Below, piece after piece: positions 1-64,000 of a stretch of DNA of 64,000 bases (within the stretch, counting starts at the first letter, position 1; each line of letters begins with the position of its first letter). Under the pieces are notes generated by a model, which saw only the letters and a program-made list of their open reading frames with translations, searched no databases and had not been told where the DNA came from. The position numbers and the translations under genes are program-made. The stretch comes from Geobacter sp. SVR (GTDB lineage Bacteria > Desulfobacterota > Desulfuromonadia > Geobacterales > Pseudopelobacteraceae): NCBI RefSeq assembly GCF_016865365.1, contig NZ_AP024469.1, forward strand, positions 3,068,501-3,132,500, given 5' to 3'.

Positions 1-6
1 TTGCCT

Positions 7-1026
7 CTACAGGCTTTTTCCCGCCGCTTCGGCGAACAGCTTCAACCGTTCCATCATCATTTCGAACTTCTTGGGTTTCAACGACTGCGGCCCATCACTG
101 GAGGCATGCTCCGGGTCGGGGTGCACCTCGACGATCAGGCCGTCCGCGCCGGCCGCCAGGGCTGCGTAACACATGGGAGCTACGTAGTGGTGATTACCCG
201 TGCCGTGGGAGGGATCGATCACCACCGGCAAATGGGTTTTTTCCTTGAGAACCGGTATGGCCGACAGGTCGAGAGTGTTGCGGGTGGCGGTTTCGAAGGT
301 CCGTATGCCGCGTTCGCACAGGATCACCGACTGGTTGCCCTCGCTCATGATGTACTCGGCGCTCATCAGGAACTCCTGGATGGTCATGGACATGCCCCGC
401 TTGAGCAGCACCGGCCGTTTGAGCTGCCCGACCTTTTTCAGCAGGGCGAAGTTCTGTGAGTTGCGGGCACCGATCTGCAGAATGTCGGCGTATTCAGCCA
501 CCAGATCGGCGGTCTCGGGATTGATCACCTCAGTCACGATCGGCAGGCCGGTCAGTTCGCGGGCCTTGGCCAGGAGTTTCAGCCCATCCTCCTCCAGCCC
601 CTGGAAAGAATAAGGAGAGGTACGTGGCTTGAAGGCTCCGCCACGCAGTACGTGGGCACCGGCCTGCTTGACCGCCAGGGCGGACTCGATGATCTGTTGC
701 TCGCTCTCGACAGAGCAGGGGCCAGCCATCATGATCACCCGATCGCCGCCAATGGACACCTCGTCGCTGATCCGCACCACGCTCGGCTCTTTTTTGACCT
801 CCTTGGAGGCCAGCTTGTACGGCTGCAGGATCGGCACCACCTTTTCGACGCCATGCATCGATTCCAGGCTCTGCAATACGGCCTTGCCCCGTTCGTCCCC
901 CACCGCGCCGATCACGTCCCGAGTGGCTCCATGAATCACGTGCGGCTTGTACCCCAGTTCGCGAATGCGCTTCAGCACCTCGTCCCGCTCCTTTTTGACC
1001 GCACCCGCCTTCATAACGATGATCAT
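7..1026 (-). CDS. aroF: 3-deoxy-7-phosphoheptulonate (DAHP) synthase
   Basis: First enzyme of the shikimate pathway, condensing phosphoenolpyruvate and erythrose 4-phosphate. The 339-residue protein matches the short class I-beta type with an N-terminal ferredoxin-like regulatory domain (about residues 1-70), followed by the TIM barrel. Barrel motifs seen are [27 protein letters not shown], the IGARNSQNF segment and VIDPSHGTG. The reading frame is open 20 codons further upstream, but the start at 1026 is preferred because AAAGGGGAG precedes it and the protein then begins MIIVMKAG, as in the family. A roughly 230-base leader with a leader peptide and terminator hairpins precedes it, so expression probably responds to aromatic amino acid supply. 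Confidence 0.96.
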
Positions 1027-1051
1027 GCCTGCTCCCCTTTCCCACAAAAGA

Positions 1052-1082
1052 ACAGGGCCGGAAGGTTGTCCCCCGGCCCTGT
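1052..1082 (-). terminator. second leader hairpin before aroF
   Basis: Perfect 10-bp inverted repeat (ACAGGGCCGG and CCGGCCCTGT) with an 11-base loop. On the minus strand it is followed by TTCTTTT and then, within about 20 bases, the aroF ribosome binding site. It could be a second terminator of the attenuator or a stem that influences translation initiation. Confidence 0.55.
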
Positions 1083-1106
1083 CCACGCATTTTGCGCGTC
1101 AAATGG

Positions 1107-1140
1107 AAAAAACCGGGGAGACTTTCGTCTGCCCCGGTTT
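1107..1140 (-). terminator. attenuator terminator of aroF leader
   Basis: On the minus strand a 9-bp stem (AAACCGGGG with CCCCGGTTT) encloses an inner AGAC-GAAA-GTCT hairpin and is followed directly by TTTTTT, a textbook intrinsic terminator. It lies about 80 bases upstream of the aroF start and after the leader peptide stop, so it would stop transcription before the gene is reached. Confidence 0.85.
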
Positions 1141-1195
1141 CTGTGGTGTGTGTTGTGGTCGCCTTTTAAAGCTTACACCCCTACCCGGGCAGACG
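1126..1195 (-). promoter_or_regulatory. antiterminator pairing of the aroF attenuator
   Basis: CGTCTGCCC within leader codons 22-24 (bases 1187-1195) is exactly complementary to GGGCAGACG in the 5' arm of the terminator (bases 1126-1134). A ribosome stalled on the aromatic codons just upstream would leave this segment free to pair and break the terminator. A ribosome reaching the leader stop at 1173 would cover it and allow termination. The complementarity is seen directly; the mechanism is inferred from classical amino-acid attenuators. Confidence 0.75.
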
Positions 1196-1259
1196 GCTTA
1201 AAATAAAAGCCGAACCAAAAGTAAAAGGAATAAGCGTTAAAAAAGCGGTTGGAATTCAT
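1173..1259 (-). CDS. aromatic-rich leader peptide of aroF
   Basis: A 28-codon open frame from ATG at 1259 to TAA at 1173. Residues 5-20 read RFFNAYSFYFWFGFYF, giving seven Phe, three Tyr and one Trp among codons 6-20. Such density of the pathway end products, placed ahead of a terminator and an alternative pairing segment, is the signature of transcription attenuation by ribosome stalling (pheA, trp and pheST leaders are the known models). No good Shine-Dalgarno precedes the ATG, and the best promoter would start the RNA almost at the ATG, so translation may be leaderless or use an upstream promoter not recognised here. Confidence 0.8.
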   Translation of the reverse strand: MNSNRFFNAYSFYFWFGFYFKPSARVGV

Positions 1260-1266
1260 GCCGGCT

Positions 1267-1296
1267 ACTTAATCACAGGCTTCAAATGCTTGTCAA
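1267..1296 (-). promoter_or_regulatory. candidate promoter of the aroF leader
   Basis: A perfect TTGACA -35 box (minus strand, bases 1291-1296) is followed after 18 bases by a weak TTAAGT (1267-1272). The predicted start falls around base 1260, next to the leader peptide ATG. Confidence 0.5.
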
Positions 1297-1336
1297 GGAA
1301 AAACCGCGGCGGTCCGTGGCAGACTTCGCCGGGTGT

Positions 1337-2284
1337 TCAATATGCGGCCAGTTGATCAGCCACCTTGACCAGGTTCGGCAGGTCAGGCTTGGTCAGGATA
1401 TGATTGGCGCCCAGTCCGATCCATTTGCGCTTGTTATCGTCGGAAGCCAGCGAAGAGAAGATCACGACCGGCAGCTCCTTGACCGTTTCCGTCTTGCGGA
1501 CCAGCGACGTGAGATGCAGTCCGTCCATCTGGGGCATCTCCACGTCGGTGATCAGCAGGCTCAGGATGCTCCTGACATCCACCCCCTGCATCTCGCTTTC
1601 GGCAATTTTGCGCTGGATCATGTCCCAGGCAGCGGCGCCGTCTTCCGCCTCCTCGACCACATAGCCGGCACTACGCAGAGCGCTGCACATGGTGTGGCGG
1701 ATGAAGGCCGAATCGTCGGCTACCAGCACGATTTTATGGGCGCGGTTGAACTCCACCGCCTGATGGATCGTATCCTGATCGAGCGGCCGCAACGCGCTCT
1801 CCGAACAGAGCTCGCCGACGATTTTCTCGAAATCGAGCACAAGAATGATGCGGTCATCCATTTTGACCAAGCCGGTTACCTGATCGCTGTGCACCGATTT
1901 TGACGGCGGCTCGACATTTTTCCACGAGATGCGGTAGATGCGGGAGACGGAATGCACCAGCACCCCTACCATCAGGTTGTTGAATTCGAGCACGACCACC
2001 CGGTCGGCCACCATGTCGCCGGTGTTCTTGCCGAGCACCATCGCCAGGTTGATGATCGTGATGACCTTTTCCCGCAGTTTGATCATGCCTTCGACACCGG
2101 GCTTGGCATTGACCACCCGCGACAGCTGGGGCAGCCTGATGATCTCGCGCACCTTGGCAACGTTGACGCCGTAATAGCAGGGAACCACGTTCCCCTGGCC
2201 GTCGACCTCATCGATACGGAATTCAACGATTTCCAGCTCGTTGGTATCGCTTTCCAGCAAAATCTTGTTACTGGCTATGGCCAT
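1337..2284 (-). CDS. cheV: CheV-type chemotaxis coupling protein
   Basis: An N-terminal CheW domain (about residues 15-160, with VREIIRLPQLS and the segment around KPGVEGMIKLR) is joined to a C-terminal receiver domain of about 125 residues. The receiver has the acidic pair in VADDS, phospho-acceptor Asp in LLITDVEMPQMDG and the Lys in LTKPD. CheV proteins couple receptors to CheA and are tuned by receiver phosphorylation. Two ATGs lie close together; the one at 2284 sits 7 bases after GGGGG and is preferred to 2290. No CheA is nearby. The gene is divergent from trpE and probably single. Confidence 0.92.
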   Translation of the reverse strand: MAIASNKILLESDTNELEIVEFRIDEVDGQGNVVPCYYGVNVAKVREIIRLPQLSRVVNAKPGVEGMIKLREKVITIINLAMVLGKNTGDMVADRVVVLEFNNLMVGVLVHSVSRIYRISWKNVEPPSKSVHSDQVTGLVKMDDRIILVLDFEKIVGELCSESALRPLDQDTIHQAVEFNRAHKIVLVADDSAFIRHTMCSALRSAGYVVEEAEDGAAAWDMIQRKIAESEMQGVDVRSILSLLITDVEMPQMDGLHLTSLVRKTETVKELPVVIFSSLASDDNKRKWIGLGANHILTKPDLPNLVKVADQLAAY

Positions 2285-2388
2285 GAGCATGCCCCCTGCG
2301 AAAATTTTGCCGACTATACCATGAATCGCCGTGAAGTGACAGATGCATTTTTAATAAATCGGGGCAGCCCTGAAATCACGGGACGGCC

Positions 2389-2417
2389 TTGACACCGGTG
2401 GGGCCTCGTGTTAGCGT
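2389..2417 (+). promoter_or_regulatory. trpE promoter
   Basis: TTGACA at 2389-2394, a 17-base spacer, then TAGCGT at 2412-2417 with an upstream TG (extended -10). The short leader to the GTG at 2446 leaves no room for an attenuator. Confidence 0.6.
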
Positions 2418-2445
2418 TATTCGCCCATATTAAAGGAGATCCGCG

Positions 2446-3927
2446 GTGCTCACCACCTGCCCCGATTACCCCACATTCCTCACCCTTTCCCGTCAAGGCA
2501 ACCTGATACCGGTCTACCGCGAAATCATGGCAGACATGGATACGCCGGTCACTGCCTTCAAAAAGCTCGATGACGGCCGCTTCGGCTTTCTGCTGGAAAG
2601 TATCGAGGGGGGGGAAAAATGGGGGCGCTACAGCTTTCTCGGCTCCAGTCCTTCACTGATCGTCCGTTCCCGCGGAAACCGGGTCGAAATTATCGAAAAC
2701 GGCGCCGCTACCACGATCGAGTCCGCTGATCCCCTGAACTGCATCCGCGACCTGCTGTCCCGCTTCAAGCCGGTGGAGGTCGAAGGGCTGCCCCGTTTTT
2801 TCGGCGGTGCCGTCGGCTACATGGGCTACGACATGGTGCGGCATTTCGAGCGCCTGCCGTCGGACAAGCCGGCCCTGATCGATGCCTATGACGCCTATTA
2901 CCTGATAACCGATACCATCGTCATATTTGACAATGTCCGCCAGAAGATCAAGGTGGTTTCCAACGCCCATCTGGACGGTGACACAACACCCGAGCAGGCC
3001 TATAGCGATGCGACCGGGAAGATCGATGCCATCATCCGGCGCCTGCGCATGCCGCTCCCGACCGGCACTTCGCCCGCCGCGGCCAGTCCGGTCCAGCTCA
3101 ACTCCAACGTCAGCCGTGCCGATTTCGAGGCTGCCGTGGAAAAAGCCAAGGAATACGTCCGTTCCGGCGACATCATCCAGGTCGTGCTTTCCCAGCGCTT
3201 CAGCGGGGAACTGTCCGCCGACCCGCTCGACATCTACCGTGTGCTGCGTACCCTCAATCCCTCGCCCTACATGTTTTTTCTGCGCCTGGATGATACGGTC
3301 ATTGCCGGCGCCTCTCCGGAGGTCATGGTCCGCAAGGAGGGGGAGAGGGTCGAACTGCGCCCTATTGCCGGCACTCGTCCCCGTGGGGCCACCATCGAGG
3401 AGGACGCGCGCCTGGCCGAGGAACTGCTGGCCGATCCCAAGGAACGGGCCGAGCACGTCATGCTGGTGGACCTGGGCAGAAACGACCTGGGACGGGTCTG
3501 TGACACCGGCACGGTGGAGGTCTCCGAGCTGATGGTGGTGGAGCGCTATTCTCACGTCATGCACATCGTCTCCAACGTCCATGGCACCCTCTCCGGAGGC
3601 CGCGACTGTTTCGACCTGGTGCGGGCCACCTTCCCGGCCGGCACCCTTTCCGGCGCTCCCAAGGTACGCGCCATGCAGATCATCGACGAGCTGGAACCGG
3701 TACGGCGCGAGGTCTATGGTGGCGCAGCCGGATATTTCTCGTTCTCGGGCAACATGGATCTGGCCATTGCCATCCGCACCCTGGTCATCAAGGACGGCAT
3801 GGTGCATCTCCAGGCCGGCGCCGGCATCGTGGCCGATTCCGACCCCGCGGCCGAATGGCAGGAAACGGTCAACAAGGCCAAGGCGGCCCGCCGGGCGATC
3901 GAAATAGCCGAAGGGGGGCTGGAATAA
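2446..3927 (+). CDS. trpE: anthranilate synthase component I
   Basis: Catalyses chorismate to anthranilate using ammonia from TrpG, the first step of tryptophan synthesis. It has 493 residues, normal for TrpE. Visible motifs are LLES near the N terminus (typical of the Trp feedback site), [11 protein letters not shown], the [15 protein letters not shown] segment and [12 protein letters not shown], all of the chorismate-binding domain. The start is GTG at 2446 with AAAGGAGAT 7 bases upstream. It is followed after one base by trpG, so the two subunits are translationally coupled. The remaining trp genes do not follow, unlike many trpEGDC operons. Confidence 0.96.
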
Positions 3928-3928
3928 C

Positions 3929-4501
3929 ATGCTGCTGATGATCGACAACTACGATTCCTTCACCTATAACATCGTCCAGTATTTCGGCCAGCTGGGCGAA
4001 GATGTACGCGTTTTCCGCAACGACCGTATCACCCTGGAGGAGATCGAAGCCCTCAATCCCGAACGGCTGGTGATCTCTCCCGGTCCCTGTTCCCCGGAGG
4101 AGGCCGGCATTTCCGTCGCCGCCATCCGGCACTTTGCCGGCCGGATCCCCCTGCTGGGGGTCTGTCTCGGTCATCAGGCCATTGGCGCCGCTTTCGGCGG
4201 CACGGTCACGCGCAGCGTTTCGTTGATGCACGGCAAAACCTCCCCCATCCATCACAACGGCCTCGACCTGTTCCAGGGGCTTCCCAATCCGTTCCAGGCC
4301 ACCCGCTATCACTCGCTGATCGTTGAGCGCACCTCGTTGCCGGACTGCCTGCAGGTCACCGCCTGGGTCGAAAACGGCGAGATCATGGGGATGCGTCACC
4401 AGGACCTGCCGGTGTGGGGTGTACAGTTTCATCCCGAATCGATCCTGACTGAAGGGGGCATGAAGCTACTCAGCAATTTCCTCGAAATTTCGCGTACCTG
4501 A
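3929..4501 (+). CDS. trpG: anthranilate synthase component II (glutamine amidotransferase)
   Basis: Class I glutamine amidotransferase that feeds ammonia to TrpE; a dual role with PabB is possible. The 190-residue protein starts [13 protein letters not shown], has the oxyanion strand [11 protein letters not shown], the nucleophile Cys79 in [10 protein letters not shown], and His/Glu of the triad in [11 protein letters not shown]. The ATG lies one base after the trpE stop, and the end of trpE (GGGGGGCTGG) can supply the binding site. No trpD follows; the next gene is feoA after a 348-base gap with its own promoter. Confidence 0.95.
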
Positions 4502-4596
4502 ACTTTTCGCCCCCCCTCTCCGTCCCGCGTTTCGCCACGCCACCGCGCAGTCGTAACCTTGCCCTATCCGCACACCACTTTTCTGAAAAAATTTTC

Positions 4597-4639
4597 TTGA
4601 CAATTTCATATTCGTCCGTATTATTGAAATTGAATTTCA
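4597..4639 (+). promoter_or_regulatory. feo promoter with Fur box
   Basis: TTGACA at 4597-4602, a 16-base spacer and TATTAT at 4619-4624 make a strong sigma-70 promoter. It is overlapped at 4625-4639 by the perfect 7-1-7 palindrome TGAAATT-G-AATTTCA, which matches the Fur consensus TGATAATnATTATCA in form and at most positions. Iron-loaded Fur would block transcription of feoA-feoA-feoB. The rest of the 4502-4849 gap holds no gene. Confidence 0.8.
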
Positions 4640-4778
4640 TTTCCGCACTCATTATCCAGCACACAGAGTGACGGTGCAATGAATCCGTATTCCCGCCGTT
4701 CAGTTCCCTTCCGGCAGTAAAGCAGACTCTGAAACAATGCGGCACCAGCCACCGTCAGTACTGATCGTGCGCTGTGCT

Positions 4779-4793
4779 TGAAAACGAATTTCA
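4779..4793 (+). promoter_or_regulatory. second Fur-box-like site upstream of feoA
   Basis: TGAAAAC-G-AATTTCA shares the right half-site with the box at 4625 and matches 5 of 7 positions across the centre. It lies about 55 bases before the first feoA start, within the transcribed leader, and could give cooperative binding. Confidence 0.45.
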
Positions 4794-4849
4794 CTATCTA
4801 CGGAGGCTCTATCCTCCTGAGTGCGATGTGCACGACGAAAGGAACATCG

Positions 4850-5104
4850 ATGATACCACTTGGATTGCTGAGCCCCGGCGAAAAGGGTGAAATACTGGCA
4901 GTCAGGATCACCACCAAATCCGGCTCTGACCAATGCTGCCAGGAGCAGCTCAAATGCGACTGCCGGGTCGAGGACATGGGGCTGCGGGTCGGCAAGTGCG
5001 TTGAGATGCTGACCAATGGCGGAGGTCCGGTACTGGTCAAGGTGGATGAGTCGAGGATAGCGGTGGACCGCGGCATGGCAATGAAAATCATGGTAAGGAG
5101 ATAA
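4850..5104 (+). CDS. feoA: FeoA-family protein with a Cys-rich insert
   Basis: An 84-residue SH3-like FeoA domain, the small cytoplasmic partner of the FeoB ferrous iron transporter. It opens with the family pattern PLGLLSPGEKGEI and has the VEDMGLRVGKCVEML core. Between the first two strands it carries an unusual insert, SDQCCQEQLKCDC, with four cysteines that could bind iron or a cluster. The start at 4850 (after GAAAGGA) gives a normal FeoA N terminus; an open frame extends upstream to 4778 but has no family-like sequence. First gene of the operon; a second feoA follows after three bases. Confidence 0.88.
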   Translation: MIPLGLLSPGEKGEILAVRITTKSGSDQCCQEQLKCDCRVEDMGLRVGKCVEMLTNGGGPVLVKVDESRIAVDRGMAMKIMVRR

Positions 5105-5107
5105 CGG

Positions 5108-5335
5108 ATGAATCTGGCACAGCTGAAACCGGGGGAAACGGGAACGATCGCCGCCATTGGCGCCATCGGCCCCCTGAAGCGCAGGCTGATGGACATGGGG
5201 GTTCTGGTCGGGGTGGATGTCAAAGTACTGAAGGTCGCTCCGCTGGGAGACCCGATCGAGGTCAGCATCAAGAGCTACAACCTCTCCCTGCGCAAACAGG
5301 AAGCCGAGGGCATTGCCGTGGAGGTCTTCAAATGA
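5108..5335 (+). CDS. feoA: FeoA-family protein (second copy)
   Basis: A 75-residue canonical FeoA domain: LAQLKPGETGTIAAI, then the RRLMDMGVLVGVDVKVLKVAPLGDPIEV core. Start ATG at 5108 with GGTAAGGAG upstream. It lacks the cysteine insert of the preceding copy, so the pair may split into structural and sensory roles. Its stop overlaps the feoB start (ATGA), giving translational coupling. Confidence 0.93.
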   Translation: MNLAQLKPGETGTIAAIGAIGPLKRRLMDMGVLVGVDVKVLKVAPLGDPIEVSIKSYNLSLRKQEAEGIAVEVFK

Positions 5336-7590
5336 GGGCACAGACGCAAAGCGCGCCGGCAATCGAACAGGAAGAGCGCCCGAATCGCAAGGGCACTCTG
5401 CGCCCGGTGGAAAAGCGCACCATCACCGTGGCAGTGGCCGGAAACCCCAACTCGGGCAAGTCAACCCTGATCAACGCCATTGCCGGAACCCGGCTGCAGG
5501 TCGGGAACTGGGCCGGAGTAACGGTCGAGAAGAAGGAAGCAATTTTCGAATACGAAGGGCAGCGGATCCGCCTGATCGATCTGCCCGGCACCTACTCGCT
5601 CTCCCCCTATACCCAGGAGGAGATCATTGCCCGCGATTACCTGGTGCACGAGCGTCCCGACCTGGTCATCAACGTGGTCGATGCCACCAACCTGGAGCGC
5701 AACCTGTACCTGACCGTGCAGATCATCGAACTGGGGATCCCGGTGGTGATGGCGCTCAACATCTATGACGAAGCGCAGGCCAAAGGGTATCGCATCGATC
5801 TGCCCGGGCTCGAAAAGATGCTTGGCATCACGGTCGTCCCCACCTCGGCCACCCGCAAGGAGGGGTTGGACAACCTGCTGAAGGGGGCACTGTCAGCGGC
5901 CGACAATCCGGAGAGCCATACCCCTCAGCAACTGCACTATGGTCTGGATATCGAGGCTGCCGCAAAGCTTCTGGCCGAAACGCTGAAGGCCAATCACCCG
6001 GCGCTGCTGGAGCGGTTTCCCCAACGCTGGCTGCTGCTGAAGCTGATGGAGGGGGATGCGCGGGTCGAGCAGGAGACGGGTCTCGGAGGGGGAGCGCTGC
6101 TGGACGAAGCGCTGCACCACCTGAAACATGCCCATGGCGACGATGTGGAAGCGGTCATGGCGGATGCGCGTTATGCCCTGGCTTCGGGTCTGACTCGCGA
6201 GGTGCTGCACAAGCCGGAGCTGCGCAAGATGGAGCTGACGGAAAAGATCGACCGGGTGGTTCTGAACCGCTTCCTGGGCATTCCGATCTTCCTGGCAGCC
6301 ATGTGGATCATGTTCAAGCTGACCTTTGACATGTCCAAACCCTATGCCGACTGGATCGGGCAGATGATCTCCGGTCCCTTCAAACGCTGGTCCGAAGCGT
6401 TGATCGGGCTGGTTCACGGCCCTGACTGGACCGTATCGCTGGTCAACGACGGCATCATCGCCGGGACCGGCAACGTGTTGGTATTCGTACCGGTGATCTT
6501 TGCCATGATGTTCTTCATAACCTTTCTGGAAGGGAGCGGTTACATGGCGCGGGCCGCATTCGTCATGGACCGGGCCATGCACGCCATCGGACTGCACGGC
6601 AAGTCGTTCATTCCGATGCTGCTTGGCTTCGGGTGCAACGTGCCGGCCATCTACGCCACCCGCACCCTGGAAAATCCGCGCGACAAGGCGCTGACCGCCC
6701 TGCTGGTTCCGCTCATGTCGTGCGGAGCCCGCCTGCCGGTCTATGTGGTCTTCATCGGCGCCTTCTTTCCCGGCCATGCCGGAACGGTGCTGTGGTCGCT
6801 GTACGTGCTGGGGATCGTCCTGGCGATCCTGATGGGGCTGATCTTCAAACGTACCCTGTTCAAGGGCGAGGCGCCGATGTTCATCATGGAACTGCCCCCC
6901 TACCGGATGCCTTCGTTCAGGAGCCTGATGATCCACACCTGGGAAAAGGGCAAGCACTTCCTGATCAAGGCCGGCACCTACATCCTGGCAGTATCGATCC
7001 TGGTCTGGTTCCTGCTGAACCTTCCCTGGGGTATCGAACAGAAGCGTGATTCCTACCTGGGCAAAGTCGGCCAGGCAGTTGCTCCGGTGCTGTCGCCGCT
7101 CGGATTCGGCACGTGGGAGGCCAGTTCATCGCTGGTGGCCGGACTGATCGCCAAGGAGATCGTGGTCGGCACCATGGGCGAGATTTATGTCCACAAAACC
7201 GAGGAGAAGAAGCAGGAGCCTAAACCGACCTTCGGTGAAGATCTCAAGGAGGTGGCAACGTCCTTCGCCAAAGCCACCCAAACCTCGCTCGCGAACGTGG
7301 TATCCACCATCGGCATCAGTACCATTTCAGCCGAGGAGGATGCCGAAAAGGCGGCTGAACGGGCACCGCTCAAGGCGGTCCTGAAAACTCAGTTTACCCC
7401 CCTGTCGGCCTATGCCTTCATCGTATTCGTACTGCTCTACATGCCGTGCGTGATCGCAGCTGTGGCAATGGTGCAGGAATTCGGCACCTGGAAATGGTAC
7501 GGGATCGCCTTCGGCTATCAGATGGTATTAGCCTGGGGGGCCGCCTTCCTGGTCTACCAGGTCGGCAGCCTGTTGGGATTGGGGGTCTGA
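5332..7590 (+). CDS. feoB: ferrous iron transport protein B
   Basis: Fe(II) permease of the inner membrane with an N-terminal G domain. The 752-residue protein has a roughly 35-residue leader, then G1 AGNPNSGKST, G3 DLPGTYSLSPYT and a G4-like NIYD, a helical insertion domain, and a membrane part with the two Gate motifs, LLGFGCNVPAIYATR and LMSCGARLPVY. A charged cytoplasmic stretch (KTEEKKQEPKP) interrupts the C-terminal membrane region. It overlaps feoA by 4 bases and is followed after one base by a Cys-rich membrane peptide. The Fur box upstream indicates induction under iron limitation. Confidence 0.97.
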   Translation: MRAQTQSAPAIEQEERPNRKGTLRPVEKRTITVAVAGNPNSGKSTLINAIAGTRLQVGNWAGVTVEKKEAIFEYEGQRIRLIDLPGTYSLSPYTQEEIIARDYLVHERPDLVINVVDATNLERNLYLTVQIIELGIPVVMALNIYDEAQAKGYRIDLPGLEKMLGITVVPTSATRKEGLDNLLKGALSAADNPESHTPQQLHYGLDIEAAAKLLAETLKANHPALLERFPQRWLLLKLMEGDARVEQETGLGGGALLDEALHHLKHAHGDDVEAVMADARYALASGLTREVLHKPELRKMELTEKIDRVVLNRFLGIPIFLAAMWIMFKLTFDMSKPYADWIGQMISGPFKRWSEALIGLVHGPDWTVSLVNDGIIAGTGNVLVFVPVIFAMMFFITFLEGSGYMARAAFVMDRAMHAIGLHGKSFIPMLLGFGCNVPAIYATRTLENPRDKALTALLVPLMSCGARLPVYVVFIGAFFPGHAGTVLWSLYVLGIVLAILMGLIFKRTLFKGEAPMFIMELPPYRMPSFRSLMIHTWEKGKHFLIKAGTYILAVSILVWFLLNLPWGIEQKRDSYLGKVGQAVAPVLSPLGFGTWEASSSLVAGLIAKEIVVGTMGEIYVHKTEEKKQEPKPTFGEDLKEVATSFAKATQTSLANVVSTIGISTISAEEDAEKAAERAPLKAVLKTQFTPLSAYAFIVFVLLYMPCVIAAVAMVQEFGTWKWYGIAFGYQMVLAWGAAFLVYQVGSLLGLGV

Positions 7591-7591
7591 C

Positions 7592-7726
7592 ATGGGAACT
7601 ATGGATATGATCATTGCAGGCGTGATACTGGCTGGAGCCTTCTGGCTCCTGTACCACTCCATCTGGAAGAAAAAGGGGCATTGCCCGGGAGGCTGCGGCA
7701 GCGGAGGATGCTGCGACAAGAAGTAG
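7592..7726 (+). CDS. FeoB-associated Cys-rich membrane peptide
   Basis: A 44-residue protein starting one base after feoB. One N-terminal membrane helix (MIIAGVILAGAFWLLYHSIW) is followed by a lysine-rich turn and a cytoplasmic tail with CPGGCGSGGCC. This layout matches the small FeoB-associated Cys-rich proteins found at the end of many feo operons, a possible functional counterpart of FeoC. Metal binding by the four cysteines is inferred only. Confidence 0.85.
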   Translation: MGTMDMIIAGVILAGAFWLLYHSIWKKKGHCPGGCGSGGCCDKK

Positions 7727-7784
7727 CACACCCGGAGGAAAGATAGTGATTGGGCGCATGAAAGAGAGCCCGCTCACTTCCGCA

Positions 7785-7821
7785 AGCAGGGGGGACATTG
7801 GTTCGTCCCCCTGCTTTTTTT
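7785..7821 (+). terminator. feo operon terminator
   Basis: AGCAGGGGG...GTCCCCCTGCT stem of about 11 bp followed by seven T residues, 60 bases after the last feo gene. Confidence 0.9.
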
Positions 7822-7896
7822 GTGTTCCGCTTTTCAGCTCCTCGCCATTGGAAGCAGCGCCCTTCTCCGACCGCCGCCTCCCCTTCCCCGCCATGC

Positions 7897-7902
7897 TATA
7901 AT
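7897..7902 (+). promoter_or_regulatory. possible extended -10 before the dienelactone hydrolase gene
   Basis: TGC-TATAAT, a perfect -10 hexamer with an extended TG, lies 57 bases upstream of the ATG at 7959. No convincing -35 is present, as is common for extended -10 promoters. Confidence 0.45.
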
Positions 7903-7958
7903 TTCATAATCAGACGTATGCGACACCGATCATATCCGTAGCGGTAAAGGAGGCTGTC

Positions 7959-8732
7959 ATGAAATACCTGTTCCTGGTGCTGACAATGATCGGACTGGCG
8001 GCGAATGCGGAGGCGGCCGTCAAAACTCAGGTCATCGAATACAAGCAGGGGGACACCCTGCTGGAAGGTTACCTCGCCTGGGATGATGCCGAAGCCGGCA
8101 AACGTCCCGGCATACTGGTGGTGCACGAATGGACCGGTCTGGGCCCTTATGTGAAGAAACGGGCCGAGATGCTGGCCCGCATGGGATATGTCGCCTTTGC
8201 AGCCGATATCTACGGCAAGGGGGTGCGCCCCACCCAGGCTGAAGCCGCCAAAGTTGCGGCCATTTACAAGGACGACCGCAACCTGATGAGGGAGCGGGCC
8301 AAGGCGGGGCTGGAAACGCTCAAGGCCCAGAAACAGGTAGATCGGAACCGCCTGGCAGCCATCGGCTACTGCTTTGGCGGCACCACCGTACTGGAGCTGG
8401 CACGCTCGGGAGCCGACCTGAAAGGCACGGTCAGCTTCCACGGCGGTCTGGCAACTCCAAACTCCGCTGACGCGAAAAACATCACGGGCAGGGTCCTGGC
8501 GCTGCATGGCGCCGATGACCCCTTTGTGAAGGCAGACGAGGTGGCCGCTTTTCAGGACGAGATGCGCACAGCGGGGGTCGATTGGCAACTAAACATCTAT
8601 GGTGGCGCGGTACACGGCTTCACCAATCCGGAGGCAGGCAACGACAACAAAAAGGGCGCGGCCTACAACGAAAAGGCCGACAAGCGTTCCTGGGAAGCGA
8701 TGAAGGTTTTCTTCAGAGAGATATTCAGATAA
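7959..8732 (+). CDS. secreted dienelactone hydrolase-family protein
   Basis: Alpha/beta hydrolase of the dienelactone hydrolase family, 257 residues, with an N-terminal signal peptide (hydrophobic residues 3-14, likely cleaved after ANAEA) pointing to the periplasm. The nucleophile is cysteine in GYCFGG, as in true dienelactone hydrolases, with Asp in LHGADDPF and His in GAVHGFTNP completing the triad. The substrate is not known. The ATG follows GTAAAGGAGG. It appears monocistronic between the feo terminator and a hairpin shared with the convergent peroxidase gene. Confidence 0.9.
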   Translation: MKYLFLVLTMIGLAANAEAAVKTQVIEYKQGDTLLEGYLAWDDAEAGKRPGILVVHEWTGLGPYVKKRAEMLARMGYVAFAADIYGKGVRPTQAEAAKVAAIYKDDRNLMRERAKAGLETLKAQKQVDRNRLAAIGYCFGGTTVLELARSGADLKGTVSFHGGLATPNSADAKNITGRVLALHGADDPFVKADEVAAFQDEMRTAGVDWQLNIYGGAVHGFTNPEAGNDNKKGAAYNEKADKRSWEAMKVFFREIFR

Positions 8733-8754
8733 CGCAGGACTTCCGGGTCGAACC

Positions 8755-8790
8755 CGCAACCTCCGGTGGTACCATCTTCCGGAGGTTGCG
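8755..8790. terminator. hairpin between convergent genes
   Basis: A 12-bp perfect stem, CGCAACCTCCGG with CCGGAGGTTGCG, separated by 12 bases and centred between the stops of the hydrolase (8732) and the peroxidase (8817). There is no T tract on either side, so termination may be inefficient. Confidence 0.6.
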
Positions 8791-8816
8791 GTGTTCAACG
8801 GATCCCGGCAGTCGCC

Positions 8817-9860
8817 TTACAGGACGGGACGGGGAGTGGTTTCGCTGCTGGGGGGAAGAATCGGATACACGACCTTGGGCTGCTTGCCGGTCAGGCTCCC
8901 CAGGAAGGCGGCGATGTCGTCGATCTCCCCGTCATTGAGCTGGATGCCGAACTGGGCCGATCCCATGATCGCCACCGCCTCCTTCAGGCTCCAGACCGCA
9001 CCGGAATGGAAGTAGGGATAGGTGAGCGCCACGTTACGCAGCGAAGGGGAACGGAACACGTACTCGTCCTGGGCGGTGTTGGTGACGCTGAACCTCCCTC
9101 TGTCGCCGCGCGGCAGGATATTTTCCGACGGCTTGGCCACAACACCGAACGGGTAGTAGCCGGTTCCTCCCAGATTTATCCCGCCGTGGCAAGCCACGCA
9201 CCCCTTGTCGATGAAGAGTTTCAGGCCGGCTGTTTCCCTCTTGTTGAGTGCCTTCTTGTCACCCTTGAGATAACGGTCAAAGGGGGCGTCGGGAGTGACG
9301 AGCGTTGCCTCGAAAACCTCGATGGCCTTGGCCATGTTATCAAAGGACACCGGATCTTTATCGGCCGGGAAGGCGGCTTTGAAGAGCTTTACGTACTCCG
9401 GCATGCTGTTGAGCGTCTTTACGACCTGCTCGGGAGTGTTGTTCATCTCCACCGAGGCCTGCACCGGCCCCTTGGCCTGCTCGGCCAGGTCCTTGGCACG
9501 GCCGTCCCAGAACTGGGCGGTGTTATAGGCGGAGTTGAGCACGGTGGGGGCGTTGCGCGGGCCTTTCTGCCAGCCGTGGCCGGTAGAGGTGATCTGCAGG
9601 TCGCCACCGCCGACGCCGACGTTATGGCAGGTATTGCAGCTGATCAGGTGCGATTTGGACAGGCGTGGATCGAAATACAGCTTGGCACCCAGTTCCACTT
9701 TGGTCGGGGTTGCCGGATTGCCTTTCAAAACCGGCGGCTTGGCAGGCATGGGTTTGAAGAGCGCCTTGGCGCGGGAGAGCAGGTCTTCCGCCGCCACGGC
9801 TTGGCCTGCGGCGGCGGCAATGGCAAGCGTCACAGTGAACATGGTGCACAATCGTTTCAT
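8817..9860 (-). CDS. dihaem cytochrome c peroxidase (MacA/CcpA-like)
   Basis: Periplasmic enzyme that reduces hydrogen peroxide with electrons from c-type cytochromes; in Geobacter the homologue MacA also works in electron transfer. The 347-residue precursor has a signal peptide ending AVAAED and two haem-binding motifs, CNTCH in the N-terminal domain and CVACH in the C-terminal domain, with the typical FWDGRA and YPYFHSG segments. The start at 9860 has GGAGGAAG upstream; the open frame continues further 5' without meaning. It lies downstream of a Fur/PerR-family regulator, with a copy of the shared palindromic operator in between. Confidence 0.93.
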   Translation of the reverse strand: MKRLCTMFTVTLAIAAAAGQAVAAEDLLSRAKALFKPMPAKPPVLKGNPATPTKVELGAKLYFDPRLSKSHLISCNTCHNVGVGGGDLQITSTGHGWQKGPRNAPTVLNSAYNTAQFWDGRAKDLAEQAKGPVQASVEMNNTPEQVVKTLNSMPEYVKLFKAAFPADKDPVSFDNMAKAIEVFEATLVTPDAPFDRYLKGDKKALNKRETAGLKLFIDKGCVACHGGINLGGTGYYPFGVVAKPSENILPRGDRGRFSVTNTAQDEYVFRSPSLRNVALTYPYFHSGAVWSLKEAVAIMGSAQFGIQLNDGEIDDIAAFLGSLTGKQPKVVYPILPPSSETTPRPVL

Positions 9861-10039
9861 CGGTTCTTCCTCCTTGCTGTAATGATAGGGAGCATTGCTC
9901 CTCGGGATGCCATTCAATTCGGGCCGGATTACCCCGTTTTCGCCGCTTCCTGCTGCGCGACTCTTCCTCATGCTCCTGTCTGCCTCGCGAATCGGGTGCG
10001 GCTTTTGTCCCCGTACCCTGGAAAGCAATACCGCCAAAC

Positions 10040-10052
10040 AGGAATCATTCCT
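10040..10052 (-). promoter_or_regulatory. palindromic operator, peroxidase side
   Basis: 6-1-6 palindrome AGGAATnATTCCT, about 180 bases upstream of the peroxidase start. The identical 13-base sequence, in the other orientation, occurs at 10518-10530 before the regulator gene. Confidence 0.7.
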
Positions 10053-10080
10053 ATGTAGTGTGCAAAAAAAATGACGCGGA

Positions 10081-10497
10081 TCACCGACACTGGCTGCACA
10101 AGCCGTAATACTCGAGGCGCATGTTGTGGGCCGCGAAGCCGGTGTGACGTTCAATGACATCGGGTGCCACCGGAACTCCATCCGCAAAATCCTCTATCTT
10201 GCCGCACCCGGTACAGATCAGATTGAGATGGCTGGCGGTATCCCTGTCGTAGCGGTTGTCCATTCCCTCAAACTCAAGTTCTCTGATCAACCCGAGTTTT
10301 TTGAGGAGCGCCAAGGTATAGTATACCGTGGATAAGCTGATGTTGGGGCACTTCACGCGGGCCTTGTTGAAGATGGTCAAGGCCGAGGGATGGCTCCTGT
10401 CGCACGTCAGCAGCTCGATGACTTCCAGGCGCTGGGAGGTGAGTTTCACCCCCTGGGCCCTCAGTTCCTTGAGAATGTGATGTTTGTATTCGTTCAT
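10081..10497 (-). CDS. Fur-family regulator, probably peroxide-responsive (PerR-like)
   Basis: A 138-residue Fur-superfamily repressor: N-terminal winged helix (LTSQRLEVIELL, then LSTVYYTLALLKKLGL) and a C-terminal metal and dimerisation domain with HLNLICTGCG and GLCSQC, giving two CxxC pairs for structural zinc. The start at 10497 is preferred over the longer frame to 10587, because it gives the usual N terminus and leaves the promoter and operator outside the gene. Adjacency to a peroxidase and sharing of its operator suggest peroxide sensing, but Fur or Zur-type sensing is not excluded from sequence alone. Confidence 0.88.
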   Translation of the reverse strand: MNEYKHHILKELRAQGVKLTSQRLEVIELLTCDRSHPSALTIFNKARVKCPNISLSTVYYTLALLKKLGLIRELEFEGMDNRYDRDTASHLNLICTGCGKIEDFADGVPVAPDVIERHTGFAAHNMRLEYYGLCSQCR

Positions 10498-10517
10498 CGA
10501 GATGACCCGCCCCAACC

Positions 10518-10572
10518 AGGAATGATTCCTATTCGCGAAGACTATGTACCAGAGCCTTCCGACTTCTGTCAA
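10518..10572 (-). promoter_or_regulatory. promoter and autoregulatory operator of the PerR-like gene
   Basis: On the minus strand TTGACA (10567-10572), an 18-base spacer and TACATA (10543-10548) are followed by the palindrome AGGAATnATTCCT at 10518-10530, which would overlap or just follow the transcription start. It lies about 20 bases from the start codon, so the regulator probably represses itself. Confidence 0.65.
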
Positions 10573-10629
10573 GATTAAATTCCGCAAAATTTCTGCCGTA
10601 CATCACCCGCGACAGTGACCACGCCCCAT

Positions 10630-13600
10630 TCAGGCGCGGTTTCGCAAAAATTCCGGCACCTCGCCAGGGGGCATCGGACGGCTGAAGAAATATCCCTGCA
10701 CGATGTCGCACTGCTGGTATTTGAGAAAATCGAGCTGGGCCTTTGACTCGACCCCTTCGGCAATGACCTCCTTGCCGAGCGTATGGGCCAGGGCAATGGT
10801 TGCCGCGGCAATGGCCGCATCATCGGAATCGCTTTCGATATCCTTCACGAACGAGCGGTCGATCTTCAGTCGGTTGACCGGAAAGAGTTTCAGATAACCG
10901 AGCGAGGAGTAGCCGGTGCCAAAATCGTCGATGGCCAGCTCGATCCCCATCTCCCGCAGGATTCGCAGATGCGTGATGACCGCCTCCGGATTGTCCATGG
11001 CAGCGCTTTCGGTGATTTCCAGCTCCAGATGATGGGGAGCGATTCCGGTCTCGGCAATGATTTCCGCCACCAGGCTGGGGAAATTGCCCTGTTTGAACTG
11101 CCGCGCCGACAGATTGACCGCCATTCTGAGCGGCGGCAGCCCCTGCGCCTGCCAGGCAACCAGTTGCCGACAGGCGGTTTTGAGTACAAAGTCGCCCAGC
11201 GGCAGGATCAGCCCGGTCTCTTCTGCGATGGGAATGAACAGGCCGGGGGCGATGAGCCCCCGCTGCGGATGCTGCCAGCGGACCAGGGCCTCCATGCCGA
11301 TCACTCTTCCGGTTGCCAGGTCGATCTGGGGCTGGTAGTGCAGCAGGAACTCCTGGCGCTCGAGGGCTGCCCTCAGATCGTTCTCCAGCAGGAGCCGCTC
11401 GTGCACGGTAGAGTTCATTTCCTGCTTGAAAAACTGGTAGTTGTTGCGCCCTTTCGACTTGGCATGGTACATGGCCAAGTCGGCGTTCTTCATCAGCTCC
11501 TCGATCGTCTCGCCGTCATGCGGAAAAACACTGATACCGATACTGGGAGTGATATGCAGGTCATGCCCGTCGATCCGGAAGGGTTGGGACAGAGCCTGCT
11601 GGATCTTGCTCACGATATGGGCCGATGCTACCCCTGACCGTACCTGTGGGAGTACGACCACGAATTCGTCGCCACCCAGCCGGGCGACGATATCTGCGCT
11701 GCGCACCGCTTCCGAGAGACGGGCAGCCACGTCAATCAGCAGTAGGTCCCCCACGTGATGCCCGAGCGAGTCGTTGATGTTCTTGAAGCGGTCCAGGTCG
11801 ATGAACATGACAACCAGGTGCAGGGAGGAACGCTTGGCCTGTTCCAGGGCCTGGGCGAGCCGTTCCCTCAGGCTGAAACGGTTGGGCAGGTTGGTGAGGG
11901 GGTCGTGGTGCGCCAGGTGCTCGATCTTCTGGGCTGCCTGCTTGCGATCGCTGATGTCGGTAAAACCGGCGATGTAGTTGGTTATTTCCCCTTCTTCGTT
12001 CCGCACCACCGAGATTGCCAGCCATTTCGGATAGAGGCTGCCGTCCTTGCGTTTGTCCCAGATCTCCCCTTGCCAGAAACCGTCCCTCAGCAGGGTTTCC
12101 CACATCGAAACATAGAACTCCCTGGTTTCCTTGCCCGACTTGAGGATTTTGGGGTCCTTGCCCAGCGCCTCCTCCTGGCTGTAGCCGGTCAGAGTGGTAA
12201 ATGCGCCGTTGGTGGCAAGTATCTTGTTGTCCGGGCCGGTGATGACGAGTGCCTCGCCGCTGTGTTCGAACACCCGCGCCATCAGGCGCAGCTTGTCCTC
12301 GGTTTCCCGGCGGACCGTGATGTCCGAGAAAATGACCGCAAACTGGCCTTTGCCCGGACTGAAGGCCCAGACATCGAAATACTTGCCGATGGCTCCCGAA
12401 TAGTCCTGGAAAGACATCGCCTGGCCGGTCGAGGCCACCATGTCGTACTTCTCGATCCAATACGGCTCCACCGTGGGCATGACCTCCCTCACGGTTCTGC
12501 CCAGCAGGTCGGAGGCCGGGATGCCGGTCAGCCTTTCGAAAGCCGGGTTCAGCTCCAGGAAGCGATAGTCGCATGCCGAGCCGTCAACGCCATAGATCAT
12601 TTCGTGCAGCGCAAAACCGGTGGTCATATTTTCGAACAGCAGGCGATACCTGCTTTCACTCTCACGCAGTTTGTCGAGATCTGACTTCCGGCGGTTCCAG
12701 GCATGGTAGAGCAGACCGGAACCGATTACGGTGGTCAGGCAGAAAAGCAGGATCAGCAACACCGCCTTTGATGCCTCATTGCGCCATTCGGTCAGGTAAT
12801 CGCCGGTGGAAAGGCCGACGATTATGTAGGCGGGATATTTCACAATCTTACGGTACGACACTGTCCGGTGGATCGAATCAAGTCCCGTCCTCGCGCTGAA
12901 CGTTCCCCGTTCGGGCCGGTCCTGCAGCATCTTCGCAAACTCGGCCGACACGATTTTGTTGCCGATGGCGCTGTCGAGCCCATTCGGTTCCGGATAGCGG
13001 ATGATTTGGCCAAGATCGGGCTCCCGCATGCTCACCACCCCGCGCGGTCCCAGATCCAGCGTTGCGAACAGCTTCCTGAAATGCTCCAGAGGAATGACGG
13101 CATAGATTACTCCGGCAAAGGAACCGTCCTGCCGATTCAGCCGTCGGGCAAAGGTAATGACCCACTTGCCGCTGATGCGCCCCAGCATCGGCTTGGCGAT
13201 CACCAGTCCGGGGTTCTGATGGGTGCGCAGGTGAATGAAGAAGTCGCGGTCCGCCAGGCTGATGCGGGAACCGGGGGGTACGCCGATCCCGTACCGGATA
13301 ACGCCGTGATCGTCGGCGATGCGGAGGCTGTCCAGTTCCGGTTGGCAGGCGTATTCCCGACCAATAAGACTATTTATCTCCTTTTGATTGACGGTTTTCG
13401 CGGACAAAAGACTTTCTGCCTGATGCGCAGTGGTGAGCAGGGTGAGATCGATCCTCTCGACGATGCCGGAGATGTTCTGTTCCAGGACCTGCGCCAGGTT
13501 CTGGGTGACGATCTCCGCCCGGCTGCAGTATTGGGCGCGGCTCTGCAGCAGCAATACGCCGGAGATGGCGACGATGAAGAGGTTGATGAACAGCACGAGT

Positions 13601-13668
13601 ACAGCCAGCCGGATGATGTACGTGCGGCCGGGCAGATCCGTTTTGGGTGCAGTTGGCGAGGGTTTCAT
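10630..13668 (-). CDS. dCache-PAS-PAS-GGDEF-EAL cyclic-di-GMP enzyme
   Basis: A 1012-residue inner-membrane signalling protein. Order: membrane helix (about residues 16-40), periplasmic double Cache domain with DRDFFIHL and RQDGSFAGVIYAVI, second membrane helix near 310-330, two PAS domains (about 350-590, the second with the ALGKDPKILKSG pattern), GGDEF and EAL. The cyclase site ARLGGDEF and phosphodiesterase start GMEALVRWQHP are both intact, as are ELEITES and DDFGTGYSSL, so both activities are possible. Start at 13668 after GGGGAAG; the longer frame lacks a family-like sequence. Its sensor resembles those of two kinases in the same cluster. Confidence 0.93.
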   Translation of the reverse strand: MKPSPTAPKTDLPGRTYIIRLAVLVLFINLFIVAISGVLLLQSRAQYCSRAEIVTQNLAQVLEQNISGIVERIDLTLLTTAHQAESLLSAKTVNQKEINSLIGREYACQPELDSLRIADDHGVIRYGIGVPPGSRISLADRDFFIHLRTHQNPGLVIAKPMLGRISGKWVITFARRLNRQDGSFAGVIYAVIPLEHFRKLFATLDLGPRGVVSMREPDLGQIIRYPEPNGLDSAIGNKIVSAEFAKMLQDRPERGTFSARTGLDSIHRTVSYRKIVKYPAYIIVGLSTGDYLTEWRNEASKAVLLILLFCLTTVIGSGLLYHAWNRRKSDLDKLRESESRYRLLFENMTTGFALHEMIYGVDGSACDYRFLELNPAFERLTGIPASDLLGRTVREVMPTVEPYWIEKYDMVASTGQAMSFQDYSGAIGKYFDVWAFSPGKGQFAVIFSDITVRRETEDKLRLMARVFEHSGEALVITGPDNKILATNGAFTTLTGYSQEEALGKDPKILKSGKETREFYVSMWETLLRDGFWQGEIWDKRKDGSLYPKWLAISVVRNEEGEITNYIAGFTDISDRKQAAQKIEHLAHHDPLTNLPNRFSLRERLAQALEQAKRSSLHLVVMFIDLDRFKNINDSLGHHVGDLLLIDVAARLSEAVRSADIVARLGGDEFVVVLPQVRSGVASAHIVSKIQQALSQPFRIDGHDLHITPSIGISVFPHDGETIEELMKNADLAMYHAKSKGRNNYQFFKQEMNSTVHERLLLENDLRAALERQEFLLHYQPQIDLATGRVIGMEALVRWQHPQRGLIAPGLFIPIAEETGLILPLGDFVLKTACRQLVAWQAQGLPPLRMAVNLSARQFKQGNFPSLVAEIIAETGIAPHHLELEITESAAMDNPEAVITHLRILREMGIELAIDDFGTGYSSLGYLKLFPVNRLKIDRSFVKDIESDSDDAAIAAATIALAHTLGKEVIAEGVESKAQLDFLKYQQCDIVQGYFFSRPMPPGEVPEFLRNRA

Positions 13669-14020
13669 GGATCTTCCCCATCGTCCAAAACCGACTTGTT
13701 CCGCTCGCATATCGCAGAAGCATCCGGGAAAGATTGAACGATGAACGAGGTATTCGCGGGAAAGGCAAAACCGCAATTCACCTGGTCCGACAAACCAGGT
13801 TCAGCGACTGTAGCGTAAAACGATCTTGTTGGCAACAGGGGGGCAAACGCACCTGTCAGAAGTTGTCAGATATTGTTAGTTGTTGTGGGTGTTAAAAAAC
13901 GCGTAGTTATTGTAGTTTCCCGTCCCAATGGAAAAACCAGCCAGCGCTCGTTGAGGTTCGGGCAGGCCGACGGCAAGTCGGCTGTGGCTCCGACCGAGTG
14001 CTGGCAAAGGGGCGGAATGT
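13669..14020. other. intergenic region before the Hpt gene
   Basis: A 352-base gap between divergent genes. It holds an imperfect inverted repeat (ACCTGG/CCAGGT, about 13783-13802), an AT-rich stretch at 13865-13915 likely to carry a promoter for the plus-strand operon, and a small GCCGAC/GTCGGC hairpin near 13968-13984. No gene or recognisable riboswitch was seen. Confidence 0.5.
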
Positions 14021-14392
14021 ATGGAAAGTCGAGACCATGTTGAGGTGGATACACAATCATTCGACAGAACAGTGCTGATCAGGCGCCTGCTGGGTGATGA
14101 GGAGTTCGCACACATGATCGTCAGAACCTTTCTGGACGACATGCCGAACAAGATCGCCGCTCTGCGCGTCTGCCTGAAAACGGCCGATGCACACGCAGTG
14201 AGGCTTCAGGCACACACCATCAGGGGAGCGGCGGGCAACTGCGCCGCTGAGCGACTGCGTGAAACGGCTTGCGCCATGGATGTAGCGGCCGGCACGGGCG
14301 ATCTGGAAACGGTGCTGACACTCCTGCCGGAACTGGAGCAACGGCTCCAGGAGACATCCACTGCAATGAAGCAGGCCTTTCCCCATGCCTGA
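14021..14392 (+). CDS. Hpt-domain phosphotransfer protein
   Basis: A 123-residue stand-alone histidine phosphotransfer domain. The phospho-accepting His lies in AHTIRGAAGN, followed by helices with the regular LPELEQRLQ pattern; the N-terminal part has ILxRxxGDEEF-like features (LIRRLLGDEEFAHMI). AAGGGGCGG precedes the ATG. It sits 22 bases before a hybrid kinase that has a receiver but no Hpt domain of its own, so it is the natural relay partner passing phosphate from that receiver to another receiver, perhaps the one encoded at 17179. Confidence 0.9.
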   Translation: MESRDHVEVDTQSFDRTVLIRRLLGDEEFAHMIVRTFLDDMPNKIAALRVCLKTADAHAVRLQAHTIRGAAGNCAAERLRETACAMDVAAGTGDLETVLTLLPELEQRLQETSTAMKQAFPHA

Positions 14393-14414
14393 GGCATAAG
14401 GACGAGAGACGCCG

Positions 14415-17186
14415 ATGACGCTCAACCGCAAGAAAGTCATTATTGCGACGGCATGCCTGTCCGTCCTGATCGGGCTGTGGTCCTACCTGTCTCTCGAATT
14501 CACCCGCCATCGACAGTTGGCGGCCACAAATGCCGAGACCAATGCATCAAACCTGGCCAGGGCCTTTGAGGAACATGTGCTGGGGACGGTCAGGCACATC
14601 GACAGCCTGATGCTGCAACTGCGGGATGAGTACCTGCAGGACCCGGGGCATTTCCCGGAACGACTGCAGCACTACCGCCGGCACGGGCTCCCCGAACCGG
14701 TCACCCATGTCAGCATAATCGACCGGCGAGGCAGGTTGGCGTTCAGCGACAAAGGGGCGCCCCCTGCACCGATCGACCTCAGCGACCGGGAACATTTCCT
14801 GGTGCACCGGAACAGCGACAACGATCGCCTCTTCATCAGCAAGCCGGTTATAGGCAGGTTGTACAGGCAGTGGAGCATCCAGTTTACCCGCCCCATCCTG
14901 GCCAGGGACGGATCCTTCGACGGCGTTATCGTCATATCACTTGACCCGGAGTACTTCTCGAATTTTTTCAGGTCCGTCAATATCGGCGAACAGGGTGTCA
15001 TTTCGCTGATCGGCATGGACGGAGTCATACGCGCCCGGGCCTCGGGAACTCAAAGCAAGGTCGAGCCCAAGGGCTTTACGCTGCCGGCGCATCGGCCGTT
15101 CCTTGATCCCAGAAATCCCGATACCGGTCTCTTCCGGGCCACGAGCGCCATTGACGGAACGCCCCGCACCTGGGCCTACCGGCGTCTGAAATTCTATCCC
15201 CTCGTGGTGCATGTGGCCCTGGCCGATGAGGAAGTGTATGCCGCCTGCAGAACGCGCGAACGGAACCTCACCATTGCCGGCCTGCTGGTCTCCGCTGCCC
15301 TGCTGGGGTGCACCTGGCTGCTGATATGCTCGGAAAACCGCCATGAGATCACGATCAGCAGACTCTCCGAGGAACTCCGCAAGCGGAAAAAGGCCAAAGC
15401 AACCATACGGGATGGCCGCCGGCAACTGGCTACGCTGATCGAAGCGCTGCCCGACGTGGTTTTCTTCAAGGACAGTGAGAGCTGCTGGCAAGTGGCCAAC
15501 AGCGTTGCCCTGCGACTGTTCCGTCTCCAGGGGCTGCCGTGGCAAGAAAAAAACGAGCGGGAGCTCATGCAGATCCAGCCCGCCATGCCCACAGGCTTTC
15601 AGGGAAGCATCGAAAGCGACTCGCTCGTGTGGCGTGCTGGCGGTCCGGTACGGTTCGAGGTGCATGTCCCGGACGAAAACGGCATCGAGCGCTGCTTCGA
15701 CGTGATCAAGGTGCCCTTGTTCGAGGCGGACGGACAACGTAAGGGCTTGCTGGTGGTGGGACGCGACGTCAGCGACTGGAAGGAGGCCGAGGAACGGCTG
15801 CTGAATTACGCCCGGGAACTGAGGGCAAAAAATGCCGCCCTGGATGTGGCATTGATCCGGGCCGAGGATGCAACCCGCGCCAAGGGGGAATTTCTTGCCA
15901 CCGTGAGCCATGAGATCCGCACCCCCCTGAACGGCGTGATCGGCATGACCAATCTCCTCCTGCTGACCGAGCTTGCCCCTGAACAGCGCCGCTATGTGGA
16001 ACTGCTCGGCCTGAGCGGAAAAAACCTGTTGGGGCTGATTTACGACATCCTGGATTTTTCGAAGATCGAGGCCGGGAAAGTGGAGCTGGAAATACTTGAT
16101 TTCGACCTGCTCGACTCCCTTTCCCTTGCCATGGAACTCATCAGGCAGCAGGCCTGCGAAAAAGGGCTGGAGCTGGGCCTGGACATAGCACTCGATGTCC
16201 CGCTGCAACTGCGCGGCGATGCCGGCCGTCTGCGGCAGATAGTCCTGAACCTGCTGGGCAATGCCGTCAAATTCACCCCTTCTGGTTCGGTGAAGCTGCA
16301 GGTTGTTCGGGAAAACGAGACGGAACGGGAGGTGACGCTGCGTTTTCTGGCCAGCGACACCGGCATCGGTATAGCGGAGGACCAGTTGGGGCTGCTTTTC
16401 GAACCATTCACCCAGGTGGATGCCTCTTCCACCCGCAGCCATGGCGGAACCGGCCTGGGGCTTGCCATCTGCCGGCGCCTGGTGGGCCTGCTGGGGGGGG
16501 ACATCGGCGTGCGAAGTACCGTGAGTGCCGGATCCACCTTCCACTTCAGCGCCATCTTCGAGAAGCAGCAGCATGCTTCCGCAGCATGCCCGTTACCCGT
16601 CAGGGGGAGCAGAATGCCGGAGAACCGGCCCGCCCAGGGGGTGCGTATCCTGGTGGTCGATGACGATGACATCAGCCGCATGTATGCCGTAGGGATTCTC
16701 GACAGACTCGGCTGCCGGACCGAGGCGGTGTCCAACGGCAGAGAAGCGTTGTCTGCGCTCGAGTCGGACTCCTACGATCTCGTTCTGATGGATTGCCGGA
16801 TGCCGGAGATGGACGGATTCCAGGCTACCGCAGCAATCCGGGACCGGAGTTCCGCTGTCCGCGATCATGATATCCCCATCATCGCCCTGACCGCCAATGT
16901 CAGGAGCGAGGATCAGGTGAGGTGCCTGGAAGCCGGTATGAATGCCCACCTGGCAAAGCCCTTTGACGGCGAGCAGTTGGCGACGATTCTGGACGAATGG
17001 CTCTCCGGGCCGGGCGCAGCCAGTCCCGGAGGTCAGTCCCCCTTCGCCGGTGAGGTGCGGCATGAAGATTCACCAAGGGGCTTGCCTAAGATATCGGCTG
17101 CCTTCGGCGGCCTGCGTCTGTCTGAAAACGAAGGGCCGCGGGTCGCCATCCCCTTCCCCGCTTATTCCGAGGAGCATGATGCCTGA
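14415..17186 (+). CDS. dCache-PAS hybrid sensor histidine kinase
   Basis: A 923-residue inner-membrane kinase. TM1 about residues 8-30, periplasmic dCache with DREHFLVHR and ARDGSFDGVIVISL, TM2 about 285-305, a PAS domain (ALPDVVFFKD), HisKA with His499 in SHEIRTPLNGVIG, HATPase with NLLGNAVKFTPSG and GGTGLGLAICRRLVG, and a receiver with DDDD, Asp in LVLMDCRMPEMDG and Lys in HLAKPF. About 60 extra residues follow the receiver. It lies between an Hpt protein and a stand-alone receiver, which together could make a four-step phosphorelay. Its stop overlaps the start of the next gene. Confidence 0.94.
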   Translation: MTLNRKKVIIATACLSVLIGLWSYLSLEFTRHRQLAATNAETNASNLARAFEEHVLGTVRHIDSLMLQLRDEYLQDPGHFPERLQHYRRHGLPEPVTHVSIIDRRGRLAFSDKGAPPAPIDLSDREHFLVHRNSDNDRLFISKPVIGRLYRQWSIQFTRPILARDGSFDGVIVISLDPEYFSNFFRSVNIGEQGVISLIGMDGVIRARASGTQSKVEPKGFTLPAHRPFLDPRNPDTGLFRATSAIDGTPRTWAYRRLKFYPLVVHVALADEEVYAACRTRERNLTIAGLLVSAALLGCTWLLICSENRHEITISRLSEELRKRKKAKATIRDGRRQLATLIEALPDVVFFKDSESCWQVANSVALRLFRLQGLPWQEKNERELMQIQPAMPTGFQGSIESDSLVWRAGGPVRFEVHVPDENGIERCFDVIKVPLFEADGQRKGLLVVGRDVSDWKEAEERLLNYARELRAKNAALDVALIRAEDATRAKGEFLATVSHEIRTPLNGVIGMTNLLLLTELAPEQRRYVELLGLSGKNLLGLIYDILDFSKIEAGKVELEILDFDLLDSLSLAMELIRQQACEKGLELGLDIALDVPLQLRGDAGRLRQIVLNLLGNAVKFTPSGSVKLQVVRENETEREVTLRFLASDTGIGIAEDQLGLLFEPFTQVDASSTRSHGGTGLGLAICRRLVGLLGGDIGVRSTVSAGSTFHFSAIFEKQQHASAACPLPVRGSRMPENRPAQGVRILVVDDDDISRMYAVGILDRLGCRTEAVSNGREALSALESDSYDLVLMDCRMPEMDGFQATAAIRDRSSAVRDHDIPIIALTANVRSEDQVRCLEAGMNAHLAKPFDGEQLATILDEWLSGPGAASPGGQSPFAGEVRHEDSPRGLPKISAAFGGLRLSENEGPRVAIPFPAYSEEHDA

Positions 17187-17580
17187 TCACTACAAACGCA
17201 TGAAGTCACATTTGAGCATACTGGGGGTTGACGACGAGATCGGCATCCTGGCTCTGCTGCGGCAGATATTCACCGATCAGGGCTGGACGTTCACCGAGGC
17301 CGCTTCAGCCGCCGATGCCCTTGAAATAATGAAGTGCGGCGCCCGGTTCGACGTCGTTATCTCGGACTTCCGCATGCCGAAAATGGACGGTGTCGATTTC
17401 CTTTACGAGGCACGCTTCCTTCAGCCGGCAACGCTGCGCATTCTCCTGGCCGGCCAGACGCCGGACCGCAACCTTGCCGAGGCCTTCAGGTCGGGCACCA
17501 TCAACTTCCTTGTTCCGAAACCATGGGATAACGATCAGTTGCTTGCCCTGGTGGAAGCCTGGAGCGATCTCAACCGCTGA
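17179..17580 (+). CDS. stand-alone receiver-domain response regulator
   Basis: A 133-residue protein that is only a receiver domain: acidic pair in LGVDDEIG, Asp in [13 protein letters not shown], Lys in LVPKPWDND. It resembles the receivers of RpfG-type regulators but has no output domain. Two adjacent ATGs (17176 and 17179) follow AGGAG; the second has the better spacing. It overlaps the end of the hybrid kinase, so coupling is likely, and it may be the final or an intermediate acceptor of the relay. Confidence 0.88.
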
Positions 17581-17641
17581 AAGACCGTCTGGACAAAATA
17601 CAACCGCATCAAGCAATCCAAACCAAGAAAAGGAATGCCGT

Positions 17642-19288
17642 ATGAACTTCAGCATCAAGACCAAGATCATGATCATCCTGCTGGTAGGGTCCGTTTCCGT
17701 CACAATCGCCGGTGTCCTCGGACTTGTGGGAATGAAGGGCAGCAACAAGGAGATCGAAACCATCTACAAGGAGAACCTGACCAACATCACGCAGATCAGC
17801 GAGATCATGGGATTGATGAGCGACAATCGCATCCAGCTGTTGCTGGCGCTCCAGCATGATCCCCGCAACCCGCAGATACTCAAGATGCACGATCATGAGC
17901 TGACCTTCCATACCGACAAGGTCATGAAGAACATCGAGCAGATCGGCACCATCTGGAACGAATATCTACAGGCGCCGCTGGATCCGGATGAAAAAACGCA
18001 GGCCAACGACTTTGCCGAGAAACGGGGCCGTTTCGTCAAGGAGGGGCTGCTGCCGACCCGCGAGGCGCTCCTGGCAGGAAACTTCGAAGAGGCCATCTCT
18101 CTGACCCTGACCAGGATCAACCCGCTCTTCGGCCCAGCCAACGAGGTAGTACAAAAGATTTACGAGCACGAAAAACAGCAGGCAAGAAAAGCGCATGAGG
18201 ACGCGGTCAAACATTATCATACCACCCTGATCCTGGTCATCGGTGCCATTACCGCCTCGCTGTTGGTGTCGGTCATGCTGGGCGTCATGATCGTGCGTTC
18301 CATCTCCGGCGCCGCCTCTTCCCTCATCCGGGCCAGCAACGCCATGGCCAACGGAGATCTGTCACAACGCGTCAGACTCGAAACAAAGGACGAACTGGGC
18401 ACCATCGGGGCATCCTTCGATGCCATGGCGGAATCGTTCTCCCAGGCCATTCAGCGGGTGGCGGAAAGCGCCTCCCAGGTGGCGGCCGCTGCCACGCAGG
18501 TGAACACGACCGCCGAACAGATCGCCGCCGGGGCCGAGCGGGTCGCCTCCCAGGCCGCCACCGTCGCCACTGCCGGAGAGGAGATGTCAGCCACCTCCGG
18601 CGATATCGCCCAGAATTGCCAAATGGCGGCCGAGGGGGCGCAGCGCGCGTCCCACTCCGCCCACAACGGCGCTGCAGTGGTCGAAACCACCATCGCCGTC
18701 ATGGGACAGATTGCCGAAAAGGTACAGGAATCCGCCAGGACCGTGGAGAGCCTGGGGGCGCGCAGCGATCAGATCGGCGCCATTATCGGCACTATCGAGG
18801 ACATTGCCGATCAGACCAACCTGCTGGCGCTGAACGCAGCCATCGAGGCGGCCCGGGCCGGTGAGCAGGGGCGCGGTTTCGCCGTGGTGGCCGACGAAGT
18901 GCGCGCCCTGGCGGAGCGCACCACCCGCGCCACCCGCGAGATAGGGGAGATGATCAAGGCGATCCAGTCCGAAACCAGAGGGGCGGTGACCGCCATGGAG
19001 CAGGGTGTCCGCCAGGTCGAGGCCGGCACCACGGAAGCCTCCAAGTCTGGCCACGCCCTGAACGACATCCTGGATCAGATCAGCGCCGTATCCATGCAGG
19101 TCAATCAGATCGCTACCGCTGCCGAAGAGCAGACCGCCACCACCAGCGAGATTTCCAGCAACATGCTGCAGATCACCCATGTGGTGCAGGAAACCGCCAA
19201 CGGTGCACACGAGTCGGCCCGGGCGGCTTCGCTGCTGAACGGCAATGCCGAAGAGCTGCAGCGGTTGGTACGTCGGTTCAAACTGTAG
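17642..19288 (+). CDS. methyl-accepting chemotaxis protein
   Basis: A 548-residue receptor with TM1 at about residues 7-32, a periplasmic four-helix-bundle sensor, TM2 at about 198-222, HAMP, and a long cytoplasmic coiled coil. The conserved tip is [22 protein letters not shown] and the adaptation helices carry [13 protein letters not shown]. There is no C-terminal CheR/CheB tether pentapeptide. ATG at 17642 after AAAAGGA; the frame is open upstream but overlaps the receiver gene. CheW follows after 17 bases. Confidence 0.95.
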
Positions 19289-19305
19289 GTAGCTGGGAGG
19301 AGATC

Positions 19306-19809
19306 ATGTCTACAAACGCGCTGGTAACACGTGACGATGCCGCCGGGGAAAATGAACTGATCCAACTGGTCAGCTTCATGCTGGCGAACGAAGAATACGG
19401 CGTCGAGGTGCTCAAGGTACGCGAGATCATCCGCCTGCCGACCATCACCAAGATGCCTAACATGCCGCCGCACATGGAGGGGATCATAAACTTGCGCGGC
19501 AAGGTGATTCCGATCATCTCCATGCGCAAACGCTTCGGCCTGTACGACTCGGACAGCAGCGACCGGAACCGGATCATCATCATGGATGTGGCTGGAGGCT
19601 TGACCGGATTCATCGTCGATGCCGTCTCCGAAGTGATCCGCATCCAGGGTAGTGACATCAATCAACCGCCGCCGGCCGTGATTTCGGGAGGGGTGGGACA
19701 GGAATTCATCACCGGTGTCCTGAACCACGGCGAGCGCCTGTTGATCATCATGGATGTCAATCGCATGTTCTCCGAGGAGGAACGTGAGGACTTCGCCAGA
19801 ATGGCGTAA
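19306..19809 (+). CDS. cheW: chemotaxis coupling protein
   Basis: A 167-residue CheW-domain protein that links receptors to CheA. It shows the typical sequence VLKVREIIRLPTITKMPNMP followed by GIINLRGKVIPIISMRKRFG, with an SH3-like fold expected throughout. The binding site GGGAGGAG precedes the ATG. The gene follows its MCP closely, forming a small receptor-adaptor unit; the CheA it serves is outside this window. Confidence 0.95.
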   Translation: MSTNALVTRDDAAGENELIQLVSFMLANEEYGVEVLKVREIIRLPTITKMPNMPPHMEGIINLRGKVIPIISMRKRFGLYDSDSSDRNRIIIMDVAGGLTGFIVDAVSEVIRIQGSDINQPPPAVISGGVGQEFITGVLNHGERLLIIMDVNRMFSEEEREDFARMA

Positions 19810-20175
19810 TTTCCCGTTGAGGGAGAGAAGTAAACTGCCATATCAATCCCCCGGACAGGAATTGACCGGACCGGACGACGAAGACTCGCAACTGCAGGGT
19901 GCGGACAACTCCTTCCCTGTACAGCCACCGGGGCAACCAGCAGCTCAAGACCAATGTGCGGCAGCTCCAGGATGCCAAGTCCATTCTCGTGGAAGCGGCG
20001 CTGCCGGCTGCCGGACGGGCCGGCACACAAGAAATCGAGCAGTTAGCAGTTTAACATCTTAATGAATTATGATATTGATTCAGACGGTACATGCACCTGC
20101 GCGCCGGAGCAACTGCCTCCCCTCTCCCCATTCGGCCGAGAATGCTGAAATTCTTATGTGAGGTCCACCAATCCC
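19810..20175. other. intergenic region with a possible gene remnant
   Basis: A 366-base gap. The plus-strand frame 19866-20054 (stop TAA at 20052) has strong GC third-position bias and sensible composition (it includes LKTNVRQLQDAKSILVEA) but no ATG and no clear binding site; GTG at 19899 is the only candidate start. It may be a short protein or the end of a decayed gene. The remainder, with an AT-rich patch near 20050-20085, probably carries the promoter of the following kinase. Confidence 0.3.
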
Positions 20176-22857
20176 ATGGCTCAATCGCCGTCGCCACATC
20201 GTCTGATATCGGGCCGGGCCTTTTTCATCAGGCTGTTGGCAAGTGTCCTGCTGGTCAACCTCTTCGTCGCCGGGCTGGCGGTTTTTTCCCTGGTCCGCAG
20301 CCGACAGCAGTATGAGGAGCGCGTTGCCATTCAGACCCAGAACCTGGCCCAGTCGCTCAACCTGACCATCACCGGCATGATCGACAATGCCGGCCTGGCG
20401 GTCTTTACGGTGAAAAGGGAGGCGGAACGGCAGCTCAAAAACGGCGGCATCGACATCGCTTTCCTGAATGCCTTTATCCTCGAGCACAAGGCACGCATTC
20501 CCGAGCTCGACGGCTTGCGGGTCACCAACGCCCAAGGCGATATCATCTGCGGTGATCGGGTCGAACCCGGAAAACCGGTCAACTTCTCCGACCGCGAGGT
20601 TTTCATCAGGCTGAAGGCCGATCCAAAAGCCGGACTGGCCATAGGCCCTCCGGTTCATGGTCGCCTCACCAGACATTGGGTCTTCCACATCGCCCAGCGC
20701 ATCCACAATCAGGATGGCTCCTTTGCCGGCATCGTCTTTGGAGCCATTTCAGTGGAGTATCTGTCGCAACTCTTCTCCACCTTCGACTCCGGCAGGCAGG
20801 GCGCTCTTACCCTGCGTAACGGTGATCTGTCCGTGATCGTACGCTACCCGGACATCCCCGGCAAAAGCAGCATCGGCAGCAACGTGGTGTCGCGGGAGCT
20901 GCGCCAACTGGTCAGGGAAGGTAGGACGTCGGGCTCCTACAAGACACCCGGCAGCATCGACTCGATTGAACGCACCTTTTCGTTCAACCGGCTCTCCAAA
21001 TACCCTCTTTATGTCACTGCTGGGCTGGCCACCAACGAATACCTGGCACCCTGGCATGCGGAAGCACGACAGATGGCTTGGCTGGTAGGAATCTTTTCCT
21101 GCGGTTTCCTGCTATTCAGCTGGCTGATATACCGCGTCCGGAAGCGCGAGAAGGCGGTGGAGGCCGAAATCACCCGGCACCGCGATTACCTCGAGGAAAA
21201 GGTGCGGCTGCGCACCTCGGCGCTGGAAGCCAACAACATCCGGCTGGCGGAAGAGATTGAGCTGCGGAAGCGGGTAGAAGACGATCTCAGAAAAGCGGCC
21301 GTGATCATGAACAAACTGTCTGATGCCGTGTGCTGGATCTCCCGGGAGGGCACGTATGTCTACGTCAATGATGCCGCCTGCTCCATGCACGGCTACAGCC
21401 GCGACGAGATGCTCTCCATGTCGGTCTGGGACATCGCCTGTCACTTTCCCGCCGAAAGCTGGCCTGGCCATTGGGAACAGTTGAAGAATGAGGGCAGCCT
21501 TCATTTCGAGACCCTAAACAGGGCCAGGGATGGCCGTGAATTTCCGGTTGAGGTGGCTGCCAATCATCTCGATATCGACGGCATCGAGTATAACTGCGGC
21601 ATAATTCGGGACATTTCCGACCGCAAACAGGCGGAGGCAGAAAAACAGGAACTGCTGGAGCAGTTGGGACAGTCGCAGAAAATCGAATCAATCGGTCGCC
21701 TGGCCGGCGGCATTGCCCACGATTTCAACAATCTGCTGACCCCTATTCTGGGCTATAGCGAGCTGTTGAAAAACGATATTCCGATCACTGATCCGGGGCG
21801 TGGGAAAATCGAACTGATCCTTCAGGCAGCCGATAAAGCCAGGATCCTGACCCAGCAACTGCTGAGCTTCGGGCGCAAACAGATCCTGGAGATGAAAATA
21901 GTGGACATGAACGAGGTGGTGACCAATTTCCACGAGATCCTGCGCAGGACCATTCGCGAGAGCATTGACATCCGTCTGCACCTGACCGGGCAGGCCTGCG
22001 GCATCAAAGCCGACCGAAACCAGCTCGAGCAGGTCATCTTGAACCTGGCGATCAATGCCCAGGATGCGATCAGCGACAGGGGCGTCATCACTATCGAAAC
22101 CGCCCAGGTACGGCTGGACCAAGAATATGCCCGGCAGCACGCCGGCGTTGTACCGGGCGAGTACCTGATGCTGGCCGTCACCGACAACGGCAGCGGCATG
22201 AACCGGGAAATACGCGCCCAGATCTTTGAGCCGTTTTTCACCACAAAGGAAGTCGGAAAGGGTTCAGGGCTGGGACTGGCAACGGTCTACGGACTGGTCA
22301 AGCAGCATGAGGGACACATATGGGTGTACAGCGAACTCGGCACGGGCACCGTTTTCAAGATCTACTTCCCGATTGTCGGCGGCAGGCCGGCCAATGGACT
22401 CCTCTCGCGTGCGGAATCTGCGGTGTTGTCGTCGGGTGCCGGCACGATCCTGCTGGTGGAAGACAATGAAATGGTCAGGAACCTGACCACTGACCTGCTG
22501 GACAAGTGCGGGTACCAGGTGATTGTGGCCGATGGTCCGGAATCTGCCCTCACGGCCAGCGTTGGGAGAACGGTGGACCTGCTGCTGACGGATGTGGTCA
22601 TGCCCGGCATGAACGGACCTGAACTGCATCAAAAGCTGCTGGAGGGGCACTGCGAACTGAAGGTCCTGTATATGTCCGGCTACACCAACAACGTCATCGT
22701 GCATCATGGCGTTCTGGAAGAAGGCATCAACTTCATACAGAAGCCGTTTTCACTGCACGATCTGGCTTTGAAAATCGACACGATCCTGAATGGCCACCGT
22801 TGCGGGGGGCCGGCCGATGAACCATCCTGCCCCGAAGTCTGCGGCAGTCCGGACTGA
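20176..22857 (+). CDS. dCache-PAS hybrid histidine kinase with C-terminal receiver
   Basis: A protein of 893 residues. TM1 about residues 15-40, dCache domain with SDREVFIRL and NQDGSFAGIVFGAIS, TM2 about 300-322, a coiled coil, PAS (VCWISREGTYVYVNDA), a HisKA box of the GGIAHDFNNLLTPILGYSE type, HATPase ending GKGSGLGLATVYGLVKQHEG, and a receiver with VEDNE, Asp in LLLTDVVMPGMNG and Lys in FIQKPFS. The ATG at 20176 is preferred over GTG at 20158, which has no binding site. Its sensor domain is clearly paralogous to those of the two other dCache proteins in this cluster. Confidence 0.92.
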   Translation: MAQSPSPHRLISGRAFFIRLLASVLLVNLFVAGLAVFSLVRSRQQYEERVAIQTQNLAQSLNLTITGMIDNAGLAVFTVKREAERQLKNGGIDIAFLNAFILEHKARIPELDGLRVTNAQGDIICGDRVEPGKPVNFSDREVFIRLKADPKAGLAIGPPVHGRLTRHWVFHIAQRIHNQDGSFAGIVFGAISVEYLSQLFSTFDSGRQGALTLRNGDLSVIVRYPDIPGKSSIGSNVVSRELRQLVREGRTSGSYKTPGSIDSIERTFSFNRLSKYPLYVTAGLATNEYLAPWHAEARQMAWLVGIFSCGFLLFSWLIYRVRKREKAVEAEITRHRDYLEEKVRLRTSALEANNIRLAEEIELRKRVEDDLRKAAVIMNKLSDAVCWISREGTYVYVNDAACSMHGYSRDEMLSMSVWDIACHFPAESWPGHWEQLKNEGSLHFETLNRARDGREFPVEVAANHLDIDGIEYNCGIIRDISDRKQAEAEKQELLEQLGQSQKIESIGRLAGGIAHDFNNLLTPILGYSELLKNDIPITDPGRGKIELILQAADKARILTQQLLSFGRKQILEMKIVDMNEVVTNFHEILRRTIRESIDIRLHLTGQACGIKADRNQLEQVILNLAINAQDAISDRGVITIETAQVRLDQEYARQHAGVVPGEYLMLAVTDNGSGMNREIRAQIFEPFFTTKEVGKGSGLGLATVYGLVKQHEGHIWVYSELGTGTVFKIYFPIVGGRPANGLLSRAESAVLSSGAGTILLVEDNEMVRNLTTDLLDKCGYQVIVADGPESALTASVGRTVDLLLTDVVMPGMNGPELHQKLLEGHCELKVLYMSGYTNNVIVHHGVLEEGINFIQKPFSLHDLALKIDTILNGHRCGGPADEPSCPEVCGSPD

Positions 22858-22904
22858 GTCACGCTTACATCCGTACTATCCGGCAGGAATTCTTGCCCAA
22901 TAAA

Positions 22905-22941
22905 AAGAAAGGCCGTCTCCGGAGAGGCGGCCTTTCTTTTT
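22905..22941. terminator. bidirectional terminator
   Basis: AGAAAGGCCG and CGGCCTTTCT arms with an inner CTC/GAG extension, flanked by an A-rich run on the left and TTTTTT on the right, so it can end both the kinase transcript and the convergent BI-1 gene. Confidence 0.9.
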
Positions 22942-22962
22942 TCTGTTGCTGCCGGGTTCTGC

Positions 22963-23628
22963 TCAGTCTCTCCTGGTGCCGAAGAGCTGGAGGATCATCA
23001 GGAACATGTTCACGAAATTCAGGTAGAGCGAGAGCGCTCCCGCCACGGCCGCTCCCCCCTGCACCCCCTTGAGCCTCTGGGTGTCGTAGGCGGTCAGGCC
23101 GATGAAGACGATCAGGCCGACGCCGCTGGCCACGAACTGGAGCATGTTAGAGTGCAGGAATATGTTGACCACGGAGGCGATCACGAGGCCGATCAGCCCC
23201 ATGAAGCAGAACGAACCTAGCGACGTCAGGTCCCGCTTGGTTGCAATGCCGTACAGGCTCATTACTCCGAAGGTACCGGCCGTTGAGAAGAAGGCGGAAG
23301 AGATCGACTGCCCCGTGTAGAGGAGAAAGATCCCTGAAAGCGTCACGCCGTTCAGGGCCGAGTACACCAGGAATAGTGGTGCCGCCTTGGCGGTCCCCAA
23401 GCGGGCTGCAAAGCCGCTGATGCCCACTACCAGGGCCAATTCAGCGATGACTGCTCCGAAAAAAACCAACCGGTTGCCGTAGACCATCCTGAACAGCTCC
23501 GGCGAGCTTACCACCGCCACGGACACCAGCGCCGTAAGGCATAAACCTGTCGCCATCCAGCCGTACACGGCCCCGATCGTGTTGCTCCGTGCTACCGCTA
23601 TTGTGCGTGGATATGATGGTGTTCCCAT
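22963..23628 (-). CDS. Bax inhibitor-1/YccA family membrane protein
   Basis: A 221-residue inner-membrane protein with about seven hydrophobic segments and the UPF0005 layout, including LTAYDTQRLKG near the C terminus and FVNMFLMILQLFG at the end. E. coli relatives YccA and YbhL interact with FtsH or affect ion flux; the role here is unknown. AAAGGAGAT lies upstream of the ATG. Single gene ending at the shared terminator. Confidence 0.9.
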   Translation of the reverse strand: MGTPSYPRTIAVARSNTIGAVYGWMATGLCLTALVSVAVVSSPELFRMVYGNRLVFFGAVIAELALVVGISGFAARLGTAKAAPLFLVYSALNGVTLSGIFLLYTGQSISSAFFSTAGTFGVMSLYGIATKRDLTSLGSFCFMGLIGLVIASVVNIFLHSNMLQFVASGVGLIVFIGLTAYDTQRLKGVQGGAAVAGALSLYLNFVNMFLMILQLFGTRRD

Positions 23629-23745
23629 ATTCCCTATCTCCTTTTACGTAGTTTCCTCTCAATCTAATGCCGGTCACCCCAAAAATCAATGCTGCCGGTG
23701 CCTCGGAAGCAAAAAAGACCGCGGGTATGGGCGATTCCCGCACGC

Positions 23746-24609
23746 TTATTTCCTGACGGTCCGGCCAACAGCCGCGAAATCCAGGTCGCCCCACCCTTCG
23801 GCCAAAGCGGCCTTGAACAGCTCGTTGATCGCGGCAGTTGCAAATAGCGGCTGTCCCACGCTTTCCGCCAACTGCAGGGCCAGGCGGAGGTCCTTCTGCA
23901 TATGCTTGAGCGGAAACGCGACCGGGAACTCTCCGTTGGCAGCTATCTGCGGTCCTTTCAGCCGGAACATCGGATTTGAGACAGCACCGGAGTCCAGGAC
24001 ATCAAGCAGTTGCGCCTCATCCAGTCCGCTTTTCGAGGCCAGGGCCATGCCTTCGCACAACGCGGTCAGCATCCCTGCCATGACCAGGTTGTTGGCCAGC
24101 TTCATCCTGGCCGCACTCCCCGTTTCACCCACGAACATGATTTTCCGACCCATTTTTTCCAGGGCCGGCAGCACCGTATCGTACAGCTCCCGGTCTCCCG
24201 CTGCCATGATGGTGAGGGTGGCCTCCTCGGCCGGTTTCCTGCTGCCGGCCACCGGAGCTTCCAGGAAAAGCGCCCCTTTCTGTTGGGCAAGGTCGGCAGA
24301 TTCCCGCGAGGTTTCCGCATCCACGGTGGACATGTCCACCAAGCCCTTTCCGGAAGCAAGACCGGCGATGATCCCGTCCGAGCCGTCCCGCACGGAGCGA
24401 ACCGCATCCGGGTTTGCCATCATGGCGATCACGACATCCGAGGACTCAGCCGCCGCCCGGGGAGAGTCGGCTATCACCGCCCCCTGTTGAGCAAGCTCTC
24501 GGCACTTCTCGGCCGAACGGTTCCAGACCGTTACCCTGTACGATCCCTTCAGCAAATTTGCCGCCATGGCGCTGCCCATAATGCCCAATCCGACGAATCC
24601 GATATTCAT
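23746..24609 (-). CDS. NAD(P)-dependent beta-hydroxyacid dehydrogenase
   Basis: A 287-residue member of the 3-hydroxyisobutyrate dehydrogenase/6-phosphogluconate dehydrogenase-like superfamily. Rossmann motif GFVGLGIMGSAMAANL at the N terminus, substrate-binding DMSTVD and APVAGSRKPAEE, and the catalytic Lys in MKLANNLVMAG. Geobacter relatives reduce glyoxylate or succinic semialdehyde, so an aldehyde reductase role is likely, but the substrate is not fixed by sequence. AGGAGGAG lies upstream of the ATG. Confidence 0.9.
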   Translation of the reverse strand: MNIGFVGLGIMGSAMAANLLKGSYRVTVWNRSAEKCRELAQQGAVIADSPRAAAESSDVVIAMMANPDAVRSVRDGSDGIIAGLASGKGLVDMSTVDAETSRESADLAQQKGALFLEAPVAGSRKPAEEATLTIMAAGDRELYDTVLPALEKMGRKIMFVGETGSAARMKLANNLVMAGMLTALCEGMALASKSGLDEAQLLDVLDSGAVSNPMFRLKGPQIAANGEFPVAFPLKHMQKDLRLALQLAESVGQPLFATAAINELFKAALAEGWGDLDFAAVGRTVRK

Positions 24610-24929
24610 ACACTCCTCCTTACAGTGGTGTTTCTCTATTCTGGAATTTCTTTCACATTGTCACTGATGCGGATGCGAGACTGCTAAAGATAAGTTTACC
24701 TCTCCACACATACCTGCACTTCGGCGACTATACGCAAAAGTGAACTTCCTGCAATTAAATTCATCATGAGTGATATTCTTATACTTGTTGCTCCGCACCC
24801 AAAGCCAGAGGCTGCCGCAGTGCGATCCATTTTCGATTACTCCCATCAAACCGGGAAGGTTGCATTATCCCCCTGTTTTTTTTATAGTGTCACATTCATT
24901 CCAACCGCAGAAAAGGCACGCATACGACT
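24610..24929. other. intergenic region upstream of valS
   Basis: A 320-base gap between divergent genes, less GC-rich than its neighbours. It contains the valS promoter and no supported gene. No T-box features were recognised. Confidence 0.5.
24860..24888 (+). promoter_or_regulatory. valS promoter
   Basis: TTGCAT at 24860-24865, exactly 17 bases, then TATAGT at 24883-24888 (five of six consensus), about 40 bases before the valS start. Confidence 0.65.
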
Positions 24930-27590
24930 ATGACCAAGGAACTCGCCAAGGGCTACGAGCCCCATGACGTTGAAAAACGCTGGTACGCCGAATGGGAAGG
25001 CAAAGGCTACTTCCACGCCGCCGACACCTCCGACAAAAAGCCCTACTCGATCGTCATCCCTCCCCCCAACGTCACCGGCGCCCTGCACATGGGGCATGCC
25101 CTCAACAATACTTTGCAGGACATCCTCTGCCGCTGGAAGCGGATGCAGGGCTACAACGTGCTGTGGATGCCGGGCACCGATCATGCCGGCATCGCCACCC
25201 AGAACGTGGTGGAACGCCAATTGGCAGCTCAAGGCAAGGACCGCCACGACCTGGGACGCGAAGCCTTTATCGAGCGGGTCTGGCAGTGGAAGGCCGAGTC
25301 GGGTGGGCAGATCATCGGCCAGCTGAAGCGCCTGGGCGCCTCCTGCGACTGGGAACGCGAGCGCTTCACCATGGATGAAGGGCTTTCCAAGGCGGTCCGC
25401 ACCGTGTTCGTCAAACTGTACGAAGAAGGACTGATCTACCGCGATAACCGCCTGATCAACTGGTGCCCGCGCTGCCACACCGCCCTGTCGGACATCGAGG
25501 TCGAGCACGAGGACCACAAGGGGCACCTGTGGCATATCCGCTACCCGGTGGCCGGACAGCCGGGCGCATACGTGGTGGTCGCCACCACCCGGCCGGAAAC
25601 CATGCTGGGTGATACCGCCGTGGCGGTGCATCCGGAGGACGAGCGCTACCAGGCCCTGATCGGCACAACCGTGATCCTGCCGCTGGTCAACCGCGAGATC
25701 CCGGTGGTGGCCGATGAGTATGTGGACCGCGAGTTCGGCACCGGCGTGGTCAAGATCACCCCGGCCCACGATTTCAACGACTTCGAAGTAGGACTGCGCC
25801 ACGGCCTGGACAAGATCAACGTGTTCGACGAGTCGGGCATCATCAACGCCGCCGGCCGGCAGTACGAGGGCATGGACCGCTTCGAAGCCCGGAAGCGGAT
25901 CGTGGCCGAACTGGAACAGGCTGGACTGCTGGAAAAGATCGACGACCACCCCATGTCGGTGGGGGGCTGCTACCGCTGCAAAACCGTGGTGGAGCCCTAC
26001 CTGTCGCTGCAGTGGTACGTCAAAGTCGGGCCGCTGGCCGAGCAGGCCCTGGCCGCGGTCAAGGACGGCCGCACCCGCATCGTGCCCAAGCAGTGGGAAA
26101 ATACTTATTACGACTGGATGGAGAACATCCGCGACTGGTGCATCTCGCGCCAGATCTGGTGGGGCCACCGCATCCCGGCCTGGTTCTGCGACCACTGCGA
26201 CGGCGTCACCGTTGCCATGGAAACGCCGACGAAATGCTCGAAGTGCGGCAGCGACGAGATCCGCCAGGAAACCGATGTGCTGGACACCTGGTTCTCTTCG
26301 GCCCTGTGGCCCTTCTCCACCATGGGCTGGCCGGACAAGACCGACCTGCTGAAGACCTTCTACCCCACCTCCTGTCTGGTGACCGGCTTCGACATCCTCT
26401 TCTTCTGGGTGGCCCGCATGATGATGATGGGGCTGCACTTCATGGATGAGGTACCGTTCCGGGATGTCTACATCCATGCCCTGGTACGTGATGCCCAGGG
26501 GCAGAAGATGTCCAAGTCCAAGGGCAACGTGATCGACCCGCTGACCGTGATCGACCAGTACGGCACCGATGCCTTCCGCTTCACCCTGGCCGCCTTTGCC
26601 GCCCAGGGGCGCGACATCAAGCTGGCCGAGGAACGCATCGCCGGCTACCGCAACTTCTGCAACAAGGTCTGGAACGCGGCCCGCTTCACGTTGATGAACC
26701 TGGAGGGCTTTGATCCCGATTCCGTAACCTTCGAGGAACTGAGCTTCTCGCCGGGCGACAAGTGGATCCTGCACCGCCTGAATGAAACCGCCCGGGTGTT
26801 GGACGAAACCCTGACGAGCTACCGCTACAACGAGAGCGCCATGGCGCTCTACCAGTTCACCTGGAGCGAGTTCTGCGACTGGTACCTGGAGCTGTCCAAG
26901 CAGGACCTCTACAACGGCACCCCCGAGCGCAAGCGTACCGCCCAATACGTGCTCTGGCACACCCTGGAGCACCTGCTGCGGCTGCTGCACCCCTTCATGC
27001 CCTTCATCACCGAGGAGATCTGGCAGGCCCTGCCGGGCACCAAGTCAGTTCCGACCATCATGCAGGCCCCTTACCCCGTCCCGCTGGAGACTAGGAACTT
27101 CCCCGAGGCAGCGGCCGAGATGGAGCGCGTCATGGCGGTCATCAACGGCATCCGCAACATCCGCGGCGAGATGGAAGTGCCTCCCTCCAAGGAGATCGCA
27201 GTGATCCTCTCCTGCACCGGCGAAGATAGCCTGCGCCTGCTGGAGCACAACCAGGGCGCCATCAAGGCCCTGGCCCGCGTCTCGGACCTGACGACCGGTG
27301 TCGGCCTCGACAAACCGGAGGATGCCTCGATCCAGGTGGCGGGAGACGTGCAGATCTTCGTGCCGCTCAAAGGGCTGGTCAACGTGGAGGAGGAGGAAAA
27401 GCGCCTGCTGAAGGAGATCGGCAAGATCGAGAAAGAAATCGAGATGTTCTCCAAAAAGCTGTCCAACCCCAGCTTCGTGGATCGCGCACCGGCCGATGTG
27501 GTGGCCAAGGAGCGCGAAAAACTAGCCGAAGTGACCGGCAAGAAACAGGTGCTGGAAGAGAGCCTTGTAAAAATCAGGAGCCTGCGGTAA
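24930..27590 (+). CDS. valS: valyl-tRNA synthetase
   Basis: Class I aminoacyl-tRNA synthetase, 886 residues, which charges tRNA-Val and edits threonine. The HIGH motif is in PPNVTGALHMGHAL, the KMSKS loop is GQKMSKSKGN, and the editing insertion has TTRPETMLGDTAVAVHPEDERY. A C-terminal coiled coil (about residues 815-886, rich in Glu and Lys) matches the tRNA-binding arm of ValS. The start at 24930 follows AGAAAAGG. It is followed by a palindromic repeat and nadK. Confidence 0.98.
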   Translation: MTKELAKGYEPHDVEKRWYAEWEGKGYFHAADTSDKKPYSIVIPPPNVTGALHMGHALNNTLQDILCRWKRMQGYNVLWMPGTDHAGIATQNVVERQLAAQGKDRHDLGREAFIERVWQWKAESGGQIIGQLKRLGASCDWERERFTMDEGLSKAVRTVFVKLYEEGLIYRDNRLINWCPRCHTALSDIEVEHEDHKGHLWHIRYPVAGQPGAYVVVATTRPETMLGDTAVAVHPEDERYQALIGTTVILPLVNREIPVVADEYVDREFGTGVVKITPAHDFNDFEVGLRHGLDKINVFDESGIINAAGRQYEGMDRFEARKRIVAELEQAGLLEKIDDHPMSVGGCYRCKTVVEPYLSLQWYVKVGPLAEQALAAVKDGRTRIVPKQWENTYYDWMENIRDWCISRQIWWGHRIPAWFCDHCDGVTVAMETPTKCSKCGSDEIRQETDVLDTWFSSALWPFSTMGWPDKTDLLKTFYPTSCLVTGFDILFFWVARMMMMGLHFMDEVPFRDVYIHALVRDAQGQKMSKSKGNVIDPLTVIDQYGTDAFRFTLAAFAAQGRDIKLAEERIAGYRNFCNKVWNAARFTLMNLEGFDPDSVTFEELSFSPGDKWILHRLNETARVLDETLTSYRYNESAMALYQFTWSEFCDWYLELSKQDLYNGTPERKRTAQYVLWHTLEHLLRLLHPFMPFITEEIWQALPGTKSVPTIMQAPYPVPLETRNFPEAAAEMERVMAVINGIRNIRGEMEVPPSKEIAVILSCTGEDSLRLLEHNQGAIKALARVSDLTTGVGLDKPEDASIQVAGDVQIFVPLKGLVNVEEEEKRLLKEIGKIEKEIEMFSKKLSNPSFVDRAPADVVAKEREKLAEVTGKKQVLEESLVKIRSLR

Positions 27591-27605
27591 CAGCTTAAAG
27601 GCATG

Positions 27606-27714
27606 TGCCACAGAGGGCACAGAGTTCACAGAGAAAATCAGGTTGGTATACTTCTCTTCACCGGCGCGGACTTAAATTGTTTTTTTGTTGTGATTCCTCT
27701 GTGTTCTCTGTGGC
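27606..27714. repeat. CACAGAG palindromic element, copy 1
   Basis: Left side CCACAGAGGGCACAGAG with a further CACAGAG, right side CTCTGTGTTCTCTGTGG in inverted orientation, enclosing about 60 bases. It occupies most of the valS-nadK gap; the same design recurs in the next two gaps. Confidence 0.75.
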
Positions 27715-27751
27715 GGACTTTTTTCAGGATAATTCGAATCGGGATTGAACC

Positions 27752-28612
27752 ATGATCCAGTACGTCGCCATATTTGCCAAAGTGCACGACCCCCGCTGCC
27801 AGAAGGTGGCCAGCGAGCTGATCGCCTGGCTGGAGCAGAAGGGCTGTACCCCCCTGGTGGACCCGCACCTGACCGCCAGCCTCGGCTATCCGCGCGAGCT
27901 TTCCGAAGAGGAAATCCGCGACCAGGCTGAGATGGTGGTGGTGCTGGGGGGCGATGGCACGCTGATCTCGGTGGCCCGGCTCTTCAGCGGCCGGGATGTC
28001 CCCATCCTGGGTGTCAACCTGGGCAGCCTTGGATTCCTGACCGAAATCACGCTGGAGGAGCTCTATCCGCGCCTGGAGCGCTGTCTCAAGGGGGACCCGC
28101 GCGTCTCGGATCGGATGATGCTGGAGGTGACGGTCTACCGCGACGGCAAGCAGATCGAAAAGAACAACGTGCTGAACGACATGGTCATCAACAAGGGGGC
28201 ATTGGCCCGCATCGTAGACCTGGAAACCAAGATCAACCGGCACATCCTGACCACCTACAAGGCCGATGGTCTGATCATCTCCACCCCCACCGGCTCCACC
28301 GGTTATTCCCTCTCTGCCGGCGGCCCCATCATACACCCGCAGATGAACTGCATCGCCATCACCCCGATCTGCCCCCACACCCTGACCAACCGACCGATCG
28401 TGGTGCCGGACGAGTCGATCATCTCGGTCACCGTGACCTCGTCCCACGATGAAAAGGTCTACCTGACCCTGGACGGCCAGGTCGGTTTCAAGCTACAGCA
28501 GGGGGACTCGATCGAGGTGCGTCGGGCACTCAAGACCACCGCTCTGATCATGTCCCGCAGCCGCGACTATTTCGAGGTACTAAGGACCAAGCTGAAGTGG
28601 GGAGAGCGGTAA
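27752..28612 (+). CDS. nadK: NAD kinase
   Basis: Phosphorylates NAD to NADP. The 286-residue protein has the hallmark GGDGT in VVLGGDGTLIS, the NLGSLGFLTEI segment, the ND motif in NDMVINKGALARI and TPTGSTGYSLSAGGPIIHP of the C-terminal domain. Length is normal. No strong binding site precedes the ATG at 27752. It is followed by another palindromic repeat and then recN, an order common in many bacteria (nadK-recN). Confidence 0.96.
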   Translation: MIQYVAIFAKVHDPRCQKVASELIAWLEQKGCTPLVDPHLTASLGYPRELSEEEIRDQAEMVVVLGGDGTLISVARLFSGRDVPILGVNLGSLGFLTEITLEELYPRLERCLKGDPRVSDRMMLEVTVYRDGKQIEKNNVLNDMVINKGALARIVDLETKINRHILTTYKADGLIISTPTGSTGYSLSAGGPIIHPQMNCIAITPICPHTLTNRPIVVPDESIISVTVTSSHDEKVYLTLDGQVGFKLQQGDSIEVRRALKTTALIMSRSRDYFEVLRTKLKWGER

Positions 28613-28619
28613 GAGTTCT

Positions 28620-28824
28620 GCCGCAGAGACGCGGAGACACTAAAAACACATGCCACAAGACACAGAGCATGGAGAAACACCGGGAAAGAGAAAGATATGG
28701 CACACGGAAAAAGCGGAAACGGCGGAAACACAGAATATAACTGAACCGCCTTGATCCGTTTCTACCGCCTTTTCCGTGTTCTATGTTTGATTTTTCTGTG
28801 TTGTCTGCGATCTCTGTGGCAGAC
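28620..28824. repeat. CACAGAG palindromic element, copy 2
   Basis: A left GCCGCAGAGACGCGGAGACAC side and right TCTCTGTGGCAGA side, with an inner inverted pair ACACGGAAAAAGCGG (28702-28716) and CCGCCTTTTCCGTGT (28765-28779) matching at 14 of 15 positions. The nested arms would form one long hairpin in the nadK-recN gap. Confidence 0.7.
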
Positions 28825-28866
28825 GTGAAATCCGCGTCAGATTGATCATACAAGTAAGGAACAGAT

Positions 28867-30534
28867 ATGCTGACCGACCTGCACATCAGGAACATTGCCA
28901 TCATCGACCAGCTGCAGCTCTCGTTCAAGCCGGGCCTGACCATGCTGACCGGCGAGACCGGGGCGGGCAAGTCGATCATCATCGACGCAGTTGGTCTGAT
29001 CATGGGGGGACGCGCCTCCAGCGACCTGATCCGTTCCGGCGAAGAAGAGGCAGTGGTTGAGGCGCTGTTCGACATCGCGGACCGGCCGGAGCTGAAGGAG
29101 TTTCTGAGCGAATCCGGCTTCGAATGCGACGGTGAGCTACTGGTCAAGCGTGCCATTTCCCGTTCCGGCAAGAACCGGATTTTCATCAACGGCGCCATGG
29201 CGACCCTGGCACTGTTGACCGACCTCTCCCGCCAATTGATCAACATCTACGGCCAGCACGAATCCCAGACCCTGCTCAGACCGGAAAACCAGCTGCTGCT
29301 GCTGGACGCCTTTGCCGGCTGCCAGACGCTACGCAGCGAATTTTCGGTGCTGCACGGACAGTTGCAGGCGGTGCGGCAGCGCCTGGAACACCTGGACGAG
29401 CAGGAGCGCGAGGCGGAGCGCCGGCTGGACCTGCTCTCCTTCCAATCGGCAGAGATCGCCGAAGCCCGGCTTCAGCCGGGCGAGGATGCGGAGTTGGAGG
29501 AGCAACGCCGGGTGCTGGCCCATGCGGAGAAGCTGGGTAACACCAGCGCCGAGGCCTTTGAGCGGCTCTACGACGGAGACGGCGCCATCCTGGGGCAGTT
29601 ACGGCGGATCTCGGCCTCGGTGGCCGAAATTGCATCCATCGACCATGGTCTGTCCGAGCTGGCAGCCGGCCTGGAGGGGACCTACCTGCAGCTTGAGGAT
29701 GCCGCCATCTCCCTGCGGGATTACGCTTCGCGCATCGAAACGGATCCTGCCGCGCTGCGCAGTGTCGACGATCGTCTCGACCAGGTCGGCCGTCTCAAGA
29801 AGAAGTACGGGGTCACGATCGAAGAGATATTGGCCTTCAAACAGCAGATCGACCAGGAACTGGAGGGATTGCGGGGGCGCGAACAGGACCGGCTGCACCT
29901 GGAACAGGAGTCCGAGCGGCTGACAACCGAACTGGGCTCCCTGGGGAGCAACTTGACGAAGCGCCGGGCTGAAGCGGCAGCCGCCCTGAAAACTGCTCTG
30001 GAGGCCGAGGCGCACCAACTGGCCATGAAGAACGCCGTTATCGAGGCGGCTCTGTTGCCGCTGCCCGAACCGCGCGCCACCGGCTGCGAACGGGTCGAGT
30101 TTCTCTTTTCCCCCAACCCGGGCGAAACGCCGCGCCCACTGGCCAAGATCGCCTCGGGTGGCGAGCTGTCGCGCCTGATGCTGGCCATCAAGCAGGTGCT
30201 GCCCGAGGGGGATGTACCCAGCCTGGTGTTCGACGAGGTCGATACCGGTATCGGCGGCGCCGTCTCGGAACTGGTGGGGGCCAAGCTGAAGAATGTGGCT
30301 GCCCGTCAGCAGGTGCTCTGCATCACCCATCTGCCGCAGGTGGCGGCATTCGCCGACCAGCACCTGCGGGTCGAGAAGCGGATCGAAAACGGCAGGACCT
30401 CCACGTCGGTTACCATGCTGGATACCGTCGCGCGCACGGAGGAGATCGCCCGCATGCTGGGAGGGACCACCATCACCGACACCACCCGCCGGCACGCCGA
30501 CGAGATGCTCGCCGCGGCGGCCGCCAGAACCTAG
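28867..30534 (+). CDS. recN: DNA repair protein RecN
   Basis: SMC-like ATPase for double-strand break repair, 555 residues. Walker A GETGAGKSIIIDAVGL, a central coiled coil (about residues 160-380, rich in Glu, Gln, Leu and Arg), ABC signature ASGGELSRLMLAIKQVL and Walker B SLVFDEVDTGIGG, then ITHLPQVAAFAD. AAGGA precedes the ATG. No SOS box was recognised in the leader, which is filled by a palindromic repeat. Confidence 0.97.
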   Translation: MLTDLHIRNIAIIDQLQLSFKPGLTMLTGETGAGKSIIIDAVGLIMGGRASSDLIRSGEEEAVVEALFDIADRPELKEFLSESGFECDGELLVKRAISRSGKNRIFINGAMATLALLTDLSRQLINIYGQHESQTLLRPENQLLLLDAFAGCQTLRSEFSVLHGQLQAVRQRLEHLDEQEREAERRLDLLSFQSAEIAEARLQPGEDAELEEQRRVLAHAEKLGNTSAEAFERLYDGDGAILGQLRRISASVAEIASIDHGLSELAAGLEGTYLQLEDAAISLRDYASRIETDPAALRSVDDRLDQVGRLKKKYGVTIEEILAFKQQIDQELEGLRGREQDRLHLEQESERLTTELGSLGSNLTKRRAEAAAALKTALEAEAHQLAMKNAVIEAALLPLPEPRATGCERVEFLFSPNPGETPRPLAKIASGGELSRLMLAIKQVLPEGDVPSLVFDEVDTGIGGAVSELVGAKLKNVAARQQVLCITHLPQVAAFADQHLRVEKRIENGRTSTSVTMLDTVARTEEIARMLGGTTITDTTRRHADEMLAAAAART

Positions 30535-30573
30535 CGGCTCAGATCCTCCATTCTGCCTCTACAAAAGCCATTC

Positions 30574-30853
30574 GGCCACAGAGACACAGGGTCCGGCGTG
30601 AATCCGTGAGGCTTTCCAGCCTCCACTCGCTACCCGTGCCTCTGCTCTCGCATTTCCGCCATAAAGCCCGTTCGGGCGAAGATGAAGCGCCACTGGCGGT
30701 ATGAAGCGGAACTGGCGACGATCGAGCCCCGGCATGACGTTCGCTGCGGCTTCCAAGTCTCACGGATTCAGGTACGGCAGAGCACAAAATGTGTTCCCGC
30801 ACAAAATGGGTGATTCAGGTTAAGGGTACTTTTCTCTGTGACCCCTGTGGCTA
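30574..30853. repeat. CACAGAG palindromic element, copy 3, with inner inverted repeat
   Basis: GCCACAGAGACACAGG on the left and CTCTGTGACCCCTGTGGC on the right bracket the recN-DUF523 gap. Inside lies a perfect 11-bp inverted repeat, GAATCCGTGAG (30600-30610) and CTCACGGATTC (30759-30769), around about 150 GC-rich bases with small hairpins. No gene is supported in 30535-30890. Confidence 0.65.
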
Positions 30854-30890
30854 ATCGCCCTTCTGAGATTTACACAGGCAGGAGAGCATC

Positions 30891-31838
30891 ATGACCGAAC
30901 CGATTGCGATAGGCGTCAGTTCCTGTTTGTTGGGCGAAAAGGTCCGATATAACGGGGAACACAAGCTCGACCGCTACATCACCGAGACCCTGGGACGGTT
31001 CTTCAGCCTGGTGCCGGTCTGCCCGGAGGTCGGCTGCGGACTGCCAATTCCCCGCGAGCCCATGCGGCTGGAGGGAGACCCATCCGCACCCCGCCTGATG
31101 ACCATCTCCACCCGCATCGATCTGACCGACCGGATGACCGCCTTTTGCGAAACGAAACTGAAGGAGCTGGAACAGGCCGACCTGTGCGGCTTCATCTTCA
31201 AAGAGGGCTCCCCCAGCTCGGGCCTACGGCGGGTCGGGGTGTATCGGGAGCAAAAGAGGATCGCACACGGAAGCGGGCTGTTCGCCGCCGCCTTTGTACG
31301 GCATTTTCCGCTCCTGCCGGTGGAGGAGGAGGGGCGCCTGAGCGATCCCGCAGTGCGGGAAAACTTCATCGAACGGGTCTTCTGCTGCCGCCGCTGGAAG
31401 AACTTTCTGCGGCAGGGGTGCGACCGGGGTGGGCTGGTGGAATTCCACGCCGACCACAAGCTGTTGCAGATGGCCCACAGCCCGCAGCTCTGCCGCGAGA
31501 TGGGGGCCCTGGTCGGACAGCCGGGCGAACTGGAACACGGGGAGCTTTTCCGGCGTTACGAAACACTGCTGATGCGGGCCATGGCACTTCCGGCCACGGT
31601 CGGCAAGCACACCAACGTGCTGATGCACATCATGGGCTACTTCAAGCGGCAGCTGGCCGATCGGGAAAAAGCGGAGCTGCTGGTTGCCATCGAACAGTAC
31701 CACCAGCTGACGGTGCCGCTGATCGTTCCGCTCACCCTGCTGAAGCACTACGCGCACACCTGCGGCCAGCAGTACCTCCAGCGGCAGGTCTACCTGAACC
31801 CGCACCCCACCGAACTGATGCTGCGCAATCACGCCTGA
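30891..31838 (+). CDS. DUF523 and DUF1722 domain protein
   Basis: A 315-residue fusion of two domains often found together. The N-terminal DUF523 part (about residues 1-150) has SSCLLGEKVRYNG and VCPEVGCGLPIPREPM with conserved cysteines; the C-terminal DUF1722 part has HTNVLMHIMGYFK and the end HPTELMLRNHA. The molecular function is not established; E. coli has the DUF1722 protein YbgA next to photolyase. GGCAGGAGAG lies upstream of the ATG. It is convergent with the slipin gene. Confidence 0.9.
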   Translation: MTEPIAIGVSSCLLGEKVRYNGEHKLDRYITETLGRFFSLVPVCPEVGCGLPIPREPMRLEGDPSAPRLMTISTRIDLTDRMTAFCETKLKELEQADLCGFIFKEGSPSSGLRRVGVYREQKRIAHGSGLFAAAFVRHFPLLPVEEEGRLSDPAVRENFIERVFCCRRWKNFLRQGCDRGGLVEFHADHKLLQMAHSPQLCREMGALVGQPGELEHGELFRRYETLLMRAMALPATVGKHTNVLMHIMGYFKRQLADREKAELLVAIEQYHQLTVPLIVPLTLLKHYAHTCGQQYLQRQVYLNPHPTELMLRNHA

Positions 31839-31870
31839 CCCTTCCCCCGCCCCGCGGACTGTTCATGGGG

Positions 31871-32638
31871 TCACGCCTTCTCCCGCTGTTGCATGAACAT
31901 CTTGATCAGGTCGATCGGCACCGGGAAGACCACGGTTGAATTCTTTTCGGAGGATATTTCGGTCAGGGTCTGCAAGTAGCGCAGCTGCAGGGCGGTCGGC
32001 TCCATGGCCAGAACGTTGGCCGCCTGGGCCAGTTTCTCCGAGGCTTGCAGTTCCCCTTCGGCATGGATCACCTTGGAGCGCCGCTCGCGTTCCGCCTCGG
32101 CCTGCCGGGCAATGGCACGCTGCATTTCCTGGGGCAGATCGATATTCTTGACCTCCACCGTGGCCACCTTGACTCCCCAGGGGCCGGTGTGCCGATCGAG
32201 AATCTCCTGCAACTCCTTGTTGATCTTTTCCCGGTTCGAAAGAAGCTCGTCCAGGTCCACCTGGCCGAGCACGCTCCGCAGAGTGGTTTGGGAGAGCTGG
32301 CTGGTGGCGTAGAGGTAATCCTCCACCTCCACGATCGCCCTCTGGGGCTCTATCACCCGGAAATAGATCACCGCCGACACCTTGACCGTAACGTTGTCAT
32401 GGGTAATCACGTCCTGGGGGGGCACCTCGAAAGCCACCGTCCGCAGCGTCACCCGCACCAGCCGGTCCACCCCCGGAATGATGAAGAACAGCCCCGGTCC
32501 CCGCACTCCGGCCATGCGCCCCAGCCGGAACAGCACCCCCCGTTCGTATTCCGGCAGAATCCGCACTGCGCTGCTGACGAACATCACCGCCAGGCCGAAC
32601 AGAAACAGGAGCGGTATGTAGTTGAAGATGTCGAACAT
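31871..32638 (-). CDS. slipin (SPFH/band 7 membrane protein)
   Basis: A 255-residue stomatin-like protein with an N-terminal membrane segment ([19 protein letters not shown]), the band 7 domain ([39 protein letters not shown]) and a coiled C terminus with [19 protein letters not shown]. Slipins assemble in membrane microdomains and pair with NfeD proteases. It lies 90 bases downstream of nfeD on the same strand, the classic arrangement. AGGAGGT precedes the ATG. Confidence 0.93.
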
Positions 32639-32728
32639 GATGACCTCCTGCCAGGGAATTCCTCCGGATCAGTGAGACATCCACCCGGAATTACTACCGC
32701 ACGTGAGCGTTCCGCTCCTCGGTCGCGA

Positions 32729-34009
32729 TCACCGCTCCGGGAGCCTTTTCACCTTGAGCCGCATTCCCTCCACCCCCTCCACCGTGATCCGGCTGCCCGC
32801 ATCGATCGCCTCGTCGCTCCAGGCATCCCAGTATTCGCCGGTCACGAAAACCTTTCCTCCTGCTCGCGCGATGCCGCTTTCGGCTGTTCCCGCCTGTCCG
32901 ATCAGCCCTTCCCGGCCGGTGACCGGCTGCCGGCGATGAACGCGCAGCGCCTTGGTAATGACGACCACGAAAAATCCGGTCGTGGAAAGCACCGTTACTG
33001 CAATCACGCTCCAGGAGACACGCAGGAAGGGGGCTGACGACTCGAACAGCAGCAGTGAGCCGAGTATCATCGAAACCACCCCGCCTACGGTCAGCATACC
33101 GTGGGATACGACCTTGATCTCTGCCACCAGGAAAACCAGCGCCAGCAGGATCAGCAGAATGCCGGCATAGTTGACCGGCAGCGCCTGAAACGCGAAAAAG
33201 GCCAGGATCAGGCAGATCCCCCCCACCACCCCCGGCAGGATCGCCCCCGGATTGGACAGCTCGAAGAACAGCCCCATCATGCCCAGCATCATCAGGACAT
33301 AGGCTATGTTGGGGTTGCTGATGGCACTCAGGATCCGCTCCGCGCTTCCCATCTCCGCCGTTACCACCTCTGCACCGGCCAGCCGCAGCACTGTATCCTG
33401 CGCTCCGCGCCTGAGGTGCCGTCCGTCCAATTGCTGCAGCAGATCCTTCCTGTCCCGCGCAATCAGGTCGATCACCTTTCCCGCCAGGGCCCGTTCGGCA
33501 CTGACGGAAAGGCTGTCGCGCACCATCTGGCGCGCCAGGGCCTCATCCCGTCCCCGGGTGCGAGCAATTCCCTCTGCGTAGGCCACGGCGTCGTTAACCA
33601 CCTTGGCCTCCATGGTTTTATCGCTCTTTTCTCCCAACGCCACGGGATGAGCTGCACCGATGGTGGTGCCGGGCGCCATGGCGGCAACATCCGCTGCCAG
33701 GGCGATAATCGCTCCGGCCGAGGCGGCCCTGGCTCCGGAAGGGGCCACATACACCACCACCGGGACCGGACTGGCCATGATGTCCCTGACCATCTCCCGC
33801 ATGGCCGTATCGAGCCCCCCCGGGGTATCCATCTCGATCAGCACCAGCCGGTCATGCCGCCGGGCGGCCTCGTTCAGGTTGCGATGCAGGAAGTGGGCGG
33901 TTATGGGCGTGATCGGCGCACTGATCCCGAGCGCCCGTATCCCGGCACCGTCGGCCGGCGCCAGTGTTGCGAACGCAAACAACGCGATGCCCAAAACGAT
34001 CAGACGCAT
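32729..34009 (-). CDS. nfeD: NfeD-family membrane serine protease
   Basis: A 426-residue long-form NfeD: signal peptide, ClpP-like periplasmic protease domain (about 25-220), four to five membrane helices (about 225-360) and a C-terminal OB-fold NfeD domain (GREGLIGQAGTAESGIA...). The nucleophile is Ser97 in SGARAASAGA and the likely general base Lys lies in MEAKVVNDA near residue 136, matching the Ser-Lys dyad of archaeal stomatin-specific proteases. Its expected partner and substrate is the slipin encoded next. Confidence 0.93.
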   Translation of the reverse strand: MRLIVLGIALFAFATLAPADGAGIRALGISAPITPITAHFLHRNLNEAARRHDRLVLIEMDTPGGLDTAMREMVRDIMASPVPVVVYVAPSGARAASAGAIIALAADVAAMAPGTTIGAAHPVALGEKSDKTMEAKVVNDAVAYAEGIARTRGRDEALARQMVRDSLSVSAERALAGKVIDLIARDRKDLLQQLDGRHLRRGAQDTVLRLAGAEVVTAEMGSAERILSAISNPNIAYVLMMLGMMGLFFELSNPGAILPGVVGGICLILAFFAFQALPVNYAGILLILLALVFLVAEIKVVSHGMLTVGGVVSMILGSLLLFESSAPFLRVSWSVIAVTVLSTTGFFVVVITKALRVHRRQPVTGREGLIGQAGTAESGIARAGGKVFVTGEYWDAWSDEAIDAGSRITVEGVEGMRLKVKRLPER

Positions 34010-34327
34010 GACAATCCCTCGATGGTGCTGCTGGTTACATTATACGGTATTTCCCGGGGGGCACAAAAACCTCCTCCGGTTGGGACCGGAACTCGAAGCG
34101 TGCGTCATCCCTCGTCCCCGGAAACCTGAAGTCCCCGGTTCATTTACATGCCGGAAAAATGCAGTACCATGGACATAGGATGCAGTACCCGCCGTAACCG
34201 TGGATTGCCGCTGTTGAACTGTGTTTCGCCGCAACCGGAGTTGCGGTTGCAGCCACTGCAGTGCATGATCGGGCGGAAACAAGACCGGGGAATGGGCCCG
34301 GATGGCCGGGTCCGGAAGGAACGTGAG

Positions 34328-34996
34328 GTGTGCGGACGATTCACTTCTTTCGTATCTCCTGAAACGCTTGCCGACAGATTCGGCGTGCCACTGCCGGAAC
34401 CCGTCCCGCCGCGCTACAACATCGCTCCCACACAGCAGGTGCGGGTAGTTCGGAACGGCGATGGCGGCCGACAGCTCGCGGATGTGCGTTGGGGGCGGCT
34501 GCCCTCCTGGCCCAACGATCTGGACATCGACAGCGAAGCTGTCAGCACACGGGCGGAAGCATTGCCGGCACTGGCGGCTGATCGCGACTTTCCACGGGCC
34601 CCCTGCCTGGTCCCTGCCAGCGGTTTTTTTGCCTGGAAGCATGCAGGCGGCACATGCCAGCCATGGTACGTCACCCGCAAGGACGGCGCTCCGATCGGGT
34701 TGGCCGGTGTGATCGGCGACTGGACAACACCGGGCGGGACCTGCATCGAGACCTGCACCATCGTCACCACGGGCGCCGGCGATCTCGTCCGGCAGCTGTG
34801 CGAGCGGATGCCGGCCATCATTGCACCTGACCGTTTTGACGAATGGCTTGCCGCGCCTCTGCCCCTCCCCTCCGCCATGCTGCCGTTGCTGAATCATCTG
34901 CCGGCCGGCCAGCTGTGGTCCTACCCGGTCAATCCGGTTGTCAACCGTCCGGCCCATGATGCAGCCGACTGTATCGAGCCTGCGCATCGCACATGA
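34328..34996 (+). CDS. SRAP (YedK/HMCES)-family protein with degenerate active site
   Basis: A 222-residue SOS-response-associated peptidase-fold protein; the family forms a thiazolidine crosslink to abasic DNA through Cys2. The start must be GTG at 34328, with AAGGA 7 bases upstream, so that Cys2 follows Met as in MCGRF. The fold is clear from PPRYNIAPTQQV, WGRLPSW and CLVPASGFFAWK. Usual catalytic residues are changed: Asn of the NARAE motif is Ser (VSTRAE), Glu of GFYEW is Ala (GFFAW) and His of the HDRMP motif is Cys (LCERMP). It may bind abasic sites without normal turnover, or do something else. Confidence 0.85.
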   Translation: MCGRFTSFVSPETLADRFGVPLPEPVPPRYNIAPTQQVRVVRNGDGGRQLADVRWGRLPSWPNDLDIDSEAVSTRAEALPALAADRDFPRAPCLVPASGFFAWKHAGGTCQPWYVTRKDGAPIGLAGVIGDWTTPGGTCIETCTIVTTGAGDLVRQLCERMPAIIAPDRFDEWLAAPLPLPSAMLPLLNHLPAGQLWSYPVNPVVNRPAHDAADCIEPAHRT

Positions 34997-35027
34997 AACG
35001 TCAGTCATGCTATGGAATTTCAACAAA

Positions 35028-35057
35028 AAAAGGGCTCCGGATTTCCGGAGCCCTTGT
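35028..35057. terminator. bidirectional terminator between SRAP and csp genes
   Basis: AAGGGCTCCGG and CCGGAGCCCTT with a 4-base loop. On the minus strand it is followed by seven T residues, so it is a strong terminator for the cold-shock gene; on the plus strand the T tract is weak. Confidence 0.85.
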
Positions 35058-35079
35058 TCTGGCCGTTTGACCTTGCGGG

Positions 35080-35280
35080 TCAGGCGCTTTTCTTGACGTT
35101 GGCGGCCTGCAATCCCTTCGGCCCTTTGACCACGTCAAAGGTGACCCGCTCGCCCTCTGTCAGAGTCTTGAAACCTTCTCCCGAGATTGCGGAGAAGTGG
35201 CAAAACACATCCTCTCCCCCCTCCTGCTCAAGAAACCCAAACCCTTTGCTGTCATTAAACCATTTGACCGTGCCGTTCAT
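35080..35280 (-). CDS. cold-shock domain protein
   Basis: A 66-residue single-stranded nucleic acid-binding protein of the CspA family. RNP1 is KGFGFLEQ and RNP2 the DVFCHFS segment, within the usual [10 protein letters not shown] start. It acts as an RNA chaperone. A 60-base AT-rich leader and a clear promoter lie upstream, and a strong terminator follows. Confidence 0.96.
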
Positions 35281-35336
35281 GTGACGTGTTCTCCCGGTGT
35301 TTTGAATTACCCATGTTAAAACATGAATTAAAAACT

Positions 35337-35364
35337 ACTCTAGCAGCTAAAAAGGCTTTGTCAA
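35337..35364 (-). promoter_or_regulatory. promoter of the cold-shock gene
   Basis: On the minus strand TTGACA (35359-35364), 16 bases, TAGAGT (35337-35342). The AT-rich leader that follows contains an ATGTTTTAACAT palindrome. Confidence 0.6.
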
Positions 35365-35388
35365 GCCGCAGTAAAAAAACATGGCCCC

Positions 35389-36036
35389 TTACTGATAGGT
35401 GACCTCCAGCAGCGGAGCGAACTGTGGGCGGGCGGCCCCGGTCGTATCGTTGATTTCGATCTCCCCCGGTACGCCGGAATCAGACAGAATGCGGAGCTGA
35501 AAGTCCAGCAGGTTCAGCCGCTGTGCTTCCGTCATCAAGGGGGTCACATCAACGGTTACCGCCTGGTTGAGGTCACCCTGGAAAATATCGATTACGATGC
35601 TGGCCAGCGCCGGCTGGATGGTTCGACTGAAATCAGAGGCCACCAGGGTCGGCGGCTGGAACGCCACCAGATCGATGCGGATCGGAATGGAGCCGGCAAA
35701 CTGCTGCGGCTGAAGGCTGCTGACGAAGAAATCGAGGCGTGAGGATATGATCCGGGCACCACCGGGCACCCCCCCCGCGCCGCTGAGAGGAAAATCGAGA
35801 AAGGCTCTGAATTCCGCCCCAGTTGCCGGATTTATCCCGGCAAACACACTCTGGGTATTGCCCTGGGTGATGGTCAGGTCGCCGGTAACGGCATCCTGCC
35901 TGATATCGCCGTCAAAAGCGGGGTCACTCAGAATCTGGGTAACGATAGTGGGAGGGGCACCGCCGCCGTCATCGCCACAGCCGGCCAGACTGATCATCAG
36001 GAACAGCAGCATCACGACAACCACGGCTCTCTTCAT
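35389..36036 (-). CDS. putative lipoprotein of unknown function
   Basis: A 215-residue protein with a lipoprotein signal (MKRAVVVVMLLFLMISLAGC) and a Gly/Asp-rich start to the mature part. The rest alternates short beta-strand-like segments such as IPIRIDLVAF and TVDVTPLMTEAQRLNLLDFQLRI, reminiscent of beta-sandwich carbohydrate-binding or adhesin-like modules, but no family could be assigned. AGGAGGC precedes the ATG. It is upstream of the csp gene on the same strand but separated by that gene's promoter. Confidence 0.8.
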   Translation of the reverse strand: MKRAVVVVMLLFLMISLAGCGDDGGGAPPTIVTQILSDPAFDGDIRQDAVTGDLTITQGNTQSVFAGINPATGAEFRAFLDFPLSGAGGVPGGARIISSRLDFFVSSLQPQQFAGSIPIRIDLVAFQPPTLVASDFSRTIQPALASIVIDIFQGDLNQAVTVDVTPLMTEAQRLNLLDFQLRILSDSGVPGEIEINDTTGAARPQFAPLLEVTYQ

Positions 36037-36430
36037 ATCGGCCTCCTGAAACCGGTGAGATATCTATCACATGCCTAAAGGGTATCAAAATCGGGAATAA
36101 AAACCAGCAACGCGCATACCATATCGGACATACAAGTAGTGTAAAAATGTCTCAAAGGTAGTCGGACTATTTGACATAAACTTTTATAAATTTTTCAAGA
36201 ACAACAAATTGGTCTGACTCTTCAGCAAGTTGCAGTTTGGTATGCTTTTTGATGAATATATCAGCGAATATATTCATTGTTTTTAACAAATTAAATAGTG
36301 CATGTAACAACTAGGAGCCAATCTTATTAGACGTATAGAAATAAAGTAGCATTTATGTAAGACATAAATGCCAATTCATACGGGAACAAAAAGCAAATCG
36401 CGTATCAGACATACGCATCAAGGTCATCAG
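36037..36430. other. AT-rich leader of the phosphoesterase/ATP-grasp pair
   Basis: A 394-base gap much richer in A and T than the rest of the window. It holds three inverted repeats: TGAATATA/TATATTCA near 36252-36275, the perfect 10-bp pair GCATTTATGT (36349-36358) and ACATAAATGC (36362-36371) with a 3-base loop, and GCGTAT/ATACGC at 36400-36416. The 14-mer ATATCGGACATACA at 36121 recurs at 36446 inside the next gene. No gene is supported; the palindromes could be operators. Confidence 0.55.
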
Positions 36431-37102
36431 ATGAAATTAGCATTGATATCGGACATACACTCCAATCTCCATTACCTGGAAAAGATCCTTGCGGCGATCG
36501 GGCGGGAAGGAGTGGACGAAATCTACTGCCTGGGAGACCTGATCGGCTACTATGATCGTCCCCACGACGTGCTGCAGTGCTGCCTGGCGAACGATATCAA
36601 GGCGGTCCGCGGGAACCACGAACATTATCTCATTGGCTCCATAGGCTATGCTCCCGAAAAGGAAGACCTGTACCGGATCAGGGAACAGCGAGAGGAGCTT
36701 GACGGGGAAGACATGGAGTTTCTGAAGGGGCTGCCGGATTTCATGGTAGTGACGCTGATGGGTAAAACCCTCTACCTGACCCATTCCCTGCCGGGCAACT
36801 GTGTCGGCTACCTCAGGGATGTCGGCCAATTGGATACCGGTTTCCTGGCCGGATACGACTATTTCTGCTTCGGCCACACCCACAGGCCGCTCATCAATTA
36901 TCACTTCGGATGCTGCCTCCTGAACCCCGGCTCGGTCGGTCAGCCTCGGGATTATTCCAGGAAGCCATCCTACATCATAGTGGATCTGGAGAAGGACAGC
37001 GTCACGCTGGTCAAGGTCGAAGTGGACTATAAAGCTTACAGCACCATTCTCAGAGAGAGGGGGTACAACGATTTAACACTCCATGCATTGGAAAGGAACT
37101 GA
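36431..37102 (+). CDS. metallophosphoesterase (YfcE/MJ0936-like)
   Basis: A 223-residue calcineurin-like phosphoesterase. Metal-binding motifs are in order: LISDIHSN, CLGDLIGYYDRP, VRGNHEHY, LTHSLPG and FGHTHRP. The length and compact form fit the small phosphodiesterase/phosphatase subgroup; the substrate is unknown. The start at 36431 is preferred because the family N terminus MKLALISDIHSN begins there. The ATP-grasp gene starts one base after its stop, so the two are cotranscribed and probably act on the same pathway. Confidence 0.93.
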   Translation: MKLALISDIHSNLHYLEKILAAIGREGVDEIYCLGDLIGYYDRPHDVLQCCLANDIKAVRGNHEHYLIGSIGYAPEKEDLYRIREQREELDGEDMEFLKGLPDFMVVTLMGKTLYLTHSLPGNCVGYLRDVGQLDTGFLAGYDYFCFGHTHRPLINYHFGCCLLNPGSVGQPRDYSRKPSYIIVDLEKDSVTLVKVEVDYKAYSTILRERGYNDLTLHALERN

Positions 37103-37103
37103 C

Positions 37104-38522
37104 ATGAAAAAGATCAATATATTGGTGACAGGCATTGGTGGCGGCGGTGTTGGGGAACAGGTACTGAAGGCTCTCAGGCTCGCCAAGAACCCGGACTACA
37201 CCATAATAGGCACAGACATCACCGAATACTCCGCCGGGCACAGGTTCGTGGACATCTTCTGCAAAGTGCCGTCGGTATCTGATCCTTCTTATCGTGAGGT
37301 TTTTTTCAGCCTCGTAAACAAGTACAAAATCGATTTTGTCTTCCATGGTTCCGAGCCGGAATTGCAGTTTCTCTCCCAGAACCGCCAGGCGCTCCGCGAA
37401 GAGGGGGTCTATTGCTACATCAATTCCGCCGACCTTATCAGCCTGTGCTCCAACAAGGTCGAAACCTACGAAAAATTGCAGTCGTTCGGATTCAACGTAC
37501 CGAGATTCATGAAGATAGATCGCCTGAGAGACCTGGACGAAATAGACTTCTACCCGATCGTCCTGAAGCCCTACGTCGGGTCCGGCGGCTCATCGAACGT
37601 ATTCATCGCACTGGACCGCAAGGAAGCGCGTCTGCTGGGAAGCTACATGCTCAAATCGGGAATCAGGATCGTGGCGCAGGAATACCTGTCGACCCACGAA
37701 AACGAGTACACGATCGGCATAAGCTCGGATGAGCTGGGCAACGTCCTCGGAAGCATCGTGATCAAGAAGATGATCGGGAATGCCATGTCGACGCGGCTGA
37801 AGGTCAAAAGCAATGATTCGCTCTACGTGATCTCCTCCGGATTTTCCCAGGGGGAAGTGTGTCACATGGCTGACCTGCAGAAACAGGCCGAGAACATGGC
37901 CCTGGCACTGAAGTCGAAGGGGCCGCTGAATGTTCAGGGAAGGGTGGTCGACGGCCAGCTGATGCTGATGGAAATCAACCCCAGAACCTCGGGCACCACC
38001 TCTTTGCGAGCCATGGCCGGCTACAATGAACCGGACATGGTCATCAAGTATTACGCCAACAATGAAAAGTGGGATACGAACTACGAAGACATGGTCATTT
38101 TAAGAGGCCTGGAGGAGTACGCCCACAAGGGATGGCAACTGGCGGTCCAGCCTTTTGCCGGCATGGACGCCACCATCGGGATTGATCCGCTGATCGCCGG
38201 CCTTGCGCCGGATATGGTTCAGCCCTCGCCGCTGCCCCTGGAAACGGCAGTCAGAATCGACCCGATCATTGCCAACGTTCTGGAGCCGGCAACCGTCAGA
38301 GTGGATCCGATTCTCGCCACTCCCCTGGAAACATCGGTTGCCGTTACCGCCCTTGATACGGTGCTTGCCACGACCCTGGAGACGTCTTCCGTGGGGATCG
38401 ACACGGCGCTGGCCGCGACCATGGAACCGGCTGCTGCCGGAATGGAGCCGATTCTCGCAATCGGGTCCACTGCAAACCGGACGGACCTTGCAGTCCTGGA
38501 GCGGATGCCGGTCGAAAACTGA
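37104..38522 (+). CDS. ATP-grasp ligase with C-terminal D-x7-E repeat array
   Basis: A 472-residue protein. Residues 1-340 are an ATP-grasp enzyme of the CarB/PylC-like type: N-terminal Rossmann-like ILVTGIGGGGVGEQ, SNKVETYEKLQSFG, glycine-rich loop YPIVLKPYVGSGGSSNV, the EYLSTHENEYTIGI strand and metal-binding MEINPRTSGT. Residues 355-455 are not part of the enzyme fold but five imperfect 15-17-residue repeats of the form V-x-[IV]-D-[PT]-x-[IL]-A-x-x-[LM]-E-[PT], Thr/Ser-rich with regularly spaced acids. Such enzymes join carboxylates to amines or hydroxyls; an enzyme fused to its own repeat substrate, as a graspetide-like system, is possible but unproven. GGAAAGGA precedes the ATG. Confidence 0.9.
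   Translation: MKKINILVTGIGGGGVGEQVLKALRLAKNPDYTIIGTDITEYSAGHRFVDIFCKVPSVSDPSYREVFFSLVNKYKIDFVFHGSEPELQFLSQNRQALREEGVYCYINSADLISLCSNKVETYEKLQSFGFNVPRFMKIDRLRDLDEIDFYPIVLKPYVGSGGSSNVFIALDRKEARLLGSYMLKSGIRIVAQEYLSTHENEYTIGISSDELGNVLGSIVIKKMIGNAMSTRLKVKSNDSLYVISSGFSQGEVCHMADLQKQAENMALALKSKGPLNVQGRVVDGQLMLMEINPRTSGTTSLRAMAGYNEPDMVIKYYANNEKWDTNYEDMVILRGLEEYAHKGWQLAVQPFAGMDATIGIDPLIAGLAPDMVQPSPLPLETAVRIDPIIANVLEPATVRVDPILATPLETSVAVTALDTVLATTLETSSVGIDTALAATMEPAAAGMEPILAIGSTANRTDLAVLERMPVEN
38166..38467 (+). repeat. coding tandem repeats of the ATP-grasp protein
   Basis: Degenerate repeats of 45-51 bases encoding D-x7-E units. Neighbouring units keep nucleotide similarity (for example GTCAGAATCGACCCGATC and GTCAGAGTGGATCCGATT), indicating expansion by duplication followed by drift. 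Four successive units keep exactly seven residues between Asp and Glu. Confidence 0.75.
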
Positions 38523-38544
38523 CCGAGGCAGAAAACAAGGACGC

Positions 38545-38576
38545 AAAAAGGCCCGGAAGATACTCTTCCGGGCCTT
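38545..38576 (-). terminator. terminator of the 6S-like RNA
   Basis: Near-perfect 13-bp stem (AAGGCCCGGAAGA and TCTTCCGGGCCTT) with a 3-base loop, followed on the minus strand by TTTTT. In the other direction it can end the ATP-grasp transcript. Confidence 0.85.
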
Positions 38577-38778
38577 GATGTTCTGGTGGTACTTTCACGG
38601 CGCTTTTTTCTTATCCGTCGGTCTCAACCCGGGCAGTCGTCCCTGCTGCGCTCTTTGCGGGACCGCAGCAATTTCGCTTCCCCGGGGTTCAACCTTTTTG
38701 AAGAGGTCGAAACGCTCAGGCGGATGAAGCATGCACAGCATGTCAGGCGTTACCGAAGTACCACCATGCCGTTTCCTT
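38545..38778 (-). ncRNA. ssrS: probable 6S RNA
   Basis: A minus-strand RNA with its own promoter and terminator and no reading frame. The ends of a 183-base core (38584-38766) pair through GGTGGTACTT and AAGTACCACC, extended by CGG/CCG and CGC/GCG after a small bulge and later by ATCCG/CGGAT. An apical rod is formed by AACCCCGGG/CCCGGGTT and TGCTGCG/CGCAGCA. This long, mostly double-stranded rod with a central open region containing CCTGAGC, and a core size close to that of E. coli 6S RNA (184), fits 6S RNA, which binds RNA polymerase-sigma-70. No sequence-level proof was possible, so another structured RNA is not excluded. Confidence 0.55.
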
Positions 38779-38784
38779 ACTCAT

Positions 38785-38814
38785 AGTATACTACCGGTTG
38801 GGTGGATGTTTCAA
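38785..38814 (-). promoter_or_regulatory. promoter of the 6S-like RNA
   Basis: On the minus strand TTGAAA (38809-38814), an 18-base spacer and TATACT (38785-38790), placing the start near 38778, about 12 bases before the closing stem. It lies between the dfrA stop and the RNA. Confidence 0.75.
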
Positions 38815-38833
38815 GCGGACAGGCACTGGTTCG

Positions 38834-39316
38834 TCATCGAATCCTGACATAGCTTCGCAGCGTGAATTGCTCGAAGGGTTGCTCCTTCTCCAGACGCCAG
38901 CGTTCCTGGTCAAAAGGGGGAAAGTAGACATCCCCCGGATAGGGATGGTGGATCAGGGAGATGTACATGCCGTCGGCGATCGGCAGGGCCTCTCGGAACA
39001 GTTGTACTCCTCCGATGATGAAAATGGGGCGTTGCGCCTGCCTGCCCTTGTCCAGGGCCTCACCAAACGATCTGGCTGTCTGCGCCCCCTCCAGCACCGG
39101 CACGGTGCTGCTGAGCACGATATTATGCCGGCCGGGCAGAGGACGCCCGATGGACTGGAAGGTCCTGCGTCCCATGATGACGGTTCCCCCCAGAGTGAGC
39201 TGCCTGAACAGCTGCAATTCCGCGGGTATGTGCCAAGGCAGTTTGTTGCCGGCACCGATTACCCCCTCCCCGGTCATGGCGGCAATTATGCGGATCGGCA
39301 TGTCTTGATCGGTCAT
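38834..39316 (-). CDS. folA: dihydrofolate reductase
   Basis: NADPH-dependent reduction of dihydrofolate to tetrahydrofolate. The 160-residue protein shows IRIIAAMTGEGVIGAGNKLPWHIPAEL, TVIMGRRTFQSIGRPLPGR and IIGGVQLFREAL, all standard chromosomal DHFR motifs. The ATG at 39316 lies 18 bases after the stop of the EF-G paralogue, with GGTGAT as a weak binding site, so they are probably cotranscribed. The 6S-like RNA follows. Confidence 0.95.
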   Translation of the reverse strand: MTDQDMPIRIIAAMTGEGVIGAGNKLPWHIPAELQLFRQLTLGGTVIMGRRTFQSIGRPLPGRHNIVLSSTVPVLEGAQTARSFGEALDKGRQAQRPIFIIGGVQLFREALPIADGMYISLIHHPYPGDVYFPPFDQERWRLEKEQPFEQFTLRSYVRIR

Positions 39317-39334
39317 TGTTCAATCACCACTGCT

Positions 39335-41440
39335 TCATAGCAGGCCGAAACGCTGCTGGACATCGGCCGGAGCTTCCACGAAACGGGAGAGCTCCATCGT
39401 ATAGCTCCCGCGTCCCCTGGTGGCGCCACGCAATTCTGTCATATAACCGAACATCCCCGCCAGGGGCACAGTCGCCTTCAGCACCTCGCTCCCCCCCTGG
39501 CTGGCCACTCCCTCTACCCGGCCGTTCTTCTGCTGCAGAGTACCGATCACCCGTCCCAGGCACTCGGATGGCACGGTCAGGTCCAGGGCCATCAACGGTT
39601 CCAGCAGGTAGGGTTCCGCCGATCGGGCCGCCAGCAGCAGGCCCCGCTGGGCAGCGCCCCTGACTCCGGCCTCGCTGGACAGTCCCGGTTGCCAGGGGAT
39701 CTCCAGCACTTCCACCATCAGATCGGTCAGGGGATAGCCGGTCCGGCAGCCGGCCAGACAGGCCAAGCGCAGGCTCTCCTCCACGGAAGCGCAAAGGCCC
39801 GCGGGCATGCCCTCCGCCTGCGGCGGCAGCATCAGGCTCACCCCGCTGCCTGGCGGAAGAGGCGTCAAACGCAACTGCACCTCACCCGTGTCGCCGCGGC
39901 CCTCTCCGTCGATACGGAAGGATTCCCGCCACGTCACGCTCCGGCGGAGGGTCTCCCGATAGACGACCCTGGGGCGGCCGGTCTTGACCTGCAGTCCGTA
40001 TTCCCGCCCGAGCCGGTCCACGATCACCTCCAGGTGCAACTCCCCCATGCCGGTCAGGATGAGCTGTCCGGTACCCTCGTCCTCATGTACGCGGAAGGTG
40101 GGATCCTCCCACTGGAGCTTCTCCAGGGCAGCAGGCAGCCGCTCCCTGTCGGAGCCCCCCTTCGGCTCCACCGCTATCGAAACGACCGGCTCCGGCACGG
40201 TCAGCCCCTCCAGCAGCACGGGCCGGGTCGGGTCGCAAAGGGTGTCGCCGGTTGCGGTGGCCCGGAAACCGAGCACCGTCACGATGTCTCCGGCAAAAGC
40301 CCGGCTGATCTCCTCCCTCCGGTGGGCGTGCATCCGGAACAGGCGGCCGATCTTTTCGGTACACAGGCGGCTTGCATTGAAAAGGGTGCCCCCTTCGTGA
40401 ACCGTGCCCGAGTAGATACGCAGATAGATCAGCATCCTGCCTTCATCCGACATGACCTTGAAGGCCAGGGCCCGCAACGGCGCATGTGGGTCGCAGACTA
40501 CGGTTTCCCGCTCGCCGGTCCCCGGATTTTTTCCGGTCAGAGGCCTGGCATCCAGAGGGGATGGCAGATACCAGCAGACAGCGTCCAGCAGCGGCTGGAC
40601 GCCACTGTTGCGCAAGGCCGAGCCCAGCAGCACCGGAAACAACCGGCAGGCCAGCGTTCCGCGCCGCAGCGCCTCCCGCAGCCGGTCCCCTTCGACCGGT
40701 CGGCCGTCGAGATAATCGGCCAGGATGGTATCGTCGAAATCGGCTGCAGCCTCGGTCAGTGCCAGACGCGCCGTGCGCACCTCGCCGGCCTGTTCGGGCG
40801 GAACATCCCCGCGCCGGACGGTCCTGCCCAGGTCGCGCTCGTCGAATCGGCAGGACTCTCCGCTGATCAGGTCGATCACACCGTGCGGGTTTTCCTTTTC
40901 GCAGAGCGGCAACTGCACCAGCACCGGGCGTGCCTTGAGGAGATGTTCTATCTGTCGCAGGGTGTTGCGGTAATCCGCGCCGACCCTGTCCATCTTGTTG
41001 ATGAAGCAGATGCGAGGCACCCCGTAGCGGTCGGCCTGGCGCCAGACCGATTCGCTCTGCGGCTGAACCCCCTCCACTGCACTGAAAATCGCCACCGCCC
41101 CATCCAGCACCCGGAGGGTCCGTTCAACTTCCACCGTGAAATCGATGTGACCGGGAGTATCGATCAGGTTCAGGCGGAATTCATGCCAGCGGCAGCTGGT
41201 GGCAGTGGCAGTGATGGTGATGCCCCGCTCCTGTTCCTGGGGCATCCAGTCCATGACCGCCAATCCGTCGTGCACCTCCCCCATCTTGTGCGTCTCCCCG
41301 GTATAAAACAGGATACGCTCGGTCACCGTGGTCTTGCCGGCGTCGATGTGGGAAATGATGCCGATGTTACGGATGGTGTCGAGCTCTTGAATAGCCGTCC
41401 TCCTTCGCAGGGGGCATGGAGCAGACCGCAGTGTATTCAT
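39335..41440 (-). CDS. fusA: elongation factor G paralogue
   Basis: Translational GTPase with the full EF-G layout over about 700 residues: P loop SHIDAGKTTVTE, switch II DTPGHIDFTVEVER, NKMDRVGAD, then domains II-V with GELHLEVIVDRL and the C-terminal GMFGYMTELRGATRGRGSYTME. It is more divergent than a housekeeping EF-G and not beside rpsL/rpsG, so likely the EF-G2 type. The start is uncertain: ATG at 41440 has no binding site and adds a non-homologous MNTLRSAPCPLRRR, whereas ATT at 41392 lies 6 bases after a perfect AAGGAGG and gives a normal N terminus. Confidence 0.92.
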   Translation of the reverse strand: MNTLRSAPCPLRRRTAIQELDTIRNIGIISHIDAGKTTVTERILFYTGETHKMGEVHDGLAVMDWMPQEQERGITITATATSCRWHEFRLNLIDTPGHIDFTVEVERTLRVLDGAVAIFSAVEGVQPQSESVWRQADRYGVPRICFINKMDRVGADYRNTLRQIEHLLKARPVLVQLPLCEKENPHGVIDLISGESCRFDERDLGRTVRRGDVPPEQAGEVRTARLALTEAAADFDDTILADYLDGRPVEGDRLREALRRGTLACRLFPVLLGSALRNSGVQPLLDAVCWYLPSPLDARPLTGKNPGTGERETVVCDPHAPLRALAFKVMSDEGRMLIYLRIYSGTVHEGGTLFNASRLCTEKIGRLFRMHAHRREEISRAFAGDIVTVLGFRATATGDTLCDPTRPVLLEGLTVPEPVVSIAVEPKGGSDRERLPAALEKLQWEDPTFRVHEDEGTGQLILTGMGELHLEVIVDRLGREYGLQVKTGRPRVVYRETLRRSVTWRESFRIDGEGRGDTGEVQLRLTPLPPGSGVSLMLPPQAEGMPAGLCASVEESLRLACLAGCRTGYPLTDLMVEVLEIPWQPGLSSEAGVRGAAQRGLLLAARSAEPYLLEPLMALDLTVPSECLGRVIGTLQQKNGRVEGVASQGGSEVLKATVPLAGMFGYMTELRGATRGRGSYTMELSRFVEAPADVQQRFGLL

Positions 41441-41604
41441 GGACGGACAGATTTTCTGCCTGCCCGCCAGCCACACATACCGCCGTGCGGAAACGATACC
41501 ACAGCGCACTGAACCGGTTATGCAAAAAACTGATACGCCCGGAATGGCCTTTATGTGCTACCGAAACGGTCGGCGACTCCGGGCGGGGTTCCGGCACCGC
41601 TAGC

Positions 41605-41790
41605 CTATGGCTGTGGCGATGCCGCCAACCGGCTCAGGATATGGATCAGGATGGTTTCCCGTTCCTTGAGGCCGAAACGGTAGTCTCTGCTGTCGGTATG
41701 GGCAATCTCGGTCTGGAGTTCGGAGAGCGAGGTCTCGAGCACTTCATTCAAGACCGTGCGTTCCTTATCCGTTAATTCGATCCGTGTCAT
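41605..41790 (-). CDS. small conserved-type hypothetical protein
   Basis: A 61-residue acidic, helix-forming protein (MTRIELTDKERTVLNEVLETSLSELQ is its N-terminal helix, split here as residues 1-26). GGGGGTGAGGG precedes the ATG. No family recognised; the pattern of short amphipathic helices suggests a regulatory or scaffold peptide. It lies upstream of the EF-G paralogue on the same strand, with about 165 bases between. Confidence 0.6.
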   Translation of the reverse strand: MTRIELTDKERTVLNEVLETSLSELQTEIAHTDSRDYRFGLKERETILIHILSRLAASPQP

Positions 41791-42105
41791 ACCCTCACCC
41801 CCTTGTTAGTGTATTGTACCACACACGGCAAGGGTTCAGCGAATGACCGACTTCGACACTGATTCCGATACAGCCGGCAACATCGCCAGAAATCATCGCT
41901 TGTAATTCAGGAGCTTTCGAACTTTAAGGTTGACGGATAGCATTATTTCTACAAGAATGCTAATGGTCGTGATGATTGACAGCGCACGTAATCCGGCCAC
42001 CGCAGGGTACTGGGTACTCTCCGGTGCCAACGAATCAGCGGCTTTGTGTCACGGAATGGACAAGCGTCTTGTACAGGGAGATTCCCTTACAGTCGGGGGG
42101 AGCTG
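41791..42105. other. intergenic region
   Basis: A 315-base gap between divergent genes. It has an inverted repeat AGCATT/AATGCT near 41939-41961, downstream of TTGACG (about 41931), and a second TTGACA near 41974, so promoters for the plus-strand gene are likely here. No riboswitch could be recognised, although a stretch near 41980-42030 has base-pairing potential. Confidence 0.4.
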
Positions 42106-42519
42106 ATGGAGTCATTACTCTTCAAGTCATGCCCGAAGTGCTTCAAGCGGTGGAGTTCAAGAGACGATTTCCTGTCCGATGATCTGATAAGCCTGATCGG
42201 CTATCAGGCCAGTTTCGATCAGTTGGAAAACGGGTTGTTTCTGTTTACGCACCGTACGTCCGAGTGTCTGACCACTCTGGCAGTCTGTGTATCCGAATTC
42301 CTGGATCTGTTCAGCGGTGCGCGCTGTCCCGAAACCAAGGCCTTGACCCGGGAATGCCCGCGCTTCTGCCTCGACGAAAGCAACCTGGAGCCATGCAATA
42401 ATCCGTGCCAGTGCGCCTTTGTCCGCGATATCATGCAGGTCATCCACAGCAGGAGGTCTGTCAGTCCGGCGGCACTGTCGCGGGATGATTCCCTGCAGTC
42501 GTCGCTGCTTGACTGGTAA
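42106..42519 (+). CDS. Cys-rich hypothetical protein
   Basis: A 137-residue protein with an N-terminal CPKC knuckle (KSCPKCFKRW) and further cysteines arranged as ARCPETK, RECPRFC and EPCNNPCQC, eleven in all, and no signal peptide. A zinc- or cluster-binding cytoplasmic role is suggested only by the cysteines. GGGGGGAG lies 4 bases before the ATG at 42106; the frame is open upstream to 42046 without a binding site. No family recognised. Confidence 0.7.
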   Translation: MESLLFKSCPKCFKRWSSRDDFLSDDLISLIGYQASFDQLENGLFLFTHRTSECLTTLAVCVSEFLDLFSGARCPETKALTRECPRFCLDESNLEPCNNPCQCAFVRDIMQVIHSRRSVSPAALSRDDSLQSSLLDW

Positions 42520-42769
42520 CCCCTGCCGCCAGATCCCCCTGCCGAAACCCATATGAGCCTCGTTTCCCGCCCCCCGCGCCCCCTTTCTCCATGATCGTCT
42601 GCATCCTGCCCTGAAAACTCCCCCACGTATGCTAAGATAATGCTCATGAGCACCATCTCCGCTCTCTCACCGGGCTGGCAGGCACTCCGTGAAGCATGAA
42701 AAACCGTCCAGGATCGAGCGGCACCAGTGCCGCATCACGATCCCAACCGCATCCCTCCAGGATCTGCGT

Positions 42770-43624
42770 ATGAAAACGGCCTATTTCATCATCGTGCATC
42801 ACAAGCTCAACCAGTTTCGCTGGCTGTTCGAGGCGATCTACTCCGGGGAAGACCTGTTCTGCATCCATGCCGACCGCAAATCCGGTCCGGAGTTCCAGGA
42901 GCAGCTCCGTCGCATGATCGGGCCGCGCCCCAACGTCATCTTTCTGCCCCCCCGGAGGGTCATCTGGGGAGGATGGCGTCTGGTGGCGGTGGAGTTGGAA
43001 GCCATCCGGCACCTGCTGGCAGCTGATGCGGACTGGAAATACTACATCAATCTGAGCGGCCAGGACTACCCGATCAAACCGTTGCCCACCATCAAGGAAA
43101 TCCTGCGCGCTGCGTGGCCCCGCAATTTCATCCGCAGCTGGCCCTTTTCAGCCATCCGCGAGCTCGAACCGGATGACCCGCATCTGCCCAGGCAGTTGGC
43201 CTTCGAGGCATTCGGCCGACTGGTGCGCACCCGCTACCGGCTACCGTTTCCGCGGTCGCTCGATATCCGTTTCAAGGGTTCCAACTGGCACATGCTGACC
43301 CGGGAATTCTGCTGCTGGCTGCTTGAGGACCCGCTTTCGAGGCGTGTGGCGCGCATGGTCCGCTACACCTTCATTCCCGACGAAATATTCTTCCAGGCGG
43401 TGATCATGAACAGCCCCTTCCGGGAAATGCGCACCGATTTCCGGCGTTTCGTGATCTGGCCGGGACCGAAGATCCTCGGGCTGGAGGACTATCCCCGCCT
43501 CCTCGAATCGGACTGCCTGTTCGGCAGAAAATTCGACGAGAACCATGATCGCCGGGTTCTGCAGCACCTGGCGGACGACTGCGGTTACAGGCCTCCGGAG
43601 CCGCCGATCTTCGCGTCACGATGA
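42770..43624 (+). CDS. core-2/I-branching-type glycosyltransferase
   Basis: A 284-residue protein of the GT14 family (beta-1,6-N-acetylglucosaminyltransferase or xylosyltransferase-like). Its N terminus KTAYFIIVHHKLNQFRWL, the YINLSGQDYPIKPL segment and the acidic GSNWHMLTREFCCWLL and FIPDEIFFQAVI motifs are typical. It likely decorates a cell-surface polysaccharide, but no polysaccharide cluster adjoins. The start at 42770 gives the family N terminus; an ATG at 42689 in frame is the alternative. Confidence 0.87.
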   Translation: MKTAYFIIVHHKLNQFRWLFEAIYSGEDLFCIHADRKSGPEFQEQLRRMIGPRPNVIFLPPRRVIWGGWRLVAVELEAIRHLLAADADWKYYINLSGQDYPIKPLPTIKEILRAAWPRNFIRSWPFSAIRELEPDDPHLPRQLAFEAFGRLVRTRYRLPFPRSLDIRFKGSNWHMLTREFCCWLLEDPLSRRVARMVRYTFIPDEIFFQAVIMNSPFREMRTDFRRFVIWPGPKILGLEDYPRLLESDCLFGRKFDENHDRRVLQHLADDCGYRPPEPPIFASR

Positions 43625-43673
43625 CCGCCATGACCCACCACAAAGTCCGGGCCATGCGGGGCACCGATCCCTG

Positions 43674-44504
43674 TCACCCATTCCCGCACCGGCGGGCATA
43701 CTGGCTTGGGGATGCCCCCAGTTCCTTGCGGAACATTTCGATAAAGGCGCTCAAGCTGCGATACCCCAGATCAAAGGCGATGCCGGTCACCTGCTGCCCC
43801 TGGTCGAGCCGCTTGACCGCCTCCTGCAGCAACAGGCGCTTGCGCCAGGTGCCGAAGGTCAGACCGGTTTCGCTGACGAACAGCCGCGCCAGGGTCCTGC
43901 CGCTGCCTCCGGCCAACCTGCCCCACTGTTCGAGATCGCGGTTGTCGCCGGGATTCTCCAGCAAGGCCTCTATTACCCGCACAAGCCGCGCATCGCGCCC
44001 CATCGGCAAATGCAGCGGCGTAACCGGGGCCTGGCGCAGCTCGTCCAGAATCACCTGCATCAACCGCCAGCCGGCTGTATCCGGCAGGTAGGCTTCCCCC
44101 ACCTCGACCCCTTTCAGGATCAACTCCCGCAGCAGCGGCGAAACCTTCAGCACGCTGCACTGTCCGGGCAGCCCTCCCGTGGCGGTGGGATCGACGAACA
44201 GATTGCACAGCGCCACATCACCGGGAAAATAGACCTCGTGCTCCTGTTCGGGGGGCACCCAGACCGCCTGGGAGGGGGGCACCACCCAGATGTCGCGCCC
44301 GCAGATCACCCGCATGACTCCGCTGCTGGCATAGATCAGCTGTCCCCGCGGATGCGCGTGGCACCCGGCACAGGCCACCTGCCGGACCTGCAGTTTCCGG
44401 GGACTGATCTGCATGGCAAAGGGAATGATCGGCAGCCGGGCATCCAACCGGAAGCCCACCTCAACCGGCGGCAATTTTGTCATCTTTTCGTTATCCATTG
44501 GCAT
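43674..44504 (-). CDS. AraC-family transcriptional regulator
   Basis: A 276-residue regulator with an N-terminal cupin effector domain (CHAHPRGQLIYASSGVMRV, VPPSQAVWVPPEQEHEV) and a C-terminal double HTH (about 175-270, with GGSGRTLARLFVSETGLTFGTWRKRLLLQEA and GYRSLSAFIEMFRKELG). It is divergent from the methyltransferase gene with only 67 bases between starts, so it may control that gene and itself. The effector is unknown. Two possible starts, 44504 and 44498, both lack a strong binding site. Confidence 0.92.
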   Translation of the reverse strand: MPMDNEKMTKLPPVEVGFRLDARLPIIPFAMQISPRKLQVRQVACAGCHAHPRGQLIYASSGVMRVICGRDIWVVPPSQAVWVPPEQEHEVYFPGDVALCNLFVDPTATGGLPGQCSVLKVSPLLRELILKGVEVGEAYLPDTAGWRLMQVILDELRQAPVTPLHLPMGRDARLVRVIEALLENPGDNRDLEQWGRLAGGSGRTLARLFVSETGLTFGTWRKRLLLQEAVKRLDQGQQVTGIAFDLGYRSLSAFIEMFRKELGASPSQYARRCGNG

Positions 44505-44571
44505 ACCATAGAAAGACTGCCAAAAAAAGACAAGGTATAGTTGCTCTCATCGCCACCGGAGGGAATAACCA

Positions 44572-45336
44572 ATGAGCAAAGACCATCGCAGCATCATCGT
44601 AGAGCAGTTCTCGCAGCAGGCCATACCCTTTGCCCGCGTGCCGGGCCATCTGGACTCCATTCAGCTCCTGATCGAACTGTCCGGCATCGGGCATGGCGGA
44701 ACCGTACTGGACGTGGCCTGCGGTCCGGGGCTGGTGGCGTGCGAGTTTGCACGGCATGCGGAACACGTTACCGGCATCGACATCACACCGGCCATGATCG
44801 AACAGGCCCGCGGGCGCCAGCAGGAGCTGCAGCTTGCCAACCTGACCTGGATGATGGGTGATGTCCTGTCGCTCCCCTACCCGGACAACAGCTTCACGCA
44901 GGTCATCACCCGCTACAGTTTTCATCATTTCACCGAGCCGGGCGCGGTGCTGGCGGAGATGATCCGGGTCTGCGCACCGGGTGGACGGGTGCTGGTGGCG
45001 GATGTGGCCCTGGAACCGGACACGTCGGCCGCCTATGACGAGATGGAGATCATGCGCGATCCCTCCCACACCCATGCCCTGACCACCGGAGAGTTCGACG
45101 GTCTGTTCCGGCGCTCCGGCCTCACCGACTGCAGTCAGAGCTCCTACGGCGTGGAGATCGAACTGGAGTCGCAGTTGCGTGCCTCCTTTCCCGCTCCGGG
45201 CAACGAGGAGCGCCTGCGCACGATGATCACCGCCGATATCGGCATCAACCGCCTCGGCATCGCTGCCCGGTGGAGGGGAGAGCAGGTATTCTACACCGTG
45301 CCGATCAGCGTTTTTGTAGGCGGCAAAGCGTGCTGA
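44572..45336 (+). CDS. SAM-dependent methyltransferase (UbiE-like)
   Basis: A 254-residue class I methyltransferase. Motif I is VLDVACGPGLVACEFA, then GIDITPAMIEQAR, a DVLSLPYPDNSF segment and the hydrophobic post-motif ITRYSFHHF, closest to the UbiE/COQ5-like methyltransferase type. The substrate is not evident. GGAGGG precedes the ATG. The divergent AraC regulator is the likely controller; an aldo/keto reductase and an MFS transporter follow downstream. Confidence 0.9.
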   Translation: MSKDHRSIIVEQFSQQAIPFARVPGHLDSIQLLIELSGIGHGGTVLDVACGPGLVACEFARHAEHVTGIDITPAMIEQARGRQQELQLANLTWMMGDVLSLPYPDNSFTQVITRYSFHHFTEPGAVLAEMIRVCAPGGRVLVADVALEPDTSAAYDEMEIMRDPSHTHALTTGEFDGLFRRSGLTDCSQSSYGVEIELESQLRASFPAPGNEERLRTMITADIGINRLGIAARWRGEQVFYTVPISVFVGGKAC

Positions 45337-45482
45337 TCGTGTTCCGGAGAAGAGATTCATCGCACAATGGATGGCGGAAGCGATGTCAGGTTCGCCTGAC
45401 GCTCCGCCAAAACAATTGAAAATTTTGCCAAAGCTTGCTACGCATGGCCTGAGAGAACAGATCAGGCCACAAGGAGCGTACC

Positions 45483-46483
<1,001 letters not shown>

Positions 46484-46484
<1 letters not shown>

Positions 46485-47695
46485 TGCCGGCATCCACGCA
46501 AAAAAGCAGGGCCCACATGAGGCCGTTCCTGCTGCTCTGCCTGATCGGTTTTGCCGCTTTTTTCAATTCCTACCTGCGCATACCGGTTATGCCGCTGTTT
46601 GCCGCCGCACTGGGGGCCGGCCCGGCCCAGGTAGGGAGCATCAACGGCGCCTTCATGCTGACAGCCGGACTGCTGTCGATTCCGGCCGGCCTGCTGGCGG
46701 ATCGCACCGGCCGCAAGATACCGATCGTTGCCGGAGTGGTCGCCACTGCCGCCTCATCGCTCCTGGTTACCCAATGCCATCAACCGGGGCAGATTGCAGC
46801 GGCCTATGTCCTGTTCGGCGCCGGCCTGGCGGCCTTTGCCCCCGGCATGCTGTCGCTGGTGGCGGATGTGATGCCTCCTGAGCGGCTCGGCCAGGCCTAT
46901 GGCTGGTACACCACCGCCATCTACATCGCCATGACGCTGGGACCGGCCACCGGTGGCTATCTGGCCAAGACGGTGGGGTTGCGCCAGGTGTTCTGGGTAT
47001 CGGGCGGACTGCTGATGGGGGTGGCGCTTTTGGCCCTGCTGGTATTGCCCCAGGGACCTCCCCGCCACCGCAGCGAACTGCATGCCCTGCTGGGGGGCAG
47101 CATCCAGCTCTTTCGGAACCATCGTCTGGCGGCCTGCCTGCTGGCAACGGTCGGCAGCTGCATCGGGTTCGGCGTTTTCCTTACTTTTCTGCCGCTGTAC
47201 GCCGCATTGCGGGGCTATGATCCGGCCCAGGCCGGCCTGGTGTTTGCCGCCCAGGCCATAACCAACGTGGTCGGCAGGATTCCGATCGGCAGCCTGGCCG
47301 ACCGCTGCGATCGCCGCTTCATCGTCGCTGCCGGGCTCTTCTGTCTGGCAGCGGCCCTGGCTCTGCTGGGCCAGGCGGTTCAGCTGCCATATCTGTTGGG
47401 GTGCGCGGTGCTGCTGGGGATAGGCATGGCATTGACCTTCACCGCCATCGGCGCCCTGATCGCGGAACTGGTCCCGGCCGTTCAGCGGGGGCTGGCCATG
47501 GGGCTGTACAACAGCTGCATCTATCTCGGCATGATGGCCGGTGCCACCGGGATGGGATTTGCGCTGAAACAGATCGGCTACCCGGCCGGATTCGCCAGCG
47601 CCGGCACCGTGGCACTGGTGGGAATGGTCCTGTTTTTTGCGTTGATGCGCGGAGGAGTGATGGAGAGGGCAGACATGGGCAAAGAACAGCCATGA
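46484..47695 (+). CDS. MFS transporter
   Basis: A 403-residue major facilitator with twelve predicted membrane helices and the loop 2-3 signature GLLADRTGRKIPIV, repeated as GSLADRCDRRFIVAAG in the second half. This is the drug/metabolite exporter layout. It overlaps the aldo/keto reductase gene, so it may export a product of that pathway or a toxic aldehyde. The substrate is unknown. Confidence 0.92.
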
Positions 47696-47803
47696 CTGGT
47701 TTCCCGTACCGCACCCCCAATCGATCTCCTGACCTGGTATGATACCGTGGAGAAGGTTTATCGAAACCTGCCTGATGTGAAACAGCTCGAGAGTCTTCAG
47801 TAA
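47696..47803 (+). pseudogene. possible short gene remnant
   Basis: The frame ending TAA at 47801-47803 reads sensibly for about 30 residues (it includes DTVEKVYRNLPDVKQLESLQ as its end) but has no start codon or binding site. It may be the tail of a lost gene; chance is not excluded. Confidence 0.2.
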
Positions 47804-47862
47804 CTAGGCCTTCAGCCGCTCACTTATCCTCCCTGCCGCACCTCCCTGCCGGTCGATATTCA

Positions 47863-47891
47863 TTGCATGTACATTGCTTTTACTGTATACA
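47863..47891 (+). promoter_or_regulatory. promoter of the solute-binding protein/kinase pair
   Basis: TTGCAT at 47863-47868, a 17-base spacer, TATACA at 47886-47891, about 64 bases upstream of the ATG at 47955. Confidence 0.55.
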
Positions 47892-47954
47892 CACTAGCGG
47901 AGATCATTCGACCGCTTTACAACCGGGTTTTCTGTCACCGGGCGAAGGCTTGCC

Positions 47955-48929
47955 ATGTTGAAAGTGAAATCCATCCTGGTAGCTCTGATCCTGACGGCAA
48001 TCGTCAGTTGCGACAAGTCTCCCCCCCCTCCCCCGCTCAAACTCACCCTGGCATACACGGCACTGCCCAATGGTACCTTGGTCCATGTCGCCATGGCAAA
48101 CGGCTATTTTGTCCAGGAAGGGCTCCAGGTGCAGGCCCTGCGGCATACATACGGCAAAGCAGCCCTGCAATCGGTCCTCGACGGCACGGCAGATCTGGCT
48201 ACCACTGCCGAAACACCTCTCGTTTTCGAAATCCTCAAAGGCAGCAAACTCTTCATCGTCGCCAACATTTTTTCCGCCACCAGAAATCACGCGATCATCG
48301 CACGCAGGGATCACGGCATTTCCACCCCGACCGACCTTAAAGGCCACCGCATAGGATACACCCCCGGCAGCACTTCCGACTTTTTCATGGATTCCATGCT
48401 CACCGCCAATGGCATCGATCGGCGGGACGTGGTGCCAATTCCCCTGAAGCCGGAAGAGATGTTCTCAGCACTTACCACGGGCATGGTGGATGCGGCCTGT
48501 ATCTGGAACTTTCCCTTGATGCAGCTTCACAAGGCGTTGGGTGAAAAGGGGGTCGGCTTCTTTGACAACCATATCTACACAGAAACCCTCAACATCGCCG
48601 GGCATCAGGAGTTCATCCGCAACAATCCCGAAGCGGTGAAGCGGCTGCTCCGCGCCCTGATCAAAGCGGAACGCTTTGTCCGGGATCATCCTGATCAGAC
48701 CCGGAGCATTGCCGCCGCCTATAACGGCGTCGACAAGACGCTGCTGCTCGAGCCATGGAGCACGTTTACCTTCAGGGTTACACTCGACGATACCCTTTTG
48801 ATCACCATGGAGGACGAGACGCGCTGGGCCATGAAAAAGGGGCTCACGAACCGTACCCGCATGCCGGACTACAAATCCTTCATCTACCAGGATGCTCTTG
48901 CGGAGGTCAATCCCGATGCAGTCAGATAA
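47955..48929 (+). CDS. NMT1/SsuA-like solute-binding lipoprotein
   Basis: A 324-residue periplasmic binding protein with a lipoprotein signal (lipobox IVSC, Cys20) and a Pro-rich spacer. It has the type 2 fold signature of nitrate/sulfonate/taurine and pyrimidine-precursor binding proteins: LAYTALPNGTLVHVAMANGYF, GTADLATTAETPLV, DLKGHRIGYTPGSTSDFF. No permease or ATPase gene lies nearby; instead a sensor kinase starts 12 bases later. It may therefore be the ligand-binding part of a sensor, like LuxP with LuxQ. The ligand is unknown. Confidence 0.9.
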   Translation: MLKVKSILVALILTAIVSCDKSPPPPPLKLTLAYTALPNGTLVHVAMANGYFVQEGLQVQALRHTYGKAALQSVLDGTADLATTAETPLVFEILKGSKLFIVANIFSATRNHAIIARRDHGISTPTDLKGHRIGYTPGSTSDFFMDSMLTANGIDRRDVVPIPLKPEEMFSALTTGMVDAACIWNFPLMQLHKALGEKGVGFFDNHIYTETLNIAGHQEFIRNNPEAVKRLLRALIKAERFVRDHPDQTRSIAAAYNGVDKTLLLEPWSTFTFRVTLDDTLLITMEDETRWAMKKGLTNRTRMPDYKSFIYQDALAEVNPDAVR

Positions 48930-48941
48930 TCAGGTACCCCT

Positions 48942-51503
48942 GTGAACACTGCCGGCATACTGAAAAAGAGCTCCTTCCTCTCCGTTGGAGTCCTGATCCT
49001 GATGGTGCCGACACTGATCTGGTCATTCAGCAAGACGCGCACGGCATCGGAGAACGACCTCCTGTCCGCCTCGATGCAGTCCGTCTTTTTCGAACGGATC
49101 GCACTCCGGGACAAATATCTGCTGTACCGCGAGGTGCGGGCGAAGGATGAGTGGCATGCAAAAACCGCGGCTGCCGACCTGTTGATCCAAAAGGCTGCCG
49201 TTCGGTTCGGCGACAGCGACGAACGCATCATCGTGGAGGAAATGCGCCGTTCCTTTAACGACACAAACGAAATATTCTCCAGGATCGTCGGAAACAGCGA
49301 GGCGATGGAGACTCCGGGCGCCAACCTGCACATACGGCAGGAACTGGAGAAGAGACTTGTCAGCCAGATCGTGCTGCGGGCTTCCCAACTCCAGGGGGCA
49401 GCCAGGCGGTTGCAAAACAGGACCCAGGAGCGGCTGGAAAGTACCTACCAGCGTTCCATTACCCTTACCTCCCTGTTCGTTGTGCTGGCGGTGTTCATCA
49501 GCCTTCTGAACTATCGGCTCGTCAACAGTTCGCTGAGAAAGCGCCGGCAGGCAGAGGAGGCACTGAAAAAGGAGGCATCTCTCAACAAGGCTTTCCTGGA
49601 AACGGTCAGAGCCGTTGTCCTCATCCAGGACAAGGATGCCCGCATACTGTATTTCAACCTATTCAGTGAAGAGCTGTCGGGATACTCCTCTGCGGAAATC
49701 CTGGGAAGAACGGTGTGGGACCAGCTGCTGCCCCCCGAAGATATGGAACCGGTGCGGCAGGCATGGCAGATGTTGATGGCCAAACAGGAGATCAAATACT
49801 TCGAAAACTTCTGGAAAACCAAGAGCGGGGAGCTTCGCCGCCTGGCCTGGACCAGCTCGGTCATACTCGACAGTATCGGAGAGCCTGAATACATAATCGG
49901 AGTGGCCTTCGATATTACGGAACGGACCCGGATGGAGGAAGCGTTACGGGAGAGTGAGAAACGGTACCGCACGCTTTTCGATCAGGCCAGGGACGGTATT
50001 GTCATAGTCGATCCGGTGGACGGCCGAATCGTCGACCTGAACAAGTCCTTCGCCGGCATGCACGGACACACCATGGCGGAAATGAGGCATCTGAACCTCC
50101 GTGACCTGGATACCCCGGAAACGGCGGAACTGATCCGGGAGAGGATGAAGAGAATTCTGGCGGGAGAATCGTTCCACTTTGAGGTAGAGCATTATCATAA
50201 AGAGGGCTATGTCATTCCTCTGGATGTTGTGGCCAACAGGATTGAACTTAACGGAAAGGAGCTTGTTCTCTCCTTCCATCGCGACCTGTCCGAGCTCAAA
50301 CAGTTTATCAGGGAGCTTGCCGTTGCACGGGACGCAGCCGATGCCGCCAACAAGGCCAAGAGCGATTTTCTGGCCAACATGAGCCATGAAATCCGCACCC
50401 CCATGAGCGGCATAATGGGCATGGCGGAACTTCTCGAAGAGACCGAGCTCGACGATATTCAGAAGGAATACCTGGAGGCCATCCAGATCTCGGCCAACAG
50501 TCTTCTGACGGTCATAAGCGATGTTCTCGACATTTCCAAGATCGAAGCGGGCAGAATCGATCTGGAGTCGGTCCACTTCAGTCTGCGCAATGTCATTGAC
50601 GATACGCTTAAAGTCCAGTCATCGCTGGCCAGGTCCAAGGGGCTCGATCTGGTCGCCGAAATCGCCCCGGGCCTGCCCGATAATGTGACGGGAGACCAGC
50701 ACAGACTGAAACAGATCCTGCTCAATCTCGTCAGCAATGCCATCAAATTTACCGAAAAAGGATCCGTAACTGTATCGGCCGGCCTGATCGAACATCATGG
50801 CGACAGCGCCCTTTTCCGGCTGAGCGTGGCTGATACCGGCATTGGCATCAAACCGGAAGCCATTGAGAAAATATTTGCCCCGTTTATCCAGGCCGACAGC
50901 TCCATGACCAGAAAGCATGGCGGCACCGGCCTGGGACTTTCCATCTCCACCAAGCTGGCAGAGATCATGGGGGGCAGAATCCGGGTGGAAAGCCGTGAAG
51001 GTACCGGCAGCACATTCCATATCGAGCTGCCCTTCACCGTCAATTCCGCGGATATGGGGGAGAGTGGCACCGCCGTTCAACCGCCTGCGTGGAAAGGGCC
51101 ACCGCTTCATATCCTGCTGGCTGAAGATCATGAACTGAACCGAAGATTTACCATGGAAATGCTGCAGAAGATGGGGCATGTCCTGGCACTTGCCGGAGAC
51201 GGCAACGAAGCGGTTGAAAAATGGGAAAAAGGGAAGATGGATGTCATCCTGATGGACGTGCAGATGCCGGTCCTGGATGGCATCGAGGCCACGCGGATCA
51301 TCCGTGAAGGTGAGAAGGCATCGGGAAGCCGCACGCCGATCATCGCACTGACCGCGCATGCATTGACAGAAGATCGCGAGAACCTCCTGCGGTGCGGTTT
51401 CGACGGGTATGTGTCAAAGCCGATCGTGTTTGAGGTGCTGATCAATGAAATCAGGAATTGTCTGCCGGCCGATTTTCCAAAGAGTTATCCAACACCTTCC
51501 TGA
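48942..51503 (+). CDS. PAS-PAS hybrid sensor histidine kinase
   Basis: An 853-residue inner-membrane kinase. TM1 about residues 13-30, a helical periplasmic domain (about 31-165), TM2 about 170-190, two PAS domains (about 210-325 and 335-450), HisKA with His482 in [13 protein letters not shown], HATPase with [13 protein letters not shown] and [15 protein letters not shown], and a receiver with Asp in [13 protein letters not shown] and Lys in YVSKPI. The start is GTG at 48942 in tight linkage with the solute-binding lipoprotein, which probably presents a ligand to its periplasmic domain. No Hpt or output regulator is adjacent. Confidence 0.93.
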
Positions 51504-51571
51504 ATCCGCAACAACGTAAGGCCGTAGGTCCCGGTAACTGTCCGGGCCAACCACCAGTACGGCAGCAGTCA

Positions 51572-52501
51572 TCAGGTGTTCTGCAACTTCCCAATCCAGG
51601 CCGCGCCGAACACTCCGGCCGAGTCCCCCAGCAGATTCTTCAGGACAGGCGTCTCCAGCTTGTCGTGAAAGGCATGGCGTCTCATCCGCTCGACTCCCGC
51701 GGTATAGAGTTCCTCGATGTTGGACAGTCCGCCACCAAGCACGATAGCGTCCGGATCAAGGATCGTTACCAGCCCCCCCAGGCAGCGGCCAAAGTTGTCC
51801 AGGAAACGCTCGAAAGCTTCCCGGCAGCGCGGTTCGCCCTCCCTCGCCCGGTCAACGATCTCGTCCATGGTCAACCTGTACCCATGCTCCCGGAAAAAGG
51901 CCGCCTCGACCCCTGACCCGCTGATCAGCGTCTCCACGCAGCCCCGCTTACCGCAGTAGCATTCCGCTCCCCCCGGATCGACGGAGAGGTGGCCCCACTC
52001 CCCTGCGATGCGATGCGGCCCTTCGCGCACCATGCCGTCGATGCAGATGCCACCCCCGCACCCGGTCCCCATGATGACGCCGAAGACCAGGCCGTAGCCC
52101 TTGCCGGCTCCCGAACGGCACTCCGCCAGGGTAAAGCAGTCGGCGTCGTTGCGGACCCGCACCGGATGCCCCAGCAGCCGCTCGATATCTCCCTGCAGGG
52201 GACGGCCGATCAGGCAGGTGGAGTTGGCATTACGCACCAATCCCGTAAGAGCGTCGACGGAGCCGGGAATGCCCATGCCCACGGTGCAGGGGACACCCGG
52301 AGGAAGATTCCGGGCTGCTTCGACAACCATCTCCGCCGCCACTGCCAGGACCGCTTCGTACCCGTCGGCCCGCGGGGTGGGCCTGCGCTGGCGCCACAGG
52401 ACCCCGCCATCCGGCGCAAGCAGAATGGATTCGGTCTTGGTACCCCCCAGATCGATGCCGACGGCAGCGGCATCTGGTGTGGATGTCCCGTTTGTGTTCA
52501 T
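51572..52501 (-). CDS. ROK-family sugar kinase
   Basis: A 309-residue ROK protein, probably a glucokinase or N-acylhexosamine kinase. ATP-binding GIDLGGTKTES, catalytic Asp in VRNDADCF, the GTGCGGG loop, and the zinc site formed by GEWGHLSV and CYCGKRGCVET. It has no N-terminal HTH, so it is an enzyme rather than a repressor. GGAGGTGAT lies directly before the ATG at 52501; the longer frame is not needed. It converges on the hybrid kinase. Confidence 0.92.
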   Translation of the reverse strand: MNTNGTSTPDAAAVGIDLGGTKTESILLAPDGGVLWRQRRPTPRADGYEAVLAVAAEMVVEAARNLPPGVPCTVGMGIPGSVDALTGLVRNANSTCLIGRPLQGDIERLLGHPVRVRNDADCFTLAECRSGAGKGYGLVFGVIMGTGCGGGICIDGMVREGPHRIAGEWGHLSVDPGGAECYCGKRGCVETLISGSGVEAAFFREHGYRLTMDEIVDRAREGEPRCREAFERFLDNFGRCLGGLVTILDPDAIVLGGGLSNIEELYTAGVERMRRHAFHDKLETPVLKNLLGDSAGVFGAAWIGKLQNT

Positions 52502-52596
52502 ATCACCTCCGGCTGTCGGGGAGCGGTCCGCACACAAAGCGGTGGTGTCCCGGCGCCCGATTGTGTAACATGCCGCGAAAAAAGAAAAGGGCATGT

Positions 52597-52971
52597 ATGC
52601 TGCTGTATGCCGTAATCTGGATGAATCTGGCGCTGATTTTCTACACCTGGGCGGTTTTCAGCGCCCGGAAGAAAGGATTGCACCGGAGGCACCTGTTCCT
52701 GTTCGGGTCCGGCCTGGCCTGCGACTACCTGGGAACCCACCTGATGCTGCTCTATGGCCTCTCGACAGGGGTGATACCCGAGTGGCACATCGCCATCGGG
52801 ATGGCCTCCCTGTCCGGCATGGCCTTCCACTTCCTGCTCGCCCTGGCGGCAACGCTTGTCCGCCGGGCAGAGGGAGTGAACCGCCTCTTTCACCGGGTGA
52901 GCCTGAGTATTTACACGGCCTGGCTGGTCGCCTTCATCACCGGCTCGATTGCGGGAATCAGCGGCAAATAA
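52597..52971 (+). CDS. small integral membrane protein, DUF420-like
   Basis: A 124-residue protein with four hydrophobic helices (residues about 1-18, 30-50, 62-85 and 103-122) and histidines near helix ends (RRHLFLFG, GTHLM, EWHIAIG, FHFLLA) that could ligate haem or metal. The pattern resembles DUF420-type membrane proteins linked to cytochrome oxidase assembly, but the match is loose. The start at 52597 follows AAAAGGG; an in-frame ATG at 52570 is possible. Confidence 0.65.
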   Translation: MLLYAVIWMNLALIFYTWAVFSARKKGLHRRHLFLFGSGLACDYLGTHLMLLYGLSTGVIPEWHIAIGMASLSGMAFHFLLALAATLVRRAEGVNRLFHRVSLSIYTAWLVAFITGSIAGISGK

Positions 52972-53157
52972 CGGTTACCGGCAGCCGCGATATGCCGGAA
53001 CCATCCCACCCAAGATCGGCATTTTACCCTGTCAAACCGTTCACAGTCAGATCTGCTGCCTTCTGCAGGGGCATACCGCTGTTCCTGTATCGTCATCCGT
53101 GACCGTCACAAACGAAGCTGAGCATACGACTTCTCAGTACCAGAAGGATACACTGCC

Positions 53158-56100
53158 ATGGACTATATTGCCGATCTCCATATCCACTCCCCCTATTCCC
53201 GGGCCACCAGTCCGGAGGGAACCCTGACCGGCCTGGCGGGTTGGGCGCGGGTCAAGGGCATCCAGGTGATCGGCACCGGCGACTTCACCCACCCCGCCTG
53301 GTTCCGGCGTTTGAAGGAGGAATTGGAGCCGGCTGAACCGGGACTGTTCCGGCTGAAGAACGAACAGACCATCGTCTCTCCGCTGGCCGGAGTGACCCCG
53401 GCGTCCGCACCGGTGCGCTTCATGCTTTCGGCCGAGATCAGCAGCATCTACAAGCGTCATGGCACGGTACGCAAGGTTCACAACCTGCTCTATGTGCCCG
53501 ATTTCGCCTCTGCCGAACGACTGAACGCCACGCTGGCCGGCATTGGCAACATAGAATCCGATGGCCGTCCGATCCTGGGGCTGGACAGCCGGGATCTGCT
53601 GGAGATTTTGCTGGAGCAGGCTCCGGAGGGTTTCCTGGTGCCGGCCCATATCTGGACCCCCTGGTTCTCACTGTTCGGTTCCCGGTCGGGTTTCGACAGC
53701 ATCGAGGAATGTTTCGGCGACCTGACTTCCCACGTTTTTGCACTGGAAACGGGCCTTTCCTCCGATCCGGGCATGAACCGGCTGATTTCCGGCCTGGACC
53801 GTTTCGCCCTGATCTCCAATTCCGACTGCCATTCTCCATCCAAGCTGGGGCGCGAAGCCAACCTTTTCTCCACTGGTCTGGATTTCTTCTCCCTGCGCGA
53901 GGCCATCCGCGGCAACCGGCGCGAGACCTTCCGCGGCACTGTGGAGTTTTTTCCCGAAGAGGGGAAGTATCACGCCGACGGCCACCGCACCTGCAACGTC
54001 TGCCTCGATCCCCAGGAAACCCGCAAACTGGGGCTGATCTGTCCGGTCTGCGGTAAACCGTTGACCGTAGGAGTCTATCACCGGGTCATGGAGCTGGCCG
54101 ATCGGGAGCAGCCCCTCTTCCGTGAGGATTCGCCCCGGACTTTCAGCCTGATCCCGCTGCCCGAAGTGCTGGGAGAGATCGCAGGGGCCGGACCGGCCTC
54201 CAAAAAGGTACTGGAGCAGTACAGCCGTACCATCGCCCGTTTCGGTTCCGAATTCGGCCTGCTGCTGCACACCTCGACGGAGGAGATCCGCCAGGCTTCA
54301 CCGGTTCTGGGGGAGGCGGTGGAACGCATGCGCAGCGGCCGGGTTATCCGCAAGCCCGGCTTCGATGGGGAATACGGCGTAATCCGGGTCTTTGAGGAAG
54401 GGGAGCTGGAGCGTCTGGCCGGCCAGGCGAGCCTGTTCGGCGACGGCTCCGCCCCCCGGCGCAGCCGGAAGAAACAGGCCGGAGCGCTGGCGCTGCCGGC
54501 CATGGCGGACCGTAGTGACCAGACCTACACAGGCCCGGGAAAAACCGGCGGCCCGAACCAGGAGCAGGCGGCCGCTATCGCTTCCGACAGCCGTCACATT
54601 CTGGTGACCGCCGGACCGGGGACCGGTAAGACCTACACCCTGACGGCACGGGTGACGGCCCTTCTGGAAGCGGGGCATGCCCCGGAACGGATGGCGGCCA
54701 TCACCTTCACGGTCAAGGCGGCGGACGAGGTACGCGAACGGTTGCTGAAGGCGGCCGAAGAGGCGTGCGAGCGGGTATTCGTTGGGACGTTCCACCAGTT
54801 CTGTCTCCACTGGCTGCGTCATGGTGTGCCGGACCTGGCGGCGATCGGCCCGGAGGATCGCGAGCGGCTGCTCAAGCGGCTCTTTCCCGGCCTGGGCGCC
54901 ACGGAGCGCAATACCCTGAGCGAAGAGATATCCGGGTATTTTCTGTCTCCCACAGGGGCGGGCGATCATCTTCAGACGTATCTGGACGAACTGCAGCGGT
55001 TGAATGCCCTTGACCTGGATGCAGTGGTGCCGGAGTTCATCCGACGGCTCGAAGCGGATGCCGGTCTCCTGCGGCTGGTCCGGGCCTCCGTGGAACACCT
55101 CTTTGTGGACGAGTTCCAGGATCTGAATCAATGCCAGTTCGATCTGATACGGCTTTTGGCCGAAACCGGCCGGATCTTTGCCATCGGCGATCCCGACCAG
55201 GCCATCTACGGCTTCCGGGGGAGCAATCCGGAGTTTTTCTTCCGTTTCGCCGCTCTGCCGGAAGTGGAACAGATCTTCCTGACCCGCAACTATCGCTGCC
55301 CCACCACGATCATTGCGGCAGCCACGGCGCTGATCTCCCGCAACACCCGGCGCAACGCTCCGTCCCTGGTGGCCGGATCGAACCGTCAGGGAAACATCGA
55401 GCTGCACAGTGCGGCATCGCCGGCTGCCGAGGCGGAATTCATCGTGCGTCGCATCGAGGAGCTGATGGGGGGCATCGAGCATTTTTCCCTGCATTCCGGC
55501 CGGGGGGGCAATGGCGGGACGGGACGCGGCCTGAGTTTCGGGGAGATAGCCGTGCTCTTCCGGCTCGGCCGACAGGCCGACGAGATTGCGGCCGCCCTGG
55601 AGCGGCGCGGTATACCGTATCAGCAGGTGGGAACGGTACCTTACTATCTGGCCCCGGACCTGCGGGCAGTCTATTATTTTATTCAGGCTGCCGCCGGTTC
55701 GGAGGTTATGGCCGATTGGCTCCAACTGTCCGGAGCCCTGCCGGGAATCGGCAGTGCCAGTATCGATCGGCTGGAGGCGGCGCTGCCACTGAGCGGGGAT
55801 TTCCGAACCTGTCGTACGCTTGTGGAACTACCGGCGGGGGCGGAACGGGCACTAGGGGAGCTGGAGCAGGTACTGGAGCATTTCCGGAAAGCCGCTGTCC
55901 AGGGCGGGCTGGCTGCGGCACTGCATGCGGCTTTGCCCTTTCTTTCCGTGAATGGGGAATCGACCGGAACCATGCGGCTTCTGGACCTGGCCAACAGCTT
56001 CGGCAGCAGCCTGACCGTCTTTGCCGGACATCTGCGCCGCTATGCAGAGGCCTCGGTCTATGACGAACGCGCCGAGTCGGTGGCTCTGATGACCCTGCAC

Positions 56101-56406
56101 AGTGCCAAGGGGCTGGAATTTCCCGTGGTCTTTCTGGCCGGTGTCGAAGAGGGGCTGCTGCCCTGTTCGCTCTGGAACGAGGTAAATATTGAAGAGGAGC
56201 GGCGCCTGTTCTACGTCGGTCTCACCCGTGCCAAGGAGCGGCTGCTGCTGACAGCCTCGGGCAATCGCCCCTGGACAGGGCCGTCACCCCGTCCGCTCTC
56301 ACGCTTTATCGGCGAGATGCCGGCGCAGCTTCTGACGACTGCCGTTGCCGCGCCTCCCAGAAAAACGAAAGAACCGAAGGGTGCAGAACAGATCATGCTG
56401 TTTTAA
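53158..56406 (+). CDS. EndoQ-like PHP nuclease fused to UvrD-family helicase
   Basis: A 1082-residue fusion. Residues 1-425 match endonuclease Q: PHP-domain start IADLHIHSPYSRATS, GTGDFTHPAW, SNSDCHSPSKLGREAN, and the zinc knuckle pair CNVCLDP...CPVCGK. EndoQ cuts 5' of deaminated bases. After a linker, residues 470-1075 are a superfamily 1A helicase: Walker A TAGPGTGKTYT (about 485), DEFQDLNQCQ, GDPDQAIYGFRGSNP, TLHSAKGLEFPVVFLAG and FYVGLTRAKERL. The join suggests a coupled incision and unwinding machine for deaminated DNA, though the combined activity is inferred. AAGGA precedes the ATG. Confidence 0.88.
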   Translation: MDYIADLHIHSPYSRATSPEGTLTGLAGWARVKGIQVIGTGDFTHPAWFRRLKEELEPAEPGLFRLKNEQTIVSPLAGVTPASAPVRFMLSAEISSIYKRHGTVRKVHNLLYVPDFASAERLNATLAGIGNIESDGRPILGLDSRDLLEILLEQAPEGFLVPAHIWTPWFSLFGSRSGFDSIEECFGDLTSHVFALETGLSSDPGMNRLISGLDRFALISNSDCHSPSKLGREANLFSTGLDFFSLREAIRGNRRETFRGTVEFFPEEGKYHADGHRTCNVCLDPQETRKLGLICPVCGKPLTVGVYHRVMELADREQPLFREDSPRTFSLIPLPEVLGEIAGAGPASKKVLEQYSRTIARFGSEFGLLLHTSTEEIRQASPVLGEAVERMRSGRVIRKPGFDGEYGVIRVFEEGELERLAGQASLFGDGSAPRRSRKKQAGALALPAMADRSDQTYTGPGKTGGPNQEQAAAIASDSRHILVTAGPGTGKTYTLTARVTALLEAGHAPERMAAITFTVKAADEVRERLLKAAEEACERVFVGTFHQFCLHWLRHGVPDLAAIGPEDRERLLKRLFPGLGATERNTLSEEISGYFLSPTGAGDHLQTYLDELQRLNALDLDAVVPEFIRRLEADAGLLRLVRASVEHLFVDEFQDLNQCQFDLIRLLAETGRIFAIGDPDQAIYGFRGSNPEFFFRFAALPEVEQIFLTRNYRCPTTIIAAATALISRNTRRNAPSLVAGSNRQGNIELHSAASPAAEAEFIVRRIEELMGGIEHFSLHSGRGGNGGTGRGLSFGEIAVLFRLGRQADEIAAALERRGIPYQQVGTVPYYLAPDLRAVYYFIQAAAGSEVMADWLQLSGALPGIGSASIDRLEAALPLSGDFRTCRTLVELPAGAERALGELEQVLEHFRKAAVQGGLAAALHAALPFLSVNGESTGTMRLLDLANSFGSSLTVFAGHLRRYAEASVYDERAESVALMTLHSAKGLEFPVVFLAGVEEGLLPCSLWNEVNIEEERRLFYVGLTRAKERLLLTASGNRPWTGPSPRPLSRFIGEMPAQLLTTAVAAPPRKTKEPKGAEQIMLF

Positions 56407-56424
56407 ATGGGGTTGTGCGGACGC

Positions 56425-57123
56425 CTAGCCGCACCAGAGTTCCCTGATGATTTCCGCCTGTCGCAGGGCAATCAGCCGGCCGATCTGCCATTCGCTGCTG
56501 CGGTCGTGCTCAAAGGCGAAAATACAGCGAAACAACTTGTCGTGCGGCACGATTCTGACCAGCTTGACCATGATCTCCGCCTTAATGGCCTCTTTACCTG
56601 TTTTGAGGCGTGTTTCAAAGGTAAGGCGAAAATAACTGAACGCACCCAGCAATGCCCGGTCCAGGATCTCCACGGCACATCCATTCAACGAGCAATCGAG
56701 CATTCGGCCCCGGCATTCCGTCGTTCCTGCCCAGATCGAAACCGCCAGCGGTACGTGCATCCTGACCCTGATCGACAAGCGCAGGTCGGAAAGCACTTCG
56801 GCATAGGAGAAATCGGAAAGAGCCACTTCCCTGGTGTCGGGATCGCAACTGGCCATGGCATGGACGTCGTGTTTGAGCCCCGGAATCTGGATTATCGTAT
56901 CCTTGCTGAACTCGATCACCCGTGACTGGGCCTTGTTGGTGCGGCAGAACAGGGTCGTGCCCGATGCGTGGAGAATCTGCGCTTCTCCACGCACGGGCAC
57001 TTCCTTGTAATGATTGAAGAACTTCACTGACGGCGCCGGCGGGGAAAGGAGCGGCTCGAACAGCTCCGCCTGGAGTGCGGCTTCATCGATCCGTCCCAAC
57101 AGTCTGACATGCTCGTTATTCAC
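56425..57123 (-). CDS. PilZ-domain protein
   Basis: A 232-residue cytoplasmic protein with a YcgR-like N-terminal part (about 1-110) and a C-terminal PilZ domain (about 115-225). The c-di-GMP motifs are recognisable but weak: RVRMHVPL stands for RxxxR, and DCSLNGCAVEI for [DN]xSxxG. Start is GTG at 57123 after AAGGA. It likely reads c-di-GMP made by proteins such as the GGDEF-EAL enzyme of this window; its target is unknown. It converges on the helicase gene with 18 bases between. Confidence 0.85.
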   Translation of the reverse strand: MNNEHVRLLGRIDEAALQAELFEPLLSPPAPSVKFFNHYKEVPVRGEAQILHASGTTLFCRTNKAQSRVIEFSKDTIIQIPGLKHDVHAMASCDPDTREVALSDFSYAEVLSDLRLSIRVRMHVPLAVSIWAGTTECRGRMLDCSLNGCAVEILDRALLGAFSYFRLTFETRLKTGKEAIKAEIMVKLVRIVPHDKLFRCIFAFEHDRSSEWQIGRLIALRQAEIIRELWCG

Positions 57124-57179
57124 TCGTAGTCCTTACCGGAAAAATAATTGCATCGGACGGCGCCGGGCGCAGCGCCCCA

Positions 57180-58187
57180 CTAATTGCAGGCGAAGTTCGA
57201 TTCGATACGGCGGTTCCGTTCTTTACCCGCCTTGGTCTTATTGTCGGCAACGGGCTTGGTGGGGCCGAAGCCGACCGCCTTGATCCGCTGGGGAGCTATC
57301 CCGAATTCTTTGATCAGATAATTGCGGACGCTTTCGGCACGGCGCTGGGAGAGCTTCATGTTGGCCGCCGTGCTGCCGACGCTGTCGGTATGCCCTTCAA
57401 TGGTGCCGCTGGCCTGCGGGAATTCGTTCAGAAAGTCGGCCAGTTTTTTCAGTTCGTCGCGGTACTGCGGCTTGATATCCGCTTTGTTGGTATCGAAATG
57501 GATGTTGATGACCGCAGGGCTGCACAGCTTGGTCTTCTCCGGAGGCGGAACGGCTTTCACTACCGGAGCGGGTGCGGTTACAGCGATGCCGGCGGTTTTC
57601 GTGACGCGGCCCCCCTTGCCGCTACAAACCAGGGTGTAGGTACCCGTGTCGGAAGGGCTGACCGTGCGGGAGCCCTGCAGGGGGACCGGACCTATTTCCG
57701 GCTGAATGTCACAGTTTGTGGCATTTTCCGAAGTCCATGCAAGGGTGGCGGCCTGTCCTTTGGTTATCGCATCCGGAGTAGCGCTCAGGCTGGCAGTCGG
57801 AGCCGGAATGGGAGCTGGCGCAGGTGCGGGCGCCGGTACCGGTGCCGGGACAGCCTTGGCCGGGGGACAGAGAACATTGACCTGTGCCGTTGCCTGCTTC
57901 GCCAGCGCGGCCCCCTCCTCGGTATGACAGGCCCTGAAGACGTCATAGGCGTTGTTCTTGGCATCCTCGGCCTGCTTGAATTCCGCGGGGCAGAGTTTAT
58001 CCTTGCCCGCGGCGCGGGCAGCTTCCACCGCGCGGTCGGCTTCCTGCATCTCTGAGCGGATAAAATATCCGGGGATATTACCGCGCCCGGTATTGACCTC
58101 ATAATGTCCACAGCCGGACAGCATGCCCAGCGAGGCCAAGGCCAGCACTACACAACAGCTTCGCAACATTTTCTTTACCTTTTCCAT
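57180..58187 (-). CDS. OmpA-family outer-membrane lipoprotein
   Basis: A 335-residue lipoprotein (lipobox LSGC, Cys26). A helical segment follows, then a Pro/Ala linker of PAPAP type (about 114-130), an Ig-like module with TLAWTSENATNCDI, and a C-terminal OmpA peptidoglycan-binding domain: INIHFDTNKADIKP, EGHTDSVGS and LSQRRAESVRNYLI, ending NRRIESNF. It would tether the outer membrane to the wall, as in Pal. AGGAGG precedes the ATG. It lies downstream of the GspE-like gene. Confidence 0.93.
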   Translation of the reverse strand: MEKVKKMLRSCCVVLALASLGMLSGCGHYEVNTGRGNIPGYFIRSEMQEADRAVEAARAAGKDKLCPAEFKQAEDAKNNAYDVFRACHTEEGAALAKQATAQVNVLCPPAKAVPAPVPAPAPAPAPIPAPTASLSATPDAITKGQAATLAWTSENATNCDIQPEIGPVPLQGSRTVSPSDTGTYTLVCSGKGGRVTKTAGIAVTAPAPVVKAVPPPEKTKLCSPAVINIHFDTNKADIKPQYRDELKKLADFLNEFPQASGTIEGHTDSVGSTAANMKLSQRRAESVRNYLIKEFGIAPQRIKAVGFGPTKPVADNKTKAGKERNRRIESNFACN

Positions 58188-58257
58188 GTTCTTTCCTCCT
58201 CAGGATTTCATGTACATCAAGCATGCACGTGATCGCAACGACCGAGCCGGCCACTTC

Positions 58258-60195
58258 CTATTTAACACAAACTCGGCGTACTTCGTTAATATCGGTAAAT
58301 CCTTGCAAGACCTTGAGGATGCCGTCCTGCCTGAGGGTAGTCATCCCATCGGACACGGCTTGGGCCTGAATGACGTCCGTCCGGCTCCGTTTTTTGATCA
58401 GCTTTTTCAGCTCAGGCGTGCATCTGAGCACTTCATGGATGCCCATACGCGAGCGATAGCCGCTATGGTTGCACTGTTCGCAGCCAACTGCCCTGCCCAT
58501 GACGACCGTGTCGCGGTCCGCCTGCGGCAGGGAAAAGCCGGTGCCATATTCTTCGATCAGTTCGTCAAACTCTTCCGCGGTGGGCCGGTAGTTTTCCTTG
58601 CAGTCCGGGCAGAGACGCCGCACCAGACGCTGGGCCAGGATGCAGAGCAGCGAATCCGAAAAACTGAATGGATCCAGCCCCATTTCCAGGAGCCTGGTGA
58701 TTGTTTCCGGTGCTGAGTTGGTATGCAGGGTCGAAAAGACCAGATGACCGGTGAGTGACGCTTCAAGTGCAATGCTCGCTGTCTCTTCATCGCGCATCTC
58801 CCCCACCATGATGATATCCGGGTCAAGCCGCAAAAAGGAACGCAGCGCAGCAGCAAAGCCGAAGCCGATGCGGGGGTTGACCTGGACCTGCCGAAGCCCG
58901 AACTGCGTGATTTCCACCGGGTCCTCGGCGGTCCAGATCTTACGGTGGGGCTGATTGATGGTGGCCAGACCGGAGTGGAGGGTGGTGGTTTTCCCTGAAC
59001 CGGTCGGTCCTACCACCAGAACCAGTCCATGCGGAGACAGAAGGTTTTCCTCGAATATCCGCCGGTTGCGGTTGCTAAGCCCCAGATCCTTGAAGGCTAG
59101 CGGCTCGCTGTTGGACAGAATGCGTATGACGGCATCTTCCAGGCCGTTGACCGTTGGCATGGTGGCCACGCGCAGCTCAATGCCCAAAGGTCCGAACTTT
59201 CTGAATTCTATCTTGCCGTCCTGAGGCTTGCGGCGTTCCGAAATATCGAGATCTGCCATGATCTTGATGCGTGAAATAATGGCGAACTTGTATCTGTAAG
59301 GGATCTTTTGATAGATCGAGCAATGACCATCGATCCGGATGCGGACAATGACGTCGTTTTTACCGGCTGACGGCTCGATATGGATGTCGGAAGCCTTTTT
59401 CAGGTAGGCATCGTAGATGATCTTGTTGACGAGCTTGACAATGACGTTGTCTTTCTCGGTAACCTGCTTGCTCTCTTCCTCCACATCCGGTTCGTCGCTC
59501 AGCGTGCTTTCACTGAGCAGTTCCGCGATGCTGTCGGGAAGATTCAGATTCAACTCCTCGCCAACTGCGGCACCCTTTCCATCATCGGCTATGTTGTACA
59601 TGAGCTTGTGGGCCAGACGCATACTGGTTTCGGAAACAATGACGGCATTGATCCTGAAGCCCATGACATCTTCCAGCTCTCGAATACTGTTCTGGTGTAA
59701 CGGCTTTGCCATGGCCAGGGTCAGCGTCGATCCCACTTTTGAGATGGGGGCAAGACGGTGCGTTCTGGCAAAGGCTGCACTGATGTATTGTATCGCATCC
59801 GCCTGCAGATCCCGGCTACCGCTGATATGCATATACGACAGGTCGTACTGTATCGCCACTGACTGGGCCACCTGTTCTTCGTCGAGATATCCCAGTTTCA
59901 GCAGCGCGGATTCCAGGCTGATCCTCTGCTGCTTGACGACTTCCTTGGCAATGGCAAGTTTTCTGTGGCTGAGCAGACCGTTATTGACAAGAATAGCGCC
60001 CAGGTCGGGACGTTTGTTGTTATGATCGAGCAGAAAACGGAGGTCGGCTTCCTTGACATACCCCAGCCGGCACAGCAGCTGGCCGATTGTCTGGCCGGGC
60101 ATGCTGGGTTGCAGTTCCAGCGTTTCCCGGAGCTGTCGAGCAGTTACCATCTCTTTTTCAAGTAGCAGCTCTCCGATCCTTTTTGTCGCATTCAT
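58258..60195 (-). CDS. GspE/PilB-type secretion ATPase
   Basis: A 645-residue type II secretion/type IV pilus assembly ATPase. Two N-terminal MshEN-like segments (about 1-130) with repeated LLxxLGYVxE features, which in relatives bind c-di-GMP, are followed by the N2 domain and the ATPase core: Walker A GPTGSGKTTT, Asp box AEDPVE, Walker B LDPDIIMVGEMRDEETA, His box TGHLVFSTLHTNSAPE, and the zinc site CPDC...CEQC. No other pilus or secretion genes are close, so it works in trans. GAGGG precedes the ATG. Confidence 0.93.
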   Translation of the reverse strand: MNATKRIGELLLEKEMVTARQLRETLELQPSMPGQTIGQLLCRLGYVKEADLRFLLDHNNKRPDLGAILVNNGLLSHRKLAIAKEVVKQQRISLESALLKLGYLDEEQVAQSVAIQYDLSYMHISGSRDLQADAIQYISAAFARTHRLAPISKVGSTLTLAMAKPLHQNSIRELEDVMGFRINAVIVSETSMRLAHKLMYNIADDGKGAAVGEELNLNLPDSIAELLSESTLSDEPDVEEESKQVTEKDNVIVKLVNKIIYDAYLKKASDIHIEPSAGKNDVIVRIRIDGHCSIYQKIPYRYKFAIISRIKIMADLDISERRKPQDGKIEFRKFGPLGIELRVATMPTVNGLEDAVIRILSNSEPLAFKDLGLSNRNRRIFEENLLSPHGLVLVVGPTGSGKTTTLHSGLATINQPHRKIWTAEDPVEITQFGLRQVQVNPRIGFGFAAALRSFLRLDPDIIMVGEMRDEETASIALEASLTGHLVFSTLHTNSAPETITRLLEMGLDPFSFSDSLLCILAQRLVRRLCPDCKENYRPTAEEFDELIEEYGTGFSLPQADRDTVVMGRAVGCEQCNHSGYRSRMGIHEVLRCTPELKKLIKKRSRTDVIQAQAVSDGMTTLRQDGILKVLQGFTDINEVRRVCVK

Positions 60196-60554
60196 GCTGC
60201 ATTGCCCTCACGTCATATGCTCACGCCGTTTCGACCGGCCTGTGCTTCCCGTTGCGGAATCCGCCTGGAGCACGGCAGCAAGCATAGCATAGCAAAGGGG
60301 GGAATCAACCAACCGAACCTGACGAAATGTGACGAAATGTGACATTTTGCTTCGGGACATCGTATGGGCACAGGAGGTCAAATATGGGGGAACTCATCTT
60401 ACGGAAAATAAAACTGACAAAATTCCTCGCCAAGCGACGAAGACTTTTCTATTATTGCCCCTGCTGATTCGCTAAAAAAGTTTCACTGGGATTTTAATTG
60501 TGAGTATCGAAAAAGCGGCGCCACAAGGCGCACATGTTCCGTAAGGAGATCTGC
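60196..60554. other. intergenic region with TGACGAAATG repeats
   Basis: A 359-base gap between divergent genes. Bases 60320-60339 are two adjacent copies of TGACGAAATG, running into the palindrome AAATGTGACATTT at 60335-60347. The rest holds AT-rich stretches (60400-60475) able to act as the promoter of the plus-strand gene. No gene supported. Confidence 0.5.
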
Positions 60555-61070
60555 ATGACTACGTTATTCAAGTACTTGGCGCTAGTGCTTCAGGCCGCTG
60601 TTTTCAGCGCACTGCTATCAAACGAAGCATCGGCAATGGAGCAGTTGAACATGAAGAACATCACGGACGCCGACAAGGTTTACTTCGGAAAAAGACTTAC
60701 CAAGGAGCAGCTTGAAAAGCTGCAGTATATTCTTGCAAACGGTTTCACCACGAGCAAGTCACCCTGCGAAAAGGTTGCGGCTATCAACAAAAATCTTCTC
60801 TTTCTGAAGACGGTGACCTCTGTTTTTCGCGAGGCTTCTGCCAGCGGAGAAATCAGCACGTATGCTCGAAGTTATTCTTCCTCATTGACCCACGAATTTA
60901 CTGCAACAGCCAAAGTATTTGGCGACATTCTCCCGCGTTACGAACAAGCCTGTCGTGCCAGCCGGCACATCGTGGAAAACACCGAACAAAGGGTGATTGG
61001 GAAAGAGTCGTCATCTTCGACGGCACTCCAGGAAACGGCAAGAAACCTCGATCACGAAAAAAGCCCCTGA
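60555..61070 (+). CDS. secreted hypothetical protein
   Basis: A 171-residue protein with a signal peptide (residues 5-26, cleavage probably after NEASA) and a mainly helical mature part with two cysteines (SPCEKVAAINK and YEQACRASRH) that could form a disulfide. GTAAGGAG precedes the ATG at 60555. No family recognised. Base composition is lower in GC than in the neighbours, so recent acquisition is possible. Confidence 0.7.
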   Translation: MTTLFKYLALVLQAAVFSALLSNEASAMEQLNMKNITDADKVYFGKRLTKEQLEKLQYILANGFTTSKSPCEKVAAINKNLLFLKTVTSVFREASASGEISTYARSYSSSLTHEFTATAKVFGDILPRYEQACRASRHIVENTEQRVIGKESSSSTALQETARNLDHEKSP

Positions 61071-61083
61071 TCTCTCAGAGGCT
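61062..61083 (+). terminator. weak hairpin after the secreted hypothetical protein
   Basis: AAGCC-CTGA and TCAG-GGCTT arms with one mismatch, overlapping the stop codon region. No T tract follows, so terminator function is uncertain. Confidence 0.35.
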
Positions 61084-61136
61084 TCGGATTTGCTCCGCAG
61101 CAATTGGCGGCTGCAGACTGTACATGACAGGCTTCG

Positions 61137-61319
61137 TTATAAGTGTTTGCCTTTTGGAATGATGTGTTTCAGCTTTTTGGAGCCATCATACAAGGTCTGC
61201 TTGATGATGCCCCGTTTCTCTTTAAGATCCTTCCTCTCACCGTCTTCTTCCAGTGCGATTTCAGCTTCTCCGGCCAATTCCTCGATTTTTGCCTCTTCTT
61301 TTTCTGTCAGAGTAGCCAT
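61137..61319 (-). CDS. small charged hypothetical protein
   Basis: A 60-residue, highly charged protein: acidic N-terminal half (EKEEAKIEELAGEAEIALEE) and basic C-terminal half (KEKRGIIKQ, KKLKHIIPKGKH). A good GGAGG lies 7 bases before the ATG, supporting a real gene. The charge pattern could suit nucleic acid or ribosome association, but there is no family evidence. Confidence 0.65.
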   Translation of the reverse strand: MATLTEKEEAKIEELAGEAEIALEEDGERKDLKEKRGIIKQTLYDGSKKLKHIIPKGKHL

Positions 61320-61408
61320 ACGCTTACCTCCTCACCATAATTTTCTCACAGTGCGGCGATAAAAACAAACACTGCACCCTCTGCTTTGTTCTGCACATCC
61401 AGATAAAA

Positions 61409-61437
61409 CAAAAGCCCCTGATCGCTCAGGGGCTGAC
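61409..61437 (-). terminator. tmRNA terminator
   Basis: AGCCCCTGA and TCAGGGGCT with a 4-base loop; on the minus strand TTTTGTTTT follows, about 30 bases after the tmRNA 3' end. Confidence 0.85.
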
Positions 61438-61468
61438 CTGCATCCGAAACCACAATGGTTTCTTTAAT

Positions 61469-61822
61469 TGGTGGAGGTGGTGGGAGTCGAACCCACGTCC
61501 GAAGAACCTACAGTCTGAATTACTACACCGTTAGTCAATTGCTCGATTTAACCGGCCTGCTGCACAATTGACAAAGCAGCAGACCAGCGGTCCCGTTAAA
61601 TTTCAGGGTGCGCTACGGGCGTTGCGCATCCCAATCCGGTAGTGAATGACGTCCCCGTTGTACCACCGGCATCTTCATTGGGGACGCCTGTTAAGCAGCT
61701 AGTGCAACAGGTGTGTAATAATTGTCGGCAATTAAGCCGTTGCAGGTTTATTAAGGTCGGCCACCTGCCCCGACCCGGTGCAACCCAGATTTTCACTTCC
61801 CCGTCGAAACCTTTACACCCCC
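61469..61822 (-). ncRNA. ssrA: transfer-messenger RNA
   Basis: A 354-base tmRNA that rescues stalled ribosomes with SmpB. On the minus strand it starts GGGGGTGTAAAGGTTTCGAC and ends GTGGGTTCGACTCCCACCACC...CCA, with the acceptor arm GGGGGTG pairing to CACCTCC (one G-U). The tag frame (61691-61729) begins at GCC and encodes ADNYYTPVALAA before TAA, with the ALAA degradation end. CCA is encoded. smpB lies just upstream on the same strand. Confidence 0.96.
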
Positions 61823-61836
61823 TAAAATCGGTGATT

Positions 61837-61975
61837 GGGGACCGGGAATCAGGGACCGGTAAAGTCTTTCCTTCCAGTCTCCTGCCACGTCCCTCTTCTC
61901 TTGTGACTGACACTAACGTTTCTAACTAACTGGTTTTCCGGTCCCTGGTCCCTGGTCCCTGATCACCGGTCCCTG
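61837..61975. repeat. GGTCCCT repeats between smpB and ssrA
   Basis: Three tandem GGTCCCT units (61940-61960) and a fourth (61968-61974) that forms the last codons of smpB, plus inverted copies at 61837-61857. The 11-mers CAGGGACCGGT (61850-61860) and ACCGGTCCCTG (61965-61975) are perfect inverted repeats around the spacer. Confidence 0.7.
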
Positions 61976-62424
61976 TTTCTGGACTTGAGCGCCTGCGAAA
62001 TCTCGCGCTGGGTATCCTTCTTCTTCATGTCTTCCCGCTTGTCATGGTGCTTCTTGCCTTTGCCCAGTCCGATCTCGACTTTGACCAGACCGTTCTTGAA
62101 ATACAGCCGCAACGGAATGGCGGAGAAGCCCTGCTCCCTGATGCGCCCGTACAGCCTGTCGATCTCCTTGCGGTGCAGCAGCAGCTTGCGCTTGCGATCA
62201 GGATCGTGGTTCTGGCGGTTGCCGAATTCGTAATGGGAGATGTTCAGATTGTGGAGAAAGGCTTCGCCGTCGCGCACCATCATGAAGGCATCGCTCAGAT
62301 TGGCCTTGCCTGCCCTCAGCGACTTGACCTCCGTGCCTTGCAGCACCATGCCCGCTTCCAGCCGGTCTTCGATGAAGTAATCGTGAAAGGCTTTCTTATT
62401 TGCACAAATCAGTTTTTCGCTCAT
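61963..62424 (-). CDS. smpB: SsrA-binding protein
   Basis: A 153-residue OB-fold partner of tmRNA in trans-translation. Motifs: ANKKAFHDYFIEDRLEAGMVLQGTEVKSLR, HNLNISHYEFGN, HDPDRKRKLLLHRKEI and the basic tail GKKHHDKREDMKKKD. The last residues (RNRDR) are encoded by a GGTCCCT-type repeat, so the tail length probably varies between strains. ssrA follows on the same strand. Confidence 0.97.
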   Translation of the reverse strand: MSEKLICANKKAFHDYFIEDRLEAGMVLQGTEVKSLRAGKANLSDAFMMVRDGEAFLHNLNISHYEFGNRQNHDPDRKRKLLLHRKEIDRLYGRIREQGFSAIPLRLYFKNGLVKVEIGLGKGKKHHDKREDMKKKDTQREISQALKSRNRDR

Positions 62425-62570
62425 TACTCAAAAATGATAGCAGAGATCGTTGAAAAAGGGAATGCCTATGGCAAAATAGCAGTGCCGCCGCCGGCAGAAG
62501 TGACCGCCGGACAGGATGTCCGGATGCGACAAGTACACAGAATGTCACCCGGTTTTAACGCAAATTTAAC

Positions 62571-62599
62571 TTTACCCGCCAATCCAATCGATGTATAAA
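62571..62599 (+). promoter_or_regulatory. promoter of the mgtE leader
   Basis: TTTACC at 62571-62576, a 17-base spacer and TATAAA at 62594-62599 preceded by TG. The start would fall near 62606, about 28 bases before the M-box. Confidence 0.6.
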
Positions 62600-62629
62600 C
62601 AAGGGTCCCAAACACGTTTTACCACATAT

Positions 62630-62786
62630 AATTCCTCGTTAGCATGAGGCGTTTGCACAAACACAGGCTACTGCCCAGAAACGTCGAAAGACGCCAATGC
62701 GGTCCAACAGGTTTTGTCGGCTTAAGGCTTAACCCAATGTAGCTGGTTCACTATCCTACGTTGTGCACTGCCGAAAATCTACCAGG
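62630..62786 (+). promoter_or_regulatory. M-box (ykoK) magnesium riboswitch
   Basis: The conserved core is present in order: CTCGTTAGCATGAGG, ACAGGCTACTGCCCAGAAA, CGTCGAAAGACGCCAATG, AACAGG, GGCTTAA, CCAATGTAGCTGGTTCA and CTACGTTGTGC. This is the Mg2+-sensing M-box. It stands before an MgtE-type transporter and is followed by an intrinsic terminator, so high Mg2+ should favour termination and switch the gene off. Confidence 0.95.
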
Positions 62787-62813
62787 GGGGAAGCGGTGTC
62801 CTTGCGTATTTTT

Positions 62814-62850
62814 TAAGGCCCTTTCTCTCTGAAAGGGCCTTTTGCTTTTT
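62814..62850 (+). terminator. M-box expression-platform terminator
   Basis: AAGGCCCTTTC and GAAAGGGCCTT with a 5-base loop, then TTTGCTTTTT. It ends 13 bases before the mgtE start codon, as expected of a riboswitch-controlled terminator. Confidence 0.9.
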
Positions 62851-62863
62851 AAGGGTTTCCCGA

Positions 62864-64000
62864 ATGACGACTGAATTCACTGAAATATACCTGAGCGCGG
62901 TCATCGGTCGCTCCGTAATCAATAGTAAAGGCGACGAGATCGGCCTTCTGCGCGATCTGATCATGGTGCCGGGCGACGTGTTCCCCGAGGTTTCCCACAT
63001 AGTGATCAAAGCGCGCAAGGGCATTTTCAGCCTGCCCTGGAACGAAGTGACGCTGTTCACCCATGTGGTGATCTCCGCCAGCAGCGTGAGACCTCCGGGC
63101 CTGTCACCGTTCCAGTCCTACCAAGGGGAGATCCTCGTCAAGCGCGACCTGCTCGACAAGCAGATCGTGGATGTGGACGGCGCCAAAGTGGTGCGGGTCA
63201 ACGACATCAAGCTGGGCAACCTCAATCAGAAGCTGTGCATCTTTTCGGTCGACATCGGCTTTCGCGGCCTGCTCAGACGCCTGGGATACGAGCGTTTCGG
63301 CGAGCGCTTCGCCCAGGCCATCCGGCGCGACATCCCCCACAATGAAATCAGCTGGGAATATGTCCAGCCTCTGGAGGCCAACTCGTCCCGTCTGGCACTC
63401 AACATCGCCCGGGACCAGATGAACGAACTGCACCCAGCCGACTTGGCCGACATCATCGAAAACATCCCGATCCAGAACATCAAGATGATGCTCGAATCAA
63501 TGGATGCCGAAACTGCCGGCGAGACGCTGTACGAGTTGGAGCCGGACATGCGCAATGTCGTCATCAGCCAGCTCGATGACGAACAGGTCAGCGACATCCT
63601 GGAAGAGATGGAGCCGGACGATGCCGCCGACGTGCTCTCCGACCTTCCGGAGCAGAAGGCCCAGGAACTGCTGCACCTGATGGATCAGGAGGATGCCGAG
63701 GATATCCAGGAGTTGCTGGAGCACGAAGAGGACTCGGCTGGCGGCCTGATGACCCCCGAATATTTCCGGCTTGCATCGAACATTTCGGTGGGGCGCGCGC
63801 TGGAGCTGCTCAAGGAAGGGGCCGAGGAAGCGGAAACCGTTTATTACGGTTACGTGGTCGACGCAGAGGAGCGCCTGGAAGGGGTCGTATCCCTGAAGAC
63901 CTTGCTGCTGAGTTCGCCCGATGCACATATCACCGACGTGATGGAGGAAAACGTGAAGTACGTCCACGTTGACTCCGAACCTGAAGACATGCTCGAAATG
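62864..64000 (+). CDS. mgtE: MgtE-type magnesium transporter (3' end missing)
   Basis: The frame runs from ATG at 62864 (AAGGG 9 bases before) past the window end; 379 codons are visible. Two PRC-barrel-like segments come first (about residues 1-70, with GRSVINSKGDEIGLLRDL, and 85-140, with LDKQIVDVDGAKVVRVND), then the MgtE N domain (ELHPADLADIIENIP, MEPDDAADVLSDLPEQ) and the start of the CBS pair with EDSAGGLMTPEY. The membrane part would follow. The M-box upstream supports a Mg2+ role. The PRC-barrel extension is additional to the basic MgtE plan. Confidence 0.92.
   Translation, partial: MTTEFTEIYLSAVIGRSVINSKGDEIGLLRDLIMVPGDVFPEVSHIVIKARKGIFSLPWNEVTLFTHVVISASSVRPPGLSPFQSYQGEILVKRDLLDKQIVDVDGAKVVRVNDIKLGNLNQKLCIFSVDIGFRGLLRRLGYERFGERFAQAIRRDIPHNEISWEYVQPLEANSSRLALNIARDQMNELHPADLADIIENIPIQNIKMMLESMDAETAGETLYELEPDMRNVVISQLDDEQVSDILEEMEPDDAADVLSDLPEQKAQELLHLMDQEDAEDIQELLEHEEDSAGGLMTPEYFRLASNISVGRALELLKEGAEEAETVYYGYVVDAEERLEGVVSLKTLLLSSPDAHITDVMEENVKYVHVDSEPEDMLEM

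Follow-up and report, generated by a model that had tools for sequence, protein, structure and literature searches.

A pair of adjacent genes at positions 36431-38522 of a 64,000-nucleotide stretch of Geobacter sp. SVR DNA (contig NZ_AP024469.1; this whole stretch is called the window) is probably a displaced ligase/phosphatase module of surface-glycan or sugar-precursor biosynthesis, in which the ligase has gained a C-terminal tail that would act as a tether or modulator rather than as a substrate. ATP-grasp enzymes activate carboxylates as acyl phosphates. The ligase of the pair would do so with its own substrate and couple the activated group to a small glycan precursor, through an amine or hydroxyl of the latter, and the metallophosphoesterase encoded next to it would take a phosphate off the same substrate or product, before or after ligation. 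The tail, about 130 C-terminal residues with six degenerate units that mostly lie 15-17 residues apart, appears to have been added in this lineage. It may bind a partner, a membrane or the substrate, or it may tune the activity of the enzyme.

The ligase family is widespread yet little studied, and the repeat-tailed form is a variant seen, among the members examined, in this genome alone. Open-access papers appear to know the family under its curated name only: the product name occurs in one of them, and ATP-grasp, metallophosphoesterase, polysaccharide and gene cluster occur together in none.

The gene pair and the catalytic part of the ligase

The upstream gene of the pair (36431-37102, plus strand) encodes a calcineurin-like metallophosphoesterase of 223 aa. 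The protein is YfcE-like, matches Metallophos_2 (PF12850, E 2.7e-27) and scores 61.1 bits with TIGR00040, for which the cutoff is 56.25. A single base separates its stop codon from the ATG of the ligase gene (37104-38522, plus strand; 472 aa). The first-pass annotation had described an intact ATP-grasp domain in this second gene, and the description holds: the reading frame is open over all 472 codons, and the domain occupies residues 1-340 (37104-38123, plus strand), which is about the whole length of the related proteins. Pfam places a PylC-like N domain (PF21360) at residues 17-103 and ATP-grasp matches at 115-298 and 251-323. The ligase belongs to NCBIfam family NF009402 (PRK12767.1-1, carbamoyl phosphate synthase-like protein, CarB/PylC-like), scoring 354.9 bits where the cutoff is 218; residues 3-339 align with positions 2-321 of the 329 in the model. 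K155, P156, E290, I291, N292, P293 and R294 are invariant in the alignment of the window protein with 25 relatives (26/26), and we take these columns to be ATP-grasp site residues.

The predicted structure of the catalytic part reaches pLDDT 87-98 in most 10-residue blocks, with four blocks at 74-82. Its nearest solved fold is 2pn1, the carbamoylphosphate synthase large subunit-like protein of Exiguobacterium (Z 28.8, rmsd 2.4, 284 residues aligned within residues 1-337). The likeness to 2pn1 is one of fold, whereas sequence identity is 20% and 2pn1 has no tail. Biotin carboxylases are matched at Z 27.5 and PylC (4ffr, 4ffl) at Z 27.1 and 26.7, the former value with rmsd 2.7 over 288 aligned residues. 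Together with the NF009402 score, these fold matches support the CarB/PylC-like character that had been proposed for the enzyme half. PylC has both the N domain PF21360 and the fold in common with the window ligase, but the ligase has no match to the PylC model TIGR03909 at E <=1. That model is matched by 7 of the 26 family members at E <=0.001, and NF009402 is matched by all 26 aligned proteins at the same value, an E threshold and not the curated cutoff. No graspetide model is found among the 16 NCBIfam families that the ligase matches at E <=1, in a library that presumably includes graspetide models. With rimK_fam the ligase scores 37.4 bits against a cutoff of 143.4.

Relatives of the ligase and their gene neighbourhoods

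Relatives were collected with a three-sequence profile and two short peptide patterns from one genome per species (84,980 species). This gave 25 loci, a set from which the two-peptide-pattern search leaves out other relatives. All 25 share the catalytic part with the window ligase at 37-58% identity, the nearest being that of an Arcobacter MAG (58%). Seven are from Bradyrhizobium and are not independent of one another, L060 and L033 are one plasmid, and L063 is apparently the same record as G387 (L035). In addition, 395 genomes of the phylum were scanned with NF009402 at E <=1e-30, at most five candidates being scored per genome, and 31 matches were obtained in 29 genomes, the window's included. 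For 28 of the 30 matches other than the window's, the open frame measures 301-381 aa. The open frame in G387 is 436 aa long (gene, 371 aa), and that in G280 reaches 550 aa because a NeuD/PglD-type sugar acetyltransferase is fused at the C-terminus. The ATP-grasp part of the G280 protein is matched better by the sister model NF009405 than by NF009402, yet it falls below the NF009405 cutoff. This PRK12767-type fusion lies at L102:1379-3004 (minus strand), with a HAD phosphatase adjoining. At E 1e-30 the full-length ligase is found in the window's genome alone among 277 genomes of the class. No match was obtained when genome contigs were scanned with the single ligase protein, when viral contigs were searched with the ligase profile, or when phages were searched with the ligase.

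The coupling of the ATP-grasp enzyme to a phosphoesterase, first proposed from this one pair, recurs among the relatives. A phosphoesterase homologue lies directly upstream of the ligase in 22 of the 25 loci, with the ligase start at -15 to +18 bases from the phosphoesterase stop. At L056 the homologue is 2 kb away, and at L043 and L045 none was found at the locus. None of the 25 relatives has the tail, and the pairing is equally strong without it. In the phylum scan the phosphatase check covered nine of the 30 non-window matches, and G280. A phosphoesterase lies within two genes of the ligase at each of the nine loci. Six of these enzymes are calcineurin-like (L096, L097, L099, L100, L101 and, through L063/L035, L095), two are of the PHP type (L093, L094) and one is of the HAD type (L098). 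A PHP phosphatase also adjoins the Sinorhizobium relative, as a HAD enzyme does the G280 relative. In some distant members, therefore, the usual partner is swapped for an unrelated PHP (L093, L094, L034) or HAD (L098, L102) phosphatase. The swaps hint at a requirement for the phosphatase step. Because the partner has been replaced by unrelated phosphatases, we infer that ligation shares a pathway with dephosphorylation. Three unrelated phosphatase folds are found paired with this kind of ligase, a hint that the two reactions are successive steps in the synthesis of one glycan precursor. At a Desulfovibrionaceae locus (L035:8232-10525) the phosphoesterase/ATP-grasp pair is followed by an overlapping gene that looks radical-SAM-like by eye.

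To describe the neighbourhoods, genes within 8 kb of the ligase were clustered into single-linkage BLAST groups, which take their names from Pfam matches at a single locus, L042. By this grouping a DegT aminotransferase is present at 23 of the 25 loci, a methyltransferase at 20, an epimerase at 19 and AsnB at 16. L042, from Arcobacter, also has flippase-like and glycosyltransferase-like genes by eye, and a pseudaminate synthase gene adjoins the pair in L099 and L100. L045 is an exception, with neighbours that by eye are transporter-like and not glycan genes. In most relatives the ligase gene is surrounded by genes of glycan type. The window pair has the whole catalytic part, the ATP-grasp motifs and the metallophosphoesterase pairing in common with the NF009402 family, but it differs from the 25 aligned relatives in its tail and from most of them in its surroundings. 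It is flanked by genes that by eye are lipoprotein-like, DHFR-like and elongation factor G-like, not by a glycan cluster, and inspection by eye of the open reading frames at 20-43 kb revealed no aminotransferase, AsnB, epimerase or methyltransferase. When the cassette methyltransferase was sought in the whole genome, the best match was 24% identical, and for this reason the small-molecule substrate of the ligase is not obvious.

The lipoprotein-like gene (35389-36036, minus strand) has counterparts of about 61% identity in G052 and G056, so that one neighbour of the pair occurs in related genomes as well. The local G+C content (50%, against about 60%) and the lack of a relative at E 1e-30 in the other 276 genomes of the class raised the possibility that the pair is of recent foreign origin. 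The pair is not called a recent arrival, since the codon adaptation index (CAI) of the catalytic domain, 0.643, lies close to the mean for the host (0.69).

The repeat tail and its possible roles

Residues 341-472 of the ligase (38124-38519, plus strand) form the repeat-bearing tail, which is predicted to be disordered. In the alignment all 25 relatives end 3-26 residues past the Glu338 column, where the window protein has 134 residues. The first-pass annotation had raised the question whether the repeats go with this type of ATP-grasp enzyme. Among the aligned proteins they do not, the tail being absent from all 25 relatives, the nearest of which is 58% identical; absence from close orthologues was among the observations that the annotation had named as speaking against its proposal. 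Searches with the tail itself gave a similar picture. In its own genome only two other matches were obtained (E about 0.08), both with stops inside. Among 141 genomes of the order there was no credible relative, and among the 395 phylum genomes there were three weak matches (E 0.0006-0.008), all with stops inside the match. Plasmids and phages gave nothing at E <=0.1, viral contigs searched with peptide patterns no credible match, PDB sequences and Pfam nothing at E <=10, and PHROGs nothing at E <=1. On these comparisons the tail appears to be a lineage-specific gain by the ligase, shared by no relative examined. A sequence error or frameshift was also considered as its source and is not likely: the frame is unbroken from the conserved end of the domain onward, and its codons are host-like.

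Six units can be aligned in the tail, all on the plus strand. Unit 0 (IGIDPLIAGLAPDM, 38175-38216) is followed by four units with D-x7-E, namely unit 1 (VRIDPIIANVLEPA, 38250-38291), unit 2 (VRVDPILATPLETS, 38295-38336), unit 3 (TALDTVLATTLETS, 38346-38387) and unit 4 (VGIDTALAATMEPA, 38391-38432), and by unit 5 (AGMEPILAIGSTAN, 38436-38477), which has Glu for Asp and lacks x7-E. Their acidic anchors (Asp/Glu) are residues 361, 386, 401, 418, 433 and 448, at spacings of 25, 15, 17, 15 and 15. The motif [DE]-[PT]-x-[IL]-A is present in all six degenerate units and D-x7-E in four of them. The initial description of five degenerate repeats, four of them with D-x7-E, was therefore correct as to the repeats and the four D-x7-E motifs, but there is a further degenerate unit upstream, at 361, and the unit at 448 departs from the pattern. 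Four D-x7-E motifs in residues 341-472 are reached by 4 of 10,000 shuffles. Aligned at their best, the six units score 339, whereas shuffled sequences average 111 (sd 18) and peak at 179, none of 500 reaching 339, and the self-alignment score of the tail is 105, against a maximum of 64 among 300 shuffles. As a control, three blocks of the catalytic domain showed no excess self-similarity (56, 7 and 40 of 60 shuffles reach them). A BLOSUM autocorrelation over lags 8-39 gave a weaker signal, the maximum for the tail being reached by 39 of 1,000 shuffles. The repetition of the tail is thus real and far above chance. The coding DNA had also been called repetitive, which it is weakly: one 37-nt pair is 78% identical, and Tandem Repeats Finder reports no tandem array inside the ligase gene at score 30.

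The reading frame of the tail bears the marks of coding sequence. Its CAI in frame is 0.566, against means of 0.33 and 0.38 under two random-codon models, and all 1,000 draws of each model are lower. For the host the value is low, being matched or undercut by 1.4% of host windows and by 1.8% of host-codon copies. Between units 1-4 pN/pS is 0.62, a value as low as which arises in 0.1-3.5% of neutral simulations, depending on the assumed divergence. The units themselves may therefore be under selection, something not expected of a plain linker; the test is biased and the ratio only suggestive, as the units were chosen for their likeness. In the predicted structure pLDDT is below 50 from residue 345 on, as is to be expected for any orphan sequence, and the tail contains no strands. 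Folded alone, the tail gave one model of five with pLDDT 50 (pTM 0.15, helices in the last half), the other four lying at 26-30. We consider it probable that the tail is translated and, taken alone, unfolded. The units were also considered as amphipathic helices, a reading not pursued because their hydrophobic moments are modest and uneven (0.15-0.45). The hexapeptide repeats of the G280 relative suggested a left-handed beta-helix, which was set aside because the spacing of the tail is mostly 15-17 rather than 18 and the model has no strands there.

The first-pass annotation suggested that the repeats may be a substrate built into the enzyme, with the phosphoesterase acting on the same product. 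In such a case the ligase would form graspetide-like links between Asp/Glu and Thr/Ser side chains of its own repeats, as a borosin-like fusion of enzyme and core. The D-x7-E spacing kept in four units, the stronger conservation of the units at protein than at synonymous sites (a comparison biased by the choice of units) and the ability of ATP-grasp enzymes to activate carboxylates all speak for such a substrate. The ATP-grasp fold is common to graspetide synthetases, and the acidic, Thr/Ser-containing repeats recall multi-core graspetide precursors (PMC8939145). Borosins provide a known case of a modifying enzyme that carries its core fused at the C-terminus (PMC7878506); the window ligase would resemble them in architecture only. 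Against this stand the relatives, none of which has the tail and 22 of which keep the phosphoesterase partner, the NCBIfam matches of the ligase, which include no graspetide family, and the glycan-type context of most family members. Acceptor positions are not conserved either: the same Ser/Thr offset is common to at most two of the six units, unit 0 has no Ser/Thr in the stretch counted, and the sole Lys of residues 341-472 precedes the repeats. Inspection by eye of open reading frames of at least 80 aa at 33-43 kb revealed no RiPP-type precursor, protease or transporter; a gene that looks NfeD-protease-like by eye lies at 32729-34009. With a built-in substrate, the enzyme would also have had to switch to another class of substrate in this lineage alone. 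The tail as the enzyme's own substrate is thus not favoured by the evidence, and we regard graspetide-type ligation of the repeats as very unlikely. Hardly any weight is given to a ligase that, freed from the glycan pathway, cross-links or conjugates acidic residues of its own tail as a self-modifying class outside the graspetides; the phosphoesterase acting on the same product is part of that proposal, and the two are judged jointly and just as improbable.

Alternatively, the tail could be a functionless or near-neutral extension that arose when the original stop codon was lost and in which short repeats grew later. The tail starts close to the stop of the 25 aligned relatives, has no credible relatives in the collections searched and is predicted to be unfolded, all of which would fit such an origin. 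This explanation is nevertheless unlikely, if far from negligible, in view of an in-frame codon adaptation far above random, the protein similarity kept between units whose synonymous sites have strongly diverged, and about 130 codons without a stop. The regularity of the six-unit pattern could instead reflect a domain captured from another protein family outside the collections searched, and relatives do fuse C-terminal partners, the NeuD-type sugar acetyltransferase of G280 being an example. The searches of Pfam, PHROGs, PDB sequences and plasmids and phages found no such source at the thresholds given above, and the three phylum matches are all interrupted by stops; capture is accordingly thought a rather improbable origin.

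Relatives manage without the tail, and for this reason its most likely role is an accessory one (tether, binding array or modulator) and not that of the thing modified. A possible precedent, by analogy, is the polysialate O-acetyltransferase NeuO, a glycan-modifying enzyme with a presumably unfolded repeat extension. This extension (the poly-psi domain) is unresolved in the structure and dispensable for activity, and activity rises with repeat number (PMC3046976). The repeats of NeuO are N-terminal heptads with two basic residues, encoded by perfect DNA repeats (PMC3046976), whereas the tail of the window ligase is C-terminal, acidic and degenerate, has no array at the DNA level and belongs to an unrelated enzyme. 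The tail amounts to a natural experiment, in which the same kind of enzyme occurs with and without a repeat extension.

Known and likely structured RNAs in the window

Beyond the ligase gene lies an inverted repeat (38548-38576) with 13-bp arms, 100% complementary and separated by 3 nt, which could end both the two-gene unit and an RNA on the opposite strand. The latter, at 38544-38770 (minus strand), has a fold energy of -97.2 kcal/mol (z -5.0), which none of 200 shuffles attains, and is likely an unnamed structured RNA. Against Rfam no match was found at gathering score, and below it nothing convincing. At E 1e-6 it is matched in 5 of 138 genomes of the order, the window's included. Two of these matches are partial, that in G014 covering the terminator only and that in G469 the first 90 bases only. 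In an alignment of four sequences, with G469 extended by hand, 13 of the 56 predicted pairs keep pairing through two-sided changes in at least one sequence. Elsewhere in the window, a tmRNA gene lies at 61469-61822 (minus strand) and an M-box magnesium riboswitch at 62628-62796 (plus strand).
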